NCBI RefSeq assembly: GCF_033441515.1
Contig: NZ_JAWQJT010000001.1
Location: 2,666,001-2,730,000, forward strand
Source: Amycolatopsis solani
GTDB taxonomy: Bacteria > Actinomycetota > Actinomycetes > Mycobacteriales > Pseudonocardiaceae
Reading direction: 5' to 3'
DNA: 64,000 nucleotides
Shown: piece by piece, positions 1-64,000 of the stretch
How the letters are laid out: each line of letters opens with the position of its first letter
Numbering within the stretch: the stretch's first letter is position 1
Notes under the pieces: model-generated
The model's input: only the letters and a program-made list of their open reading frames with translations
The model's database searches: none
What the model was told of the DNA's origin: nothing
Translations under genes and position numbers: made by a program

Positions 1-268
1 AGTCCGGCCCGTCGCCGTTGCCGACCTCTTCGCCGTTGAACAGCATCGGGGCTTCGTCCTTCTCGCCCTCGCCGATCACGACGACACCGCGCATCGACAC
101 GGTCGACACCAGCTGGCGCATCGCGTCGACGGCCGCGCCGTCCCCGCCGATCTTGTCGCCGCGGCCGACCCAGCGACCGGCGGCCATGGCGGCGGCTTCG
201 GTCACCCGGACCAGCTCCATCGCGAGGTTGCGGTCGGGTGCTTCACGACGACGCGGCTCGGTGGACAT
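1..268 (-). CDS. glpX: Class II fructose-1,6-bisphosphatase (partial, N-terminal end)
   Basis: The minus-strand frame begins at an ATG complementary to 266-268 and runs off the window, so about 89 N-terminal residues are visible. They read as a GlpX-type start: a basic leader followed by the conserved stretch [20 protein letters not shown], the [14 protein letters not shown] segment, and [19 protein letters not shown], which carries the metal-binding acidic residues of this family. GlpX hydrolyses fructose-1,6-bisphosphate to fructose-6-phosphate in gluconeogenesis, in the cytoplasm. In mycobacteria glpX lies close to the xse genes, as here. The C-terminal part is outside the window, so completeness cannot be judged. 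Confidence 0.9.
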
Positions 269-352
269 CAGGCCTCCCGGATCGTGGAACTGGCGGGTGA
301 ACAGTCTGTCAGATCCCTGTCCGGTTTCCCGATGCCGCAGACATGGCAAACG

Positions 353-580
353 TCACTGACCGTCGCCGGTTTCGTCCTCCACGGACGCCAGAGCAGCCTC
401 GATGCGCTCGCGCGCGCCTTCGAGATGGCGCTCACAGACCTTCGCGAGCTTCTCGCCCTTCTCCCACAACGCGAGCGACTGCTCGAGGGACAGGCCACCG
501 GCCTCGAGCTCGCGGACGACCTCGACGAGGCGGTCGCGCGCCTGCTCGTAGCCGAGTTCCTCGCTGGGTGCTTCACTCAC
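353..580 (-). CDS. xseB: Exodeoxyribonuclease VII small subunit
   Basis: XseB is the small subunit of exonuclease VII, which degrades single-stranded DNA together with XseA. The 75-residue product contains the typical helical core [20 protein letters not shown] followed by [20 protein letters not shown], and its length is normal for XseB. I chose the GTG at 578-580 over the upstream ATG at 625 because it overlaps the stop of the preceding gene in a GTGA arrangement, the same coupling seen at the other two junctions of this operon. An uncharacterised ORF separates it from xseA, which is unusual. Confidence 0.93.
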
Positions 581-975
581 GCTCGGTGCTCTCCGACCTT
601 CCGGGCTTCCACGCTGTTCGCGCACACTACCGCGCTGGCCATGGCGTGGTCGTACCCGACGAACGCGAGGGCGAACTCCTGCCCGTCACCGTCCGCGATC
701 GCTTCTTCGAGGTTCTCCTGCGCGCCCGCCACCCGCCGCCGGTGGCCCGCGCCCTCGGCGAACCACCAGCGCGGACCGACCTGCATCGACGTCGCTTCGG
801 ACAGCCGGCGCAGCTGCGGGCCCAGGTCGCGGCGGCCGGCGCTGTGGCAGCCGGCGAGCAGCGCCGTCCAGCACTCGGCGGCGGCCCGGTCGGTCCGCAT
901 CGCCTGGTCGAGCAGCGGCCGCGCGCCGAGGCGCCGGGCCGCGTCCACCGTGAGCGGGAGGAACGTCGCTCTCAC
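577..975 (-). CDS. Uncharacterised protein coupled between xseA and xseB
   Basis: This 132-residue protein starts at a GTG that overlaps the xseA stop, and its own stop overlaps the xseB start; both junctions are GTGA. I do not recognise a domain. It looks globular and mostly helical, with two Cys residues near the middle ([20 protein letters not shown]), a Trp pair ([12 protein letters not shown]) and a mixed C-terminal part ([15 protein letters not shown]). No signal peptide or membrane segment is visible. Tight translational coupling on both sides argues that it is a real gene made in step with the exonuclease VII subunits. A role with that enzyme is only an inference from position. Confidence 0.75.
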
Positions 976-2207
976 TCCTGTGCCCCTTCCGCCACCGCGC
1001 CGATCGCGCCGTCACCCACGCGCACGCGCAGGTGAGCACCGGCCTCGACCTCGGAGACGGAGCGGAGTACCTGGAGGTTGCCTTCGGCGTCGACGAACTG
1101 CACGACGGCGTACCCGCGGGCCAGCGTCGCGGCCGGTCCGAGCGCGGTGAGCCGGGCCCGCGCGCTCGCGATCTCGGCCTGGTCCTTGGCGAGCAGGGTC
1201 AGCATGGCGCGGCGCGCGCGTTCGCGGTGGACCTCGACGTCGTCGCGGCGGCGCTGGATCGGGCCGAGCGGGTCGGCCAGCGACGGGCGGCTGCGGATCT
1301 GGTTCAGCAGCCGCACCTGGGTGTCGACCCAGCCGTGCAGCGCGCGGCGCCCGCGGTCGCGCATCTGCCGGACGCGTTCGGTCTCCTCGCGCAGGTCCGG
1401 GACGATCCGCTTGCCCGCGTCGGTCGGGGTCGAACAGCGCAGGTCGGCGACGTAGTCGAGCAGCGGCGTGTCCGGCTCGTGCCCGATCGCGCTGACGACC
1501 GGCGTGCCGGCGGCCGACACCGCGCGGCAGAGCGCCTCGTCGGAAAACGGCAGCAAGTCCTCGACGCTGCCGCCGCCGCGGGCGATGACGATGACGTCGA
1601 CCTCGGGGTCGGCGTCCAGGATCTTCAGCGCGCGCATGACCTGCGGCACTGCCTGCGAGCCCTGGACGGCGGTGTTGAACACCTTGATCCGGACGTGCGG
1701 CCACCGCCCCTGCGCGTTGGCCAGGACGTCCCGCTCGGCCGCCGACGCGCGGCCGGTGATCAGCCCGACGCCCTTGGGCAGGAACGGGATCGGCCGCTTG
1801 CGCTGCGCCGAGAACAGGCCTTCGGCGGTCAGCAGCTTCTTGAGGCGTTCGATCCGGGCCAGCAGCTCACCGATGCCGACCGCGCGGATCTGGTCGGCGC
1901 GCAGGCTGATGGTGCCGCGGCCGAAGAAGAACGACGGCTTCGCGTGCACCACCACGCTCGCGCCTTCGCGCAGCGGCGGCTCCATCTCGCGGATGAGCCA
2001 GTTCGGGCAGGTCACCGACATCGAGACGTCCGCCGACGGGTCGCGCAGGGTCAGGAACGCCGTCTGCGTGTTCGGGCGGGAACTGACCTGCGTGACCTGG
2101 CCTTCGACCCAGACGGCGCCGAGGCGGTGGATCCAGTCGCCGATCTTGCGCGCGACCGTGCGCACCGGCCACGGTTTCTCGGCGGTGCTCGCTTCGGTTT
2201 CGGTCAC
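972..2207 (-). CDS. xseA: Exodeoxyribonuclease VII large subunit
   Basis: XseA is the catalytic large subunit of exonuclease VII, which cuts single-stranded DNA into oligonucleotides in repair. The 411-residue protein has an N-terminal OB-fold (roughly residues 20-115, with VWVEGQVTQVSSRPNTQTAF) and the family core with GVGLITGRASAAERDVL, DVIVIARGGGSVEDLLPFSD and VVSAIGHEPDTPLLDYVADL, the last two being signature blocks. A long charged helical region follows. The GTG start overlaps the stop of the upstream gene (GTGA), so this is the second gene of a four-gene coupled operon. Length is normal. Confidence 0.97.
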   Translation of the reverse strand: MTETEASTAEKPWPVRTVARKIGDWIHRLGAVWVEGQVTQVSSRPNTQTAFLTLRDPSADVSMSVTCPNWLIREMEPPLREGASVVVHAKPSFFFGRGTISLRADQIRAVGIGELLARIERLKKLLTAEGLFSAQRKRPIPFLPKGVGLITGRASAAERDVLANAQGRWPHVRIKVFNTAVQGSQAVPQVMRALKILDADPEVDVIVIARGGGSVEDLLPFSDEALCRAVSAAGTPVVSAIGHEPDTPLLDYVADLRCSTPTDAGKRIVPDLREETERVRQMRDRGRRALHGWVDTQVRLLNQIRSRPSLADPLGPIQRRRDDVEVHRERARRAMLTLLAKDQAEIASARARLTALGPAATLARGYAVVQFVDAEGNLQVLRSVSEVEAGAHLRVRVGDGAIGAVAEGAQE

Positions 2208-2935
2208 TGGCCTTCCGTGCCGTCGCCGGGTTCCCCTTGCTCCCCGGCCTGCTCGGTCTTGCGCGCGTTGGCGATCCGGCGGGACAGCATCCCGGTGAAC
2301 GACGAGCGGTCGGCGTGCGCGCGCTCGTAGTCCAGGATCGTCTCGAGCTGCGGGATCGACAGCTGGCGCAAGCGGGCCCGCAGCTGCGGCAGGGTGAGCT
2401 GGTCGTAGCCGGTCAGCCCGGCCGGCCCCTCGTAGCCGCCGGCGCTGGTCCGTGGCGTCTCGTTCTTCGTCTTCTTGTCGATCGCGGGCGTGCCGGGCTT
2501 GGGCTTGTTGTCTTCCGGGGCGTCGTTCTCGCCGTCGGCGTGGTCCTCGGCCAGCGCGCGCTCCTCGTCGGCCCAGGGATCACCCAGTTCCGCTTCGAGG
2601 TCGGAAAGTGACCCAGGGTGACCGTTGAGTTCCGAACGGGGTTCCGGCACGTCGGCGACCGGCGTCAGGTTCGGCCGCTGGGGCGTGACGTCGAGGTCCT
2701 CGTCGAAGGTCGCCCAGCTCGGCGTGTCCTCGACCGGGCGGAGGCTCGAGAGGGCGTTGTCGCCCTTGATCGCCAGCTCGGTGACGTGCTGCTGGACTCG
2801 CATGGACGCTTGCAGCACCTGGCTGACGACGGTCACCGGGAGCCCGGCGAGCTGACGGGGGAAGTCACGAACCCGCTCGGCGGTGGAGACAGCGAGGCCC
2901 GCGGCGACCCGGAGGGGGAGCGGGAATGGCTTCAT
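2204..2935 (-). CDS. Lipid droplet-associated protein (Rv1109c-like)
   Basis: The 243-residue product begins MKPFPLPLRVAAGLAVSTAE and continues with LAGLPVTVVSQVLQASMRVQ and LAIKGDNALSSLRPVEDTP. This layout is that of actinobacterial proteins annotated as lipid droplet-associated and of M. tuberculosis Rv1109c, which also lies upstream of xseA. After a short amphipathic N-terminal region the middle is acidic and probably disordered; the C-terminus (LTLPQLRARLRQLSIPQLE) forms helices ending in a basic tail. I chose the ATG at 2933-2935; upstream Met codons add no conserved residues. Its stop overlaps the xseA GTG. It is divergent from ispH, so the promoter lies in 2936-3075. Confidence 0.85.
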   Translation of the reverse strand: MKPFPLPLRVAAGLAVSTAERVRDFPRQLAGLPVTVVSQVLQASMRVQQHVTELAIKGDNALSSLRPVEDTPSWATFDEDLDVTPQRPNLTPVADVPEPRSELNGHPGSLSDLEAELGDPWADEERALAEDHADGENDAPEDNKPKPGTPAIDKKTKNETPRTSAGGYEGPAGLTGYDQLTLPQLRARLRQLSIPQLETILDYERAHADRSSFTGMLSRRIANARKTEQAGEQGEPGDGTEGQ

Positions 2936-3075
2936 ACGTCTAGCCTGCCGCATGTCCGCCATCCTGCCCAACCGAAAGGGTGAGTTCGGGCGCGTTGCGT
3001 GACCCCGGGCACAGGACGAAGCTCACCCGAAAGGGACTTCGAGGTCGGCTCCGGCCTGCCCGTACCCTGGGTGCC

Positions 3076-4071
3076 ATGAGTTCAGCGAGTCCCGGAATCG
3101 AGCCCGCGGGTACCCCGACGATCACCGGAACCGCCTCCGGCAAGAGGGTGCTGCTCGCCAAACCACGTGGTTACTGCGCCGGTGTGGACCGGGCGGTGAT
3201 CGCCGTCGAGAAGGCCCTCGAGGTCTACGGCGCCCCGGTGTACGTCCGCAAGGAGATCGTGCACAACAAGCACGTGGTCGAGACGCTGCGCGAGCGCGGC
3301 GCGATCTTCGTCGACGAGACGTCCGAGGTGCCCGAAGGCGCGCTCGTGGTCTTCTCCGCCCACGGCGTCTCGCCGATGGTGCACCAGGAGGCCGCGGACC
3401 GGAACCTGCGCACGATCGACGCGACCTGTCCCCTGGTGACGAAGGTGCACAAGGAGGTCAACCGGTTCGCGAACGACGACTACGACATCCTGCTGATCGG
3501 TCACGAGGGCCACGAAGAGGTCGAGGGCACGGCCGGCGAGGCACCGGACAAGGTCCAGCTGGTCGACAAGGCCGAGGACGTCGACAAGGTCGAGGTGCGC
3601 GACCCGTCGAAGGTGATCTGGCTGTCCCAGACGACGCTGTCGGTCGACGAGACGATGGAGCGCGTCGACCAGCTCCGCGAGCGCTTCCCGGGTCTGGCGG
3701 ACCCGCCCAGCGACGACATCTGCTACGCGACGACGAACCGGCAGGTCGCGGTCAAGGCGATGGCCGCCGAGTGCGACCTGGTGCTGGTGGTCGGCTCGAC
3801 GAACTCGTCCAACTCGAAGCGCCTGGTCGAGGTGGCGCTGAAGGCCGGCGCGCGGGCGTCGTACCTGGTCGACTTCGCGCACGAGGTCGACGAGGCGTGG
3901 CTGTCCGGGGTGACGACGGTGGGGGTCACGTCCGGGGCGTCGGTGCCGGACGAGCTGGTCATGCAGCTGCTGGAGTGGCTGGCCGAGCGGGGCTACGGCG
4001 ACGTCGACGAGGTGACGACGGCGAACGAGAAGATCACCTTCGCGCCGCCCAAGGAGCTGCGGAAGGTCTGA
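3076..4071 (+). CDS. ispH: 4-hydroxy-3-methylbut-2-enyl diphosphate reductase
   Basis: IspH (LytB) carries out the last step of the MEP pathway, reducing HMBPP to IPP and DMAPP with an iron-sulfur cluster. The three cluster-binding Cys are visible at about residues 34 ([10 protein letters not shown]), 118 ([11 protein letters not shown]) and 216 ([11 protein letters not shown]). Other family blocks are [17 protein letters not shown] and [11 protein letters not shown]. The start is the ATG at 3076; a longer frame back to 2980 has only atypical, Arg-rich sequence. The 331-residue length is normal. It is followed by a hairpin terminator and faces the DUF6542 gene, as in M. tuberculosis Rv1110-Rv1111c. 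Confidence 0.97.
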
Positions 4072-4083
4072 GTTCCGGACAGG

Positions 4084-4123
4084 AAAACGGCGGTCGCCCC
4101 CTTGCGCGGGCAACCGCCGTTTT
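4084..4123. terminator. Bidirectional hairpin between ispH and the DUF6542 gene
   Basis: Inverted arms of 11 bp (4084-4094 and 4113-4123) start with AAAA and end with TTTT, so the stem has a T-tract on either strand. It lies between two convergent genes. Confidence 0.75.
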
Positions 4124-4129
4124 CGCTGT

Positions 4130-5002
4130 TCAGCGCTCTTCGTCGTCCCAGGGACGGTTCCGCCGCGGCGGCGGCGCACCCTGTCCACGAGCCGGCCGCC
4201 GGGGCGGCGGAGCGTCCCGGCCGTCTTCGGGTGGCCGCGGACGACGTCGCGGAGCATCCCCGCGGGGCTCGCGACGGCGCGGGTCGGCGTCATCCGGCCG
4301 CGGACGCCGGTTCGACGGCGGCGGCTTCCGGGCACCGGGTTCACGTTCGGCGGGCGCGCGCGGCGTACGGCGTTCACCTTCGGCAGGCGGACGCGGCCGC
4401 CGAGGCGGTTCACCGTCCCGGCCCCGTCGAGGCGGCACCGGCGTCTGCCCGGTCCGGTTCGCCCCCGCCGGCCGCGGCCGGCTCGGCCGGGGCTGCTCGT
4501 CGTCCTCGTCGGGACGGCGGACGGCCTTGCCCTTCTTGGGGGCGTCCGGGTCGCGCTCGCGGAAGATGCGGACGAAGCCGATCAGCAGTGTGATGCCGGT
4601 GGTGATGGCCATCATGGGGAAGCTGTTGATCAGCGGGCTGCCGATGTTCAACGCCTTGGCCAGCATGTCGTCGCCCTGCGACCCCGAGGTCAGCAGGATC
4701 ACGCCGGGCACGGTGACGGCCAGCACGAGCGGCGGCATCACCATCGGCCCGAACAGGCCCCGCCGCCGCACCGCGCAGACCGCGATCACGGCCCCGGCGA
4801 TGTAGCAGACGACGAAGACCACGGGAATGTTCGCCTGGCTCGGCTTGCCGAGGAGGGCGCCCACGACCGCCAGGACGAGGCCGACCAGAACCGCCGCCCA
4901 CCACGGCAGTCCGCGCCTCGAACCGACGACAGGACGCTCATCCCACGGCACGGGGACGTCGTCGGCATCTGGATCGCTCTGGCGATCGCGAATCGCGGTC
5001 AC
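4130..5002 (-). CDS. DUF6542-type membrane protein (Rv1111c-like)
   Basis: The 290-residue protein has three to four membrane segments in its first half (LPWWAAVLVGLVLAVVGALL; NIPVVFVVCYIAGAVIAVC; MVMPPLVLAVTVPGVILLT; SFPMMAITTGITLLIGFVRI) and then a long hydrophilic tail of about 140 residues rich in Arg, Pro, Asp and Gly that is probably disordered. The order of ispH, this gene and ychF matches M. tuberculosis Rv1110-Rv1112 except that repair genes lie between here. I chose the GTG at 5000-5002 (VTAIRDRQSDPD) because upstream codons are Arg/Cys-rich and look non-coding. Function is unknown. Confidence 0.8.
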   Translation of the reverse strand: MTAIRDRQSDPDADDVPVPWDERPVVGSRRGLPWWAAVLVGLVLAVVGALLGKPSQANIPVVFVVCYIAGAVIAVCAVRRRGLFGPMVMPPLVLAVTVPGVILLTSGSQGDDMLAKALNIGSPLINSFPMMAITTGITLLIGFVRIFRERDPDAPKKGKAVRRPDEDDEQPRPSRPRPAGANRTGQTPVPPRRGRDGEPPRRPRPPAEGERRTPRAPAEREPGARKPPPSNRRPRPDDADPRRREPRGDAPRRRPRPPEDGRDAPPPRRPARGQGAPPPRRNRPWDDEER

Positions 5003-5866
5003 AGGGCAACACCGTATCTCGTGGTTGTGAAGATCTTGCCAGCACCGCCGCCGACGTGGGGCTAAAGCCACCCGGCGGCATGATCCGGCGGCTCGGGAGG
5101 AGCGCACGGTGACGGTGGTGGCGACCTTCGCCACGAGTGTTCAGGCGACCGGGGGTGGAGGGGCGCGGGGTGGCTTCGAGGGGCGCGCGTGGGCTCGGGT
5201 GACCACCGGTTGTGCCTGGTCACGGGCGGCCGTGCGGGCTCGCTGTCCCTCGCGGGCTGCCGCGCGGCGGGCTGCCGCGCGGCTGGGCCGCCGGTCGCTG
5301 GGTGCCGGCCACCGGGCCACCGGGCCACCGGGCTTGCCGAACCGTTCGCTCGCCGCGCAGCAGGGCCTCCGAGCCGCGGGCCCACCGGGCGAGCCGTGGG
5401 GCTCGCCGGGCCGCTGTGCGGCCGACCGGCAGTCTCGCGCCACCGCGCCACGGGCTCTCGCGCCGCCGGGGCCACCGGCTCCCGCGCCACGGGCTCTCGC
5501 GCCGCCGGGCCACCGTGCCACCGGCTCCCGCGCCACCGCGCCGCTGGGCCGTGCAGCCTGCCGGATCGAATGGGCTCGCCCCAACCGCTGGCTCGTCGCG
5601 CCGCGGAGCTGGCCGTGGCTGGGCTGCCGAGGCGTGGGGCCCGCCCGGCCGACCGGGCTCATTGAGCCGCTGGCTCGCCGCGCCGCAAGGGTCGCCGAGC
5701 CGTGCTGCCGAGCCGCGGCGCCGCTGAGCCATGCTGCCGAGCAGCGGGGCCGCCGAGCCGCGGAGCCGCCGAGTCGCGTGGATGCCGAGCCGCTGGGTCG
5801 AGCGGGCTAGTGGCTCTGCTCGCCGGTCGCCGGGTCCTCGCGCCCACCCGGACGCCAGTCGCTCTC
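5003..5866. repeat. Gene-free GC-rich tract of degenerate repeats
   Basis: No credible gene lies between the DUF6542 start and the rmuC stop. From about 5230 to 5815 the sequence is built of short imperfect repeats around GCCGCGCGGCGGGCT, CCACCGGG and GCCGAGCCG. A 27-bp exact direct repeat occurs at 5444-5470 and 5483-5509, and a 20-bp one at 5471-5490 and 5517-5536. Long open frames exist in most frames on both strands, but they translate to low-complexity Ala/Arg/Pro/Gly sequence with no domain. The DUF6542 promoter should lie at the left edge. Confidence 0.7.
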
Positions 5867-6781
5867 TCAGCTCGCTGCCAGTTCGTCCCCCTTCCGCACC
5901 GTCGGCACCGGCGCCGGACTGCCCGACGCCTCCGACAACGGCGCCACCGTCGCCCGGAACGTCTCCAGGGCCTCCAGCTCCCGCCGCCGGGCCGAAAGGA
6001 ATCGCTGGAGGTGCGTGCTCGACAGGTTCAACGCCTCCACCGCACCGCCGGCCGCGCGGTGGGCGGCTGCCGCCCCCGCTCGGACCTGCTCGACGTCCGC
6101 TTCCAGCGTCCGGTCGCTCGCCGCGAAGAGGGCTGCCGAGGCCAGGACGCCGAAGCCCGTCGGGCCGCACAGGAAGACCCGGCGGTCGATCAGCCACCTC
6201 AGCAGCTCCGGGTCCGTGTCCATCGCCGCGACCACCGCCGCGTCCGACGGGACGAACATGATCGTGCCGTAGATCGCGTCCGCCCAGCGCTGGTAGCCCT
6301 TGCCCGCCAGGTCGGCCGCGCGGGAGCGGATCTGGCGCACGTGCGCGCGCAACGCGTCGATCCGCTCGTCCGGGTCGTCGGTCTCCACCGCCTCCGACCA
6401 CGTCGCCATGCTCGCCTTCGCGTCGACCGGCACCGTGCGGCCGCCGCCCACGCGCAGCACCATGTCCGGTTTCGCCGCGCCGCCGCCCGCCAGGTCGGTC
6501 TGGAGCGTGAAGTGGAGGTCTTCGCGCAGGCCGAGCGCGCGCGCCGTCTCGACCAGCACCTGCTCGCCCAGCTCGCCGCGCCCGCTGATCGACGCGAACG
6601 CCACCTCGTAGCGCCGCAGCGCGAGCTGCTGCTGGTCCGCCTTCGCCCGCTCGGCCGCCACCAGCCGGGCCGCCGCGTCCGCCCGGCGCATCCCGTCGTT
6701 GTACAGCCGCCACAGCACCGCGACGGCGACGAGCAGCAGGACCGCCAGCACGATCGCCGCGGTGGTCAGCACTGTCGCCAC
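5867..6781 (-). CDS. rmuC: RmuC-family DNA recombination protein
   Basis: The 304-residue protein has an N-terminal membrane anchor (residues 4-22, VLTTAAIVLAVLLLVAVAV), a coiled-coil-like stretch and the RmuC nuclease-like domain: GRGELGEQVLVETARALGL, KPDMVLRVGGGRTVPVDAKA, IRSRAADLAGKGYQ, and AIYGTIMFVPSDAAVVAA. RmuC limits recombination at inverted repeats in E. coli. The family resembles PD-(D/E)XK nucleases; the PDMV and VDAKA segments would be the catalytic region. I chose the GTG at 6779-6781 since it places the membrane anchor at the N-terminus. It is divergent from sbcD, another gene linked to palindrome stability. Confidence 0.92.
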   Translation of the reverse strand: MATVLTTAAIVLAVLLLVAVAVLWRLYNDGMRRADAAARLVAAERAKADQQQLALRRYEVAFASISGRGELGEQVLVETARALGLREDLHFTLQTDLAGGGAAKPDMVLRVGGGRTVPVDAKASMATWSEAVETDDPDERIDALRAHVRQIRSRAADLAGKGYQRWADAIYGTIMFVPSDAAVVAAMDTDPELLRWLIDRRVFLCGPTGFGVLASAALFAASDRTLEADVEQVRAGAAAAHRAAGGAVEALNLSSTHLQRFLSARRRELEALETFRATVAPLSEASGSPAPVPTVRKGDELAAS

Positions 6782-6930
6782 TTCGTCTCCTCCCTCCGGC
6801 CGGAATCGGACCGCGGGGACATCATGGCGGACCCCACCGACAAAAACCGCACCCGAACCGTCGCTCTCGGTAGCTGACCTGCGAACACATCGATTCCGCG
6901 CAGGGCGTGTCCGAACCGGCACGCTCGTGT

Positions 6931-6946
6931 TAGTACACACGTTCGA
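6931..6946 (+). promoter_or_regulatory. Possible LexA (SOS) box upstream of sbcD
   Basis: TAGTACACACGTTCGA matches the actinobacterial SOS consensus TCGAAC-N4-GTTCGA at 10 of 12 fixed positions, with one perfect half-site. It ends 57 bp before the sbcD GTG, in the divergent rmuC/sbcD region. Binding is inferred from the match only. Confidence 0.4.
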
Positions 6947-7003
6947 GTGAGCGGGCGGCGAGCCTCCGGGTTTTCGTCGGTGCCCGGTCGTACCTTGGCC
7001 ACC

Positions 7004-8155
7004 GTGAGATTCCTGCACACCTCCGACTGGCACATCGGCCGCACGTTCCACGGCGCCGATCTGCTCGCGGAACAGGAAGCGGTGCTCGGGCACCTCGCCG
7101 ACCTCGTGGCCGGCGAGGCGATCGACGCCGTCCTGGTGTCAGGCGACGTCTACGACCGCGCGGTGCCCTCCGCCGAGGCCGTCCGGGTGGCCACCGCGGC
7201 CGTCGCCCGGATCCGCGCGGCCGGCGCCCAGCTGGTCGTCACGCCCGGCAACCACGACTCCGCGCCCCGGCTCGGCGCCTTCGCGGAGTTCGCCGCGGCG
7301 GGCGGCCTGCACCTGCGCACCACCGTCGGCGGGCTGGCCGAACCGGTGCTGCTCGACGACGACCACGGGCCGGTCGCCGTCTACGGCATCCCTTACCTGG
7401 AACCGGAACCGGCCCGGCACGCGCTGGGCGTGCCGGAGGCGCGCGGCCACACCGGCGTGCTCACCGAGGCCATGCGCCGGATCCGCGCGGATCTCGCGAA
7501 CCGGCCGGGCACGCGGTCGGTCGTGCTCGCGCACGCGTTCGTCACCGGCGGCGAGCCGACCGATTCCGAGCGGACGATCGCGGTCGGCGGCGTCGAGCAG
7601 GTGCCCGGCTCGGTCTTCGACGGCGTCGACTACGTGGCCCTCGGCCACCTCCACGGGCCACAGACGCTCGCCGAGCACCTCCGCTACTCCGGCAGCCCGC
7701 TGGCGTACTCGTTCTCCGAAGCGCGCCAACGGAAATCGGTCTGGCTGGTCGACCTGGACGCCGGCGGCCTCGGCGAGGTGCGCAGGCACGAACTGCCCGT
7801 GCCGCGCGCGCTCGCCACGCTCGAAGGCGAGATCGAGGACCTCCTGAAGGACCCGGCGCACGACGCCCACCTCGGTCACTTCCTTTCGATCACGGTCACC
7901 GACCGGGTCCGCCCGGTGGACGCGATGCGGCGCCTGCGCGAGCGCTTCCCGTACGCGGTGCACCTCGAATGGGAGCCCGCCGGCGGCCACGGCGGCGCCC
8001 CGCTGCGCTACTCCGAAGCCGTCCGCGGCCGGTCGGACATCGAGATCTCGCGCAGCTTCCTCGACGACTGCCGCGGTGCCCCGCCGACCGGGAGCGAAGA
8101 GCAGCTCCTGTTCAAGGCACTGGAAGCGGCCGACCGGGGGGCCCTCGCGAAATGA
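7004..8155 (+). CDS. sbcD: Exonuclease SbcD (Mre11-like)
   Basis: SbcD is the Mre11-type nuclease of the SbcCD complex, which opens hairpins and trims DNA ends. The N-terminus carries the metallophosphoesterase motifs in order: FLHTSDWHIG, VLVSGDVYDRAVPS, VVTPGNHDS, VVLAHAFVTGGE and YVALGHLHGPQ. The capping and C-terminal domains follow, for a total of 383 residues. The GTG at 7004 puts the first motif at residue 2 and is preferred over a start at 6947. The stop overlaps the sbcC ATG (ATGA), so the two subunits are translationally coupled. A possible LexA box lies just upstream. Confidence 0.96.
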   Translation: MRFLHTSDWHIGRTFHGADLLAEQEAVLGHLADLVAGEAIDAVLVSGDVYDRAVPSAEAVRVATAAVARIRAAGAQLVVTPGNHDSAPRLGAFAEFAAAGGLHLRTTVGGLAEPVLLDDDHGPVAVYGIPYLEPEPARHALGVPEARGHTGVLTEAMRRIRADLANRPGTRSVVLAHAFVTGGEPTDSERTIAVGGVEQVPGSVFDGVDYVALGHLHGPQTLAEHLRYSGSPLAYSFSEARQRKSVWLVDLDAGGLGEVRRHELPVPRALATLEGEIEDLLKDPAHDAHLGHFLSITVTDRVRPVDAMRRLRERFPYAVHLEWEPAGGHGGAPLRYSEAVRGRSDIEISRSFLDDCRGAPPTGSEEQLLFKALEAADRGALAK

Positions 8156-11103
8156 GGCTGCACAGGCTGGAGGTCGAAGCCTTCGGGCCGTACTGCGCAC
8201 GCGAAGTGGTCGACTTCGACGTGCTCGGCGCCGACGGTCTCTTCCTGCTGCACGGCGAGACCGGCGCGGGCAAGACGACGCTGCTCGACGCGATCGCGTT
8301 CGCGTTGTTCGGCGTGGTCCCCGGCGCCCGCAACGAAGCCAAGCGGCTGCGCTGCGACCTCGCCGACCCCGACCAGGTCACCGAGGTCGCGCTGGAGCTC
8401 ACCGTGCAGGGGCACCGGCTGAAGATCGTGCGCAACCCGGAGTACCAGCGGCCGAAGCGGCGCGGCGAGGGCACGACCACCCAGCAGGCCCGGGTGTCGC
8501 TGAGCTGGGTCGGCACCGCGCCCGCCGGGCTGGCCCCGGAAGGCCTGATCCGGATCGAGGAGGTCGCGCGCACCGTCGAGCGGCTGCTCGGGATGACCGC
8601 GGCCCAGTTCTTCCAGGTGGTGCTGCTGCCGCAGGGCGAGTTCGCCCGGTTCCTGCGGTCGGACACCGCCGAGCGCGAGAAGCTCCTCGAGCGGCTGTTC
8701 GGCACCGAGCGCTTCGCCGACGTCGAACGCTGGTTCGCCGACCTGCGGGCCGAGCGCGGCCGCGAGCTGGAAAAGCGGCAGCAGGACGTGCGGGAGCTGC
8801 TGGCCAGGTACGCGCAGGAAGCCCAGCAGGACCCGCCGGAGGCGGACGTCGCCGAGTGGGTTGCCGCCGTGCTCGCCGCTTCGGAAGAACGCGTCGGGCA
8901 GGTCACCGCCGAGGAGCTGCGGGCGCGGTCGGCCGCCCAGCGGGCGGACGTCTACCTGCAGGAAGAACGCGCCGGCGCGGAGAAGATCCGGCGCGTCCGC
9001 ACCGCGCACCTGCGGCTCCTGGAAATCACCGAGCAGGCGCCGCAGCGGGCGGAGTGGGCGCAGGAGGTCGCGGCCGCCCGCCGCGCCGCCGGGGTCGCCG
9101 TCGAGGCCGACCTCCTGGACCGCCGGGCCGCCGAACTCACCGAGGCCGAGCAGGCGGAGAAGGCCTGCGGCGGGCACCTGCGCGAGTTCGGCACGCGCGC
9201 GACCGGCGACCTGAAGGCGCGGGCGGCGACCGCGCGGGAAGAGGCCGGAGCGGTGGCCGAGCTGGTCGCCGAAGCCGAGCAACAGCAGCTCGACGTGATG
9301 CGGCGCGACGACCGGAAGCTGGCCGCCGTCACGGCCCGGCAGCAGGTCGAGCAGCTGACCACCGAACTGGCCGCGATCCCCGGCCAGCTGGCCAAGCTGC
9401 GGGCGGACGCACTGGCCGCGGCCGAAGCCGAAGCCAAGCTCGACGGAGCCCGCGCCAAGGTCGAAGAGCTGACGGCCGCGGCGCGCGACGCGGCCGACCT
9501 GCCCGAGGCGCAAGCGAAGGTCGGGCGGGGCGAAGCGAAGCTGCGCGAGGTCGTCGACACGCACCAGGCGGCCCGGCAGCGGCGGCTCGACCTGCGGGAG
9601 CGGCGGCTCGACGGGATGGCGGCCGAGCTGGCCGCCGCGCTGCCCGAAGGCGCGCCGTGCCCGGTGTGCGGGTCGGCCGAGCACCCGGCGAAGGCGAACC
9701 GGGACGTCGAGCTGGTCGACCCGGCGGAGGAGCGCGCCGCCGAAGAAGCCGAGCAAACGGCGGACGCGGTGCGGCAGCGAGTCGTGGTCGCCCTGGAAGA
9801 GGCGAAGGCGCGGCTGGCCGGCCTGCTCGAGCGGCTGGCCGGGCGCACGGCCGAGTCGATCACCGCGGAGCTGGCGGAAGCGCGTTCGGCGGTCGTGGCG
9901 CTGACCGAGCGGGCGGCAGGGAAGGCCAAGCTGGGTCAGCAGGTCGTCCTCTTGGAGCAGGACCTCGAAGCGCGGACCGAACGCCGCCGCCAAGCGGAAC
10001 AGGCGGCGACCGAGGCGACGACCGACGTCCGGGCCCTCGAAGAACGCCTGGCCGAGCGCGAACGCCGGCTGGTCGCCGGGCGGGGCGAGTTCGCGGACGT
10101 CGCGGCGCGGCGTGGGCACCTGATCGGCCTGGCGGGGGCTCTCGAAGCGGTCGCCGAAGCGCGGACGGCCGTCATCGGGGCCCGGGAGCGGGTGGCCGAG
10201 CAACGTGCGCTGGTCGAGGCGGCGGTCACGGCGAAGGGGTTCACGTCGCTGAAGAAGGCGCGGGCCGCGATGCTGCCGGACGAACAGATCGAGAAGCTGG
10301 AACAGGGCATCGCGGAGGCCGAGGCGGCCGCGGCCGGGGCACGGGCGCTGCTGTCCGAACCGGACCTGTTCGGGATCTCGCCGGACGACGTCGCGGACGT
10401 CGACCGCGCGGCCGACGCGGCGGAGCTGGCGCGGGCGCGCGCGGATTCGGCGTACGCGGCGATGCGCGTGGCCACCGCGCAGCACGACGAGCTGACCCGG
10501 CTGGCCGGCTTGCTGCGGAAGGCCCTCGCCGGGCTGGCGCCGGCCGAAGCGGCGTACGCCGAGTTGCGGGCGCTCGCGGAGGTCGTCAACGGGCGCGGGC
10601 AGAACAGCCGCAAGATGTCGTTGCGGTCGTACGTGCTGGCGGCGCGGCTGGAGGAGGTGGCGGTCGCCGCCACGCACCGGCTGCGCACCATGAGCCAGGG
10701 GCGCTACTCGTTCGTGCACTCGGACGCGGCCGGGGCGCGTGGCACCCGCGGCGGGCTCGGCATCGACGTGCTGGACGACTACTCCGGCACCATCCGCCCG
10801 GCGAAGACGCTGTCCGGTGGCGAGTCGTTCCTCGCGTCGCTGGCCCTCGCGCTGGGGCTGGCCGATGTCGTCGCGGGGGAAACCGGCGGCGCGCTGCTCG
10901 ACACGCTGTTCGTCGACGAGGGCTTCGGCACCCTGGACGCCGAAACCCTCGACGTCGTGATGAACATCCTCGACGAGCTCCGCGCCGGCGGCCGGGTGGT
11001 CGGGCTCGTGTCCCACGTCGAGGAGCTGCGGCAGCGCATCCCGACGCGGCTGCGCGTCCGCAAGTCCCGCACGGGCTCGACATTGGAGGTGCGCGCCGGC
11101 TGA
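8152..11103 (+). CDS. sbcC: Exonuclease subunit SbcC (Rad50-like SMC ATPase)
   Basis: SbcC is the ATPase and DNA-tethering subunit of SbcCD. The 983-residue protein has a Walker A at residues 35-43 (GETGAGKTT), a long coiled coil very rich in Ala, Glu and Arg, a zinc hook CPVCG with Cys at 503 and 506, the second coiled coil, then the ABC signature LSGGESFLASLALALGLADV, the Walker B/D-loop FVDEGFGTLDAETLD and the VSHVEEL switch. The start ATG overlaps the sbcD stop. Length and domain order are normal for actinobacterial SbcC. Confidence 0.97.
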   Translation: MRLHRLEVEAFGPYCAREVVDFDVLGADGLFLLHGETGAGKTTLLDAIAFALFGVVPGARNEAKRLRCDLADPDQVTEVALELTVQGHRLKIVRNPEYQRPKRRGEGTTTQQARVSLSWVGTAPAGLAPEGLIRIEEVARTVERLLGMTAAQFFQVVLLPQGEFARFLRSDTAEREKLLERLFGTERFADVERWFADLRAERGRELEKRQQDVRELLARYAQEAQQDPPEADVAEWVAAVLAASEERVGQVTAEELRARSAAQRADVYLQEERAGAEKIRRVRTAHLRLLEITEQAPQRAEWAQEVAAARRAAGVAVEADLLDRRAAELTEAEQAEKACGGHLREFGTRATGDLKARAATAREEAGAVAELVAEAEQQQLDVMRRDDRKLAAVTARQQVEQLTTELAAIPGQLAKLRADALAAAEAEAKLDGARAKVEELTAAARDAADLPEAQAKVGRGEAKLREVVDTHQAARQRRLDLRERRLDGMAAELAAALPEGAPCPVCGSAEHPAKANRDVELVDPAEERAAEEAEQTADAVRQRVVVALEEAKARLAGLLERLAGRTAESITAELAEARSAVVALTERAAGKAKLGQQVVLLEQDLEARTERRRQAEQAATEATTDVRALEERLAERERRLVAGRGEFADVAARRGHLIGLAGALEAVAEARTAVIGARERVAEQRALVEAAVTAKGFTSLKKARAAMLPDEQIEKLEQGIAEAEAAAAGARALLSEPDLFGISPDDVADVDRAADAAELARARADSAYAAMRVATAQHDELTRLAGLLRKALAGLAPAEAAYAELRALAEVVNGRGQNSRKMSLRSYVLAARLEEVAVAATHRLRTMSQGRYSFVHSDAAGARGTRGGLGIDVLDDYSGTIRPAKTLSGGESFLASLALALGLADVVAGETGGALLDTLFVDEGFGTLDAETLDVVMNILDELRAGGRVVGLVSHVEELRQRIPTRLRVRKSRTGSTLEVRAG

Positions 11104-11124
11104 TCGCTCGGACAAGATGAAGCC

Positions 11125-11316
11125 ATGACGGACCAGCCGCCGAACGGCCTGCCCCGCTACCGCCTGCTCACCGGCCCGGACGACGCGAAGTTCTGCCACC
11201 GCGTCAGCGAGGCGCTCGAACTCGGCTACCGCCTGCACGGCTCGCCGGCGGCGACGTTCGACGGTGACCAGGTGATCGTGGCCCAGGCGCTGCTGTGGCA
11301 GGGCGAGCAGGGCTAG
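11125..11316 (+). CDS. DUF1737 small protein
   Basis: The 63-residue protein has the DUF1737 pattern: PRYRLLTGPDDAKFCHRVSE, then ALELGYRLHGSPAATFDGDQ and VIVAQALLW. The family is small, soluble and of unknown function, often found as a stand-alone gene in proteobacteria and actinobacteria. It starts 22 bp after sbcC and may be cotranscribed with it. Its TAG shares the CTAG palindrome with the stop of the convergent Ada-AlkA gene, so there is no room for a terminator between the two genes. Confidence 0.85.
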   Translation: MTDQPPNGLPRYRLLTGPDDAKFCHRVSEALELGYRLHGSPAATFDGDQVIVAQALLWQGEQG

Positions 11317-12683
11317 CTCACCGCGGTCCGGCGGAGGTACATCCCGGCGTAGGAGCACCACGGTGTCCACGCACGCGCACGTTCCGGCAGCGAGCCCGGC
11401 GGGATGCCCAGCGCCTCGGCGCCGCGCCGGACCACGGGGTCGTCGATCACCAGCACGTCCGGGGCCCCGAGCACACGCATCACCACGTCTTCCGCGGTCG
11501 ACGGGCCGACGTACGTCAGCAACTCCGCGCGCAGCTCGGCCGCGTCCCGGCCGACGTGCACCTCCAGCCGCCCCGAAGCCAACGCCTCGGCCACCGGGTG
11601 GCCCGTCGCCGCGACCTGCGCCGCCGTCGGGAACAGCCGCGTCACGCCCCACTCGCCGGGGACCTCGTCGCCGGGTGGCAGCGCGACGTCGGGCAACGCC
11701 CGGAGCAGCAGCTCCTCGCCGTCCGCCGCGCCCGGGACCCGGATCCCCGGCACGGCCGCCACCGCCGGGGCCAGCGCCGGGTCGGCACCCAGCACCCGGG
11801 TGACCGCCGCCGGGTCGGCGTCGAGGTCGAGCAGCCGGCGCACGCGGCTGACCGCGCTGCCGAGGTCGCGCAGGTCGGTGAGCGTCAGCTCGCAGCGCAC
11901 GTGGTCGGCCGCAGGCGTCAGCCGGACGACGCCGGTGCCGTGCGCGAGCCGCAGCGCCCGCGCGTAAGACGTCGAAGTCACCACTTCGACGCCCGGAACC
12001 GCGTGAGCCGCGAAGAAGCGGAGCAACCCGACAGCGTCGAACGGCGGCCGGAACGGCAACCGGAGGCTGAGCCGGGTGCCGCTCACATCGGGTCGACGCC
12101 GTGACGCGGCGAAGGCGCGAAGCTGCGAAGGCGTTGTCGCGAACACTTCGCGGATCGTCTCGTTGAACTGCCGCACGCTGGAGAACCCCGCCGCGAACGC
12201 GACGTCGGTCAGCGGCAGCTCGGACAGCTCGATGAGCAGCCGCGCCGAGTGCGCCCGGTGCGCGCGGGCCAGTGCGAGCGGGCCGGCGCCGAGTTCGGCG
12301 GTGAGGACCCGGCCGAGCTGGCGTTCCGAGTAGCCGAGCCGCCGCGCGAGGCCGGGGACGCCTTCGCGCTCCACGGTCCCGTCGGAGATCAGGCGCATCG
12401 CCCGCGCCGCGAGGTCGGCGCGCACGTTCCAGTCCGGCGAGCCGGGTACGGCGTCGGGCAGGCAGCGGCGGCAGGCGCGGAAGCCGTTGGCCTGCGCGGC
12501 CGCCGACGTCGGGAAGAAGCGGACGTTCTGCGCCTTCGGCGTCGACGCCGGGCACGACGGGCGGCAGTAGATGCCGGTGGTGCGGACGGCCATGATGAAC
12601 TGGCCGTCGAAGCGCGAGTCGCGGGCGGTGACCACGCGGTAGCAGCGCTCGGCGTCGCGCCAGAGTGCGAGCGTTTCGGTGAC
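11313..12683 (-). CDS. Ada-AlkA fusion: alkylation-response regulator and 3-methyladenine DNA glycosylase
   Basis: The 456-residue protein joins three modules. Residues 1-80 are the Ada methyl-phosphotriester acceptor domain with four zinc Cys (IYCRPSCP and ACRRCLPD). Residues 85-185 are an AraC-type double HTH (GYSERQLGRVLTAE; VAFAAGFSSVRQFNETIREV). Residues 190-456 are an AlkA-type HhH-GPD glycosylase (LRLPFRPPFDAVGLLRFFAA, LVIDDPVVRRGAEALG, RARAWTPWCSYAGMYLRR). The fusion should sense methylated DNA and excise alkylated bases, and is common in actinobacteria. The ATG at 12681-12683 is preferred to one five codons upstream. Its stop overlaps that of the DUF1737 gene. Confidence 0.93.
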   Translation of the reverse strand, partial: VTETLALWRDAERCYRVVTARDSRFDGQFIMAVRTTGIYCRPSCPASTPKAQNVRFFPTSAAAQANGFRACRRCLPDAVPGSPDWNVRADLAARAMRLISDGTVEREGVPGLARRLGYSERQLGRVLTAELGAGPLALARAHRAHSARLLIELSELPLTDVAFAAGFSSVRQFNETIREVFATTPSQLRAFAASRRRPDVSGTRLSLRLPFRPPFDAVGLLRFFAAHAVPGVEVVTSTSYARALRLAHGTGVVRLTPAADHVRCELTLTDLRDLGSAVSRVRRLLDLDADPAAVTRVLGADPALAPAVAAVPGIRVPGAADGEELLLRALPDVALPPGDEVPGEWGVTRLFPTAAQVAATGHPVAEALASGRLEVHVGRDAAELRAELLTYVGPSTAEDVVMRVLGAPDVLVIDDPVVRRGAEALGIPPGSLPERARAWTPWCSYAGMYLRRTAVS

Positions 12684-12788
12684 CATGGATCCGAGCATGC
12701 CAGCAGGTCAGCGCCACGGCTGGCGGAAATCCGACGCGGCGTTGGGTGCATGGGGCCGGGGCGGGGGAGACACGTAGACTGCGGGGTC

Positions 12789-13871
<1,083 letters not shown>

Positions 13872-13902
13872 CGCACGCTGCGCGAGCAGAAACTACTGAG
13901 TG

Positions 13903-13941
13903 TTGTTTTCATTGGGCGCAGGGTATGCTGCGTCCAATGAA
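13903..13941 (+). promoter_or_regulatory. Dyad operator over a possible leaderless promoter of the MNT-HEPN operon
   Basis: Arms of 14 bp (13908-13921 and 13928-13941) match at 13 positions around a 6-bp centre. A -10-like TATGCT lies at 13924-13929 and a weak -35-like TTGTTT at 13903. Transcription from such a promoter would begin at or next to the ATG at 13937, giving a leaderless mRNA. No Shine-Dalgarno sequence is visible. Autoregulation by the encoded winged-helix domain is an inference. Confidence 0.5.
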
Positions 13942-14530
13942 AGCTTCACCGAGCTTGCTGCCGCTGCTGCGTTCGCGCATGCAGGGTGAGCTGCTGGCGC
14001 TGGTCCTGCTCCACCCGGAGCGCGAGTACACCATCACCGAGCTCGCCGAGGCCTGTGGTGTCACGCCGACGGCGGTGCTGCGCGAGGTCGAACGGCTCGT
14101 CGGGGGCGGCATCCTGGCCGACCGGCGGGTCGGCCGGAGCCGGCTGGTCAAAGCCCGCACGGACACCCCGCTCTACCGGCCGTTGAGCGAGGTCATCGCG
14201 GTCACCTTCGGGCCGCTGCCGCTGCTCGCCGAGGCTTTGGCCGGTCTGGCGGGGGTGCGCGAGGCCTACATCTACGGGTCCTGGGCCGCGCGCTACCGCG
14301 GCGAAGCGGGGCCGCCGCCCGGGGACGTCGACGTGCTCGTCGTCGGTTCGCCCGATCCGGACGCGCTCTTCGACCTGGTCGAGGGCGTGTCGCGCAGGCT
14401 GGGCCGCGAGGTCAACGTGCACCGGATCGCGGCGGCGTCGTGGGCGGCGGACAGCGCGGATCCGTTCCTCACCAGCGTGCGCGAGCGTCCGCTGGTCCCG
14501 TTGCCCCTCGATCAGGAGACCGCCCGATGA
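13937..14530 (+). CDS. Winged-helix plus minimal nucleotidyltransferase (MNT/MntA-like antitoxin candidate)
   Basis: The 197-residue protein starts with a wHTH (residues about 10-75: LLALVLLHPEREYTITELAE, CGVTPTAVLREVERLVGGGI, LADRRVGRSRLVKARTDTPL) and continues with a pol-beta-type nucleotidyltransferase. The catalytic pattern is Gly114-Ser115 (YIYGSWAARY) and Asp130/Asp132 (GDVDVLVVGSPD), a GS-x14-DxD spacing longer than the common GS-x10-DxD. In MNT-HEPN systems the MNT partner neutralises the HEPN RNase by AMPylating it. The stop overlaps the HEPN start (ATGA), as expected for such a pair. An alternative ATG at 13925 adds MLRP; I prefer 13937 because it fits a leaderless start. Confidence 0.8.
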   Translation: MKASPSLLPLLRSRMQGELLALVLLHPEREYTITELAEACGVTPTAVLREVERLVGGGILADRRVGRSRLVKARTDTPLYRPLSEVIAVTFGPLPLLAEALAGLAGVREAYIYGSWAARYRGEAGPPPGDVDVLVVGSPDPDALFDLVEGVSRRLGREVNVHRIAAASWAADSADPFLTSVRERPLVPLPLDQETAR

Positions 14531-14994
14531 CCCGGTGGAACCAGGGACGCGCCACGATCGACGCGCTCATCGCGCGCGGTTCGCTCGAACACGTGCCGGC
14601 TTCGCGGGAGGCTGCGGAAGCGGAGCTCGTCAGGGCTCGCACCCACGTCGTTTCCGCGCGGCAGCTGCTGACCACGGATCCGGAAGGCGCCTACACGCTG
14701 GCGTACGACGGCGCCCGCCGGGCTTTGGCGGCCGTCCTGCAGAACCAAGGCCTGCGTGCGACGAGCCGCGGTGGCCACATCGCCGTCTACGAAGCGGTTC
14801 TCGCGCAACTCGATCCGCCGCTGGGGCCGCTTCTGCGTCCCTTCAACCGGATGCGAGTCCGGCGCAACGAAGTCGCCTACCGTTCTTCCGAGGCACCCGC
14901 GGTGACCGCCGAGGACGTGACCGCTGACGTGGCGAAGGTCGACGACCTCATCGGCGTCGCCGAGAAGACGATTCCCACCATGCCGCGCTACTGA
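14527..14994 (+). CDS. HEPN-domain protein (toxin candidate of an MNT-HEPN pair)
   Basis: The 155-residue protein is an all-helical HEPN candidate: a helix with [20 protein letters not shown], then the core [20 protein letters not shown], a [14 protein letters not shown] segment and the region that normally holds the RNase motif. Here the motif reads RVRRNEVAY, so Arg112/113 and Asn114 are present but the usual catalytic His is replaced by Tyr118. Such RN-x3-Y variants occur in HEPN families, and whether they cleave RNA is uncertain. It overlaps the MNT gene by four bases, and its TGA shares an A with the ATG of the next gene. Confidence 0.78.
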
Positions 14995-15329
14995 TGGAGA
15001 ACACGTCGTCCCGCCCGCTGGCCCCGGACGAACGGGCCACCCTCGACGTCCTGCTCGCCCGGGACTTCCCCGGCGCGGCCGAGCTGCGGGTGCAGGCCGC
15101 CACGGCCCGGGTGACCGGCCGCTGCGGTTGTGGCTGCCCCACGATCGACCTCGCGGTGGACGAAACGACCCCGCGGGCGGCACTGGAGGAATCCGTCGCG
15201 GTCGAGGCCGACGCGCCGGACGGCGGGCTCATCGTGTTCGTCGACGAAGGCCGGCTCTCTTGCCTCGAGTACTGGACGACGACGGGCGAGACACCGGCGG
15301 GGTTCCCCAAGCCGGAGGAGATCCGTTGA
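14994..15329 (+). CDS. Conserved small protein with CGCGC motif, third gene of the MNT-HEPN operon
   Basis: The 111-residue soluble protein begins in the HEPN stop codon (TGATG), so it is probably translated by reinitiation. It opens with [20 protein letters not shown] and [20 protein letters not shown], has the motif [14 protein letters not shown] near residue 45, and ends with acidic beta-like segments ([18 protein letters not shown]). I recall similar actinobacterial proteins annotated only as hypothetical. The three closely spaced Cys could bind metal, but no other ligand cluster is evident. Association with the toxin-antitoxin pair rests on the overlap; it could simply be a neighbour. 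Confidence 0.7.
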
Positions 15330-15432
15330 GGGCGCCGCCGCGCTGAGAAGCTGACGGCACCCATCTTTCGACCAACGACAGGGACGCTTCGTGCGCGCGG
15401 GCTTGCTGACGGTCGATACTGCTCTCGAGTGT

Positions 15433-15466
15433 GTCCGTCATGGACCTCTGTGCGTCCGTCGTGGAC
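15433..15466. promoter_or_regulatory. Paired GTCC-N5-GGAC palindromes upstream of the ParA-like gene
   Basis: GTCCGTCATGGAC (15433-15445) and GTCCGTCGTGGAC (15454-15466) differ at one position and start 21 bp apart, two helical turns. They lie 53-86 bp upstream of the ParA-like start and could be operator or parS-like sites. Confidence 0.5.
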
Positions 15467-15518
15467 GTGCTAGTGTCCCCTCGTGTGCCACTCGGCGCCA
15501 TCGAGTGAGAGGTTGACC

Positions 15519-16538
15519 GTGCCTACGTACGCGTACTGGAATAACAAGGGGGGCACCGGCAAGACCAGCCTGTGCTTTCAATCGATCTGCTTCTACGCCA
15601 ACGCTCACCCCGAGGAGCGAGTGCTGGCCATTGATGTTTGTCCGCAGGCGAATCTTTCGGAGTTGTTCCTTGGCGGACTGGCGAATGGAGGAAGTGATCG
15701 TCTGCTGGCTAGGCAGGGTGAGACGATCCGAGCTACTATCGGTGGCTATTTTCAGCTCCGCCTGCCCTCGCCCTATTCGGCTCCCAATTTCAATCCGGAT
15801 GATTTTCTTACGCATCCAGTCGAGTACAATGAGCATGTCCCAGAGAATGTCGACCTGATCTGCGGTGATCCGCTCCTCGAGTTGCAGTCGAACGCAATTT
15901 CCACGCTTGCGAACACGCAGATTCCCGGCACGGACGCGTGGGTGACGGTGGTTGACTGGCTTCGCGACCTACTTGGGAGACTTGAAGGTCGTTATGACAC
16001 AATCTTTGTTGATTGCAACCCGAGCTTCTCGATCTACACGCAGATCGCGCTGTCGGCGGTCGACCGGCTTGTCCTGCCGGTGATGGCCGATGACTCGTCT
16101 CGTCGTGCCATTCAGAACGCGTTCTCCTTGGTATACGGTCTCAAGCTTCCGTCGGACATCTACTTGGCCTACGCGTTCGCCACGCGACTGCAGAAAGTTG
16201 GGAGGGTGCTACCAAAGGTGCATCTGATTGCGAAAAACCGGCTTACTCAATACATCACGGATGCCTCCGCGTACTCTGCGGTCTTGGAGACGATCGAGCT
16301 GGATGTACGGAAATTGCTGGCAAGCAACCCTGAGATCTTCGCGTTCGACGAGGTTGAGGATGGCGTTATCAGTATCCGGGACTTCCAGACAACCGGCGTG
16401 GTGGCCTTCTCGCACGGTTGTCCGCTTTATGCGCTCAAGTCTGGCAAACGGAATGTACTTGGTCGCCGGGTCACCGTTAAAGAAGACTACCGGCTTAACA
16501 TGGTTGCCGCGATGAACGATCTTGTCGACAAGTTGTAA
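15519..16538 (+). CDS. Orphan ParA/MinD-family ATPase
   Basis: The 339-residue product has the deviant Walker A NNKGGTGKTSL at residues 7-17, an A'-like block VLAIDVCPQANLSEL, and a Walker B-like YDTIFVDCNPSFSIYTQIAL, as in ParA-type partition ATPases. In the A' motif the second Asp of the usual DxDPQ is Cys, and in the B region DCNPS replaces DxPPS. The C-terminal third (GVISIRDFQTTGVVAFSHGC) does not match a domain I know. There is no adjacent parB. Base composition and codon use are much less GC-rich than the neighbours, which indicates transfer. The GTG at 15519, after GAGAGG, is preferred to one at 15483. Confidence 0.85.
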   Translation: MPTYAYWNNKGGTGKTSLCFQSICFYANAHPEERVLAIDVCPQANLSELFLGGLANGGSDRLLARQGETIRATIGGYFQLRLPSPYSAPNFNPDDFLTHPVEYNEHVPENVDLICGDPLLELQSNAISTLANTQIPGTDAWVTVVDWLRDLLGRLEGRYDTIFVDCNPSFSIYTQIALSAVDRLVLPVMADDSSRRAIQNAFSLVYGLKLPSDIYLAYAFATRLQKVGRVLPKVHLIAKNRLTQYITDASAYSAVLETIELDVRKLLASNPEIFAFDEVEDGVISIRDFQTTGVVAFSHGCPLYALKSGKRNVLGRRVTVKEDYRLNMVAAMNDLVDKL

Positions 16539-16647
16539 TACATACGCTGGGCGATCGACGACCAGATGTGGCCCTATGAGTTGCCGTGCTGGTGTGCACC
16601 TACAGGACCTTAGGTGACCTGTCAGGTGCGCTGTCCACTGACTGAAG

Positions 16648-16679
16648 GCGCCGCCGCGCTGAGATCAGAGCGGCGGCGC
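16648..16679. terminator. Hairpin at the right end of the ParA island
   Basis: Arms GCGCCGCCGC (16648-16657) and GCGGCGGCGC (16670-16679) are perfectly complementary. The hairpin follows the small membrane-protein gene on the minus strand and was probably shared with the CGCGC gene before the island inserted. Confidence 0.6.
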
Positions 16680-16687
16680 GGACACGC

Positions 16688-16792
16688 TCAGCCGAGCAGG
16701 CCCATCAGTGCGATGGCGATCAGCACCACCGCGGGGGCGAGGGCGTTGATCCAGGCGCGCTGCGCGGGGGTGAGGGCGGCGGTGCTGTTCAT
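16688..16792 (-). CDS. 34-residue single-pass membrane protein
   Basis: The frame reads MNSTAALTPAQRAWINAL followed by a hydrophobic segment APAVVLIAIALMGLLG up to the TGA. It is one predicted membrane helix with a short polar N-terminus. A purine-rich AGGA lies about eight bases before the ATG, which supports translation. A hairpin follows directly. A second tiny membrane-protein gene lies 62 bp upstream on the same strand, so the two may form an operon. No family is recognised; a role in stress or membrane regulation would be speculation. Confidence 0.55.
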   Translation of the reverse strand: MNSTAALTPAQRAWINALAPAVVLIAIALMGLLG

Positions 16793-16854
16793 GGCGTTTC
16801 CTAGGGCCGAAACCGATGCTTCCGCCCTGCTCAGCGCGCTGATCATGCCCTTCG

Positions 16855-16983
16855 TTAGCGCCTGTGATCGAACTCACCGGCATCCGGGTGACGGCGGCCC
16901 CGGACGGTGAACCAGAGCACACCGCCGGCTGCTGCCACCATCGTCGCGAATGCCGCTGTGCCGACCACGATCGCCTGGGTCAT
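16855..16983 (-). CDS. 42-residue single-pass membrane protein
   Basis: The product starts MTQAIVVGTAAFATMVAAAG, continues GVLWFTVRGRRHPDAGE and ends with a basic tail, giving one membrane helix and a positively charged C-terminus that should face the cytoplasm. A strong Shine-Dalgarno-like GGAGAGG lies eight bases before the ATG, the best evidence that this short frame is real. It is on the same strand as the 34-residue gene downstream. I do not recognise a family. Confidence 0.55.
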   Translation of the reverse strand: MTQAIVVGTAAFATMVAAAGGVLWFTVRGRRHPDAGEFDHRR

Positions 16984-17057
16984 GACCACCTCTCCTAGCA
17001 AAGTCGTTTACTGGGAGACGTCGAAACCGAGAAAAAGTGCACTCAGCGTAACCAGAA

Positions 17058-17342
17058 TCACAGGGCGGCGATGACCGAGTCGATCTCGGCCGCCAGGGAG
17101 AAGTCCTTCGCCGTGAGGCCGCCCGCCGAATGCGTGCTGAGGCGGAACGTCACGGTGCGCCAGCGGATGTCGATGTCCGGGTGGTGGTCGGCCGCTTCGG
17201 CGAGGACCGCCACGCGGTCCACCGCCTCGATCGCCTGGGAGAACGAAGCCAGCTCCACCTCGCGGGAGATCACCGCTCCGGTGCGCGTCCAGTTCGCGCC
17301 CAGACGTCCGTCGGCCTCGGAGTCGCTCAAGATTTCCGTCAT
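17058..17342 (-). CDS. 4a-hydroxytetrahydrobiopterin dehydratase (pterin-4a-carbinolamine dehydratase family)
   Basis: The 94-residue protein has the PCD signature: a core with FSQAIEAVDRVAVLAEAADH, the HHPDIDIRW motif with its paired His, VTFRLSTHSAGGLTAKDFSL and AAEIDSVIAAL. The enzyme dehydrates 4a-hydroxytetrahydropterin during recycling of the cofactor of aromatic hydroxylases; in many actinobacteria the physiological partner is unknown. Length is normal. It is divergent from the thiamine operon, and no hydroxylase gene is nearby, so its role here is not revealed by context. Confidence 0.92.
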   Translation of the reverse strand: MTEILSDSEADGRLGANWTRTGAVISREVELASFSQAIEAVDRVAVLAEAADHHPDIDIRWRTVTFRLSTHSAGGLTAKDFSLAAEIDSVIAAL

Positions 17343-17383
17343 GTCTCCATGGTCGTCCGTCCTGGACTACGCTGCACGGTTGC

Positions 17384-17466
17384 CACGGGAGTCCGGTCAG
17401 CCGGGCTGAGAGGCGGGTCACCCCGCGACCGTTCGCACCTGACCGGATCATGCCGGCGAAGGGAGG
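17384..17466 (+). ncRNA. TPP riboswitch (THI element)
   Basis: The conserved THI-box elements appear in order: the GGAGTCCGG opening, CTGAGA at 17406-17411, ACCTGA at 17437-17442 and GATCATGCCGGCGAAGGGA at 17446-17464. It lies directly upstream of a thiamine-type ABC transporter operon, the expected target. A short GGAGGG/CCCTCC hairpin follows and may be part of the expression platform. Thiamine pyrophosphate should repress the operon. Confidence 0.95.
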
Positions 17467-17504
17467 GCTTTCCCTCCTCGTCCGGCGAAGTGCAGGAGGG
17501 GTAG

Positions 17505-18554
17505 ATGAAACGCAGGGCTGTTCGCGCCGCGACGGCCGTCGCCGTGGTCAGCGTCGTCGCCGCGGGGTGCTCGCTGTCGGACGGCGACGGTGGCACGCAG
17601 CAGACGCCCACCGTCACCCTCGTGACGCACGACTCCTTCCTGGCGCCGCAGGAGGTGCTCGACGCCTTCCAGAAGCAGTCGGGCATCAAGATCTCCGTGC
17701 TCAAGCAGGGCGACGCCGGATCGCTGACCAACAAGCTCGTGCTCACCAAGGCCAACCCGGTTGGCGATGTCGCGTACGGCGTCGACTCGACGTTCGCCTC
17801 GCGCGCGCTCAAGGAAGGCGTCTTCGAGCCCTACACCAGCCCGGAGGCCGACCGCGGGCCGCAGCGCTACGCCGTCGATCCCGAGCACCGGCTGTCCGCC
17901 GTCGACGTCGGGGACGTCTGCGTCAACGTCGACGCGAACTACTTCGCCACCAAGGGGATCCTGGCGCCCGCGAGCTACGACGACCTGGCCGACCCGAAGT
18001 ACAAGGACCTCCTCGTCGCCGAGGACCCGGCCACCGCGTCGCCCGGGCTCGCGTTCCTGCTCGGCACCATCGCGAAGTACGGCGAGGCCGGCTGGAAGGA
18101 CTACTGGACGAAGCTGAAGGCCAACGGCCTCAAGGTGGTCAGCGGCTGGGAAGAGGCCTACACCGAGGAGTTCTCCGGCTCCTCCGGCAAGGGGCCGCGG
18201 CCGATCGTCGTCTCGTACGCGTCTTCGCCCGCCGCCGAGGTGGGTGACGACGGGAAGCCGCGCACCAAGGCGCTGCTCGACACCTGCTACCGGCAGGTGG
18301 AGTACGCCGGCGTGCTGGCAGGCGGCAAGCAGACCGAGAGCGCGCGCAAGGTGGTCGACTTCCTGCTGTCGCAGCAGTTCCAGGCGACCGTCGCGGCCAA
18401 CATGTACGTCTACCCGGCGCGCCAGGGCGTCGACCTGCCCGCGGGCTGGGCGCAGGTCGCGCCGCTGCCGCAGAAGCCGGAAGCGCTGACGGCGGACCAG
18501 GTGCAGGCCGGCCGGGAGAAGTGGATCGGCGAATGGCGCACGCTCGTGCAGTAG
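17505..18554 (+). CDS. thiB: Thiamine ABC transporter substrate-binding lipoprotein
   Basis: The 349-residue protein has a lipoprotein signal peptide with Cys in VVSVVAAGCS (residues 14-23) and a ThiB/TbpA-type binding fold: TVTLVTHDSFLAPQEVLDAF, VLKQGDAGSLTNKLVLTKAN, PVGDVAYGVDSTFASRAL, PASYDDLADPKYKDLLVAED and PRPIVVSYASSPAAEV. It should capture thiamine or a phosphate form outside the membrane and deliver it to ThiP. The upstream TPP riboswitch supports the substrate. It has a good AGGAGG-type ribosome site and overlaps the permease gene by a few codons. Confidence 0.93.
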   Translation: MKRRAVRAATAVAVVSVVAAGCSLSDGDGGTQQTPTVTLVTHDSFLAPQEVLDAFQKQSGIKISVLKQGDAGSLTNKLVLTKANPVGDVAYGVDSTFASRALKEGVFEPYTSPEADRGPQRYAVDPEHRLSAVDVGDVCVNVDANYFATKGILAPASYDDLADPKYKDLLVAEDPATASPGLAFLLGTIAKYGEAGWKDYWTKLKANGLKVVSGWEEAYTEEFSGSSGKGPRPIVVSYASSPAAEVGDDGKPRTKALLDTCYRQVEYAGVLAGGKQTESARKVVDFLLSQQFQATVAANMYVYPARQGVDLPAGWAQVAPLPQKPEALTADQVQAGREKWIGEWRTLVQ

Positions 18555-20158
18555 TGACCCCACCCAGGACTGCCCGCGGTTTCGGCCTGGCATTGCTCGG
18601 CCTGGCTCCGATCGGCTTCCTGGTGGTGTTCTTCGCCTGGCCAGTGCTGGCGATCGTCGGGCGCGGGTTCGCCGAGGGCGGCCTCGACGTCGTCCTCGGC
18701 GACGCGCGGACCTGGCAGCTGGCCGGGTTCACCGTGGCGAGCGCGGCGGCGTCGACCGTGGTCGCCGTGGTCGCCGGGCTCCCGGTGGCGTTCCTGCTGG
18801 CCCGGGTGAAACTGCCGGGCGTCGGCCTGGCGCGGACGCTGGTGCTGGTTCCGTTCGTGCTGCCGACGGTCGTCGTCGGGCTGGCGTTCCGCGCGCTCTG
18901 GCCGGACGGCGGCGTGCTGCCGATCGTGCTGGCCAACGCCTTCTTCAACGTCGCCGTCGTCGCGCGCACGGTCGCCGGGCTGTGGGCGCGGCTGGATTCG
19001 CGGACGACCGACGCCGCCCGCGCGCTCGGCGCGTCGCCGTGGCGGGCCTTCCGCTCGGTGACGTTGCCCGCGCTGGCCCCGGCGATCGCGTCCGCCGCGG
19101 CCGTGGTGTTCCTGTTCTGCGCCACCAGTTTCGGGGTCGTCCTGATCCTCGGCGGCGCCCGCTACCGGACGCTCGAGACCGAGATCTACCTGCGGACGGT
19201 CGACCTCCTCGACCTGTCCGGCGCGGCCGCGCTTTCGCTGATCCAGTTCGCGGCCGTGGTCGCCGCGCTGGTGCTCGGCGGGCTGGCCCGGCGGCGCAAG
19301 GAGGGGGCCAGGACCGGAGCCGGCGGAGCGCGGCGGCCGCGCGGTGGCGAGTGGTGGAGCGTCGGCGCCGCGGGGGTCGTCCTGGCGATGCTCTTGACGC
19401 CGATCCTCGCGCTGCTCGCCGAGTCCGTGTCCACAGAGGACGGCTGGAGTCTCGAGGGGTACCGCGCGCTGAGTGGCACCGGGGAAAAGGGTGCGCTGCA
19501 GGTGTCCGGCTGGGATGCCGCGGTGAACTCGCTGAAGGTGGCGATCGACGCGACGCTGCTTGCGATGGTGGTCGGCGTGCTCGCGTCCGTGGTGCTGGTG
19601 GCGCTGCGCCGCTCGCCCGCCCGGACCGCGCGCGGCCTCGGCGAGACGATGGACGCCGTCCTGATGCTGCCGCTGGGCGTGTCCGCGGTGACCGTCGGCT
19701 TCGGTTACCTGGTCACGCTCGACGCGCTGCCCGGCGACCTGCGGACGTCGCCCTACCTCGTCCCGCTGGCCCAGGCGCTGGTGATCACGCCGCTGATCGT
19801 GCGGATGGTGCTGCCGGTGCTGCGCTCGGTCGACGTCCGGCTGCGGCAGGCCGCCTCGACGCTCGGCGCGAGTCCGCTGCGGGTGTGGCGCGAGATCGAC
19901 CTGCCGCTGGCGCTGCGCCCGCTGGTCGCCGCCGCCGGGTTTGGTTTCGTTGTCGCGCTCGGCGAGTTCGGCGCGACCAGCTTCCTGGCCCGGCCGACGG
20001 CGCCGACGCTGCCGGTCGCGATCGCGTCGCTGATGGGACGGCCGGGGGAGCTGAACAACCAGATGGCGTACGCCGCGTGCGCGCTGCTGATGCTCGTGAC
20101 GGTGCTGGCGGTCGCGGTGATCGAACGGCTCGGACGCGGCCGGGTGGGAGAGTTCTGA
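18533..20158 (+). CDS. thiP: Thiamine ABC transporter permease
   Basis: The 541-residue protein is a fused two-half permease with about twelve membrane segments and two EAA-type loops: DAARALGASPWRAFRSVTLP in the first half and QAASTLGASPLRVWREIDLP in the second. This double layout is that of ThiP and the related iron permeases. The riboswitch and ThiB point to thiamine. I took the ATG at 18533, which overlaps thiB by 22 bases; a GTG at 18554 overlapping the thiB stop by one base is also possible. Its TGA overlaps the thiQ ATG. Confidence 0.92.
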   Translation: MAHARAVVTPPRTARGFGLALLGLAPIGFLVVFFAWPVLAIVGRGFAEGGLDVVLGDARTWQLAGFTVASAAASTVVAVVAGLPVAFLLARVKLPGVGLARTLVLVPFVLPTVVVGLAFRALWPDGGVLPIVLANAFFNVAVVARTVAGLWARLDSRTTDAARALGASPWRAFRSVTLPALAPAIASAAAVVFLFCATSFGVVLILGGARYRTLETEIYLRTVDLLDLSGAAALSLIQFAAVVAALVLGGLARRRKEGARTGAGGARRPRGGEWWSVGAAGVVLAMLLTPILALLAESVSTEDGWSLEGYRALSGTGEKGALQVSGWDAAVNSLKVAIDATLLAMVVGVLASVVLVALRRSPARTARGLGETMDAVLMLPLGVSAVTVGFGYLVTLDALPGDLRTSPYLVPLAQALVITPLIVRMVLPVLRSVDVRLRQAASTLGASPLRVWREIDLPLALRPLVAAAGFGFVVALGEFGATSFLARPTAPTLPVAIASLMGRPGELNNQMAYAACALLMLVTVLAVAVIERLGRGRVGEF

Positions 20159-21195
20159 TGGCGCTGGCGGTGCGGGACCTGACCGTCCACTACGGATCGT
20201 TCGCCGCGGTGCGCGACGCCCGGCTGGACATCGCCGACGGCGAGGTGCTGGCGCTGCTCGGCCCGTCCGGCTCGGGGAAGTCGACGCTGCTGCGCGCGAT
20301 CACCGGGCTCGAGCCGGGCGCCCGCGGCTCGGTGAGCTGGGACGGCGACGACCTCGGCGCGGTGCCGGTGCACCGGCGCGGGTTCGGGCTGGTGTTCCAG
20401 GACGGCCAGCTCTTCGGCCACCGCGACGTCGCCGCGAACATCGCGTTCGGTCTGCGCATGCACGGCGTACCCCGCGCGCAGTGGGCGCCGCGGGTGGCCG
20501 AACTGCTGGCGCTGGTCGGCTTGACCGGTTTCGAAAAGCGGCGGGTGACGGAGCTGTCCGGCGGTCAGGCCCAGCGGGTCGCGCTGGCCCGGGCGCTCGC
20601 ACCGAAGCCGCGCTTGCTGCTGCTCGACGAGCCGCTGTCCGGTTTGGACGCCGGGTTGCGCGAGCAGCTGGCCATCGACCTCGCGGAGTTGTTGCGACGC
20701 AGCAAGATCACGGCCCTGCTGGTGACGCACGACCAGGAGGAGGCCTTCACGCTCGCCGACCGCGTCGCGGTGCTCGACGCCGGGGAGGTCCGGCAGGAGG
20801 GCGCGGTCCGGCGCGTGTGGCGCAACCCGGCCGACGACGACGTGGCGCGTTTCCTCGGCGTGACGACGTTCGTGGACGGCGTCGTCGCGGGCGGGATGGC
20901 GCACACGTCCCTCGGTGACGTGGCGCTGCCGGACGTCGGCGACGGCCCGGTCCGGCTCGGGCTGCGGCCGCACGCGCTGCGGACGGCCACCGAAGGCGTG
21001 CCGGGCGAGGTGTCCGCGGCGGTGCACCGCCGCGAACACCTGCGCCTGGTGGTCCGCCTGTCGGAGTCCACTGTGGACGCGGTCGCGCCCGCGGCGTCCG
21101 ACCTGCGCGCCGGCGACCGGGTGCACCTCGCACTGGACCCCGACGGGCTGGCGGTGGTCGAGAGTCAGCCGTCGCGGGTGGAGAGGCGCGCGTAG
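20158..21195 (+). CDS. thiQ: Thiamine ABC transporter ATPase
   Basis: The 345-residue ATPase shows Walker A LLGPSGSGKSTLL (residues about 33-45), Q-loop FQDGQLFGH, signature LSGGQAQRVALARAL, Walker B LLLLDEPLSGLD and H-loop VTHDQEEA. A C-terminal extension of about 110 residues (FVDGVVAGGMAHTSLGDVAL, VRLGLRPHAL) resembles the TOBE regulatory domain of the FbpC/PotA type, longer than classical ThiQ. It is the last gene of the riboswitch-controlled operon. Its 3' end overlaps the convergent ABC permease gene by 31 bases, leaving no room for a separate terminator. Confidence 0.92.
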   Translation: MALAVRDLTVHYGSFAAVRDARLDIADGEVLALLGPSGSGKSTLLRAITGLEPGARGSVSWDGDDLGAVPVHRRGFGLVFQDGQLFGHRDVAANIAFGLRMHGVPRAQWAPRVAELLALVGLTGFEKRRVTELSGGQAQRVALARALAPKPRLLLLDEPLSGLDAGLREQLAIDLAELLRRSKITALLVTHDQEEAFTLADRVAVLDAGEVRQEGAVRRVWRNPADDDVARFLGVTTFVDGVVAGGMAHTSLGDVALPDVGDGPVRLGLRPHALRTATEGVPGEVSAAVHRREHLRLVVRLSESTVDAVAPAASDLRAGDRVHLALDPDGLAVVESQPSRVERRA

Positions 21196-22043
21196 GCCAG
21201 CGAGAGGCCGATGACGATGTAGCAGGCCGCTCGCAACGCGCCCTCGCCGAGCATCTGCGTGCCCATCGGGTCCTGCAGCACCTCCGCCGGCGCCATCGAC
21301 CAGTTCCGCGTCAGCAGGAACGGGTGCAGCCAGTCCAAAGAGGACAGGAAGCCGAGGATGGTGAACACGATGTCCGCCGCCAGGACGGACGCCACCACCA
21401 GCATCGGGTGCTCGGTCCAGCTGGAGATCGCCAGCGCCACCGCGCCGACCGCCCACAGCTGGAGCACCACCCAGCCCGCCACCAGCAGGATCCGCGCCAG
21501 CGCGCCGCCGAGCGACAGCGTCGTGCCCGACAGCGTGAACAGCGAGTCCGTGCCGTTGATGATCAGGCCGGTGACGACGCCCGTGACGCACATCGCGAGC
21601 ACCGAGACCACCGACACGGTCGCGACGCCGAACGCCTTCACCGCCAGGAGGCGGCCCCGGCCGACCGGGGCGATCAGCCAGCCGCGCAGCGTGCCGTGGG
21701 CCGTCTCGCCCGCGATCGCGTCCGCGCCCGCCATCGCCGAAGCCAAGGGCAGCAGCAGCGCCAGCGACATCACGATCGCCGCGATCGGGAGGACGAACGC
21801 GTTGTTGACCGCGGACGCCAGCAGCGCGCCGCCGCCGTCGTCCGGGCCGCCGCCGGTCTGCGGATTGTCGTCCACCAGCGTCAGGCCGATGCCGATCACC
21901 ACCGGGATCAGCGCCAGCAGGCCGAGCACGGCCAAGGTGCGCGGCCGCCGGAAGATCCAGCGCAGTTCCGCGGCCAGCAGCCGGGGCAGCGGCACCGTGT
22001 CGTGGCCCGTCCGGGCCGCCGGTGCGTCGAGAACCGCGGTCAT
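21165..22043 (-). CDS. ABC-2 type exporter permease
   Basis: The 292-residue membrane protein has six predicted membrane segments (RTLAVLGLLALIPVVIGIGL; AAIVMSLALLLPLASAMAGA; VVSVLAMCVTGVVTGLIING; ILLVAGWVVLQLWAVGAVAL; MLVVASVLAADIVFTILGFL; ACYIVIGLSLAYA) and the motif AGADAIAGETAHGTLRGWLI typical of ABC-2 permeases. It starts in the stop of the ATPase gene (ATGA), so the two form an exporter. The substrate is unknown; the LolA-like protein upstream and the divergent two-component system suggest a cell-envelope function. Confidence 0.88.
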   Translation of the reverse strand: MTAVLDAPAARTGHDTVPLPRLLAAELRWIFRRPRTLAVLGLLALIPVVIGIGLTLVDDNPQTGGGPDDGGGALLASAVNNAFVLPIAAIVMSLALLLPLASAMAGADAIAGETAHGTLRGWLIAPVGRGRLLAVKAFGVATVSVVSVLAMCVTGVVTGLIINGTDSLFTLSGTTLSLGGALARILLVAGWVVLQLWAVGAVALAISSWTEHPMLVVASVLAADIVFTILGFLSSLDWLHPFLLTRNWSMAPAEVLQDPMGTQMLGEGALRAACYIVIGLSLAYARLSTRDG

Positions 22044-23014
22044 TCCGCCCCCTCCGTAAGCCGCGCGAACAGGTCTTCGAGCCCGGTGCGCGCCCGCGTC
22101 GCCTCGTGGACCGCGACCCCCGCGCCCACCAGGACCTGCAGCACCCGCGGGGCCTCCGTCGCCGTGAGGTCGGCGCGGACGCCGTCCGGCGTGAGCCGGG
22201 CGCCGATCCGGTTCTCCCGCAGCACTTCCACCGCCTGGTCCGCGTCCGGCGTGCGGACCAGCAGGGCCGCGTTCCCGGACTCCAGCAGCTCGGCCAGCTC
22301 GCCCTGCGCGACGACGTTCCCGCTCTGCAGCACGGCGACGTGCGTGCAGGTCGCTTCGACCTCGGCCAGCAGGTGCGACGACACCAGCACGGTGACGCCC
22401 TCGGCGTGCAGCTCGGCGACGATCCTGCGGATCTCCCTGGTACCCGCAGGGTCGAGGCCGTTGGTCGGCTCGTCGAGCACGACCATCTTGCGCGGCACGA
22501 GCAGCGCCGAAGCGAGCCCCAGCCGTTGCTTCATGCCGAGCGAATAGCCCTTGTACCGCCGTCGCGCGGCGGCGGTCAGCCCGACGCGCTCCAGCGCCGA
22601 ATCCACCGCCAGGGGAATCCCCGACGACGTCAGCCGGGGTTCCGCGGCGGCGAAGCGCAGCAGGTTGTCGCGCCCGGACAGGAACGGGTGGAAGCCCGGG
22701 CCCTCGACCAGCGCGCCGACGTCCGGCAGCGCGTGCGCGGCGGCGTCCGGCATCGGGCGGCCGAGCAGCTCGACCTCGCCCTCGGTCGGCCGGACCAGGC
22801 CGAGCAGCATCCGGATGGTGGTCGTCTTGCCCGAGCCGTTCGGCCCGAGCATCCCCACGACCGCGCCCTGCGGGATGTCGAGGTCGACGTGGTCCACCGC
22901 GACGGTGCTGCCGTACACCTTGCGCAACCCCCGGGTGCGCGCGGCGAGCGGGACCGCCGGGGCGGACGCCTCCGAAGAGACGTCCGCCCCGGACTCCACA
23001 GCGGTGCTGGTCAC
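22040..23014 (-). CDS. ABC exporter ATP-binding protein
   Basis: The 324-residue ATPase has Walker A MLGPNGSGKTTTIRML (residues about 54-69), Q-loop region VGALVEGPGFHPFLSGRDNL, signature YSLGMKQRLGLASALL, Walker B MVVLDEPTNGLDPAG and H-loop VSSHLLAEVE, the pattern of CcmA/DrrA-type exporters. The C-terminal region ends in TRTGLEDLFARLTEGAE. The GTG start overlaps the stop of the LolA-like gene and its stop overlaps the permease start, so the three genes are coupled. Substrate unknown. Confidence 0.9.
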   Translation of the reverse strand: MTSTAVESGADVSSEASAPAVPLAARTRGLRKVYGSTVAVDHVDLDIPQGAVVGMLGPNGSGKTTTIRMLLGLVRPTEGEVELLGRPMPDAAAHALPDVGALVEGPGFHPFLSGRDNLLRFAAAEPRLTSSGIPLAVDSALERVGLTAAARRRYKGYSLGMKQRLGLASALLVPRKMVVLDEPTNGLDPAGTREIRRIVAELHAEGVTVLVSSHLLAEVEATCTHVAVLQSGNVVAQGELAELLESGNAALLVRTPDADQAVEVLRENRIGARLTPDGVRADLTATEAPRVLQVLVGAGVAVHEATRARTGLEDLFARLTEGAE

Positions 23015-24102
23015 TTCTGACCCAGCGCCTCGTAGAGGACCTGCTCCGGCACCGCGCCGGCGGCGAACCGGCCGTCGTCGGTCAGCACCGCGGTGCCGAC
23101 CTTCGTGGTGACGAGGTAGCCGCTGCCCCAGGTGCCGCTGACCTTCTTCGCGAAGCGCTCGAGCAGCGCCTTCGGGTCGGCGGGCGCGCCCTTGCGGTCG
23201 CCCTGTGCCTTCGGCGCCGCGTTCAGCGCGTCGGCCGGGACCTTGCCGGTGACGACGGTGTCCCACCCGTCGCCGACGACCTTGACGTCCTGCTTCGCCT
23301 GCTCGGCGAGGTCCTTGTGCTGCTGGTCGATCGCCGGCGTCTTCTCTTCCACCTTCGCGCCCTTCGGCGGGGTGAAGGCGAAGAGGTCGGCCGGCTGCTG
23401 CGTGAACTCGATCTCGCTGAACGCGACCTCGAGTGCCGGCGTCGACGTGCCGTTGCTCAGCACCGACACCCGCAGCGGCATCCGCGTCTGCGAGTCGACC
23501 GCGACGCGGATCTCGCGCAGCAGCGTCCGCTCGGTCGGCTTCGGCGTCAGGACCAGCTCGTAGGCGGGCCGGTCGGCGACGGTCGCGGTGCCGTCGACCG
23601 ACACCGTGCTGCTCTCCCGGACCTTCGCGAGCAGCTCGGTGCTCGCGGCGATCGGGTCGGCGGTCTTGTCGCTGCCCGCGCCCTTCTGCTTGGCGACGTC
23701 GGCCGGGATGGTCACCTTGGTCGCGGTGTTCGTCTTGGAGCTGTAGTCCCAGACGGTCGTGCCGTCGTGGACCACGGTCTCCTGGCTGGCCCCCTGCGTG
23801 ACCGCGAGCCGGCTCTTGCCGGCGCCGTCGCTGAAGATGTGCGCCGAATCCATGGTGAGCGCCGACGCGCCCGGCACCGCGTTCCCCACCGCGGGCAGGC
23901 CCAGGTCGTTGCTCACCTTCACCGTGCCGTCGAACGCGCCCGGCTTCGCCTTGACCACCGACTGGACCAGGTCCTCGGCGCTCACCTGCGGCAGCGCCGG
24001 CTTGTCGTCCGCACTGGCCGGCATCGCGACGAACGCGAGCCCGCCGGCGCCGAGCGCGGTGCCGACGACCGCGGCGGTGATGCCCTTCGTCTTCGGTTTC
24101 AT
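23011..24102 (-). CDS. LolA-like/DUF2092 secreted protein
   Basis: The 363-residue protein has a signal peptide (MKPKTKGITAAVVGTALGAG followed by a hydrophobic run ending AMPASADD) and a LolA-like beta fold: VSAEDLVQSVVKAKPGAFDG, DSAHIFSDGAGKSRLAVTQG, ETVVHDGTTVWDYSSKTNTA and the later PLRVSVLSNGTSTPALEVAF with EFTQQPADLFAFTPPKGAKV. In Gram-negatives LolA carries lipoproteins; in actinobacteria such proteins are extracytoplasmic, of uncertain cargo, and often sit beside ABC exporters as here. It heads the three-gene operon and is divergent from a two-component system. Confidence 0.85.
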   Translation of the reverse strand: MKPKTKGITAAVVGTALGAGGLAFVAMPASADDKPALPQVSAEDLVQSVVKAKPGAFDGTVKVSNDLGLPAVGNAVPGASALTMDSAHIFSDGAGKSRLAVTQGASQETVVHDGTTVWDYSSKTNTATKVTIPADVAKQKGAGSDKTADPIAASTELLAKVRESSTVSVDGTATVADRPAYELVLTPKPTERTLLREIRVAVDSQTRMPLRVSVLSNGTSTPALEVAFSEIEFTQQPADLFAFTPPKGAKVEEKTPAIDQQHKDLAEQAKQDVKVVGDGWDTVVTGKVPADALNAAPKAQGDRKGAPADPKALLERFAKKVSGTWGSGYLVTTKVGTAVLTDDGRFAAGAVPEQVLYEALGQK

Positions 24103-24170
24103 GCGTCTCTCCCTGTGGTGTTCCCGGGCCGAGTGTGCCCGGTTCCCTGGCCACGACGCTTCCCTCTCGA

Positions 24171-24222
24171 GGCTGAGATACCCCTGAAGGTTCTCCCTCC
24201 CCGGCTGAGATCGTGCTGAGAG
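24171..24222. promoter_or_regulatory. Tandem direct repeats typical of an OmpR-family operator
   Basis: CTGA cores start at 24173, 24184, 24205 and 24216, two pairs each 11 bp apart. On the minus strand the right pair reads TCTCAGCACGATCTCAGC, which resembles MprA/CutR-type sites. They lie between the divergent exporter operon and the response-regulator gene, so both could be controlled by the encoded regulator. Confidence 0.6.
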
Positions 24223-24249
24223 CCGCCGCACGACCTGCGCGAACCGGTC

Positions 24250-24966
24250 ATGATGAACCTCGTGAAACCTCGGGTGCTGGTGGTCGACGACGAACCGGGC
24301 GTGCGAAAGGCGCTGCAACGCGGGCTGCGCGCGGAGGACATGGACGTGGTCACCGCCGCGGACGGGCCCACCGGGCTGCAGCTGGCGAGCACGGGCTCCT
24401 TCGACGTCATCCTGCTCGACATCATGCTGCCGGGCCTGTCCGGCTACCGCGTGCTGGAGCGGCTGCGCAAGGACGGCGTCACGACGCCGGTGCTGCTCGT
24501 GTCGGCCAAGGACGGCGAGATCGACCAGGCCGACGGCCTCGACCTCGGTGCCGACGGCTACCTCGTCAAGCCGTTCTCCTTCGTCGTGCTGGTCGCGCAG
24601 GTGCGCGCGACGCTGCGCCGAGCCGGTCCCGACGCGAGCCGCGGCACGCTGCGGCTCGGCGCGCTGGCCGTCGACCGCGGGCTGCGGCAGGTGCACTGGA
24701 ACGGCGAGGAGGTCGGGCTGAGCCCGCGCGAGTTCGCGCTGCTCGAAGTGCTCGTCGGGCGCGCGGGCACGGTCGTCACGAAGGACGAGCTGCTGCGCGC
24801 GGTCTGGGGTGAGGAGCAGGCCGTGACGCGCAACCTCGTCGAGGTCTACGTCGGATACGTACGACGTAAGTTGGACGCGGTCGGCGCCGGCGCGTTGCTG
24901 CGGACCGTGCGCGGGCACGGCTACCTGGCCTCGGACGCGGAGCTCGACGAGGTCATCACCCCGTGA
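24250..24966 (+). CDS. OmpR-family response regulator
   Basis: The 238-residue protein has a receiver domain (residues 9-120: VLVVDDEPGVRKALQRGLRA, phospho-acceptor Asp57 in VILLDIMLPG, VLLVSAKDG, Lys in GYLVKPFSF) and a winged-helix C-terminus (LSPREFALLEVLVGRAGTVV, TRNLVEVYVGYVRRKLDAVG, LRTVRGHGYL). It should bind tandem direct repeats, which are present just upstream. The kinase gene overlaps its stop (GTGA). Divergence from the LolA/ABC exporter operon suggests that operon is a target. Confidence 0.95.
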   Translation: MMNLVKPRVLVVDDEPGVRKALQRGLRAEDMDVVTAADGPTGLQLASTGSFDVILLDIMLPGLSGYRVLERLRKDGVTTPVLLVSAKDGEIDQADGLDLGADGYLVKPFSFVVLVAQVRATLRRAGPDASRGTLRLGALAVDRGLRQVHWNGEEVGLSPREFALLEVLVGRAGTVVTKDELLRAVWGEEQAVTRNLVEVYVGYVRRKLDAVGAGALLRTVRGHGYLASDAELDEVITP

Positions 24967-26279
24967 TCGGGTGGTGGCGGGGCCGGTCCCTGCAAGTGCG
25001 GATCACCCTGCTGGCCGCGACGATCACCCTGGTCTGCCTGCTCGGGCTGGCGGCGCTGGCCGCGTCGAACCTGTCGCCGCTGCTCATCGGCTCGGTCGAC
25101 CGCGAGCTCTCGAGCGCGCTCGGTCCGGCCGGCGCCGAAGTGAGCGCCGGGCGCCCGCTGTCCGGCGCGGCGCCGGTGACGCTGCGCGTGCTGGACACCG
25201 CGGGCGCGCCGGTGGACGGCGGCACCCCGACCGGCCTTACGTTGTACGACATCTCGACGCTGAAGGCCGGGCAGCCGGTCCAGCGCGACGGCGCGCGGTA
25301 CCTCGGCACCGTCGTCAGCGCGCCGGACGGGGCGCAACGGCTGGTCGTGGCCGGCGCGGGCCTGGTCGGGTTCTCGGCCGCGGTGCACTACGGCGGGGTG
25401 TGGCTGGTCGTCGTCGCGTCGGTCGGCGCGCTGGTCGCGGGCTTCGCGACGTGGCTGGTGGTGCGCCTGTCCCTGCGGCCGGTCGCGCGCATGCGGGGTT
25501 CGGTGCGGGCGCTGCCGCCGGGTGCGCGCCTGGCGCTGCCGGACTCCCACGACGAGCTGCGCGCGCTGGCGGAGGAGTTCAACGCGCTGCTGGAGCGGCA
25601 GGAGCAGGCGGCCGAGCGCCTGCGGCGGTTCACCGGCGACGCGGCGCACGAGCTGCGCTCGCCGGTCGCGTCGATCCGGGTGCAGGCCGAGGTCGCCGTC
25701 ACGAACCCGGATCCGGAGCTGTCCCAGGAGACGCTGTCGGACATCCTCACCGAGGCCGAGCGGCTGTCGTCGCTGCTGGACGGGCTGTTGTCGCTGGCGC
25801 GCTCGGACGCGGGCGAGGTGCCGCCGGCTTCACCCGTCGAGCTGGTGAGCGAGGTGCGGTCCGCCGTGGCCCGGCTTCCCACGGGGGCGCCGGAGGCGCG
25901 GGTGAGCACGGCGGTGGCGCAGGCCTGGGCGTCGGCCGCGCACGCCGAGGTGGAGCTGGTGCTGGACAACCTGCTGCGCAACGCCTGCCGCTACGCGCGC
26001 GGCGAGATCGTGGTGTCGGTGCTGGCGTCCCGCTCGACGGTCCGGGTGGTCGTCGACGACGACGGCCCCGGCATCGCGCCGGAGCACCGCGAGAAGGTGT
26101 TCGACCGGTTCTACCGGATCGCCGACGACCGGGCCCGCTCGTCGGGCGGAACCGGGCTCGGGCTGGCGATGGTGGCGGAGACGGTCCGGCGCCGCGGCGG
26201 ACGGGTGCAGGTGGGGGAGTCCCCGGACGGCGGCGCCCGGTTCGTGGTGGTCTGGCGCGCGGCCGGTCCGGGGTCGTGA
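24963..26279 (+). CDS. Membrane sensor histidine kinase
   Basis: The 438-residue protein has two membrane segments (about residues 12-35 and 141-162) flanking an extracytoplasmic domain of about 105 residues, a HAMP linker, an H-box with His229 in FTGDAAHELRSPVASIRVQA, and HATPase motifs N (LDNLLRNACRYA), G1 (DDDGPGIAPEHREKVFDRFY) and G2 (GGTGLGLAMVAETV). It is the partner of the response regulator whose stop it overlaps. Its TGA lies within the left arm of a 23-bp perfect palindrome. Confidence 0.95.
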   Translation: MIGWWRGRSLQVRITLLAATITLVCLLGLAALAASNLSPLLIGSVDRELSSALGPAGAEVSAGRPLSGAAPVTLRVLDTAGAPVDGGTPTGLTLYDISTLKAGQPVQRDGARYLGTVVSAPDGAQRLVVAGAGLVGFSAAVHYGGVWLVVVASVGALVAGFATWLVVRLSLRPVARMRGSVRALPPGARLALPDSHDELRALAEEFNALLERQEQAAERLRRFTGDAAHELRSPVASIRVQAEVAVTNPDPELSQETLSDILTEAERLSSLLDGLLSLARSDAGEVPPASPVELVSEVRSAVARLPTGAPEARVSTAVAQAWASAAHAEVELVLDNLLRNACRYARGEIVVSVLASRSTVRVVVDDDGPGIAPEHREKVFDRFYRIADDRARSSGGTGLGLAMVAETVRRRGGRVQVGESPDGGARFVVVWRAAGPGS

Positions 26280-26319
26280 GTGTTCAGTCGGGTTAGAACC
26301 CGACTGAACACTCACGACC
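26272..26319. repeat. 23-bp perfect palindrome at the kinase gene end
   Basis: Arms 26272-26294 and 26297-26319 are fully complementary around a 2-bp centre (AG). The core reads AGTGTTCAGTCGGGTT and its complement. It contains the kinase stop codon and could end transcription or be a mobile intergenic repeat. No T-tract follows. Confidence 0.85.
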
Positions 26320-26354
26320 GGGGGCGCTGGGGCTTCCGGGTAGATTCCGGGGCT

Positions 26355-26744
26355 GTGAACGGTGTGATCGTGGGTGCCGCCCTCGTGCGTGACGGGAAGC
26401 TGCTCGCCCAGCAGCGCGCCTGGCCCGCCGACCACGCGGGACAGTGGGAGCTGCCGGGCGGCGGGGTCGAACCCGGCGAGTCGGACGCCTTCGCGCTCGC
26501 CCGCGAGTGCAGCGAGGAGCTCGACGTCGTCATCGAGGTCGGCGCGCGCGTCGGGGACGACGTGCCGCTGCCGGGCGGGAAGGTGCTCCGCATCTACGCC
26601 GCTTCGCTCGTTTCGCCCGGTGAGGAGCCGCGGGCGGTCGAGCACCGAGCCGTGCGCTGGCTCGGGCTCGACGACCTCGACGACGTCGACTGGCTGCCCG
26701 CCGACCGCCTCCTGCTCCCGGACCTGCGCGCGCTGCTCAGTTAG
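26355..26744 (+). CDS. NUDIX hydrolase (MutT-like)
   Basis: The 129-residue protein has the NUDIX box GGGVEPGESDAFALARECSE followed by ELDVVIEVGARV, matching G-x5-E-x7-RE-x2-EE apart from hydrophobic substitutions. The fold opens with VIVGAALVRDGKLLAQQRAW and WELPGGG, as in MutT-type enzymes that hydrolyse oxidised or surplus nucleoside triphosphates. The GTG at 26355 is used because the earlier in-frame codons read through the palindrome. The last eight bases overlap the convergent trpS gene. Substrate not deducible. Confidence 0.92.
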   Translation: MNGVIVGAALVRDGKLLAQQRAWPADHAGQWELPGGGVEPGESDAFALARECSEELDVVIEVGARVGDDVPLPGGKVLRIYAASLVSPGEEPRAVEHRAVRWLGLDDLDDVDWLPADRLLLPDLRALLS

Positions 26745-27702
26745 CCCCGATCATCCGCAGGGCCGCGTCGAGCCGGTGGGAGCCGCGCTCCCGGGCGCGC
26801 TCGGCGCCCGCCTTGCGGACCCGGTCCAGCTCCGCGACGTCGTCGAGCAGCGTTAACGCTCGTTCACGCAGCGGGCGCAGCTCCTCGATCACCGCGTCCG
26901 CGACGGCGTCCTTGACCGCGCCGTACGTCGTGAACTCCCCGGCCAGGTCCGACGGCGACCCGCCCCGGCAGGCGGCCAGGACCTCCAGCAGGTTCGCCAT
27001 CCCCGGCCGGGTCTCCGGGGCGTGCACCGGCACCGAACCGCCGTCGGTGACCGCGCGGCGGATCTTGCGGCGGATCTGGTCCGGCTCGTCCAGCGCGAAC
27101 ACCACGCCGGCCGCGTCGCGCGTCGACTTCGACATCTTGCGCGCCGGGTCGGTGAGGTCCTTCACCCGCGCGCCCGCCGGCGGGAGGACGGCCTCCGGGA
27201 TGGTGAAGACCTCGCCGTACGTGCTGTTGAAGCGCTTGGCCAGTGTCCGCGTCAGCTCGACGTGCTGCCGCTGGTCCTCGCCGACCGGGACCTCGTCCGC
27301 GCCCTGGAGCAGGATGTCCGCGGCCATCAGCGCGGGGTAGGTCAGCAGCGACAGCCGCACGCCGGCTCGCCCCTTCGACTTCTCCTTGAACTGGATCATC
27401 CGCGCGGCCTCGCCGTAGTTGCAGGTGCACTCCAGGACCCAGGTCAGCGCGCCCAGCTCGCGGGCCAGGTCGGACTGGACGAACACCCGCTCCGGATCGA
27501 TGCCAGCGGCGATCAGCACGGCCAGCTGCTCCCTCGCCAGTGATCGGAGTTTCGGCGGGTTGTGCGGGGTCGTCATGCCGTGCAGGTCGGCGACGAAGTA
27601 CAGGTCGTCCTCGCCGCCTTCACGGGCCCAGCGGCGGACCGCGCCGAGGTAGTTGCCGAGGTGGACGTGACCGGACGGCGTGATCCCGGACAGCTTGCTC
27701 AC
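26737..27702 (-). CDS. trpS: Tryptophanyl-tRNA synthetase
   Basis: TrpS charges tRNA-Trp. The 321-residue class I synthetase has the HIGH-type motif PSGHVHLGNYLGA at residues 8-20, the VADLHGMTTPHNP block, QFKEKSKGRAGV, PVGEDQRQHVELTR and the KMSKS loop ARKMSKSTRDAAG. The GTG at 27700-27702 starts VSKLSGITPSGH. A leader peptide with two adjacent Trp codons and a terminator lies upstream, so expression is probably controlled by ribosome-mediated attenuation. Confidence 0.97.
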   Translation of the reverse strand: MSKLSGITPSGHVHLGNYLGAVRRWAREGGEDDLYFVADLHGMTTPHNPPKLRSLAREQLAVLIAAGIDPERVFVQSDLARELGALTWVLECTCNYGEAARMIQFKEKSKGRAGVRLSLLTYPALMAADILLQGADEVPVGEDQRQHVELTRTLAKRFNSTYGEVFTIPEAVLPPAGARVKDLTDPARKMSKSTRDAAGVVFALDEPDQIRRKIRRAVTDGGSVPVHAPETRPGMANLLEVLAACRGGSPSDLAGEFTTYGAVKDAVADAVIEELRPLRERALTLLDDVAELDRVRKAGAERARERGSHRLDAALRMIGAN

Positions 27703-27744
27703 GTGTCTTCCTTTCGGGGCGGGGGCCACCCCGGAGAAGGCACG

Positions 27745-27839
27745 AAAAAAAGGCCGCCCGTCCGGGGCGGCCGCTGGTGATCAGCGCAGGACTAGACGGC
27801 CGCCGAGGGCGGCCACCAGCTGGACGTCTGCGCGTGCAT
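27745..27839 (-). promoter_or_regulatory. Tryptophan attenuator upstream of trpS
   Basis: Reading on the minus strand, a leader peptide gene is followed by a terminator: arms GGCCGCCCC and CGGGCGGCC at 27752-27772, then seven T (27745-27751). The leader itself contains complementary GGCCGCC and GGCGGCC segments (27797-27815) that can pair with the terminator arms, giving alternative structures. Stalling at Trp codons should favour read-through into trpS. Confidence 0.85.
27792..27839 (-). CDS. trpS leader peptide with tandem Trp codons
   Basis: The 15-residue frame reads MHAQTSSWWPPSAAV, with Trp8-Trp9. It ends 20 bp before the terminator stem. The tandem Trp codons next to alternative hairpins are the mark of an attenuation leader; similar MHAQ/MFAH-type leaders with Trp runs are known from actinobacterial trp genes. 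It is unlikely to have a function of its own. Confidence 0.85.
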   Translation of the reverse strand: MHAQTSSWWPPSAAV

Positions 27840-27885
27840 GCGGCGAGCATAGGCGGGAAGGGGCTTGCGGGTCTACCGTCTAACC

Positions 27886-28185
27886 ATGTATGTCGTCCTG
27901 CTGAACTACACGGCCCCGATCGAGCAGATCGACCTCGCGCTCCCGGACCACCAGGAATGGCTGAACAAGCAGTACGAACACGGCCACTTCCTCGCGTCCG
28001 GGCGGCGGAATCCCCGCGTCGGAGGTGTCATCATCACGCGTCCGCTGAACCGCGGGAAGCTCGACGCCATCCTGGCGTCCGACCCGTTCTGCGTGCAGCA
28101 CCTCGCGCAGTACGAGGTCATCGAGTTCTCGCCGACGAAGACCGCTCCGGAGCTGCGCTTGCTCAACGAAGCGGTACCGCACTAG
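27886..28185 (+). CDS. YciI-like protein
   Basis: The 99-residue protein has the YCII domain: MYVVLLNYTAPIEQIDLALP, DHQEWLNKQYEHGHFLASGR, ITRPLNRGKLDAILASDPF and AQYEVIEFSPTK. The conserved His at DHQEWL and the Asp in LASDPF are the proposed catalytic pair of this dimeric ferredoxin-like fold, whose substrates are mostly unknown. The ATG at 27886 is used instead of a GTG-rich extension. Its TAG shares a CTAG with the convergent Cys-rich gene. Confidence 0.9.
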   Translation: MYVVLLNYTAPIEQIDLALPDHQEWLNKQYEHGHFLASGRRNPRVGGVIITRPLNRGKLDAILASDPFCVQHLAQYEVIEFSPTKTAPELRLLNEAVPH

Positions 28186-28334
28186 GCGGCCAGATCCTGC
28201 TTCGCCTTCTTCAGCGCCAGCACCGGGCACTTCTTGCAGCGCGGCTTCGACCGGCAGCACTTCTTCTTGACCTTGCCGGCCTTCATCAGCTTGCGGACGA
28301 CCTTCCGGGGGTCGTCCGGCTGCTTCTTGCCCAC
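28182..28334 (-). CDS. 50-residue Lys/Cys-rich protein with a predicted iron box
   Basis: The product is VGKKQPDDPRKVVRKLMKAG followed by KVKKKCCRSKPRCKKCPVLA and LKKAKQDLAA. Four Cys in CCRSKPRCKKC and 18 Lys/Arg suggest a metal- or RNA-binding peptide. I recall similar tiny actinobacterial proteins with the CC-x4-RC-x2-CP pattern, all without assigned function. The GTG at 28332-28334 has AGG about eight bases upstream; a GTG two codons earlier is possible. A good DtxR/IdeR-type box lies 44 bp upstream on this strand, so it may respond to iron. Confidence 0.7.
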   Translation of the reverse strand: MGKKQPDDPRKVVRKLMKAGKVKKKCCRSKPRCKKCPVLALKKAKQDLAA

Positions 28335-28377
28335 GCGCACGCACCTTCCGGATCGGCGACGCTACCGGGTATCCACG

Positions 28378-28396
28378 TTAGGTGAGGCTAACCGAC
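28378..28396 (-). promoter_or_regulatory. DtxR/IdeR-type iron box
   Basis: On the minus strand the site reads GTCGGTTAGCCTCACCTAA and matches the actinobacterial consensus TTAGGTTAGSCTCACCTAA at 17 of 19 positions. It lies 44 bp upstream of the Cys-rich small gene and about 130 bp upstream of typA on the other strand. The small gene is the more likely target. Confidence 0.7.
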
Positions 28397-28525
28397 CGGG
28401 GGCGTGGGCCTGCTCACAAACGCGCGGAAGGTATCCTTGGTGAGGTCCGCGTGTGACCAGAGCCGGTCACGGGATGCCTGACGGCTTGCGCGGCCACCCA
28501 CCCCTTGAAGTTCAGGAGTCTTCGC

Positions 28526-30451
<1,926 letters not shown>

Positions 30452-30467
30452 TCCCCTCGAGACCGCG

Positions 30468-30503
30468 AAAAGCCTCCCGGCGCCCGCCGCCGGGAGGCTT
30501 TTT
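30468..30503 (+). terminator. Terminator after typA
   Basis: A 15-bp stem (30468-30482 and 30488-30502) with AAAA before and TTTTT at the end. The T-tract is on the typA strand. Confidence 0.85.
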
Positions 30504-30604
30504 CGTGTCGCCTCCGCTACGCCGGGTGGAAAAGCGCCGGACGGGCTGTCACCGAATGCGGTGTGCTTCTCCTTATATCTTTATGGGGCCGCCGTCGTGT
30601 TCCG

Positions 30605-30632
30605 CCGTTCCGGAACGGTCCGGGAACCCGGA
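30605..30632. promoter_or_regulatory. Two adjacent palindromes in the lpqW upstream region
   Basis: CCGTTCCGGAACGG (30605-30618) is a perfect palindrome, followed at once by TCCGGGAACCCGGA (30619-30632), a second inverted repeat. An AT-rich TTATATCTTTATGG at 30573-30586 just upstream is promoter-like. They could be operator sites; no regulator is identified. Confidence 0.4.
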
Positions 30633-30776
30633 CGGTGTTCCGCGCGTCCTTTTCCCATAGCGGCACCAAGGGGCGGTGGGCCCGGCCGATCCGGGTATGG
30701 GAATCTCGGTTTCGGCCGCGAAGGCGGCCGTGGGAGCATGGCTGACCCGATCGGCGGAATCTGGGAGGAACGGGGC

Positions 30777-32513
30777 GTGCGGGTGAATCGCAAGGGAGTG
30801 CCGGTACTGGCACTCGCGGCCGTGCTGCTCACCGCGTGCTCCAACACCCCGCCACCGCCGGTGGTGTCCTCTTCGGTCGCCCCGGTGTCGACCACCGGCA
30901 AGACGCCCTCGCAGATCGTCGTCGGCGTCGACGACGTCCTCGGCGGGTACAACCCGCACAACCTCGCGGACTCGTCCCAGGTGACGTCGGCGCTGTCGCA
31001 GCTGCTGCTGCCCTCGGTGTTCCGCCAGAAGGACGACGGCAGCACCCAGCTCGACAAGAGCCTCATGAAGTCCGCCGAGGTGGTCTCGCAGCAGCCGTTC
31101 GTGGTCGCCTACGAGGTCCGGCCGGACGCGTCCTGGTCCGACGGCGCGCCGATCGCGGCCGAGGACTTCGACTACCTGCGGACGCAGATGCGCGACCAGC
31201 CCGGCGTGGTCGAGCCGGCCGGCTACCGGCAGATCACCGACCTGCAGTCCCGCGAGGGCGGCAAGCGCGTCGAGGTCACCTTCGCCAAGCCCTACCCCGG
31301 CTGGCAGGGGCTGTTCTCCGGCCTGCTGCCCGCCCACCTGCTCAAGGACGCGCCCGACGGCTGGCGCGGGGCGCTCGCGGCGAACTTCCCGGCCATCGCC
31401 GGTCCGTTCTCGATCAAGAGCATCGACACCGCCCGCGGCGAGGTCATCCTCGAGCGCAACGAGCGCTACTGGGAGAAGCCCGCGGCGATCGACCGGATCG
31501 TGCTGCGCCGGTCGGACCAGAACACCCTGCTGGCCGCGCTGCAGAGCGGCAACGACCAGTTCGCGCTGGCCAGGACCACCGGCGACGAGCTCAAACGGCT
31601 CGGCGAGCTGGGTTCGGCCGTGCGGCTGCACACGGTGGCCCGGCCGGTCGTGGCCGGCGTGCTGCTGCGCCCGGTCAGCGCGACCCTGCACGACGCCCAG
31701 GTCCGCGCCGGGGTGGCCGCGTTCCTCGACCGGAACAAGCTCATCACCGAAGGCGTCGCCGGCGGCCCGTCGTCGACGCTGCACGCCGATGCCCAGGTGA
31801 AGGCGCCGTCGGAGGCCGGGTACGCGGCGACCATCCCGCCCGGCCCGCCGACCGCGCCCGACGTCGCCAAGGCCGAGGAGTCGCTGAAGGCCGCGGGCTA
31901 CGCCAAGACGGCGGGCACCTGGCGCAAGAACGGCAAGGCGCTCTCGCTCGTGATCGCCTCGCCGGGCACCCAGGAGCCGTACGCCTCGATCGCCAAGGAG
32001 CTCACCGCCCAGCTCGTCGCGCAGGGGATCGAGGTCAACGCGATCACCCCGCAGCCGCGCGACCTGTTCGGCGGGCTGCTCGCGATGCCGGTCGTCAACG
32101 GCGTCCAGCAGCCGACCGGCGACTCGGCGGGCAACGTCGGGATCGACATCGCGGTCGTGCCGCAGGCGGTCGGCGGCGACCCGGCCTCGGTGCTCGCGTC
32201 GAGCTTCGGCTGCCGCCCCGAGCAGACGGTCACCGGCGCCGATCCGGCCAAACCCGTCGTTCCGGGCAATTCGGCCGGGTTCTGCGACACCGCGCTGCAG
32301 CCGTCGATCGACGCGGCGCTCTCCGGATCGACCCCGATCACCGAAGCGCTCACCACTCTTGAGCCTGAACTTTGGCGGCAGAACGTGGTGGTCCCGCTGT
32401 TCCAATTGGCTGACACCCTCGCCATCGGATCGGGCATCTCGGGCGTCACGCCAGGTCCCCCCATGGTGGGCCCATTCGGGTCCGCGGTGAACTGGACTCG
32501 CGGCCCGAAGTAA
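30777..32513 (+). CDS. lpqW: LpqW-like family 5 substrate-binding lipoprotein
   Basis: The 578-residue protein has a lipoprotein signal peptide with lipobox LLTAC near residue 20 and the family 5 SBP fold (VVGVDDVLGGYNPHNLADSS, VAYEVRPDASWSDGAPIAAE, DFDYLRTQ, VILERNERYWEKPAAIDRIV, LRRSDQNTLLAALQSGNDQF). Its position right after typA and before mshB matches M. tuberculosis lpqW (Rv1166), a lipoprotein that affects phosphatidylinositol mannoside and lipoarabinomannan synthesis rather than import. I chose the GTG at 30777, with GGGAGG eight bases upstream. The name rests on synteny and fold; a peptide-binding role is possible because importer genes follow. Confidence 0.75.
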   Translation: MRVNRKGVPVLALAAVLLTACSNTPPPPVVSSSVAPVSTTGKTPSQIVVGVDDVLGGYNPHNLADSSQVTSALSQLLLPSVFRQKDDGSTQLDKSLMKSAEVVSQQPFVVAYEVRPDASWSDGAPIAAEDFDYLRTQMRDQPGVVEPAGYRQITDLQSREGGKRVEVTFAKPYPGWQGLFSGLLPAHLLKDAPDGWRGALAANFPAIAGPFSIKSIDTARGEVILERNERYWEKPAAIDRIVLRRSDQNTLLAALQSGNDQFALARTTGDELKRLGELGSAVRLHTVARPVVAGVLLRPVSATLHDAQVRAGVAAFLDRNKLITEGVAGGPSSTLHADAQVKAPSEAGYAATIPPGPPTAPDVAKAEESLKAAGYAKTAGTWRKNGKALSLVIASPGTQEPYASIAKELTAQLVAQGIEVNAITPQPRDLFGGLLAMPVVNGVQQPTGDSAGNVGIDIAVVPQAVGGDPASVLASSFGCRPEQTVTGADPAKPVVPGNSAGFCDTALQPSIDAALSGSTPITEALTTLEPELWRQNVVVPLFQLADTLAIGSGISGVTPGPPMVGPFGSAVNWTRGPK

Positions 32514-32803
32514 TCGTTCGACTACGCATTCAGTACTACTGGGTGATCTTGACCGACGCCTTCGAGTGGGCGGCTGTGAATCCGTGAGGTAACCGTCGTA
32601 TTTCTGGATGTCCACTGGAAGTCACCCTTTGGTCACGATCGACCCTGAACTGGTGACTGTCGGTGCTTTTCCTTTCTAGCGTGCTCCCGCAGTGCGCCAG
32701 TTGAGTGTCGCTTGGCGTGTCGTAGGCTCCGGCCCATCCAAACCGGAGCGGTGTGGGCCCTTGTCCCGATATTCAAGGGTTCAGTGCTAGGAGGGCACAC
32801 TTC

Positions 32804-34615
32804 ATGAGGAGATCCAAAGCAGTCTCCGCTTTGTCGCTCGTCGCCGGCGCTTCGCTGCTGCTGAGCGCCTGCAGCGGTGGTGATTCGGGCTCGGGCAACA
32901 CCGATCAGAACGGATCGTCGACCGACGTCAAGTCGATGGCTGCCGGCAAGGCCGAGACCGGTGACCTGTTCAAGCTCGCGGACACCCCGGGGTACGACGG
33001 TACGGTCACGATCGGTATCGACGACGGGTACTCGGGGTACAACAACCAGACCCCGGACACCAACAGCTCGTACAACAACTACGTCCTGACCGCGGTGCTC
33101 TCCGGTACGTTGAAGCTCGACGGCAACAACAAGGTGCTGCTGAACAACGACGTCTTCGAGTCGTGGGACGTCACGCAGAAGGACCCGCAGCAGGTCACCT
33201 ACAAGATCAAGCCGAACGTCAAGTGGTCGGACGGTCAGGCGTACGACTGCAAGGACCTGTACCTGGCGTGGCTGTCGCAGAGCGGCCTGGCGAAGGGCCC
33301 GGACGGCAAGAACCCGTTCAACTCGGCCTCGACCACCGGGTACTCGCTGATCAAGACGGCGACGTGCAAGGACAACCTGACCTTCGTCACCGACTACAGC
33401 GAGCCCTACCTCGACTACAAGGGCCTCTTCAACGCGCCGGCGATCATGCCCGCGCACATCCTCGAGGCCAAGACCGGCATCGCGGACATCACGAAGCTGG
33501 CCCCGACCGGCGACCCGGCGCAGATCAAGGCCGCCGGTGACTTCTGGTCGAACGAGTGGAAGGGCTTCAAGGCGGACATCATGCCGTCGTCGGGCCCGTA
33601 CAAGATCACCGCGTTCGACGCCAACCAGAAGGCCGTCACCCTCGAGAAGAACCCGACCTGGGTCGGCGGCAAGGGTGGCCCGTCGAAGATCATCATCCGC
33701 GCCATGGAAGACACCAAGGCGATGGCGACCGCGCTGCAGAACGGTGAGATCGACGTCGCGGCGTCGACCCAGCCGGACGCCACCGCGGCCCAGACGATGA
33801 AGGGCCTCGCGGCCCAGGGCGTGACCTACGGTTCGGCCTCGCAGCTGACCTACGAGCACCTCGACCTGAACTTCAAGCGCATGTTCGCCGACAAGGACCT
33901 CCGCAAGGCGTTCCTCGAGTCGGTCAACCGCAAGGAGATCACGGACAAGCTGCTCAAGGAGGTCCAGGCGGACGCGGAGCCGCTGAACAGCGTCGTCTTC
34001 TTCCAGGGTGAAGAGGGTTACACCGACCTGTACAGCAGCAAGGCGGGCCTGGGCGCCGACGCGGCGGCCAAGACGCTGACCGACGCCGGCTGGGTCAAGG
34101 GCGGCGACGGCATCTTCGCCAAGAACGGCCAGCGCGCTTCGTTCAAGATCACGCACAACCAGAACGCGCGCCGCAGCCAGACCGTCGAGATCATCATCTC
34201 GCAGGCCAAGCTGGCCGGCATCGAGGTCAAGGACGAGACCGACGCCAACTTCCTCAAGGGTGGCCGCGTCTCGACCGGTGACTACGACGTCGCGCTGTTC
34301 GGCTGGTCCGCCCAGCCGTTCAAGGCGGAGTCGAAGTCGATCTACGTCTGCCCGGACAAGGGTGGCGAGCAGAACTACCAGTCGCTGTGCGACCCGAAGA
34401 TCGACGACGCCTACAACGCCGCGGTGAAGGCGACCGACGAGCAGGTCAAGCTGCAGAAGTACCAGGAGGCCGACAAGGCCATCGCGGACGACTACGCGAC
34501 CCTGCCGCTGTTCCAGACGCCGAGCATGTGGGCGTTCAAGGGCATCGACCGCGTCTACATGCAGTCGTACGACGGTGTGCTGTGGAACGTCGGCGAGTGG
34601 GAGCAGAAGAAGTAG
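32804..34615 (+). CDS. Peptide ABC transporter substrate-binding lipoprotein
   Basis: The 603-residue protein starts MRRSKAVSALSLVAGASLLL and has the lipobox LSAC followed by a Gly/Ser-rich linker. The family 5 SBP signature is visible (TYKIKPNVKWSDGQAYDCKD, PSSGPYKITAFDANQKAVTL, EKNPTWVGGKGGPSKIIIRA). Permease and ATPase genes follow, so it is the binding component of a Dpp/Opp-type importer, probably for oligopeptides. A hairpin after its stop and a promoter-like sequence before dppB suggest it is made in excess over the membrane parts. The ATG at 32804 has an AGGAGG-like site. Confidence 0.92.
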   Translation: MRRSKAVSALSLVAGASLLLSACSGGDSGSGNTDQNGSSTDVKSMAAGKAETGDLFKLADTPGYDGTVTIGIDDGYSGYNNQTPDTNSSYNNYVLTAVLSGTLKLDGNNKVLLNNDVFESWDVTQKDPQQVTYKIKPNVKWSDGQAYDCKDLYLAWLSQSGLAKGPDGKNPFNSASTTGYSLIKTATCKDNLTFVTDYSEPYLDYKGLFNAPAIMPAHILEAKTGIADITKLAPTGDPAQIKAAGDFWSNEWKGFKADIMPSSGPYKITAFDANQKAVTLEKNPTWVGGKGGPSKIIIRAMEDTKAMATALQNGEIDVAASTQPDATAAQTMKGLAAQGVTYGSASQLTYEHLDLNFKRMFADKDLRKAFLESVNRKEITDKLLKEVQADAEPLNSVVFFQGEEGYTDLYSSKAGLGADAAAKTLTDAGWVKGGDGIFAKNGQRASFKITHNQNARRSQTVEIIISQAKLAGIEVKDETDANFLKGGRVSTGDYDVALFGWSAQPFKAESKSIYVCPDKGGEQNYQSLCDPKIDDAYNAAVKATDEQVKLQKYQEADKAIADDYATLPLFQTPSMWAFKGIDRVYMQSYDGVLWNVGEWEQKK

Positions 34616-34660
34616 GGCTCGTCCCGCCTCTTCTTTCCCCTCGCTCCAGATGACCTGGGA

Positions 34661-34697
34661 GGTACCGGGGTTCGGCCAAAAGCCGGGCCCCGGTACC
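34661..34697 (+). terminator. Hairpin between the SBP and dppB genes
   Basis: A stem of GGTACCGGGG (34661-34670) and CCCCGGTACC (34688-34697), extended by GGC/GCC pairs. There is no T-tract. It may stop part of the transcription after the binding-protein gene. Confidence 0.65.
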
Positions 34698-34712
34698 CAC
34701 CGGAAGTAGCTG

Positions 34713-34740
34713 TTGACCGTAGGGTTACCGCCACTACGGT
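34713..34740 (+). promoter_or_regulatory. Candidate promoter for dppB
   Basis: TTGACC (34713-34718) and TACGGT (34735-34740) are spaced by 16 bp, close to the actinobacterial SigA-type pattern. It lies 62 bp before the dppB start and after the hairpin. Confidence 0.45.
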
Positions 34741-34801
34741 AGACAACCGGGTAGCGGTCCAGCGCACTTCTGACGACCAGGCCCGGATGAGGAGCAGTTC
34801 G

Positions 34802-35818
34802 TTGAACCTGGTGATCTACATCCTTCGCCGTCTGGCGATATCGATTCCCGTCCTGCTGGTCGGGACTTTCTTGTGTTTCGTCATGGTCGCCGGCACCGGC
34901 GACCCGCTGGGCGAGCTGCGGCAGAACCCGCAGATCAGCAAGGAAGCGCTGGCCGCCACGGCCACCAAGCTCGGTCTCGACCAGGGCATCATCCCCCGCT
35001 ACTTCACGTGGCTCGGTGACTTCCTGAGCGGCAACTGGGGCATCTCGATCGCGCAGGGCAACGCCCTCGCGCCGGTCGCCCCGAAGGTGATGGCCGCGCT
35101 CGGCGTCACGTTCAAGCTGGTCGTCGGCGCCGAGATCCTCGCGCTGATCATCGGCATCATCGTCGGCGTGCTGGCCGCGGTGAAGCAGTACTCGATCATC
35201 GACTACGTCGCCACCACGCTCGCCTTCCTGCTCTTCTCGATGCCGATCTTCTGCATCGCGATCGTGTTGAAGCGCTACGCGATCGAGATCAACGGCTGGG
35301 TGCGGGACCTCGGCCTGTCCGACGTGCTCGGCAACCCGTGGCTGCGCACCACCAGCCCGGAGCAGCTGAACACCGACGGCGTCGGGGACTTCATAACCAG
35401 CACGATCGGCGCGTACCTGCTGCCGACGCTGTCGATCATGGCGATCAGCTTCGCCGCGTACAGCCGGTTCCAGCGCGCCTCGATGCTCGAGGTCATGGGC
35501 TCGGACTACGTCCGCACCGCGCGCGCCAAGGGCCTCGCCAACGGTCGGGTCATCTTCCGGCACGCGTTCCGCAACGCCCTGATCCCGGTGACGACGCTGT
35601 TCTCGGTGAACTTCGGCTCGGTGCTGGCCGGCGCGATCATCACCGAGACGGTGTTCAACTGGCACGGCATGGGCACGCTGCTGGTCGAAGCCGTCACGAA
35701 GAACGACACCCAGGTCATGATGGGCTGGCTCGTGGTGATCGCCTCCCTCGTGATCATCGCCAACCTGATCGCCGACCTGATGTACGGCATCCTGGACCCG
35801 AGGATTCGCGTTGGCTGA
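34802..35818 (+). CDS. dppB: Dipeptide/oligopeptide ABC permease DppB-type, copy 1
   Basis: The 338-residue permease starts with a membrane segment (LRRLAISIPVLLVGTFLCFV), has the 'binding-protein-dependent' region and the EAA loop MLEVMGSDYVRTARAKGLAN followed by RVIFRHAFRNALIPVTTLF, and ends LMYGILDPRIRVG. I chose the TTG at 34802, with GAGGAG seven bases upstream, because it aligns with the ATG of copy 2; an ATG at 34787 is possible. It overlaps the start of the DppC gene. Copy 2 at 36823 has the same length and is similar almost throughout. Confidence 0.93.
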   Translation: MNLVIYILRRLAISIPVLLVGTFLCFVMVAGTGDPLGELRQNPQISKEALAATATKLGLDQGIIPRYFTWLGDFLSGNWGISIAQGNALAPVAPKVMAALGVTFKLVVGAEILALIIGIIVGVLAAVKQYSIIDYVATTLAFLLFSMPIFCIAIVLKRYAIEINGWVRDLGLSDVLGNPWLRTTSPEQLNTDGVGDFITSTIGAYLLPTLSIMAISFAAYSRFQRASMLEVMGSDYVRTARAKGLANGRVIFRHAFRNALIPVTTLFSVNFGSVLAGAIITETVFNWHGMGTLLVEAVTKNDTQVMMGWLVVIASLVIIANLIADLMYGILDPRIRVG

Positions 35819-36740
35819 CTTGAACTCTCTTCTCGCGACCGAAACCGCCGCGGCCGAAGGCACGCTGCCGGCGGACGCGCTGCCGGAACCGCGGAGCCAG
35901 GGCAAGCTGGTCCTGCGGAAGTTCCTGCACCACAAGCTGGCGATGGCGTCGACGGCGGTGCTGATCCTCATCGTGCTGATCAGCATCCTGATGCCGATCT
36001 TCTGGAAGCACAGCTACCAGGACAGCTCGTTCCCCTCCTTCGCCAAGCCGAGCGGTGACTTCCCCCTCGGCACGACGCAGGTCGGCAAGGACATGGTGTC
36101 GCAGGTGCTGCGCGGGACGCAGTACTCGCTGCTGATCGCGCTCACCGTGTCGATCCTCGCCACCGTGATCGGTGTCGTGTTCGGCGCGGTCGCCGGTTAC
36201 CTGCGCGGGTTCACCGACTCGGCGATCTCGCGGGTGACGGACCTGTTCCTGATCATCCCGCAGATCGCCGCGGCGGCCATCCTCGCCAAGGTGTTCGGCG
36301 GCGGTACCTGGTACATCGTCGCGCTGGTGCTCTCGGCGTTCGCGTGGATGCCGATCGCCCGGATCACCCGGGCCGAAGCGATGTCGCTGGCCCAGCGCGA
36401 GTTCGTCGACGCGGCGCGCGCTTCCGGGGCCGGCGTCGTCCGGATCATCTTCAAGCACCTGGTGCCGAACATGGTCGGCAGCATCACGGTCAACGCGACC
36501 CTCGCGGTCGCGCAGGCCGTGCTGGCGGAAGCCGCGCTGTCGTTCATCGGCCTGGGTGTCCAGCTGCCCGACACCTCGCTGGGCCGCGTCATCCTGGAGA
36601 ACTACGCCCAGCTGCAGACGCGGCCGGCGCTGTTCTTCGGGCCGTTCATCGTGCTCGTGCTGATTTCACTGACGATCAACTTCATCGGTGACGGTCTACG
36701 CGACGCCTTCGACCCGCGACAGCGGAGAATGAAGGCCTGA
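35811..36740 (+). CDS. dppC: Peptide ABC permease DppC-type
   Basis: The 309-residue permease has a DppC layout: a hydrophilic N-terminus, a first membrane segment (LAMASTAVLILIVLISILMP), FPLGTTQVGKDMVSQVLRGT, typical of the DppC/OppC start, and the EAA loop FVDAARASGAGVVRIIFKHL with VPNMVGSITVNATLAVAQAV. The TTG at 35811 overlaps the DppB stop by eight bases. It is the partner of one or both DppB copies. A strong hairpin follows it, before the second DppB gene. Confidence 0.93.
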   Translation: MADLNSLLATETAAAEGTLPADALPEPRSQGKLVLRKFLHHKLAMASTAVLILIVLISILMPIFWKHSYQDSSFPSFAKPSGDFPLGTTQVGKDMVSQVLRGTQYSLLIALTVSILATVIGVVFGAVAGYLRGFTDSAISRVTDLFLIIPQIAAAAILAKVFGGGTWYIVALVLSAFAWMPIARITRAEAMSLAQREFVDAARASGAGVVRIIFKHLVPNMVGSITVNATLAVAQAVLAEAALSFIGLGVQLPDTSLGRVILENYAQLQTRPALFFGPFIVLVLISLTINFIGDGLRDAFDPRQRRMKA

Positions 36741-36749
36741 ACGCACGAC

Positions 36750-36781
36750 GCGGGGGTGACCGGAGATCCGGTCACCCCCGC
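36750..36781 (+). terminator. Hairpin between dppC and the second dppB
   Basis: Arms of 14 bp (36750-36763 and 36768-36781) around AGAT form a very stable stem. It separates the first permease pair from the second DppB gene. Confidence 0.75.
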
Positions 36782-36822
36782 GCTCGTTCCCGCCGCGGGA
36801 TCGCCGGACCTGGGGGTTTCGG

Positions 36823-37839
36823 ATGAATCTTGTGCTCTACGCGCTCAGACGGCTGGCCATCTCCATCCCGGTCCTGCTCGTCGGCACGTTCCTCTGCTTC
36901 GTCATGGTGGCCAACACCGGCGACCCGCTCGGCGAGCTGCGCAGCAAACCGGGCATCAGCGCACAGGCGATCGCCGACACCGAACACAAGCTCGGCCTCG
37001 ACCAGAGCGTCACCGCCCGCTACTTCACCTGGCTCGGCCACTTCCTGACCGGCGACTGGGGCATCTCGATCGCCCAGGGCAACGCGTTCACGCCGGTGCA
37101 GCCGAAGGTGATGGCCGCGTTCGGCGTGACGCTCGAGCTGGTACTGGCGGCGTCCGTGCTGGCGCTCGTCTTCGGCGTGCTGGTCGGCGTCCTGGCCGCG
37201 GTCAAGCAGTACTCGATCTGGGACTACCTCGCGACGACGCTGGCGTTCCTGATGTTCTCGATGCCCATCTTCTGCGTGGCGATCGTGCTCAAGGGCTACG
37301 CGATCCGCGCCAACACCTGGGTTCGCGACCTCGGCCTGGCCGACGTCCTCGGCGACCCGTGGCTGCGCACGACGAGCCCGGAGAGCCTCTCCGCGACCGG
37401 CGTCGGCGACGCGCTGGCGAAGTACGTCGGCGCGTTCCTGCTGCCGACGCTGTCGATCATGGCCATCACGTTCGCCGCGTACAGCCGGTTCCAGCGCGCG
37501 TCGATGCTGGAGGTCCTGGGCGCCGACTACGTCCGGACCGCGCGCGCCAAGGGCGTCTCGAACTCGCGGGTGATCTGGCGGCACGCGTTCCGCAACGCGC
37601 TGATCCCGGTGATGACGCTGTTTTCGGTCAACTTCGGCGCCACGGTGACGGGCGCGATCATCACCGAGACGGTGTTCAACTGGCACGGCATGGGCACGCT
37701 GCTGGTCGAAGCGGTCAACAAGAACGACCCGCAGGTGCTGATGGGCTGGCTGGTGGTGATCGCGGCGAGCGTGGTGATCGCGAACCTGGTCGCGGACCTC
37801 CTGTACGGCATCCTGGACCCCCGCATCCGCGTGGGCTGA
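36823..37839 (+). CDS. Dipeptide/oligopeptide ABC permease DppB-type, copy 2
   Basis: This 338-residue permease has exactly the length of copy 1 and the same sequence over long stretches, for example RRLAISIPVLLVGTFLCFVM, RYFTWLG, VKQYSIWDYLATTLAFLMFS, YSRFQRASMLEVLGADYVRT and ETVFNWHGMGTLLVEAVNKN. Differences cluster at residues 43-58 and 180-200, the parts likely to face the periplasm. It is a tandem duplicate with its own ribosome site, after a terminator, and has no second DppC. It may offer an alternative subunit with a different peptide preference, or be redundant. Confidence 0.92.
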   Translation: MNLVLYALRRLAISIPVLLVGTFLCFVMVANTGDPLGELRSKPGISAQAIADTEHKLGLDQSVTARYFTWLGHFLTGDWGISIAQGNAFTPVQPKVMAAFGVTLELVLAASVLALVFGVLVGVLAAVKQYSIWDYLATTLAFLMFSMPIFCVAIVLKGYAIRANTWVRDLGLADVLGDPWLRTTSPESLSATGVGDALAKYVGAFLLPTLSIMAITFAAYSRFQRASMLEVLGADYVRTARAKGVSNSRVIWRHAFRNALIPVMTLFSVNFGATVTGAIITETVFNWHGMGTLLVEAVNKNDPQVLMGWLVVIAASVVIANLVADLLYGILDPRIRVG

Positions 37840-37851
37840 CGCCGGCTCTCA

Positions 37852-37912
37852 AACGCCACATTGGGTGCGCTGGACGCACCGAACGCCACATTGGGGCGCA
37901 TGGGCGCTCGAA
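37852..37912. repeat. Tandem AACGCCACATTGGG repeats with hairpin spacers
   Basis: AACGCCACATTGGG occurs at 37852-37865 and 37882-37895, a period of 30 bp. After each copy comes a small inverted repeat (GGTGCG/CGCACC and GCGC-ATGG-GCGC). The block lies between two convergent genes, just before a terminator. I associate similar sequences with Amycolatopsis intergenic regions. Confidence 0.65.
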
Positions 37913-37914
37913 CG

Positions 37915-37954
37915 ACGGAAGGCCGCCACCCGAGCCCGGGTGACGGCCTTCCGT
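37915..37954. terminator. Terminator between the second dppB and the fused ATPase gene
   Basis: An 18-bp stem with one mismatch (37915-37932 and 37937-37954, loop AGCC). It can serve both convergent genes. Confidence 0.75.
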
Positions 37955-37970
37955 GCGTTGTGGCGGAGCC

Positions 37971-39752
37971 TCAGTCGGCCACCGGGGCCAGCTTGCCGGC
38001 CTCCCAAGCCGCGCGGCGCTCGGCCTGCAGGATCGGGTCCGCGACCGGGGCCGCCGACAGGAGGCGCTTCGTGTACTCCTGCTGCGGCGAGTGCAGGACC
38101 TGGTCGCGGGTGCCGACCTCGACCAGCTTGCCGTGCTGCATCACCGCGACGCGGTCGGCCAGCAGGTCGACCACCGCGAGGTCGTGGCTGATGAACAGGC
38201 ACGCGAACTGCAGCGACTGCTGCAGGTCGAGGAACAGGTCCAGCACGCGGGCCTGCACCGACACGTCCAGCGCCGACGTCGGCTCGTCCGCGATGAGCAG
38301 GGCCGGGTCGAGCGACAGGGCGCGGGCGATGGCCACGCGCTGGCGCTGGCCGCCGGAGAGCTCGTGCGGGTAGCGGTTCATGTAGTGCCCGCCCAGCTCG
38401 ACCTTGTCGAGCAGCGAGCGCACCCGCGCCGACAGCTCCTTGCCGGACAGCACCTTGTGCAGCACCATCGGCTCGGCGATCGACTCGCCGATCGTCATCT
38501 TCGGGTCCAGTGTGGACGCCGGGTCCTGGAACACGATCGAGAAGAAGCGGCGGAGCGGGCGGATCTCCTTCGTCGACATCGTGGTGATGTCCTTGCCCGC
38601 GATGGCGATCGTGCCCTGGGTCGCGCGCAGCAGGCCGACGGCGCAGCGGCCGACCGTCGACTTGCCGGAGCCCGACTCGCCCACCAGGCCGACGATCTCG
38701 CCCTTGGCGATGGTCAGCGAGACGTCGTCCACCGCGCGGTTCTTGGACTGGCCGCGGCGGCCCGGGTACTCGAGCACCAGGTTCTTGATCTCCAGGGCCG
38801 GCGCGGCCTCTTCGATCACGGCCTCCAGCTCGGCGTCGGCCAGCCGGATCTCCTCGGCGATCTTGGCCGCCTCGGTGCTGTCGGCGTCGATGCCCGCGTC
38901 GTCGAGCAGGCGGCGGCCCTCGGGGCGCTGGCCGAGCACCGGCACCGCGGCGAGCAGCCGCCGGGTGTAGTCCTCCTTCGGCGACGCGAACAGCTCGCGC
39001 ACCGGCGCCTCTTCGACGATCTCGCCCTGGTACATGACGATGACGCGGTCGGCCATGTCGGCGACGACACCCATGTCGTGGGTGATCAGCACGATCGCCG
39101 TGTCGAGGGTGTCGCGCAGCTTGCGCAGCAGGCCGAGGATCTCGGCCTGGACCGTGACGTCGAGCGCGGTGGTCGGCTCGTCCGCGATGATGACCTTCGG
39201 GTCGCACGAGATCGCCATGGCGATGACGACGCGCTGGCGCAGCCCGCCCGACAGCTGGTGCGGGTACTGCTTGAACCGCAGCTCCGGGTTCGGGATGCCG
39301 ACCATGTCGAGCAGCTCGACCGCGCGCTTGTCCGCGGCGGCCTTGGAGATGTCGAGGTGCGAGCGGAGGGACTCGCGCAGCTGCCAGCCGACCGTGTAGA
39401 CCGGGTTCAGCGCGGTCATCGGCTCCTGGAAGATCATCGCGACCTGGTTGCCGCGGATCTTCTGCATTTCCTTCTCTTTGAGATCCGCCAGGTTGCGCTC
39501 GCCGAGGCGCAGCTCGCCGGCGATCCGGCTGGTCTTGGGCAGCAGGCCCAGCACCGACATCGACGTGACGGACTTGCCGGACCCGGACTCCCCGACCACG
39601 GCGACGATCTCGCCGGGCTGCACGTCGAACCCGATGCCCTTGACGGCGTTCACGACGCCGTCCTCGGTCTGGAACGACACGCTGAGGTCGGAGATCGACA
39701 GAACGGATCCGGAAACGCCGGCGACGTCCGCCGAAGTTGCTTCAGTGCTCAC
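37971..39752 (-). CDS. Fused peptide ABC transporter ATPase (DppD-DppF type)
   Basis: The 593-residue protein contains two complete ABC domains. The first has Walker A VVGESGSGKSVTSMSVLGLL, signature LSGGLRQRVVIAMAI and Walker B VIIADEPTTALDVT. The second has Walker A LVGESGSGKSTVGRCAVGLL, signature LSGGQRQRVAIARALSL and Walker B LLIADEPTSALDVS. Each ends with the oligopeptide-type C-terminal segment (VLHSPQQEYTKRLLSAAPV in the second). It powers the importer encoded on the other strand. The GTG at 39750-39752 is used because earlier codons show no conservation. The opposite orientation to its permeases is unusual. Confidence 0.93.
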   Translation of the reverse strand: MSTEATSADVAGVSGSVLSISDLSVSFQTEDGVVNAVKGIGFDVQPGEIVAVVGESGSGKSVTSMSVLGLLPKTSRIAGELRLGERNLADLKEKEMQKIRGNQVAMIFQEPMTALNPVYTVGWQLRESLRSHLDISKAAADKRAVELLDMVGIPNPELRFKQYPHQLSGGLRQRVVIAMAISCDPKVIIADEPTTALDVTVQAEILGLLRKLRDTLDTAIVLITHDMGVVADMADRVIVMYQGEIVEEAPVRELFASPKEDYTRRLLAAVPVLGQRPEGRRLLDDAGIDADSTEAAKIAEEIRLADAELEAVIEEAAPALEIKNLVLEYPGRRGQSKNRAVDDVSLTIAKGEIVGLVGESGSGKSTVGRCAVGLLRATQGTIAIAGKDITTMSTKEIRPLRRFFSIVFQDPASTLDPKMTIGESIAEPMVLHKVLSGKELSARVRSLLDKVELGGHYMNRYPHELSGGQRQRVAIARALSLDPALLIADEPTSALDVSVQARVLDLFLDLQQSLQFACLFISHDLAVVDLLADRVAVMQHGKLVEVGTRDQVLHSPQQEYTKRLLSAAPVADPILQAERRAAWEAGKLAPVAD

Positions 39753-39878
39753 CAAGATGCCCTTCGTGGGGGTACAGACGATCGCGACGCGGCGGTGTTC
39801 CTCCCACGCCGCGACTCGCGCGAGGATAACCGAGGGTGTCCCCGACGAAGGTCGGAGCACGGGAATTACGCTCAACCC

Positions 39879-40721
39879 GTGATCTCCCCGGTACCGCGCA
39901 GGCTGCTGCTCGTCCACGCCCATCCCGACGACGAGAGCATCACCACCGGCGCCACGATCGCACGATACGCCGCCGAAGGCGCCGAGGTGACCGTGGTGAC
40001 CTGCACGTTGGGTGAGGAAGGCGAAATCATGCCGGGCCTGGCGGAGCTGTCCGGGCTGGGCGCCTGGGCCGCCGACCAGCTGGGTGGCTACCGCGTCAGC
40101 GAGCTGAAGGCCGCGTGCGCCGCGCTCGGGGTGTCACGGCATCGTTATCTCGGCGGGATCGGCCGCTGGCGCGATTCGGGCATGGCGGGCACGCCGTCGG
40201 CGGCGCACCCGCGGGCGTTCACCGGGGGCAGCGCCGAAGAGCAGGCCACGCAGCTCGTGGAGATCCTCGACGAGGTGCGTCCCCAGGTCGTCGTCACCTA
40301 CGACGCCTTCGGCGGCTACGGCCACCCCGACCACATCCGCGCGCACGAGATCACCATGGCGGCGGCGCCGCGGGTGGCGTCGGTGGCGCGGGTGTTCCAC
40401 ACCGTGGCGTCGAAGAACGCGGTGCGCGCCGGGTTGACCGCGCTGCGTGAGAGCGCGCCCGAATACGCCGTCCCGGCCGACGACGAGCTGCCGACGACCC
40501 TGGACGAAGAGATCACGACGGTGCTCGACGTCGCCGCACACGTCCCCGCGAAGGTGGCCGCGCTGCGCGCGCACGCGACGCAGCTCGCCGTGGTCGACGG
40601 TCCCGTCCCGTACTTCGCGCTGACGAACGAGGTCGCCCAGCCGATCGCCGCGAAGGACTTCTTCGTGCTCGCGCACGGGCCCGCCGAGGGTGCGGCGGAC
40701 GACCTGTTCGGCGGCCTGTGA
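39879..40721 (+). CDS. mshB: Mycothiol biosynthesis deacetylase MshB
   Basis: MshB removes the acetyl group from GlcNAc-inositol in mycothiol synthesis. The 280-residue PIG-L-type metalloenzyme has HAHPDDES at residues 13-20 (zinc His and catalytic Asp) and HPDHIRAHEI with the other zinc His. Further family blocks are GATIARYAAEGAEVTVVTCT and LGEEGEI. The related mycothiol conjugate amidase Mca is similar, but the synteny with Rv1170-Rv1171 favours MshB. The GTG at 39879 is 2-3 codons before the conserved RRLLLVHAHP. Its TGA overlaps the next gene (GTGA). Confidence 0.93.
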   Translation: MISPVPRRLLLVHAHPDDESITTGATIARYAAEGAEVTVVTCTLGEEGEIMPGLAELSGLGAWAADQLGGYRVSELKAACAALGVSRHRYLGGIGRWRDSGMAGTPSAAHPRAFTGGSAEEQATQLVEILDEVRPQVVVTYDAFGGYGHPDHIRAHEITMAAAPRVASVARVFHTVASKNAVRAGLTALRESAPEYAVPADDELPTTLDEEITTVLDVAAHVPAKVAALRAHATQLAVVDGPVPYFALTNEVAQPIAAKDFFVLAHGPAEGAADDLFGGL

Positions 40722-41107
40722 CCGTGGCCCCGCTGACCTGGGAGCAGCGGCTCCTCCTGTTGCTGCTCGTCTTCGACACGGTCCTGCTGGCGATCGTGGA
40801 GCTGTTCTTCCTGCCGCTGCGGATCGGCGTCGTGCCGCTGCCGGTGACTGTCCTGGTGGGCGCCGTCACCACGCCGTGGCTGGTGTCGACCACGGCGAAG
40901 CTGGTGCGGCCCGCTCTTTCGTGGGTACCCCTGGCGGTGTGGGTGCTCGTCGTGTTCGGGGTCGGCATGCTGGGTCCCGGCGGTGACCTGGTGCTGATCC
41001 AGGATTGGCGGGCACTGCTGCTGCTCGGCGCGAGCGCGCTGCCGGGCGCGCTGGTGCTCGGCGGCGGGCTGGGCCGTGCGGTGGGAAGGGGAACCGGAAG
41101 TGGCTGA
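40718..41107 (+). CDS. Membrane protein coupled to mshB (Rv1171-like)
   Basis: The 129-residue protein has four membrane segments (LLLLLLVFDTVLLAIVELFF; VVPLPVTVLVGAVTTPWLVS; WVPLAVWVLVVFGVGMLGPG; ALLLLGASALPGALVLGGGL). It starts within the mshB stop codon (GTGA). A small membrane-protein gene follows mshB in M. tuberculosis as well, so the pair is conserved. Function unknown; it could concern mycothiol but nothing in the sequence shows this. Confidence 0.8.
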   Translation: MTVAPLTWEQRLLLLLLVFDTVLLAIVELFFLPLRIGVVPLPVTVLVGAVTTPWLVSTTAKLVRPALSWVPLAVWVLVVFGVGMLGPGGDLVLIQDWRALLLLGASALPGALVLGGGLGRAVGRGTGSG

Positions 41108-41879
41108 GTCGATCTCCGACAGGCAGGTCGTGGCCGTGCTGCGGCCGTTCGTGCGCGCGTGCGGGCCGATGCTGGACGCGCTGCGCGAGTCCGATCCGTT
41201 CGGTCTGCAGGCCCGCGCGGCGGACGATCTGGCCGAAGTCGAGTCGGGCCTGAAGGCGAAGCTGATCCACGGCGTGACGTCGGTGAAGGTCCCCGGCACG
41301 GCGGCGTGGGCCCGGATGACGGGCTACGACCGGTCGAGTTGGTGGATGAACCGCGTCGGCCGCTTCACGGCGCTGCTGACGTCGATCCCGGGCCTGGGCG
41401 GCGCGCTGGCCGACCGGCTCCCGGTGCAGGACGCGCTGGGCGCGGCGTCGCAGGGGCTGCTGCTGTGCGCCATCGCGGGCGAGTACGGCGTCACGGACGT
41501 CGGCACGCGCGTGCGCCTGATCGCGTGGGTGCTCTTCGAGCGCGACATCGACGCGGACCTCGCGGCGGGCAAGCACGCGGAGCACGACGAAGCCGCGGAG
41601 GCGGACGAAGCCGCGAAGCTGACCGAGGAACTGACGGCGTCGGAGAAGAAGCACGGCAAGGCGACGATCAAGGCGGCCGGGCGCACGCTGTGGCGGCTGG
41701 GGCGGGGACTGCTGGGGATCACCGGGGAGCTGGAGAAGCGCCCGCGCGGCAACTTCCTGCACCGTGCGATCGGCATGTTGCCGGTCGTCGGCGCGGCGGG
41801 GGACTACCTCGGCGAGCGGTCGGGGTTGCGGGTGGCCTGGAAGCGCGCGCACGTCTGGCTGACGGAGCACCGCGGCTGA
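41100..41879 (+). CDS. Conserved hypothetical protein
   Basis: The 259-residue protein starts at a GTG with GGGAAGGGG upstream, overlapping the previous gene by eight bases. It has a helical N-terminus (VVAVLRPFVRACGPMLDALR), a Trp-rich stretch (VPGTAAWARMTGYDRSSWWM), a moderately hydrophobic centre (FTALLTSIPGLGGALADRLP; ASQGLLLCAIAGEYGVTDVG), a charged Glu/Ala/Lys-rich helix of about 45 residues and a basic C-terminus. I do not recognise a family. Coupling to mshB and the membrane-protein gene suggests it is transcribed with them; it may attach to the membrane. Confidence 0.75.
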   Translation: MAESISDRQVVAVLRPFVRACGPMLDALRESDPFGLQARAADDLAEVESGLKAKLIHGVTSVKVPGTAAWARMTGYDRSSWWMNRVGRFTALLTSIPGLGGALADRLPVQDALGAASQGLLLCAIAGEYGVTDVGTRVRLIAWVLFERDIDADLAAGKHAEHDEAAEADEAAKLTEELTASEKKHGKATIKAAGRTLWRLGRGLLGITGELEKRPRGNFLHRAIGMLPVVGAAGDYLGERSGLRVAWKRAHVWLTEHRG

Positions 41880-41906
41880 GTAGCCCCGCGGCGCTCCCGC
41901 CAAACC

Positions 41907-42683
41907 TCAGTTCCAGAACTGGAAGACGCTGAACCCGATCTGCGCACCGTCCACATAGCCCCCGAAGGCGCCGAAGATCGAGTACGAGGCGTTCCACAGC
42001 AGCGCGTTCGCCGGCTTGATGAACCACAGGACCGCGAACAGGATGATCGGCGCCCACGGGCGGACCTGCGCGCCGATCTCCCGGGCCCGCGGCGGCAGGT
42101 ACGGCTCGATCGCGCCCCAGCCGTCGAGGCCGGGGATCGGGAGGATGTTGAGGATGAACGTCACGATCTGCAGCAGCGCCAGGTAGGACATCGCGATCAC
42201 GAGGCCGCCCGCCATCGGGACCAGCGCGACCACCAGCGCCAGCGCCGCGCCGACCGCGAGGTTGCTCAGCGGGCCCGCCAGCGACACCCACGACGACGTC
42301 CCGCGCGAGCGCAGCGCGCCGCGGTTGATCCAGACCGCGCCGCCCGGGAGCGGGATGCCGCCGATGATGAGGAAGATCAGCGGCAGGACGATCGAGAGGA
42401 CCGGATCGGTGTACTTCCGCACGTCGAGGGTGAGGTAACCCTTGTGGGCGACGCTGTAGTCCCCGCCGCGGTAGGCGACCATCGCGTGGCCGAACTCGTG
42501 CAGCGACAGCGACGCCACCCAGCCGGCGGCGACGAAGATCACCACGCCGGCGATGAGCAGCGGGTCGCGGTCGCGGACGAAAACGGTGTTGATGTCACCG
42601 AACGCGGCCATCGCCCCACCGGCGACGGTGAGCGCGAGGATGCCGAGGAAGACCGGGCTGGGGCGCACTGCTGACTTCTGCAC
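41907..42683 (-). CDS. Site-2 protease family (M50) metalloprotease
   Basis: The 258-residue membrane protein has six membrane segments and the zinc motif HEFGH at residues 62-66 (SLHEFGHAMVAYRGGD). The third ligand region is ILPIPGLDGWGAIEPYLP, a variant of the NPxPxLDG motif of the family. Further signature: VWINRGALRSRGTSSWVSLA-type loop with GPLSNLAVGAALAL. Such proteases cleave membrane-spanning substrates such as anti-sigma factors; this short form lacks a PDZ domain. Substrate unknown. It is divergent from whiB2. Confidence 0.9.
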   Translation of the reverse strand: MQKSAVRPSPVFLGILALTVAGGAMAAFGDINTVFVRDRDPLLIAGVVIFVAAGWVASLSLHEFGHAMVAYRGGDYSVAHKGYLTLDVRKYTDPVLSIVLPLIFLIIGGIPLPGGAVWINRGALRSRGTSSWVSLAGPLSNLAVGAALALVVALVPMAGGLVIAMSYLALLQIVTFILNILPIPGLDGWGAIEPYLPPRAREIGAQVRPWAPIILFAVLWFIKPANALLWNASYSIFGAFGGYVDGAQIGFSVFQFWN

Positions 42684-42789
42684 GACTCCCAGTCTTCCGT
42701 ATGCCCGGTGTGAAGTTACCGGCGTGTCCCCTTGCGCGATCGGGCTCCGACGTCCCCCGAACTCGCTACTCCGCTTGACCTGACCGCAC

Positions 42790-42801
42790 TACACGGGTGT
42801 A
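42790..42801. promoter_or_regulatory. Palindrome in the whiB2 upstream region
   Basis: TACACGGGTGTA is a TACAC/GTGTA inverted repeat about 90 bp before the whiB2 start, followed by AATCACAGTGATGTCATT. It looks like a regulator site; I cannot assign the regulator. Confidence 0.4.
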
Positions 42802-42892
42802 ATCACAGTGATGTCATTCGCCGCCAGAGGGGGCGGCGAGTGTCGTTTCACCACCGCCAGCCTGGGGAGTGCTAGGGAGCGAGGAGGCGGAC

Positions 42893-43219
42893 GTGCGGTT
42901 GGAAGCCGATGGTAAGGAATGGGGGCACGTCATGAGTTGGGGCGAGATCCCGGAGCAGGCTCTGGGAGATCTCACCGAGCTCATCGATGCCACCGAAGAA
43001 GAGCAGGATTGGCAGGAACGCGCCCTGTGCGCGCAGACGGACCCGGAGGCGTTCTTCCCCGAGAAGGGCGGTTCCACCCGTGAAGCCAAGCGGATCTGCC
43101 TGGGCTGCGAGGTCAAGGACGAGTGCCTTGAGTACGCGCTGGCCCACGACGAGCGCTTCGGCATCTGGGGCGGTCTGTCCGAGCGGGAGCGCCGCAAGCT
43201 GAAGAAACGCGTCGTCTAG
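42893..43219 (+). CDS. whiB2: WhiB2-type iron-sulfur transcriptional regulator
   Basis: The 108-residue protein has the four cluster Cys in ALCAQTDPEAFFPE and ICLGCEVKDECLEYAL (Cys, then C-x2-C-x5-C), the GIWGG turn of WhiB proteins and a basic tail ERERRKLKKRVV. The sequence WQERALCAQTDPEAFFPEKG followed by GSTREAKRIC is that of mycobacterial WhiB2/WhmD (Streptomyces WhiB), needed for septation and cell division. The GTG at 42893 has GAGGAGG five bases upstream; an internal ATG at 42932 gives a shorter form. Synteny with the manA/manB block agrees with Rv3260c. Confidence 0.93.
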   Translation: MRLEADGKEWGHVMSWGEIPEQALGDLTELIDATEEEQDWQERALCAQTDPEAFFPEKGGSTREAKRICLGCEVKDECLEYALAHDERFGIWGGLSERERRKLKKRVV

Positions 43220-43351
43220 CGGCGGATCACCGGTGATGCGTGCGTCACCGGTGATTCCACGTGGTGAACGCTCGGCGTGGGTTCACCACCGGGTGACGGA
43301 CCGGGGCCGTAGGGTGGCCGCACCGACCCGCCGCCTGATCTGGAGCGTTCG

Positions 43352-46300
43352 TTGCCCCGCACCGCCGCGCCGCCCGCCCTGCGCACCGCGCCCGTTCTGG
43401 CCATTGTGGTCTGTCACAACGGCGAAAACTGGCTGCCGCTGGCGCTTTCGTCGTTGCGCCGCAGCACCATCCGGCCCCGGCACGTGCTCGCCGTGGACAC
43501 CGGTTCCACCGACGCCACCCCGCGGCTGCTCGCCGAAGCGGCCGCGGATCCCGGCTCGGATTCTGCTCCCGTGCTGTCCGGGGTCATCACACTATCGAGC
43601 GATACCGGCTTCGCGGCGGCGGTCGCCGAAGCCGTCGGGCACGCCACCGAGCGCTGGGGTGACCCCGGGGCGTGGCTGTGGCTGCTGCACGACGACTGCG
43701 CGCCCGAGCCCGACTGCCTCGACGAACTCCTGCGCGTCGCCACGAAAACGCCGTCGGCGACGGTGCTCGGTGCGCTCGGGCTCGACTGGACCGACCCGCG
43801 GCTGATCGTCGAAGCCGGCCTGTCGACCGACGCGTCCGGGCACCGCCAGCAGGTCGCCGCGCTCGGTGAGGAACCGGCCGAGGTGCTCGCCGTGCCCAGC
43901 GCGGGCTCGCTCGTGCGCCGCGACGCCTGGGACGACCTCGGCGGCTTCGACACCGGATTCCCGTTGCTGCGCGAGGATCTCGACTTCGGCTGGCGCGCCA
44001 ACGCCGCCGGCGGGCTCGTCCTCTCCGTGCCGACCGCGCGGGTCCGGCACGCGCGCGCCGTCACGACCGGCCGGCGCGCGGCCGACGCCGTCACCACGCC
44101 GCTGTCCGCCGCGAACCGCGCGCACGGGCTGCGCGTCTTCCTGGTGAACTGCTCGCCGTTTTCCTTCTGGCTCGGGATGATCCGGCTCCCGCTGCTTTCG
44201 GTGCTGCGCGCGCTCGCGTTCGTCCTGCTGCGCCGCACCGGCGAAGCGCGGGCCGAGTTCGCCGCGGCCGCGTACCTCCTCAGTGGACGCGGCGGATTGC
44301 GCGCCGCACGTGCCCACCGGCGGCGGAATCCGCGGCCGGGCACGGTTCGCGGGCTCTTCACCGGGCGCGTCACCCGCCTCCGCAACGCTTTCCGCGCGGG
44401 CGTGGTCGGCCTGGTGCGCCGGGGCGTCGAGAGCGACGTCGCGCTCGGCCGGGTCCCGGAGACCGTCGAAACCGAGTCGGCGTGGGTGACGCCGGAAGCG
44501 CTCGACGCCCGTGAGGCCCGTCCCGTCGGGCCCGGCGCGCTGCCCGCCGGCGCGCTGCGCGGACTCAGCTCGCGCGGGTCCGGGCTGCGCCGGCCGGACA
44601 CGCTCGTCGCCGTCGCGCTGCCGGAAAGCCCGGCGCCGGAACCGGTCGACGGCGAACCGGTCTCCGCGGAGCCGGTCGAAGAGGCCGAGCCCGAACTCGT
44701 CTTCGTCGAGGTCAACCGGCGGCGGGTGCTCGCGGCCACGATCTTCGCGCCGCCGGTCGTGCTGCTCGTCGTGATGACGGCGCTCGGCCTGGTCGTCAAC
44801 CGGGCCCGGCTCGGTCTCGACCTCTTCGGCGGCAAGCTGCTCCCGGTCGGCGGGCTGGGGGAGCTCTGGTCGTCGTACCTGGCGCCGTGGCACGCGATCG
44901 CGGGCGGCACGGGCGCCCCCGCGTCGGCGACGCTGCCGGTGCTCGGCACGCTCGGCGCGGTCTTCGCCCCGCTCGGCGGCCCGGCCGCGCTCGTCGCGAT
45001 CCTGCTCCTCGGCGACATCCCGCTGGCGGCGCTGAGCGCGTACGTGGCGACGCGGCGGCTTCGCGTGCGCCGCTGGGTCCGCGCGGTCGTCGCGGCGACC
45101 TACGCGCTGCTGCCCGCGGCGACCGCCGGCGTGGCGCAGGGCCGGCTCGACGTCGTCGTGGTGCACCTCGTGCTGCCACTGGTGGCCGCGGGCATCGCCG
45201 GGCTGCTCGTGCACGCGGACACGCGCTGGCTGCACGTGTCCGCGCTCTCGGCGTTCGGGGTGGCGCTGCTCGGCGCGTTTTCCCCGCTGGCGCACGGGCT
45301 CGCGCTCGCCGGGCTGCTGATCGGGTTCGTCGTGCTGCCCGCGCCGACCGGGCTGGCCCGGCGGATCGCGTCGGTCGGCATCGTCGTGCTGCTGCCGCTG
45401 GCGCTGCTGCTGCCGTGGCCGACCGTGCTGCTGCGGCACCCGGAACTGCTCGTGCAGGGCCTCGGCGGCGCGGCCGCGGCGGTGTCCGGCACCGATCTGG
45501 CCGGTCTCGACCCCGGCGGGCCGGGCGCGTGGCCGATCGGCGTCGCGGTGATCGCCGCGGCCCTCGTGGCGGTGGTCGTCCGCCCGACGAAGCTCGCCGC
45601 GGGCGGCCTCGCGCTGGCGGCGCTGGGCGCGGGCGGGCTGGTCCTGGTCCGGCTGGTCACGGCGACCCCGATGCAGGGCGGCCCGGCGGCGCACGGCTAC
45701 GCGGGCGTCCCGCTGCTGATCGTCGGCGCCGGGCTGCTGTGGGTCGTGCTCGGCTCGTGGCAGCGCGGCGGCACGGCCGGGGTGCCGTCGCCGTGGCTGC
45801 CGCAGGTGATGGCGGTGGCCGGGGTGGTGGTGTTCCTGGCACTGGCGGGCGGCGCCGTCGCCGTCGGCGGCCAGGGGCCGCTCAGCGCGGCTCCGCGCCC
45901 CGCGCTCGCCCCGGAAACGGCGGCCGAGCTCTCGGCGTCCGGCCGGTCGGTCCTGGACCTGGCGCCCGACGCGACCCGCCAGATCGGCGGCCGCCTGCCC
46001 CACTACGGCGACGACGAACTGGCGCCCACGTCCGCCACCCCGGCCCGCCTGGCGGCGTGGCGCCGCGACCTCGGCCAAGGCGACGCGGCGGCGGTCCAGC
46101 GGACGTTCGCCGCCGCGGCCGCCGCGGGCGTGGAGTACGTGGTCCTGCCGCCGGGAGCGGACCCGAAGGCGTACCCGCCGCTGGCGAAGGACCTGGTGTC
46201 GGTGGCCGCCCCGACGTCGGACGGGCGCGGCGTGCTGCGCCTGCTTCCCCCGGCGGGCCAGGTGATCCTGATCTCCCCGGAGCAGGCGAAGGCGGCGGTC

Positions 46301-46630
46301 ACGGGCGGCGGCGCACCGGGACTGGCGCCGGGTGTGGCCCCGGTCCAGGCCAGCCTCCCGGACGTGCGCGTCCGGGTGTCGGAAGGCCCGACCGGCCGGC
46401 TGCTGGTGCTGGCGGCGGAACAGGAAGCGGGCTGGAAGGCTTCGGTGGGCGGCAAGAGCGTGCCGATCGTGCCGGCCTGGGGACACCAGGTGGCGGTGTC
46501 GGTGCCGCCGACGTCGTCGGAGGTGACGGTGGAGTACCCGGGCACGGAACGGAACCTGCTCCTGCTGGCCCAGCTGGCGGCGGTCCTGTTCACCCTGCTG
46601 ACCGCGGTCCCGGCCCGGCGCCGCCCCTGA
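43352..46630 (+). CDS. GT2-family glycosyltransferase fused to a large membrane domain
   Basis: The 1092-residue protein begins with a GT-A domain (VLAIVVCHNGENWLPLALSS, AVDTGSTDATPRL, WLWLLHDDCAPEPDCLDELL, LREDLDFGWRANAAG). After a linker of about 100 residues rich in Pro, Glu and Val come some ten to twelve membrane segments (residues about 450-810), then a large extracytoplasmic domain (residues about 820-1065) and a last membrane segment. The architecture is that of actinobacterial envelope glycosyltransferases. The acceptor is unknown; the neighbouring mannose-donor genes suggest a mannose-containing or arabinogalactan-related polymer. TTG start with GGAG upstream. Confidence 0.88.
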   Translation: MPRTAAPPALRTAPVLAIVVCHNGENWLPLALSSLRRSTIRPRHVLAVDTGSTDATPRLLAEAAADPGSDSAPVLSGVITLSSDTGFAAAVAEAVGHATERWGDPGAWLWLLHDDCAPEPDCLDELLRVATKTPSATVLGALGLDWTDPRLIVEAGLSTDASGHRQQVAALGEEPAEVLAVPSAGSLVRRDAWDDLGGFDTGFPLLREDLDFGWRANAAGGLVLSVPTARVRHARAVTTGRRAADAVTTPLSAANRAHGLRVFLVNCSPFSFWLGMIRLPLLSVLRALAFVLLRRTGEARAEFAAAAYLLSGRGGLRAARAHRRRNPRPGTVRGLFTGRVTRLRNAFRAGVVGLVRRGVESDVALGRVPETVETESAWVTPEALDAREARPVGPGALPAGALRGLSSRGSGLRRPDTLVAVALPESPAPEPVDGEPVSAEPVEEAEPELVFVEVNRRRVLAATIFAPPVVLLVVMTALGLVVNRARLGLDLFGGKLLPVGGLGELWSSYLAPWHAIAGGTGAPASATLPVLGTLGAVFAPLGGPAALVAILLLGDIPLAALSAYVATRRLRVRRWVRAVVAATYALLPAATAGVAQGRLDVVVVHLVLPLVAAGIAGLLVHADTRWLHVSALSAFGVALLGAFSPLAHGLALAGLLIGFVVLPAPTGLARRIASVGIVVLLPLALLLPWPTVLLRHPELLVQGLGGAAAAVSGTDLAGLDPGGPGAWPIGVAVIAAALVAVVVRPTKLAAGGLALAALGAGGLVLVRLVTATPMQGGPAAHGYAGVPLLIVGAGLLWVVLGSWQRGGTAGVPSPWLPQVMAVAGVVVFLALAGGAVAVGGQGPLSAAPRPALAPETAAELSASGRSVLDLAPDATRQIGGRLPHYGDDELAPTSATPARLAAWRRDLGQGDAAAVQRTFAAAAAAGVEYVVLPPGADPKAYPPLAKDLVSVAAPTSDGRGVLRLLPPAGQVILISPEQAKAAVTGGGAPGLAPGVAPVQASLPDVRVRVSEGPTGRLLVLAAEQEAGWKASVGGKSVPIVPAWGHQVAVSVPPTSSEVTVEYPGTERNLLLLAQLAAVLFTLLTAVPARRRP

Positions 46631-46641
46631 CCCGGTGACGT

Positions 46642-46810
46642 GAATGACTCATTCCTGTCGTCTGGCGACAGGAATGAGTCATTCCTGTCGTCCGGCGACA
46701 GGGCTCCGGCAAAGTCGCCGGCCCCGGCTCGCTTCACCGGCGGGCTCGCCCGAAGTCTTGAATGAGTCATTCAGGTCGCCGGAGGTCCTGAATGACTCAT
46801 TCAAGACTTC
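46642..46810. repeat. Cluster of GAATGASTCATTC palindromes
   Basis: Four copies of the 13-mer GAATGA(C/G)TCATTC lie at 46642, 46672, 46760 and 46790. They build a 19-bp perfect hairpin (46642-46660/46666-46684), a shorter one (46684-46690/46696-46702), and a 24-bp perfect hairpin (46752-46775/46787-46810). They lie between convergent genes and may terminate both. The rest of 46631-46918 holds no gene. Confidence 0.85.
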
Positions 46811-46918
46811 TCGGGGCCGCTCGAGCCGGCCCGCCGATCCCGGCTTTGCCGGGACCCTGCCGGTCGCGGAAGGCACGACTGGACCGTTCGTGCCATCCCG
46901 CAGCAGCGCGAAAGGGCG

Positions 46919-47383
46919 CTACTCGCCTTCGATGACGTCCGGTTCCACGCCCAGGTAGCCCGCCACCTGCTCCACCAGCACGTCGTGCACCAGCTCAGCC
47001 AGCTCCGACGGGTCCTTCGCCCGCGCCTCCAGCGGCCGCCGGTACAGCACGATCCGGGCCCGCGTCGGCATGCCCGTGCGGTCCACGCCCGCCGGGACCA
47101 GCCGCGACAGCGGCACCGCGCCGTCGTGCAGGACGCCGTCCGCCGGCGAGTGGCCGTTCTCCCGGATCTCCGGGACGTCGTCCACCGCGACGTCGAGCTT
47201 CGTCAGCTCGTGGCGCCACCGGGCTTCGATCGGTTCGAGCGCGTCCAGGACCAGCGCGTCGAAGCGCTCCGCGCGGCTCGCGGCGGCGGGAAGGGTCGCC
47301 GGGTACAGCGTCCCGCGCAGGCCCCGGCCGTGCCGGTCCCGTCGCAGGCGCCGCCGCTGTCGGTAGTCACGAGCCGTCGCCAC
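46919..47383 (-). CDS. Metallopeptidase-family (zincin-like) protein lacking HExxH, Rv3259-like
   Basis: The 154-residue protein corresponds by position and layout to M. tuberculosis Rv3259. It has an Arg-rich N-terminus, the core RFDALVLDALEPIEARWRHE, IVLYRRPLEARAKDPSELAE and LVHDVLVEQVAGYLGVEPDV. In canonical members of this family the last helix holds HExxH; here the aligned part reads LVEQVAGYLG, so both zinc His are missing. It is probably not an active peptidase. It is the only gene of the mannose block on the opposite strand, as in M. tuberculosis. Confidence 0.8.
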   Translation of the reverse strand: MATARDYRQRRRLRRDRHGRGLRGTLYPATLPAAASRAERFDALVLDALEPIEARWRHELTKLDVAVDDVPEIRENGHSPADGVLHDGAVPLSRLVPAGVDRTGMPTRARIVLYRRPLEARAKDPSELAELVHDVLVEQVAGYLGVEPDVIEGE

Positions 47384-47462
47384 CCCGGAAGTCTATGCGG
47401 TCGGCACGTCCCAGCGCGTGTCGCTCCTCCTACCTTGCGGCGACGCGCTATCGTTTCCGATC

Positions 47463-47816
47463 GTGCGGAACGTACGGAAGTGTTCGCGTACCGGCTGTCT
47501 AGAGCCGGCTGTGGCCACGCTGACGTATGCCTACAGCGACTCCACCGCCGTCGTCGGCCCGCTGGCCACCGCCTCCGAGCCGCACTCCTACGACCTCTGC
47601 GAAGCCCACGCGCTGCGGCTGACCGTCCCGAAGGGCTGGGAAGTCGTCCGGCACGAAGGCGCCTTCGCCGCGCCGGACCCGTCGGCCGACGAACTGACCG
47701 CGCTGGCCGAGGCCGTGCGCGAGGCCGGCCGCTCCGACAAACCCGCGCCCGCGACCGAGCCGGACGGCCCGTCCGGGCGCCGCGGTCACCTGCGGGTCCT
47801 GCCGGGCCGCGCCTGA
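47463..47816 (+). CDS. DUF3499 protein (Rv3258c-like)
   Basis: The 117-residue protein has the DUF3499 pattern RKCSRTGCLEPAVATLTYAY, STAVVGPLATASEPHSYDLC and EAHALRLTVPKGWEVV. Cys in C-x4-C and the later C-x2-H (DLCEAHA) suggest a small zinc-binding fold. It always lies near manB in mycobacteria, and here is directly upstream of it. The GTG at 47463 is preferred because the longer frame has no matching residues. Function unknown. Confidence 0.88.
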   Translation: MRNVRKCSRTGCLEPAVATLTYAYSDSTAVVGPLATASEPHSYDLCEAHALRLTVPKGWEVVRHEGAFAAPDPSADELTALAEAVREAGRSDKPAPATEPDGPSGRRGHLRVLPGRA

Positions 47817-47895
47817 GCGCGTAACCCGAGCACCCCGCCGGTAGGCTTTCCGCGCGGCGCAGCGGGCGCCAGGACGACAATCGCGGGGAGACGGC

Positions 47896-49251
47896 GTGCC
47901 AGACCTTTCGGGCATCGTGAAGGCCTACGACATTCGCGGCGTGGTCGGCGAGCAGCTCGACGCGGACCTCGTCCGCGACTTCGGTGCCGCGTTCGCCCTG
48001 CTCATCAAGCCCGAGGCGCCGTCGGTGGTGATCGGCCACGACATGCGCGACTCCTCGCCGCAGCTGTCCGCGGCCTTCGCCGAGGGCATCACCTCGCAGG
48101 GCCTCGACGTCGTCAGCATCGGCCTGGCCAGCACCGACCAGCTCTACTTCGCGTCGGGCTCGCTGAACCTGCCGGGCGCGATGTTCACCGCCAGCCACAA
48201 CCCGGCCAAGTACAACGGCATCAAGCTGTGCCGCGCCGGCGCGTCCCCGGTCGGCCAGGACACCGGGCTCGCCGAGATCCGCGACACCGTCGAGCAGGGC
48301 GTCCCCGAATTCGAGGGCCAGCGCGGTTCGGTGAGCGAGCGGGACGTCCTCGCCGACTACGCCGCCTACCTGCGCAACCTGGTCGACCTGTCGGGCAGCC
48401 GGCCGCTGAAGATCGTCGTCGACGCCGGCAACGGCATGGGCGGGCACACCGTCCCGACCGTCTTCGCCGGGCTGCCCATCGACGTCGTCCCGATGTACTT
48501 CGAGCTGGACGGCACCTTCCCGAACCACGAAGCCAACCCGCTCGACCCGAAGAACATCGTCGACCTACAGGCGAAGGTGCGCGAGGTCGGCGCGGACGCC
48601 GGTGTCGCGTTCGACGGCGACGCGGACCGCTGCTTCATCGTCGACGAGCGCGGCGAGCCGGTTTCGCCGAGCGCGATCACCGCGCTGGTCGCCGTCCGCG
48701 AGCTGGCCAAGGACCCGGGCGGCACGATCATCCACAACCTGATCACGTCCAAGGGCGTGCCGGAGATCGTCGCCGAGCACGGCGGCAAGCCGGTCCGCAC
48801 CCGCGTCGGCCACTCGTTCATCAAGGCGGAGATGGCCCGCACCGGCGCGATCTTCGGCGGCGAGCACTCCGCGCACTACTACTTCCGCGACTTCTGGCGC
48901 GCCGACACCGGCATGCTGGCGGCGCTGCACGTCCTGGCCGCCCTCGGCGAGCAGAACGGCCCGCTCTCGGAGCTGACCAGCGCGTACTCGCGCTACGCGG
49001 CCTCGGGTGAGATCAACTCCACGGTCGACGACCAGGTCGCCAAGATGATGGCCGTCAAGGACGCCTTCGGCGCCCGCTCCGGCGTCGAGATCGACGAGCT
49101 CGACGGCCTCACCGTGCAGCTGCCCGGCGGCGCCTGGTTCAACCTGCGCCCGTCGAACACCGAACCGCTGCTCCGCCTGAACGTCGAGGCCGCGAACGCC
49201 GAGGCCGTGCAGGGCCTGGTGGACGAAGTGCTCGCGATCATCCGCAACTGA
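47896..49251 (+). CDS. manB: Phosphomannomutase/phosphoglucomutase
   Basis: ManB interconverts mannose-6-phosphate and mannose-1-phosphate, leading to GDP-mannose. The 451-residue enzyme has the active Ser100 in MFTASHNPAKYNG, the metal loop AFDGDADRCFIVDERG, the sugar-binding GGEHSAHYYFRDFW and the phosphate-binding RPSNTEPLLRLN. GTG start; the first residues LSGIVKAYDIRGVVGEQ are typical. Orthologous by context to Rv3257c. Together with manA it supplies mannose donors for phosphatidylinositol mannosides and glycoproteins. Confidence 0.95.
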   Translation: MPDLSGIVKAYDIRGVVGEQLDADLVRDFGAAFALLIKPEAPSVVIGHDMRDSSPQLSAAFAEGITSQGLDVVSIGLASTDQLYFASGSLNLPGAMFTASHNPAKYNGIKLCRAGASPVGQDTGLAEIRDTVEQGVPEFEGQRGSVSERDVLADYAAYLRNLVDLSGSRPLKIVVDAGNGMGGHTVPTVFAGLPIDVVPMYFELDGTFPNHEANPLDPKNIVDLQAKVREVGADAGVAFDGDADRCFIVDERGEPVSPSAITALVAVRELAKDPGGTIIHNLITSKGVPEIVAEHGGKPVRTRVGHSFIKAEMARTGAIFGGEHSAHYYFRDFWRADTGMLAALHVLAALGEQNGPLSELTSAYSRYAASGEINSTVDDQVAKMMAVKDAFGARSGVEIDELDGLTVQLPGGAWFNLRPSNTEPLLRLNVEAANAEAVQGLVDEVLAIIRN

Positions 49252-49337
49252 CCCCACCCCCTAAGAAGGGTGCCTAGGGGCCGAACTGTGTCCTGAACTG
49301 CTCTTCACCACAGTCCCCCGCGTGGTATGGAGGAACC

Positions 49338-49559
49338 ATGGCCATCACGCTCGACGCCCAGCTCCTCGAGATCTTGGCGTGCCCGTCGCCGGATCACGCC
49401 CCGTTGCGTCCCGGCGCACCGGACGATCCCGAGGCCGACGCGCTGACGTGCACGGAGTGTGGGCGGGTGTACCCGGTGCGTGACGGGATCCCGGTGCTGC
49501 TCCTCGACGAAGCGACGCAACCGGGCACCACGGGAAGCTCCGATGCCGACAGTGCTTGA
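49338..49559 (+). CDS. Trm112-like small protein
   Basis: The 73-residue protein has the Trm112/UPF0434 fold: LDAQLLEILACPSPDHAPLR, then LTCTECGRVYPVRDGIPVLL. The Cys at ACP and the CTEC pair could bind zinc. In eukaryotes and archaea Trm112 activates methyltransferases; the bacterial role is poorly known. It overlaps the start of the SIS-domain gene by 17 bases. It is often found at this place in actinobacterial manA loci. Confidence 0.9.
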   Translation: MAITLDAQLLEILACPSPDHAPLRPGAPDDPEADALTCTECGRVYPVRDGIPVLLLDEATQPGTTGSSDADSA

Positions 49560-50637
49560 CGACACGCTGCTCGACGACCCCGCGCGACTGGCCGAGGCCG
49601 ACAGCGCGGGGCTGCTCCGGGCCGCCGCGATGGCCGGCGCCCAGGTGCGGGCGGCCGCCGAGCTCGCCGCCGAGCTGGAGCTGTCCGAGCGGCTCGACGT
49701 GGGCCGTCCGCGCGCCGTCGTGCTCCTCGACCGGCCGGGGGTGAGCCGCACGCTCACGCGGCTGCTGGCCGCCCTGCTGGCGCCGTCGTGCCCGGTTCCG
49801 GTGGTCGTCGCCGAAGTCGTGCCGAGCTGGATCGGCGCGCTCGACGTCGTGTTCGCGCACACCGACGACCCCGGCGACCGCGAGCTCGCCGCGTCGCTGG
49901 AGCGCGCCGCCCGCTACGGCGCTTCGGTGGTGCTCTCCGCGCCTTCGGAGGGCCCGGTGGCGGCCGCGGTGGCGGGCAAGGGCGTGCTGCTGGCGCCCCG
50001 GGTCCCGGTGCCTGCCGAACTGGCGTTCCCGCGCGGCCTGGCCGCCGGGCTGCTCACGGCGAACGCGCTGGGGCTGCTGATCTCCGACGTCCAGGTGCTG
50101 GCGGACCAGCTCGACCTGGAAGCCGAAAAGGACTACCTGGCCCGGGAGTCGTTCGCGAACCCGGCGAAGGCGCTCGCGCTGCGGGTCGCCGAGCGGGTGC
50201 CGCTGCTGTGGGGGCTGGACCCGGTCGCGGTCGCCGTCGGCGAGCACGCGGCGCACGCGTTCGCCGCGCACACGGCCATGGTCTGCGACGTCGAGGACTA
50301 CCGTCAGGCCCTGGCGCGGCCCGCATTGCGGCGGGCGGCGCAATCGGGTGGCTCAGAGCGTGACATCTTCGCTGATCCGGACGATCCCTCTGGTGACATC
50401 CCCACCCGGGTGCTGCTGCTCTCGGTGCGCACCGGTCCGGCGACGGACGCGGCGCGGTACCAGGCCGAGGATCTGCTGCCGGGCGCGGACGTCATCGCCC
50501 CGGCCGAGGAGATCGAGGCCGACGAAATCGTGCGGGCCGCGGTGCTGGCGCTGCGGTTCGAACTGGCGGCGGTCTACCTCGGGCTGGCGGCGGGCAGCAT
50601 CGGCGGCGCAGGCCGCTACGCGCCCGCCACGGCGTGA
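49543..50637 (+). CDS. SIS-domain protein (Rv3256c/TobH-like)
   Basis: The 364-residue protein lies between manB and manA as in Rv3256c. The middle has a phosphosugar-isomerase-like Rossmann layout (RPRAVVLLDRPGVSRTLTRL, SCPVPVVVAEVVPSWIGALD, VVFAHTDDPGDRELAASLER, RYGASVVLSAPSEGPVAAAV) and the C-terminal half ends with helices (EIVRAAVLALRFELAAVYLG). It resembles bifunctional phosphoglucose/phosphomannose isomerase-type proteins, but I do not see a clear catalytic set. A role in mannose phosphate metabolism is inferred from context. The ATG at 49543 overlaps the Trm112 gene. Confidence 0.83.
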   Translation: MPTVLDDTLLDDPARLAEADSAGLLRAAAMAGAQVRAAAELAAELELSERLDVGRPRAVVLLDRPGVSRTLTRLLAALLAPSCPVPVVVAEVVPSWIGALDVVFAHTDDPGDRELAASLERAARYGASVVLSAPSEGPVAAAVAGKGVLLAPRVPVPAELAFPRGLAAGLLTANALGLLISDVQVLADQLDLEAEKDYLARESFANPAKALALRVAERVPLLWGLDPVAVAVGEHAAHAFAAHTAMVCDVEDYRQALARPALRRAAQSGGSERDIFADPDDPSGDIPTRVLLLSVRTGPATDAARYQAEDLLPGADVIAPAEEIEADEIVRAAVLALRFELAAVYLGLAAGSIGGAGRYAPATA

Positions 50638-50685
50638 GACCCGCCGAGCACCGGCCCCGGCCGGTGCCGAAGGAGTGGAGTTGAG

Positions 50686-51921
50686 GTGACTGTGGAGCTG
50701 CTGCGCAACGCGGTGCGGCCCTACGCCTGGGGATCGCGGACGGCGATCCCGGAGCTGCTGGGCCGTCCGGTCCCCGCGCCGCACCCCGAGGCCGAGCTGT
50801 GGATGGGTGCCCACCCGGGCGACCCGTCGCACGTCATCGGCCCGGACGGCACCGAGCGGAGCCTGCTGGAGCTGGTGGAAGCCGACCCGGTGACCCAGCT
50901 CGGCGAGAGGTGCGCGAAGCGCTGGGGCGGGCGGCTCCCGTTCCTGTTGAAGATCCTGGCGGCGGAGGAGCCGCTGTCGATGCAGGCGCACCCGTCGGCG
51001 GCGCAGGCCGCGGAGGGGCACGCCCGCGAAGAGAAGCTGGGCATCCCGAGGGACGCCTCGAACCGCAACTACCCGGACCCGACGGCGAAGCCGGAGCTGG
51101 TCTGCGCGCTGACGGAGTTCCACGCGCTGGCCGGGTTCCGCGCCCCGGACCGCACGGTGAAGCTGCTCAAGGCGATCGAGACGCCGGGGCTGGCGAAGTA
51201 CACCGGGCTGATCGAGGCGCAGCCGGACCCGTCGGGGCTGCGGGCGCTGTTCACGACGTGGATCACGCTGCCGCAGCCGTCGCTGGACGCGCTGCTGCCG
51301 GAGGTGCTCGACGCGTGCGTCCGGCACGTCCAGGAGCACGGCGAGTTCGCGGTCGAGTGCCGCACGATCCTGGAGCTCGGCGAGGCGCACCCGCGTGACG
51401 CGGGCGTGCTGGCGGCGTTGCTGCTGAACCGGCTGACGCTGCGCGCGGGCGAGGCGATCTACCTGCCGGCCGGCAACCTGCACCTGTACCTGCACGGCAC
51501 CGCCGTGGAGATCCTGGCGAACTCGGACAACATCCTGCGCTGCGGGCTGACGCCGAAGCACGTGGACGTCCCGGAGCTGCTGCGCGTCGTCGACTTCGCG
51601 TGCGGCGAAATGCCGGTCCAGTGCGGCGAGAGCGGCGACCGCCTTTCGGTGTACCGGACCGACGCGCCGGAGTTCGAGCTGTCGCGCGTCGAGTGGGCCC
51701 CGGGCCAGGACGACGAGATTTCGGTCGACAGCGTCGGCCCCCAGATCCTGCTGTGCACGGCGGGCGACCTGCTGGTGACGGCGGACGACGGCGAGAAGGT
51801 CGAGCTGCGCCGCGGCCAGTCGGTCTGGCTCCCGGCGGCGGACCCGCCGGTGCGCGTGCGCCCCTTGGACGGCGCGCGTGCCCAGCTGTTCCGGGCGACC
51901 GCGGGTACCTGCGAGGACTGA
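50686..51921 (+). CDS. manA: Mannose-6-phosphate isomerase, class I
   Basis: ManA interconverts fructose-6-phosphate and mannose-6-phosphate, the entry step to GDP-mannose. The 411-residue protein has the cupin zinc-site blocks RPYAWGSRTAIPELLG, AELWMGAHPGDPS, LLKILAAEEPLSMQAHPSAA, YPDPTAKPELVCALTEFHAL, and AIYLPAGNLHLYLHGTAVEI with LANSDNILRCGLTPKHVD. The zinc ligands Gln and His (MQAHPS), Glu (KPEL) and His (NLHLYLHG) are present. The GTG start follows GGAGTGGAG. It closes the manB-SIS-manA run. Confidence 0.95.
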   Translation: MTVELLRNAVRPYAWGSRTAIPELLGRPVPAPHPEAELWMGAHPGDPSHVIGPDGTERSLLELVEADPVTQLGERCAKRWGGRLPFLLKILAAEEPLSMQAHPSAAQAAEGHAREEKLGIPRDASNRNYPDPTAKPELVCALTEFHALAGFRAPDRTVKLLKAIETPGLAKYTGLIEAQPDPSGLRALFTTWITLPQPSLDALLPEVLDACVRHVQEHGEFAVECRTILELGEAHPRDAGVLAALLLNRLTLRAGEAIYLPAGNLHLYLHGTAVEILANSDNILRCGLTPKHVDVPELLRVVDFACGEMPVQCGESGDRLSVYRTDAPEFELSRVEWAPGQDDEISVDSVGPQILLCTAGDLLVTADDGEKVELRRGQSVWLPAADPPVRVRPLDGARAQLFRATAGTCED

Positions 51922-52020
51922 CGCTCGTTCTGTGTGCGTTCCGTGTGGCGCACTTCTCCACTATCGCTCGTAGGGGTGGTTGTTCCGCCCCAACGCGCGA
52001 TTTTCGAGGAGAACGAGCTT

Positions 52021-52377
52021 GTGACTTCGTACGCCGACGCCGCTACCGGGCTTCACCGGCCGGGTGCCTTGCTGGCGCTGGTCGGCGTCGCGGTGGTCGC
52101 GCTCGCTGACGGAGTGCTGTTCTTCGTAGGTGGCGGTGATCTGGCACTGGACGTCGCCGCCCTCCTCGTGGTGGCGGTGGACGAGGTGCAGCGCACTCTC
52201 CAGGTCCGCGGCGGCGTTGCGGTGTTCTTCGGCGTGGTGCTGCTGTTCTGGGGGTTGCTCGCACTGCGGGGAACGGTGTGGGCGCGCGTACGGCTGACGC
52301 TGGCGGCGCTGTCGGTCGTGGTGCTGGCGTGGCTGCCGCCGATCAACGCGTATGCGAAGGCCCGAAAGGGCCACTAG
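52021..52377 (+). CDS. Small membrane protein
   Basis: The 118-residue protein has four membrane segments (ALLALVGVAVVALADGVLFF; LALDVAALLVVAVDEV; GGVAVFFGVVLLFWGLLALR; LTLAALSVVVLAWLPPI). A GAGGAG lies about ten bases before the GTG at 52021, which I prefer to a longer start at 51934. I do not recognise a family. It follows manA by 99 bp and may be an independent gene. A GC hairpin (52390-52415) follows. Confidence 0.6.
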   Translation: MTSYADAATGLHRPGALLALVGVAVVALADGVLFFVGGGDLALDVAALLVVAVDEVQRTLQVRGGVAVFFGVVLLFWGLLALRGTVWARVRLTLAALSVVVLAWLPPINAYAKARKGH

Positions 52378-52846
52378 CCCCCTGGGGGTGGCGCCGGACG
52401 TGCACGCCCGGCGCCCGTGGGCTCGGGGTGGTGTCGCGAGGGGGCGGCACCACCCCGGTTTGACCGCGGCCGGCCGGTTCTGTCGGGGGAGGGGCGAGCT
52501 GGCGTCGCGCCGGGTTGGGGGACCTGGCGCGGGCGGGTTGCGGTGGCGCGGCCGAGCTGCGGGGGCGGGGCGGCTGCGGTGGGGGGCGAGCTGCTGTGCG
52601 CCGGGCAAGGGGGCCTGGCGCCGGCCTGCCGCGGTGCGCGGTGGCCCGGGGGTGTGCTGGTCGCGGCGGGAGGGCCGCGGCGAGCATGGCGGGTCGCGCC
52701 AGGGCGGTGCCGGGTGCGAGCCGTGCTGGTTGCGGTGCGGGGGCGCCGGGCTCGGTGAAAAGCAGCGGCGCGGGTCGGGGAGCCGCGCCGCTGCGGGGCG
52801 CCCGCACCCAGGCGTGGGGGCAGCCCGGGAGGTGGGCGGGGCCGCC
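52378..52846. other. Gene-free GC-rich intergenic region
   Basis: This stretch lies between two convergent genes. It has a perfect 8-bp inverted repeat (GGCGCCGG at 52390-52397 and CCGGCGCC at 52408-52415), a likely hairpin after the small membrane-protein gene. From about 52500 to 52620 the plus strand is rich in G runs (for example GGGGGCGGGGCGG) that could form G-quadruplexes. Open frames exist in several frames but encode only low-complexity Arg/Ala/Gly sequence. Confidence 0.6.
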
Positions 52847-55783
52847 CTACTCCTGAACTGGCTCGGTCAGCGCCAGCAAAGCCCGCCTCACCGCCGCCGC
52901 GCTCGCGTCGCGTGGGTCGGTGAGGCGGGCCGCTTCCGCTGCCGCCTCCTCCGCCGCTGCCGCGTCTCCCGTGGCGTCGTACGCCCGTCCGAGCACCAGC
53001 CACGTCAGACCGGTTGCTGACCGGCCGCCCATCTCGCGGAACTCCGTCAAACACTGCTGCAACACCGGGATCGCCTGTGCCGCGCGGCCTTCGCCGATCC
53101 AGCCCGCTGCCAGTGCTCGGGTGCACGACAGCTCTCGTGGCCGCTCGTCCAGTTCCCTCGCCAGCTCTCGCGCTTCGCCGAACGCCGCCATCGCGTGCTC
53201 GCGGTTGCCCGTTGCCGCCGAGATCGCGCCCGCTGTGCGCAACGACTTCGCCAGCTCCGAACGGGCCGGGGTCGGGCGGAGGTGGTCCACCGACTCCGCG
53301 ATCGCCGCCGCCGCGTGGGGGTCGTCGCCCGTCAGGAACGAGGACCACGCGAATCCGTGCAGGGCCGTGCCGATCTGGCGGGCGTCGCCGGTTTCGCGGG
53401 CTGCCGTCAGTGCGATGGCGTCGACGTCCCGGGCTTCGGCCACGCGGCCGAGGCGCAGCAGGGCCGCCGATTCCGCCGAGCGGACGCGGATGGGCTCCGG
53501 CTGACCGTCCATTGTGAACAGTTCGCGCGCGTGAGCCGCCGTCTCCAGGGCTTCTTCGGCGTCGCCGAGGCCGATCAGGCAGTGCGCCAGGTTCGCCGTC
53601 ACCCACGCGTGGGTATGGTGTTCGCGACGCGCTTCCAGCTCCTTCGCGCACTGGCGGTACGTGGCCGCGGCCTCCTCGTACTGACCGCGTTCGTGGCGCA
53701 GCAGCGCGAGGTTCGCCTCGGCGAGCACCGCGACCGCCGGGTCGTCCGCCGCGGCCAGCACCGTTTCGTACGCCGCGCGCATCTCCGCGTACTGGCCGTG
53801 CAGGTACAGGTACACGCTCAGCTTGTCCAGCAACCGCACCGCTTCCGGTGCGGGCAGCCACCCGATCAGCAGGACGAGGTTCGCGCGCTCGGCGGCGAAC
53901 CAGTCGTCCGGGCGAGCCAGCAACCGCGCCACCAGGTCTTCGGGCAACGGCTGGGGAAGCGGCGCGGCGGCCGGTGGCGGCATCGGGACCGTGCGCGGCA
54001 AGCGGGAAGCGGCGGCGTCGGCCAGTGCGAGCGTCGCCGACAGCACCGTCCGGAGGCCGCCGGTGTCTTCGGCCAGCTCGGCCGCGTACAGCCGGACGAG
54101 GTCGTGCATCCGGTAGCGGCCCTCGCCGGACGGGTCCGCGCCGCGCGCCTCCAGCAAGCTCGCCTCGACGAGCTCTTCGACGGCTTCGTCGGCGTCCGGG
54201 GTGCCGACCAGCGTCGTCACCGCCCACGCCGGGAGGTCGGCGAGGCGGCAGCGGCCGAGCAGCCGGAACGCGCGCCGCGCGGGCGGCCGGAGTCCTTCGT
54301 AGCTCAGCGCGATGCTGCTGCGGACCGCCAGATCGCTCACGGTCAGCTCGTCGAGCCGCCGGACCTCGTCTTCGAGACGGCCGGCCAGCTCGTCGAGCCG
54401 CAGGTGCGGGCGGATGGCCAGCCTGCTGCCGGCGATCCGCAGGGCCAGCGGCAGCCGCGCGCACGCCGCGATGATCCGCTCGGCGTCGGCCCGCTCCCGG
54501 GCGACCCGCGCGCCGGCGAGCCGGTTCAGCAGCTCGGCGGCGTCGGCGCCGGACAGCGGTCCGAGCGGCAGCCGGTGCGCGCCGGCCAGCCCGCTCAACC
54601 GCCGCCGGCTTGTCACGAGCACCGCGCAGCCCGGCGTGCCCGGCAGCAGCGCGCGGACGTCGCCGGGGTCGACGGCGTCGTCGAGCACCACCAGCACCCG
54701 CCGGTCGGTGAGCCGGCCGCGGAACACCGCCGCGCGCGCCCGGACGTCGTCCGGGACCGCCGGGCCGGGGACGCCGAGCGCGCGCAGGAGGTCGGCCAGC
54801 ACCTCGCCGATGTCGCGGCCGGCGAGCGGGACGTACAGCTGCCCGTCCGGGAAACGCGCCCGCAGCCGGTGCGCGGCCCGCACGGCCAGGGTGCTCTTGC
54901 CCGCCCCCGGCTCGCCGCTCAGCACGGCGAGCGGGACGCCCCGGTCGTCACCCAGCACTCCGGTCAGTTCGGCGAGCTCGGCGTCTCGGCCCGTGAAGTC
55001 CCCGATGTCCGGCGGCAGCTGGCACACCGGCCAGACCGGCGGCGGCAGCCGCGGCACGGGATCTTCGCCGCGCAGGACGGCCGCGTGCACCCGGCGGGCC
55101 TCCGCGCCGGGTTCGACGCCCAGCTCCTCGATCAGGGTGGTCCGCAGCCGCCGGTAGACCTCGAGCGCGTCGCCCTGCCGGCCGGCTCGGTGCAGCGCGA
55201 TCATCAGCTGCGCGGCGAGCCGTTCGCGCAGCGGGTGTTCGGTGATCATGGCCTGCAGCTCACCGGTCAGTTCCCCGTGCCGCCCGGCGGTGAGCTCGGC
55301 GTCGACGCAGTCTTCGAACACGGCGAGCCGCTCGGACTCCAGCCGCGCGACGTCGGCGTCGAGCCGCGGCACGTGCAGCCCGGCCAGCACCGGCCCCCGC
55401 CACTGCGCGAGCGCCCGCCGGTAGTGCGCGGCGGCGGCGACGGCGTCCCCGGCCCGCTTCCCCTCGGCCGCGGCGGCCCGGAAGACGAGCAGGTCGAGCT
55501 CGCCCGGCTCGACGCGCAGCCGGTAGCCGAGCGGCCCGTGCTCGACCCGGAGTCCGTCGATCCGCTCGCGCAGCCGCGAGAGGTAGGTGTGCAGGTTGGA
55601 GGTGTAGGACTTCGGCGGCCCGCCCGGCCACAGCGCTTCGACCAGCACGTCGACGTGGACGTACTGGCCCGCGTTGACGAGCAGCACGGCCAGCAGCGTG
55701 CGCTGCCGCTCGCCCCGCAACGCGACCCAGTGCCCGGGCGCCCCCTCGACGGCGAGCGGCCCGAGCACGCCGAAGTGAGCCAT
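52847..55783 (-). CDS. SARP/AfsR-like transcriptional regulator with NB-ARC and TPR domains
   Basis: The 978-residue protein has a SARP DNA-binding domain (residues 1-95: LGPLAVEGAPGHWVALRGER, TLLAVLLVNAGQYVHVDVLV, LWPGGPPKSYTSNLHTYLSR), a bacterial transcriptional-activator domain (to about 245), an NB-ARC ATPase (Walker A LSGEPGAGKSTLAVRAAHRL, Walker B VLVVLDDAVDP, GLPL-like ARLPLALRIAGSRL) and C-terminal TPR-like helices. This is the AfsR layout, used in control of secondary metabolism and development. No biosynthetic cluster is in the window. A GGGAGGG lies seven bases before the ATG, which shares its CATG with the divergent XRE gene. Confidence 0.93.
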   Translation of the reverse strand: MAHFGVLGPLAVEGAPGHWVALRGERQRTLLAVLLVNAGQYVHVDVLVEALWPGGPPKSYTSNLHTYLSRLRERIDGLRVEHGPLGYRLRVEPGELDLLVFRAAAAEGKRAGDAVAAAAHYRRALAQWRGPVLAGLHVPRLDADVARLESERLAVFEDCVDAELTAGRHGELTGELQAMITEHPLRERLAAQLMIALHRAGRQGDALEVYRRLRTTLIEELGVEPGAEARRVHAAVLRGEDPVPRLPPPVWPVCQLPPDIGDFTGRDAELAELTGVLGDDRGVPLAVLSGEPGAGKSTLAVRAAHRLRARFPDGQLYVPLAGRDIGEVLADLLRALGVPGPAVPDDVRARAAVFRGRLTDRRVLVVLDDAVDPGDVRALLPGTPGCAVLVTSRRRLSGLAGAHRLPLGPLSGADAAELLNRLAGARVARERADAERIIAACARLPLALRIAGSRLAIRPHLRLDELAGRLEDEVRRLDELTVSDLAVRSSIALSYEGLRPPARRAFRLLGRCRLADLPAWAVTTLVGTPDADEAVEELVEASLLEARGADPSGEGRYRMHDLVRLYAAELAEDTGGLRTVLSATLALADAAASRLPRTVPMPPPAAAPLPQPLPEDLVARLLARPDDWFAAERANLVLLIGWLPAPEAVRLLDKLSVYLYLHGQYAEMRAAYETVLAAADDPAVAVLAEANLALLRHERGQYEEAAATYRQCAKELEARREHHTHAWVTANLAHCLIGLGDAEEALETAAHARELFTMDGQPEPIRVRSAESAALLRLGRVAEARDVDAIALTAARETGDARQIGTALHGFAWSSFLTGDDPHAAAAIAESVDHLRPTPARSELAKSLRTAGAISAATGNREHAMAAFGEARELARELDERPRELSCTRALAAGWIGEGRAAQAIPVLQQCLTEFREMGGRSATGLTWLVLGRAYDATGDAAAAEEAAAEAARLTDPRDASAAAVRRALLALTEPVQE

Positions 55784-56090
55784 GTCCGCCCTCCCGAGTA
55801 CCGGAACGGCCACCGTAGCGAAGGGGTCCGACAGAAACCGGCGGTCGCGGTCCCCGAGCGGATCGAGCGGGCCGGTCCACGGGCACCGCCTCGCCGAAAT
55901 CCGGCGCGGTCGCGGCTTCACCCAGCAGCAGCTGGCCGAACGGATGGGCGTCACCAAAGGCCGGGTGTCCCAGATCGAGCAGGGCAAGATCGCCGGCTTC
56001 GAGGTGCTCGCCCGCTACGCCGCCGCTCTGGGGGGCCGCCTGCACCAGGCGATCTCCTGCGACGACGGCGATGTCGCCACCATCGCCTGA
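55782..56090 (+). CDS. XRE-family HTH protein, orphan HigA-like antitoxin
   Basis: The 102-residue protein has a C-terminal HTH: HGHRLAEIRRGRGFTQQQLA, ERMGVTKGRVSQIEQGKIAG and FEVLARYAAALGGRLHQAIS. This matches HigA-type antitoxins of actinobacterial HigBA pairs, which normally follow a HigB gene on the same strand. No toxin gene is next to it. The first 35 residues are Ser/Arg-rich and unlike the usual HigA start, and the region also has to hold the promoter of the divergent SARP gene, so the N-terminus may be derived. ATG at 55782 is the only standard start before the HTH. Confidence 0.72.
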   Translation: MSALPSTGTATVAKGSDRNRRSRSPSGSSGPVHGHRLAEIRRGRGFTQQQLAERMGVTKGRVSQIEQGKIAGFEVLARYAAALGGRLHQAISCDDGDVATIA

Positions 56091-56186
56091 CCGGCGCCGC
56101 GGGCGTAGGTACGGGCGGTGGGGACCCGGCGGGACCGCGCCTATTACGCTCCACCCGGACATTCAGGACCTACCAGGGGAGCGGTC

Positions 56187-57104
56187 GTGTCAGCTGGAGG
56201 CGGAACCAAGGCGATCATCGCGGCCCTCGGGGCGAACGCCGGGATCGCGGTCGCGAAGTTCGCCGGCTTCCTCGTCACCGGGTCGTCGTCGATGCTGGCC
56301 GAGTCCGTGCACTCGCTGGCCGACACCACGAACCAGGGCCTGCTGCTGCTCGGGCAGAAGACGTCGAAGCGGGAAGCGGACGAGGAGCACCCGTTCGGCT
56401 ACGGCCGTGACCGGTACTTTTACTCCTTCATCGTCGCCCTGATGCTCTTCAGCCTGGGCTCCGCCTTCGCGATCTACGAAGGCATCCACAAGATCGGCCA
56501 CCCCGAGCCGCTCGAATCGCCGATCGTCGCGGTGATCATCCTCGTCGTCGCGATCTGCCTCGAGGGCTACAGCTTCTACACCGCGATCACCGAGTCGAAG
56601 AAGATCAAGGGTGACGCCAGCTGGTGGGGCTTCATCCGCCAGGCGAAGGAACCCGAGCTGCCCGTCGTCCTGCTGGAGGACGCCGGCGCGCTGCTCGGCC
56701 TCGTCTTCGCGCTCGCCGGGGTCGGGCTCGCGGTCGGGACCGGCGATCCGGTCTGGGACGGTATCGGCACCCTCGCCATCGGCGCGCTGCTCGGGGTCAT
56801 CGCGATCATCCTCATCATCGAGATGAAGAGCCTCCTCATCGGCGAAGGCGCCACCCCGGCGGTGCTCGCGACGATCGTCGACGAGCTCGCCGCCGGGAAG
56901 GTCGAGCGCGTCATCCACATCCGCACCCAGTACCTCGGGCCGGACGAGCTGCTCGTCGCGGCCAAGCTGGCGATGGTGCCCGGGCTCGACACCGCCGAGC
57001 TGGCGATGGCCATCGACGACGCCGAGGCCCGGGTGCGCGCCAAGGTTCCGGTCGCGAAGCTGATCTACCTCGAGCCGGACCTCGACCGCAGCCTCGCGAA
57101 GTAG
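56187..57104 (+). CDS. Cation diffusion facilitator transporter
   Basis: The 305-residue protein has a CDF layout: six membrane segments, with VAKFAGFLVTGSSSMLAESV and HSLADTTNQGLLLLG in the first part (the metal site is formed from SxxxAExxHS-xxD), the His-containing DEEHPFGYGRDRYFYSF, and LLEDAGALLGLVFALAGVGL holding the second set. The C-terminal ferredoxin-like domain starts near residue 215 (LIGEGATPAVLATIVDELAA). It should export divalent metal such as Zn, Fe or Mn in exchange for protons. GTG at 56187 with AGGGGAG upstream. Confidence 0.93.
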   Translation: MSAGGGTKAIIAALGANAGIAVAKFAGFLVTGSSSMLAESVHSLADTTNQGLLLLGQKTSKREADEEHPFGYGRDRYFYSFIVALMLFSLGSAFAIYEGIHKIGHPEPLESPIVAVIILVVAICLEGYSFYTAITESKKIKGDASWWGFIRQAKEPELPVVLLEDAGALLGLVFALAGVGLAVGTGDPVWDGIGTLAIGALLGVIAIILIIEMKSLLIGEGATPAVLATIVDELAAGKVERVIHIRTQYLGPDELLVAAKLAMVPGLDTAELAMAIDDAEARVRAKVPVAKLIYLEPDLDRSLAK

Positions 57105-57203
57105 CTCCAAGATCCACTGCCGGGCGCTCGGCGAGCCGTCACGGACGTGACCCGTTAGGGTGACGTACCGCGATACACGCAGCTCAGCCGCAGGAGGTCA
57201 ACG

Positions 57204-58727
57204 GTGCCCGGAACGGGATTGTGGCGCACTAAATCGATCGAACAGTCTATTTCGGACACTGATGAGCCGGACACCAAGCTCCGGCGGAACCTCAGTGCGT
57301 GGGACCTGACGGTGTTCGGCGTCGCGGTCGTCATCGGCGCCGGCATCTTCACGCTGACCGCGCGCACCGCCGGTGACTACGCCGGCCCCTCGGTGTCGCT
57401 GGCGTTCGTGTTCGCGGCGATCGCCTGCGCGCTGGCCGCGCTCTGCTACGCGGAGTTCGCCTCGACCGTGCCGGTCGCGGGCAGCGCGTACACGTTCTCC
57501 TACGCCACCTTCGGCGAGTTCATGGCGTGGATCATCGGCTGGGACCTGATCCTCGAGCTCGCCGTCGGCGCCGCCGCGGTGGCCAAGGGCTGGTCGGTCT
57601 ACCTCGAAACCGTGCTCGGCTACCTGTTCGGCAAGGGCACCAAGACGACGTTCGACATCGGCAGCGTGACCGTCGACTGGGGCGCGCTGCTCGTCGTCGC
57701 GGTCCTGACGACGCTGCTGGTGCTGGGCACGAAGCTGTCGTCGCGGGTCTCGATGGTGATCACCGGCATCAAGGTCGCCGTCGTGCTGTTCGTGATCATC
57801 CTCGGCATCTTCTACATCAAGGGCGCCAACTACACCCCGTACATCCCGCCGGGCGAGACCGGCGGGGCCGGCCAGACCGGCGTCGACCAGTCGCTCTTCT
57901 CCCTGATCGCGGGCGGTGCGAGCAGCTCGTTCGGCGTGTTCGGCCTGCTCGCCGGCGCGTCGCTGGTGTTCTTCGCCTTCATCGGCTTCGACATCGTCGC
58001 GACCACCGCCGAGGAGACGAAGAACCCGCAGAAGGCCGTGCCGCGCGGGATCATGGGCTCGCTGGCCATCGTCACGGTGCTCTACGTCGCGGTGTCGCTG
58101 GTGGTCGTCGGCATGACGAACTACAAGGAGCTCGCCACCTCGGCGGGCGACGGCAGCCACAAGACGCTCGCCACGGCGTTCTCCGCCAACGGCGTCGACT
58201 GGGCGGCCAACATCATCTCCTTCGGCGCGCTGGCCGGCCTGACCACCGTCGTCATGGTGCTCATGCTGGGCCAGGTCCGGATCATCTTCGCGATGTCGCG
58301 CGACGGCCTGATGCCGCGCCGGCTGGCGAAGACCGGCGAGCACGGGACGCCGAAGGGCGCGACGCTCATCGTCGGCGGCCTGGTCGCGCTCGCGGCCGGC
58401 TTCTTCCCGGCGGACAAGCTCGAAGAGATGGTCAACGTGGGCACGCTCTTCGCGTTCGTGCTGGTTTCGGCGGGGGTGCTGGTGCTGCGCCGGACGCGCC
58501 CGGACCTGCCGCGGGCGTTCAAGGTGCCGCTGATGCCGGTCATCCCGATCCTGGCGATCCTGGCCTGCCTGTGGCTGATGCTGAACCTGACCGTGCTGAC
58601 CTGGCTGCGGTTCGTCGCCTGGATGGTGCTCGGCGTGGTCATCTACTTCGCCTACAGCCGCCGTCATTCGCTGCTCGGCCAGCGGCAGGCCGACGGCGGC
58701 ACGGGGGACCCCGTCGAGTCGCGCTGA
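57204..58727 (+). CDS. APC-family amino acid permease (CAT type)
   Basis: The 507-residue permease has twelve or more membrane segments and the family blocks VVIGAGIFTLTARTAGDYAG (the substrate-binding GAGIF), CYAEFASTVPVAGSAYTFSY, and FFAFIGFDIVATTAEETKNP with QKAVPRGIMGSLAIVTVLYV, the last being typical of cationic amino acid transporters. The position near manA and ahcY agrees with M. tuberculosis Rv3253c. Substrate is likely basic or broad; not proven. GTG start with AGGAGG upstream. A terminator follows. Confidence 0.92.
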   Translation: MPGTGLWRTKSIEQSISDTDEPDTKLRRNLSAWDLTVFGVAVVIGAGIFTLTARTAGDYAGPSVSLAFVFAAIACALAALCYAEFASTVPVAGSAYTFSYATFGEFMAWIIGWDLILELAVGAAAVAKGWSVYLETVLGYLFGKGTKTTFDIGSVTVDWGALLVVAVLTTLLVLGTKLSSRVSMVITGIKVAVVLFVIILGIFYIKGANYTPYIPPGETGGAGQTGVDQSLFSLIAGGASSSFGVFGLLAGASLVFFAFIGFDIVATTAEETKNPQKAVPRGIMGSLAIVTVLYVAVSLVVVGMTNYKELATSAGDGSHKTLATAFSANGVDWAANIISFGALAGLTTVVMVLMLGQVRIIFAMSRDGLMPRRLAKTGEHGTPKGATLIVGGLVALAAGFFPADKLEEMVNVGTLFAFVLVSAGVLVLRRTRPDLPRAFKVPLMPVIPILAILACLWLMLNLTVLTWLRFVAWMVLGVVIYFAYSRRHSLLGQRQADGGTGDPVESR

Positions 58728-58742
58728 CCCGGACGAGAAACC

Positions 58743-58782
58743 GCCCCGCCGACCGGAATTCCCCAGGTCGGCGGGGCTTTTT
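58743..58782 (+). terminator. Terminator after the APC permease gene
   Basis: A 12-bp perfect stem (58743-58754 and 58766-58777) followed by TTTTT. Confidence 0.9.
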
Positions 58783-59003
58783 CGACGCATGGTACGGAAC
58801 GGCGGGTCACGAACGAGTTAAAAGGATCTTGCTTTGCGCGCCCAAAGGGGGACCCCGCGTAAGCGGTCGAGTGACGTGCGATACCTTTCGTTCCTCCGCG
58901 TGCCACTGACGGGTGAATTACAGCAGTGTGGTTACACGCTCAGTGGTGCCGCGACCACAGATTTCGCAAGTGCTGTCTCCCCGCCGGTACTAGGAGTTCC
59001 CCT

Positions 59004-59672
59004 ATGCGCAGACGTACCTTCCGCGGCGCCGTTGCGGTCATGGCGCTGACCACCGCTGCCCTCATCGGCACCGCCGGCTCCGCGCTGGCCTGCCACAGTG
59101 ACGACACCCGCCCGCACCCCACCCCGGGCAAGGCGACGCCGTGCGCCGAGGGCACCGACCTCAGCCAGAGCGACGTCGACTTCAAGATCGTCAAGAACCG
59201 CCTCAACATCTCGAAGGTCCACGAGGGTGTGACGGTCAAGCGCATCGTCGTCATCGGTGGCGACGACGGCTTCAACGACTACACCCCGGGTGCCAAGGGT
59301 CTCGAGAAGGCCGCGCCGTGGAACGACCTGCGCGCGCCGTTCAGCCGCAACGGGCGGCAGGCCGACATCGAGAAGTGGTACCTGTGCGGCACGAAGACCG
59401 AGAAGCCGACTGAGACCACCACGGCGCCGACGAAGCCGTCCACGCCGGCCACCGAGACCACGAAGCCGAGCGCCCCGGCGTCCTCGGAGACGGTCGCGCC
59501 GACCAGCACCACCGCTCCGGCCGCCGTGCCGGCGGGCAACGAGTCGGGCACCGGTGGCGGCCTCGCCAACACCGGTTTCGACAACAGCTGGCTGATCTGG
59601 ATCGCCGCGCTGCTGCTGGTCGCCGGTGGCGGTCTGCTCGCGCTGCTGAAGTTCCGCCGCAAGGCTTCCTGA
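59004..59672 (+). CDS. Secreted LANTG-anchored surface protein
   Basis: The 222-residue protein has a signal peptide (MRRRTFRGAVAVMALTTAAL with IGTAGSALA), a Cys-containing globular part of about 105 residues (DVDFKIVKNRLNISKVHEGV, RIVVIGGDDGFNDYTPGAKG, LRAPFSRNGRQADIEKWYLC), a Thr/Pro/Ser-rich stalk of about 60 residues, and a sorting signal LANTG with a membrane segment (WLIWIAALLLVAGGGLLALL) and the basic tail KFRRKAS. LAxTG is the motif of class E sortases in actinobacteria. No sortase gene is in the window. TAGGAG lies before the ATG. Confidence 0.88.
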   Translation: MRRRTFRGAVAVMALTTAALIGTAGSALACHSDDTRPHPTPGKATPCAEGTDLSQSDVDFKIVKNRLNISKVHEGVTVKRIVVIGGDDGFNDYTPGAKGLEKAAPWNDLRAPFSRNGRQADIEKWYLCGTKTEKPTETTTAPTKPSTPATETTKPSAPASSETVAPTSTTAPAAVPAGNESGTGGGLANTGFDNSWLIWIAALLLVAGGGLLALLKFRRKAS

Positions 59673-59680
59673 CCTGAAGT

Positions 59681-59733
59681 GCCGTGAAGGCCTCCTTACC
59701 GGCTATAAGAGCCGGTAAGGAGGCCTTCACGGC
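59681..59733. repeat. 24-bp perfect palindrome GTGAAGGCCTCCTTAC family
   Basis: Arms 59681-59704 and 59710-59733 are fully complementary with a 5-bp loop. The core is GTGAAGGCCTCCTTACCGGC. The right arm includes the stop and last codon of the convergent 754-aa gene. I recall this motif as frequent between Amycolatopsis genes. It can act as a bidirectional terminator. Confidence 0.85.
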
Positions 59734-61991
59734 TTTCCGGGGAAGTCGCCGAAGAGCAGGCCCTGTTCGCCGCCGGAGGGTTTGCCGAGGCCGGCGGCCA
59801 TCGCCACGGCGTGGTCCCACTCCGCGTCGACCACGTAGTCCTGGTGCCGGAGCACGCCGGGAGCCCAGCGGTGCCGCCCGGTCGGGCCGCGCAGCGGGTC
59901 CGGCAGCCAGTGGTCGCCGCCGAGGATGAGGACGCCGTTTTCGTCGGCCCTCGCCTTCAACGGCCCGATGCCGCCTTCGGGCTGGTAGCCGACGCCGAAG
60001 AGCTGCCGGTCGGAGACCTCGTGCCGCCAGGTCGTCACGCCGCCGCCGAAGATGTCGGTGCCGCGGCAGAGGGCACGCCACCGGCCGTCGAGGTCGGCGA
60101 AGAGCTCCTCCAGCGCCTCCTGCGGCAGCAGCGCCGGGAACGCCCGCTGGTAGCCCCACTGCAGCGGGGACCCGGCGGTGAGCACGCCGACGCGCTCGAG
60201 GTCCGCCGCGGGCAGCTCGGCCGCGAGCCGGGCGGCGGCCATGACCGTGAGCAGGCTGCCGAGGTTGTAGCCGGAGAGCACCACCCGCGTCCCCGGCTCG
60301 GCGAGGTGTTCGCGGGCCCGCGCGGCCAGTTCCGGGACGACCTTCAGCGCGTAGCACGGCGGGACCGTCGGGTGCGCCGCCCGCGGCCAGAAGCAGACGA
60401 GATCGGCCAGCGCCCCGAGGTGCCGGCTGCGCTGCGGGGTCCGCGCGGCCGTGTAGACCACGCGCAGCAGGCCCGCGGCCAGCGCGCCGAGCGCGACCAC
60501 GCCGATCGCGGACAGCGGCTTGAACCAGCTTGGGACCAGCCCGAACCCGAAGCGCAGCACGAGCAGCGCCGCACCGCCCGCGGACATCGCGGACGCCACC
60601 GCGAGCGCCAGGTGGTGCAGGTGCCGCCGTTCCCACGCCGAGCGCGCCCACGCCGCCGCGGCCTGGGCCTCCTGGCGCTCGTCGTGCTCCATCAGCTCGA
60701 CGATCTCCGGCACGCCCCGCCGCAGCCGTCGCAGCGGGACGGCGACCGCGAACCCCAGCACGGCGAGCACCGCGGCCAGCGCGAGGCCGGCTCCCCACAG
60801 CACCGTGACCAGCAGGTACGTGTCGGGCACCCGCAGCAGCTCCGCGCCCGACAGCCGCCGGAGGGCTTCGGCGAGCCCGGCACCGAACCCGCCGCCGAGC
60901 AGGCCGGCCAGCGCGAGCACCGGCGCGGCCGCCCAGCCGCCCAGCCACGGCCTCAGCCGGCGGGGCTTGTGCCGCCAGCCGGGCCGGGCCAGCAGCGCGG
61001 CCGGGACCAGGAACAGCGCGAACAGCACCACGACGGCGACCAGGGCCGCGCCGAGGCCTTCGACGACGCCGTTCGTGCCCGGCAGCGGGCCGGTACCGGG
61101 CCGCAGCCGCACCGCGGCCACGACGACCAGCAGGCTCGCGAAGGCGAGCACGCCGGGCCGGGCGAACCGGCCGGTGTCGACGCCGATCGCGGCCGCGACG
61201 ACGACCGCGAGCACCACGGCCAGCGTGATGATCCAGACGACCAGGTCGAAGGTGGTGCCCGGCACGTGGAACGGGCCGCCCAGCAGCAGCAATGCGACCG
61301 AAGCCAGCGCCGCGACGGTGTGCAGGCAGCGCAGTGCCGGCGTCTCCGGGTCGGCGCGCATCCGCAGCGGCCCGCCGGTGAGGTCGCCGTCGGCGTGCAC
61401 CGCCCACGTCGCCGACGAGATCCGGTGCAGCACGAAGATCACGGCCAGCAGCGGGACGACGCCGAGCGCGATCCGCGCGGGAACCGTGCGGAGCACGTCG
61501 GGGACCACGGGCAGGCAGCCCGAGCCGGGCGCGAGGCACTGGGTGGCGAACAGGTCGAGCGCGATCGCCGCCAGCTGGCCCATCAGCAGCATGGTCAGCA
61601 ACAGGGCGCCGACGCGCAGCAGACCGCGGCACACGGCGCCGAGAACGCGCGGGAAGCGGCGGTCCGGCGGGACCGGCGGCAGCATCCAGAAAGCGACGTT
61701 GGCCAGCGAGAACGGGAACAGCAGCGCCCAGGTGGCCTTGGTGGCGCCGCCGGACGTCATGCCGTGCCACAGGTAGCCTTCGAGGGTCCGCGGGATCGTC
61801 CGGCCGAGTGCCGGCAGCACGGGTCCGGGCGCGGGCCGCCGCAGCCGGTCGGCCGGGCGGATCACCCGGCCCAGCCCGTCGCCGGCGACGTCGACGGTCG
61901 CGACCGCGTCGAGCAGCGTTTCTCCGCTGGTACCCACGAGGCCGGCGACGCGGATTTCGACGACACGGGTGTCCGGGCCGGGCATCGGCAC
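59727..61991 (-). CDS. Large membrane protein with hydrolase-like C-terminal domain
   Basis: The 754-residue protein has about eight to ten membrane segments in residues 80-530 and a soluble C-terminal domain (residues about 550-754). The tail resembles an alpha/beta-hydrolase: VVLSGYNLGSLLTVMAAARL sits where a GxSxG nucleophile elbow would be, but reads G-Y-N-L-G, so the Ser is Asn. Later segments are VGVLTAGSPLQWGYQRAFPA, FGGGVTTWRHEVSDRQLF and LILGGDHWLPDP, with a His that could be the third triad member. I recall actinobacterial 'integral membrane protein' relatives without function. The stop lies in the palindrome at 59681-59733. Confidence 0.75.
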   Translation of the reverse strand: MPMPGPDTRVVEIRVAGLVGTSGETLLDAVATVDVAGDGLGRVIRPADRLRRPAPGPVLPALGRTIPRTLEGYLWHGMTSGGATKATWALLFPFSLANVAFWMLPPVPPDRRFPRVLGAVCRGLLRVGALLLTMLLMGQLAAIALDLFATQCLAPGSGCLPVVPDVLRTVPARIALGVVPLLAVIFVLHRISSATWAVHADGDLTGGPLRMRADPETPALRCLHTVAALASVALLLLGGPFHVPGTTFDLVVWIITLAVVLAVVVAAAIGVDTGRFARPGVLAFASLLVVVAAVRLRPGTGPLPGTNGVVEGLGAALVAVVVLFALFLVPAALLARPGWRHKPRRLRPWLGGWAAAPVLALAGLLGGGFGAGLAEALRRLSGAELLRVPDTYLLVTVLWGAGLALAAVLAVLGFAVAVPLRRLRRGVPEIVELMEHDERQEAQAAAAWARSAWERRHLHHLALAVASAMSAGGAALLVLRFGFGLVPSWFKPLSAIGVVALGALAAGLLRVVYTAARTPQRSRHLGALADLVCFWPRAAHPTVPPCYALKVVPELAARAREHLAEPGTRVVLSGYNLGSLLTVMAAARLAAELPAADLERVGVLTAGSPLQWGYQRAFPALLPQEALEELFADLDGRWRALCRGTDIFGGGVTTWRHEVSDRQLFGVGYQPEGGIGPLKARADENGVLILGGDHWLPDPLRGPTGRHRWAPGVLRHQDYVVDAEWDHAVAMAAGLGKPSGGEQGLLFGDFPGKP

Positions 61992-62077
61992 GGTAAGGGT
62001 CTCCTAACCGCTCTAGGGAAGGTCGAGCGGACAACGGTAGTGTTCCGGTGTCATCGAGTCTTGGAGGAATCGCCACT

Positions 62078-63550
62078 ATGCCCCCCGAAAGCGTTGCGAA
62101 GCGGCACGAGACCCGCAACGGCATCGAATTCGCCGTCGCCGACCTCGATGCCGCCGAGTTCGGCCGCAAGGAGATCCGCCTCGCCGAGCACGAGATGCCC
62201 GGACTGATGGCGCTGCGCCGCGAATACGCGGAGGTCTACCCGCTGCGCGGGGCGCGCGTGTCCGGCTCGCTGCACATGACCGTGCAGACCGCGGTGCTGA
62301 TCGAGACGCTGGTGGCGCTGGGTGCGGAGGTCCGCTGGGCCTCCTGCAACATCTTCTCGACGCAGGACCACGCGGCCGCCGCGATCGTCGTCGGCCCGCA
62401 CGGCACGCCCGAAGAGCCCAAGGGCGTCCCGGTGTTCGCGTGGAAGGGCGAGTCGCTCGAGGAGTACTGGTGGTGCACCGAGCGCATGCTCACCTGGGAC
62501 GGCGAGGGTCCCAACATGATCCTCGACGACGGCGGTGACGCCACGATGCTGGTGCACAAGGGCACCGAGTACGAGAAGTCCGGCGTCGTGCCGACCCCGG
62601 ACGAGAACACCTCGGACGAGTTCCGCGTGTTCCTCGAGCTGCTGCGCGCTTCGGTCGCGGCCGACACGGGCAAGTGGACGAAGATCGGCGAAGGCGTCCG
62701 CGGCGTCACCGAGGAGACCACGACCGGCGTCCTCCGCCTGTACCAGCTCGCGGCGGCCGGCGAGCTGCTGTTCCCGGCGATCAACGTCAACGACGCGGTG
62801 ACGAAGTCGAAGTTCGACAACCGCTACGGCATCCGCCACTCGCTGATCGACGGCATCAACCGCGGCACGGACGTGCTGATCGGCGGCAAGGTCGCGGTGG
62901 TGTGTGGTTACGGCGACGTCGGCAAGGGCGCGGCGGAGTCCCTGCGCGGCCAGGGCGCCCGCGTGGTCGTCACCGAGATCGACCCGATCTGCGCGCTGCA
63001 GGCGGCGATGGACGGCTACCAGGTCCGCACGCTGGAGAACGCGCTGCCCGAGGCCGACATCGTCATCACGACGACCGGCAACAAGGACGTCGTGCTGGTC
63101 GAGCACATGGCGAAGATGAAGCACCAGGCGATCCTGGGCAACATCGGCCACTTCGACAACGAGCTCGACATGGCGGGCCTCGCGCGGTACCCGGGCATCC
63201 GGAAGATCAACATCAAGCCGCAGGTCGACGAGTGGATCTTCCCGAACGGCAACACGATCATCGTGCTGTCCGAGGGCCGCCTGCTCAACCTGGGCAACGC
63301 GACGGGGCACCCGTCGTTCGTGATGTCGAACAGCTTCTCCAACCAGGTGATCGCGCAGATCGAGCTGTTCACCAAGCACGAGGAGTACGACAACGAGGTG
63401 TTCCGGCTGCCGAAGAAGCTCGACGAGAAGGTCGCGAAGATCCACCTCGACGCGCTCGGCGGGGAGCTGACGAAGCTGACGAAGGAGCAGGCCGAGTACA
63501 TCGACGTCGACGTCGAGGGCCCGTTCAAGCCGGAGCACTACCGGTACTGA
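62078..63550 (+). CDS. ahcY: S-adenosyl-L-homocysteine hydrolase
   Basis: AhcY splits S-adenosylhomocysteine into adenosine and homocysteine in the methyl cycle, in the cytoplasm with NAD. The 490-residue protein has [37 protein letters not shown], the NAD fold [60 protein letters not shown] and the C-terminal [20 protein letters not shown] with EHYRY. It includes the roughly 40-residue insert of actinobacterial and eukaryotic forms ([20 protein letters not shown]). The ATG at 62078 follows GGAGG. M. tuberculosis sahH (Rv3248c) lies in the same neighbourhood. Confidence 0.97.
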
Positions 63551-63563
63551 GTTTCGCTGGTCA

Positions 63564-63593
63564 GGGCCGCCCCGAAAGTGTTCGGGGCGGCCC
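63564..63593 (+). terminator. Terminator after ahcY
   Basis: A 13-bp perfect stem (63564-63576 and 63581-63593, loop AGTG) directly after the gene, without a clear T-tract. Confidence 0.75.
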
Positions 63594-63629
63594 CTCCGTT
63601 TCACCCTCGGGACAGTCGAAAAACCAGAT

Positions 63630-63797
63630 GTGAACGATGAGGTTGTCGAACGGCGAAACCGACTGATCGCGGAAGGTAGGTTGCTCACCTACGAACCGGA
63701 GGGTCCGCTGCTGAGTCTCGACGAACTCGAAGAGCTGTCCCGCGGCTGGGGCACCGCGGTCAGTGAGGCGCTGGACTGGAGCCGAGGTGAATGGTGA
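63630..63797 (+). CDS. 55-residue protein coupled to a VOC-domain gene
   Basis: The frame starts at GTG 63630 (VNDEVVERRNRLIAEGRLL) and continues TYEPEGPLLSLDELEELSRG and WGTAVSEALDWSRGEW. It is acidic and probably helical with four Trp/Tyr residues. The stop overlaps the start of the VOC gene in a GTGA arrangement, which supports translation. It has the look of a short antitoxin or the C-terminal part of one, but I do not recognise the family. No good Shine-Dalgarno sequence is visible. Confidence 0.5.
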   Translation: MNDEVVERRNRLIAEGRLLTYEPEGPLLSLDELEELSRGWGTAVSEALDWSRGEW

Positions 63798-64000
63798 GCG
63801 TCGAACTCTTCGCCGGGATCGCCGTCCGCGACTACCTCGCCGCGCTGGCCTGGTACGAACGGCTCTTCGGCTCCCCGCCGACCTACGTCGTCAGCGACAC
63901 CGAAGCCCTCTGGGAAGTCACCCCGCACGGCTCCGTCGTCGTCGAACTGCGGCCCGAGCGGGCCGGTCGCGCCTTCCACACCCTCTTCGTCGGCGACCTT
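63794..64000 (+). CDS. VOC/glyoxalase-family protein (partial)
   Basis: Sixty-nine residues are visible: VSVELFAGIAVRDYLAALAW, YERLFGSPPTYVVSDTEALW and EVTPHGSVVVELRPERAGRA. The pattern DYLAALAWYERLFG followed by a short beta strand pair is that of VOC-fold proteins (glyoxalase, bleomycin-resistance, dioxygenase families). The GTG at 63794 overlaps the stop of the 55-residue gene; an ATG one codon upstream is possible. The gene runs off the window, so function cannot be assigned. Confidence 0.8.
   Translation, partial: MSVELFAGIAVRDYLAALAWYERLFGSPPTYVVSDTEALWEVTPHGSVVVELRPERAGRAFHTLFVGDL

Follow-up and report, generated by a model that had tools for sequence, protein, structure and literature searches.

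Results

A direct repeat encloses one ParA gene behind a host hairpin

We analyzed a 64-kb stretch of the Amycolatopsis solani genome (hereafter, the window), in which a host gene for a 111-aa protein is followed directly by a short block carrying a gene for a ParA-family ATPase (Table 1). The host protein matched no Pfam family, and its homologues occur in 28 other genomes among the 150 searched. The block is bracketed by a perfect 18-bp direct repeat, GGCGCCGCCGCGCTGAGA, whose copies are spaced 1316 bp apart and whose match extends to 21 of 22 positions when read from 15327 and 16643. Exactly two copies exist in the 10,277,369-bp (10.28-Mb) genome, searched on both strands. The repeat is also the longest exact direct repeat shared by the 500-bp flanks on either side of the ParA gene. 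Chance can be excluded, since no repeat longer than 14 bp arose in 2000 Markov-shuffled flank pairs, or longer than 15 bp at 387 placements of the same size across the window. The GC content of the islet is 0.566, compared with 0.721 and 0.720 in the 5 kb on its two sides. These results confirm the original prediction of a perfect 18-bp repeat around a 1.3-kb block of lower GC with one ParA-like gene.

Table 1 Features of the ParA islet and its borders in the window
Feature	Position	Strand	Basis or remark
Upstream host gene, 111 aa, CGCGC motif	14994–15329	+	ORF; stop codon 2 bp ahead of the left repeat
Left 18-bp repeat copy, attL-like, orphaned hairpin 5' arm	15331–15348	+	Repeat search, folding
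Non-coding ParA leader within the islet	15349–15518	+	
Palindrome GTCC-N5-GGAC, copy 1	15433–15445	+	Also direct repeat family D5
Palindrome GTCC-N5-GGAC, copy 2, 21 bp from copy 1	15454–15466	+	Also direct repeat family D5
ParA-family ATPase gene, 339 aa	15519–16538	+	GTG start (P0001); upstream GTG at 15483 also open
Weak hairpin 3' of ParA, inside the islet	16594–16631	+	-25.2 kcal/mol, z only -1.26
Right 18-bp repeat copy, attR-like, intact 5' arm	16647–16664	+	Repeat search, folding
Host hairpin 3' arm	16665–16679	+	Inverted repeats I2 and I3; folding

The two copies of the repeat differ in their surroundings. The right copy forms the 5' arm of a hairpin with 14 of 15 positions paired (-29.5 kcal/mol, z -3.45), while the left copy has no pairing partner (-11.2 kcal/mol, z -0.31), so that only the right copy keeps its complementary arm, as had been claimed. 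Insertion into a terminator had also been proposed, and the stem and its position agree with this. Because a T-tract terminator scan at the locus found none, the label "terminator" refers to position and stem only.

Both the ORF list and a Pfam scan left ParA as the sole credible gene between the repeats. No recombinase or integrase ORF is present in the block, in line with the proposal of an element that has no recombinase of its own, and this rules out an integrative and mobilizable element with its own tyrosine or serine integrase. An insertion sequence or transposon is ruled out as well, as the block has no transposase gene and the nine listed inverted-repeat pairs include no terminal ones. 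The 64-kb window contains no tRNA gene, which excludes a tRNA as the insertion target. Separately, part of the left repeat with the bases that follow (15339–15357) recurs 55 bp into the islet at 15394–15412 with 74% identity (family D3), perhaps as a recombinase arm site, perhaps by chance.

Relatives carry the empty site

If the block was inserted, close relatives should carry the joined flanks, as the original prediction had proposed to check. The joined flanks aligned as one block in 11 of 29 relatives' loci (L007–L016 and L023), with identities of 72.5–89.0%; the exact right-flank marker that we used is lacking in 14 of the 29, two of which (L018 and L022) carry a variant of it by eye. The best case, L007, was 89.0% identical over 246 columns with one gap, and L013–L015 reached 84.8–85.9%. 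Identity was lower in L011 (72.5%) and L012 (75.1%), whose 35 and 27 gap columns arise because the hairpin is missing in both. The empty sites match the predicted junction. Thus, the ParA gene entered the 5' arm of the hairpin behind the CGCGC gene together with its own leader, and an 18-bp repeat stands at each end.

Four relatives (L017, L019, L021 and L035) hold other DNA of about 350–900 bp between the same flanks, so the intergenic spot behind the 111-aa gene is variable in general; the sequence of the host hairpin also differs among relatives. A close ParA was found in none of the relatives searched. At E 1e-20, 2 of 149 relatives (window genome excluded) gave a match, both 40–41% identical and located elsewhere in the genome. 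Two integrase queries against the relatives' loci, within 1.5-kb flanks, revealed no larger integrase-bearing element at this site.

The protein is a plain ParA-type ATPase with palindromes ahead of its gene

P0001 scored above the cut-off for the Pfam families AAA_31 and CbiA and matched PHROG 164, "ParA-like partition protein", while no NCBIfam model exceeded its own cut-off. It contains the deviant Walker A motif KGG-x-GK, and KGGTGK is invariant across 23 aligned relatives. The AlphaFold model (mean pLDDT 77.5, pTM 0.85) has ParA, McdA and Soj as its closest structural matches, with 2oze also among the matches, and an N-terminal HTH is absent from it. P0001 therefore has both the Walker A motif and, in its predicted structure, the ParA/MinD fold that define ParA family ATPases. 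In a viral structure library, one match fell below E 0.001 and carries no name. PADLOC 2.0.0 matched P0001 to no anti-phage defense family at E 0.1, which rules out a described defense family. A literature search for a lone ParA as an anti-phage gene, or for integrase-less elements at terminators, covered mostly journals outside subscription, with "para" as an ambiguous term, and found nothing on this ParA family.

The two palindromes in the leader recur in the subfamily. Exact GTCC-N5-GGAC occurs within 180 bp upstream of ParA in 14 of 36 close-subfamily loci (18 sites), against 0.24 loci predicted by the site density in the remainder of these loci (2.78 vs 0.038 sites per kb). The corresponding binomial P of 1e-21 is too small, as some of the 36 loci are related. 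The GC-rich window has 12 such sites in 64 kb, a rate that predicts about one locus in 36. In a per-locus test on 46 close and distant loci, counting palindromes or general dyads, 20 passed P 0.05 and 26 failed. Tandem GTCCA half-sites, mostly 9 bp apart, lie directly before ParA in L066 (29 in 300 bp), L071 (11) and L076 (5), and enterobacterial copies have different upstream dyads, of the GGTAAAC/GTTTACC kind.

Two further one-gene islets lie at gene ends

Our scan for repeats around ParA covered 18 loci (17 plus L141). Repeats bracket ParA in 3 of the 18 loci; the other 15 have no bracketing repeat. Relatives with the ParA gene but lacking repeats had been named as a refuting finding. These 15 loci count against an element driven by ParA, and not against the insertion itself.

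The strongest case for an att-type event is a Streptomyces locus (G1413, protein P0028), and the window by itself would not decide the matter. Here the gpmA 3' end is present twice, once on either side of ParA, as an imperfect repeat of 47 columns with 77% identity (E 1.4e-5 in a small search) whose core copies are 1537 bp apart and differ at 3 of 24 positions. Among the 24 relatives examined, 17 have a single gpmA position to which both copies align; the left copy found no match in L149, L152, L153, L165, L166, L168 and L170. The ParA part aligned to none of the 24 within the fetched flank. That the copies differ, yet both align to the gene end, favors an att-type event.

The second locus, in Halostreptopolyspora alba (G432, protein P0096), is a weaker case. 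Compared with relative L102, dprA is shortened and has a new tail, followed by ParA and, 1271 bp on, by the tail again, with 28 of 34 bases identical. This repeat scores 16, compared with 15 for a terminator-like 15-mer in L045 and L051 in the same scan, and a scan with 12-bp seeds missed it; what gives it weight is its position in two dprA tails. Beyond the second tail, a 689-bp stretch shares 97% identity with G905 (L145), from another genus. This shared region truncates dprA in both genomes, and in G905 the slot after the dprA tail holds a Phd/ParE-type pair.

No recombinase ORF was seen in the gpmA or dprA islet. All three islets have a GC content below that of their flanks (0.636 vs 0.728 and 0.743 for gpmA; 0.608 vs 0.703 and 0.666 for dprA). 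Their target sites are unrelated to each other, and their spacers have nothing detectable in common at E 0.05.

In another genome (G316, L095), ParA sits inside an insertion of about 2.1 kb relative to L126–L130, with no bracketing repeat. This insertion opens with what by eye is a tRNA 3' fragment (T-arm and acceptor end, about 8300–8345); ARAGORN reported no tRNA.

A rare subfamily in the company of mobile DNA

The subfamily is rare, present in at most 1.3% of sampled genomes per search with the window's own genome excluded. We found it in 3 of 393 genomes of the class at 1e-60 and in none of 395 in the phylum, and at 1e-100 in 2 of 351 and 1 of 297 genomes of two families. It is nevertheless well conserved: identity is 83% to a protein from a Pseudonocardia MAG, 65–70% to those of Glutamicibacter, Plantibacter and Prescottella, 69% to one from a Xanthomonas plasmid and 65% to those of Salmonella and Pantoea plasmids. 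At E 1e-10, at least 4300 related proteins exist. A viral scan with the single protein found no relative, and one with the ParA alignment found 43 loci. The Salmonella-type ParA had no near match in the E. coli collection.

At other loci, ParA is found as cargo in prophages, plasmids or larger insertions. From 20 viral or phage-plasmid loci we selected 16 genes upstream of ParA for a family scan; in L055 and L081 the selected gene is not the ORF closest to ParA. Five encode CI-type Peptidase_S24/HTH repressors (L049, L053, L060, L063 and L068), one a KilA-N protein (L070) and three belong to other families; seven matched no family. L077 and L079 have a phage portal gene less than 1 kb downstream of ParA. 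Of the 5,426 genomes in the E. coli collection, 354 gave a match to the phage-plasmid region used as query and only 38 of these cover at least 80% of it, so ParA is accessory there. In four others examined, ParA is missing and small genes follow the shared flank. One E. coli phage-plasmid (L048) carries a separate ParB-family gene.

Elsewhere, the neighbors include MobF relaxases and, on a Cryobacterium plasmid, annotated SIR2 and PDDEXK genes. In Prescottella, a tRNA-Gly gene and an integrase gene flank ParA, which occupies an edge position; no repeat of the tRNA-Gly end was found in the 96 kb scanned, a stretch with only some 7 kb on the tRNA side. In Pseudonocardia, it belongs to an element that resembles a phage or plasmid and encodes a terminase and an integrase. 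Such neighbors are those of mobile-element cargo, and they suggest that ParA may have a role in immunity.

Two side observations concern other neighbors. A CAP12/TIR-domain gene is found near ParA in Plantibacter (L037, 6004–8926). The distant ParA of L002 and L003 (G003 and G071; 40–41% identical, 41% in L002) lies in low-GC DNA and adjoins a RiboL-PSP-HEPN gene, identified by family in L002 and similar by eye in L003; L002 has an HNH gene as well. ParA and the RiboL-PSP-HEPN gene are possibly a two-gene system in these loci.

Discussion

On balance, we lean towards reading the insertion in the window as an integrase-less, att-flanked islet that resembles cis-mobilizable elements (CIMEs), in which ParA is cargo and a putative self-regulated ATPase of mobile-element immunity or exclusion. 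In our model, the repeats would be the attL and attR cores left by site-specific recombination. A tyrosine-type integrase would either have acted in trans from a larger element or, as in CIMEs, have disappeared during the reduction of such an element. ParA would then be a passenger on DNA moved by another element's enzyme and, regulated through its own palindromes, may give mobile elements immunity or exclusion.

Several observations support the islet reading: the unique repeat, the 11 empty sites in 29 loci, the gpmA and dprA islets, the low GC, the edge position in Prescottella, the mobile contexts and the palindromes. A site-specific integrase in particular is suggested by the repeats at gene ends, the host structure that stays whole on one side and the empty sites. 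For tyrosine recombinases, direct repeats of 8–60 bp are described in a review (PMC5704250). Since repeats surround ParA in just 3 of 18 loci, we take it to be cargo and not the mover. Together with its plain ATPase fold, this rules out ParA as a recombinase and leaves the proposed dependence of mobility on ParA unsupported; dependence on a helper, the other half of that proposal, fits the two further islets. The role in immunity or exclusion is suggested by the locations in prophages and plasmids, by high conservation at low frequency and by the palindromes ahead of the gene.

Other observations weaken the islet reading. We found neither a helper integrase (two queries, 1.5-kb flanks) nor a circle or an attP, and the three islets have unrelated targets and spacers with no detectable similarity. 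In addition, 15 of 18 loci are unbracketed, the dprA repeat is near chance level and the tRNA-Gly end in Prescottella is unrepeated. A foreign attP would also need a lucky match, because the 18 bp are identical within a hairpin that varies among relatives.

The closest known kind is the CIME. As defined in PMC5704250, CIMEs are elements that have lost their integration and transfer genes but retain attL and attR. The window islet has no integration or transfer genes; attachment-like repeats stand at both ends, the targets are gene ends, and the Halostreptopolyspora islet lies beside a further mobile region. Compared with that definition, the islets differ in being a single gene of 1.3–1.5 kb with no parent or helper identified, and their movement is an inference.

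Decay in place is a possible but rather unlikely alternative. Here a full integrase-bearing prophage or conjugative element would have lost all but an edge gene and both att sites, and the scenario departs from the CIME-like reading only in that the islet would never have moved as such. CIMEs arise by decay, according to PMC5704250, and ParA is indeed the edge gene beside an integrase in Prescottella and part of the terminase- and integrase-bearing element in Pseudonocardia. However, three independent losses would each have had to end at one ParA gene and 1.3–1.5 kb, and the integrase queries returned no larger element in the relatives' flanks at the window's site.

We consider it improbable that the repeat stems from target-site duplication or end-joining, in which a staggered break in the hairpin took up a ParA-bearing piece and fill-in synthesis produced the 18-bp repeat with no attachment site involved. 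Such an event explains more easily why the copies are identical although the hairpin varies among relatives. It also agrees with the lack of a recombinase gene and of terminal inverted repeats among the nine listed pairs, and with the other DNA that four relatives hold in the same intergenic spot. Yet it leaves unexplained the gpmA copies, which differ from each other and both align to the gene's 3' end, and the recoded dprA tails.

As to function, ParA and its array might instead be a partition or stability module of an extrachromosomal stage, type Ib-like but minus the second protein, and not an immunity gene, which we think doubtful. A ParA with upstream iterated sites and no binding partner is similar to a type Ib partition locus that lacks its second protein. 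With the locus of the delta protein of pSM19035 (2oze), the likeness lies in a ParA without an N-terminal HTH and in iterated sites directly upstream. The predicted ParA/Soj-type fold, the tandem 9-bp half-site arrays just upstream in L066, L071 and L076, and the copies on plasmids and phage-plasmids all agree with such a module. In contrast to type Ib loci, the gene is chromosomal and no DNA-binding or centromere-binding second protein stands beside it, as the islet has no second gene. Moreover, L048 has a ParB-family gene of its own, and ParA is accessory in the E. coli phage-plasmids.

For the immunity role that we prefer, the closest parallel is found in P2-like phages, whose exclusion genes, according to PMC9122126, are located between gpA and gpQ, the portal gene. 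ParA resembles old and tin of P2 in being a lone accessory gene: a CI-type repressor gene precedes it in 5 of the 16 cases scanned, and in L077 and L079 a portal gene is less than 1 kb away. The main text of PMC9122126 does not contain "ParA" as a whole word, and, unlike old and tin, ParA has no known antiviral activity and no PADLOC match.

Taken together, three one-gene islets at gene ends of actinobacteria hint at a tiny passenger element that depends on the enzyme of another element for its movement. A bolder and unlikely generalization is that ParA-only islets are a class of minimal actinobacterial mobile elements, each made of nothing more than an att core, one ParA gene and an array of palindromes or iterons, and moved between gene ends by helper integrases of different elements. 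The ParB-free ParA would read its own array, for example to exclude elements with the same array.

If these islets do move as units, they would count among the smallest of integrative elements, consisting of attachment sites and one gene, and a lone ParA would pay its way on mobile DNA. Mobility aside, this ParA is a testable candidate for a function that needs no partner, such as exclusion or defense: it is 65% identical between actinobacteria and enterobacterial prophages, often has a palindrome array and, in the window, stands without a partner gene.
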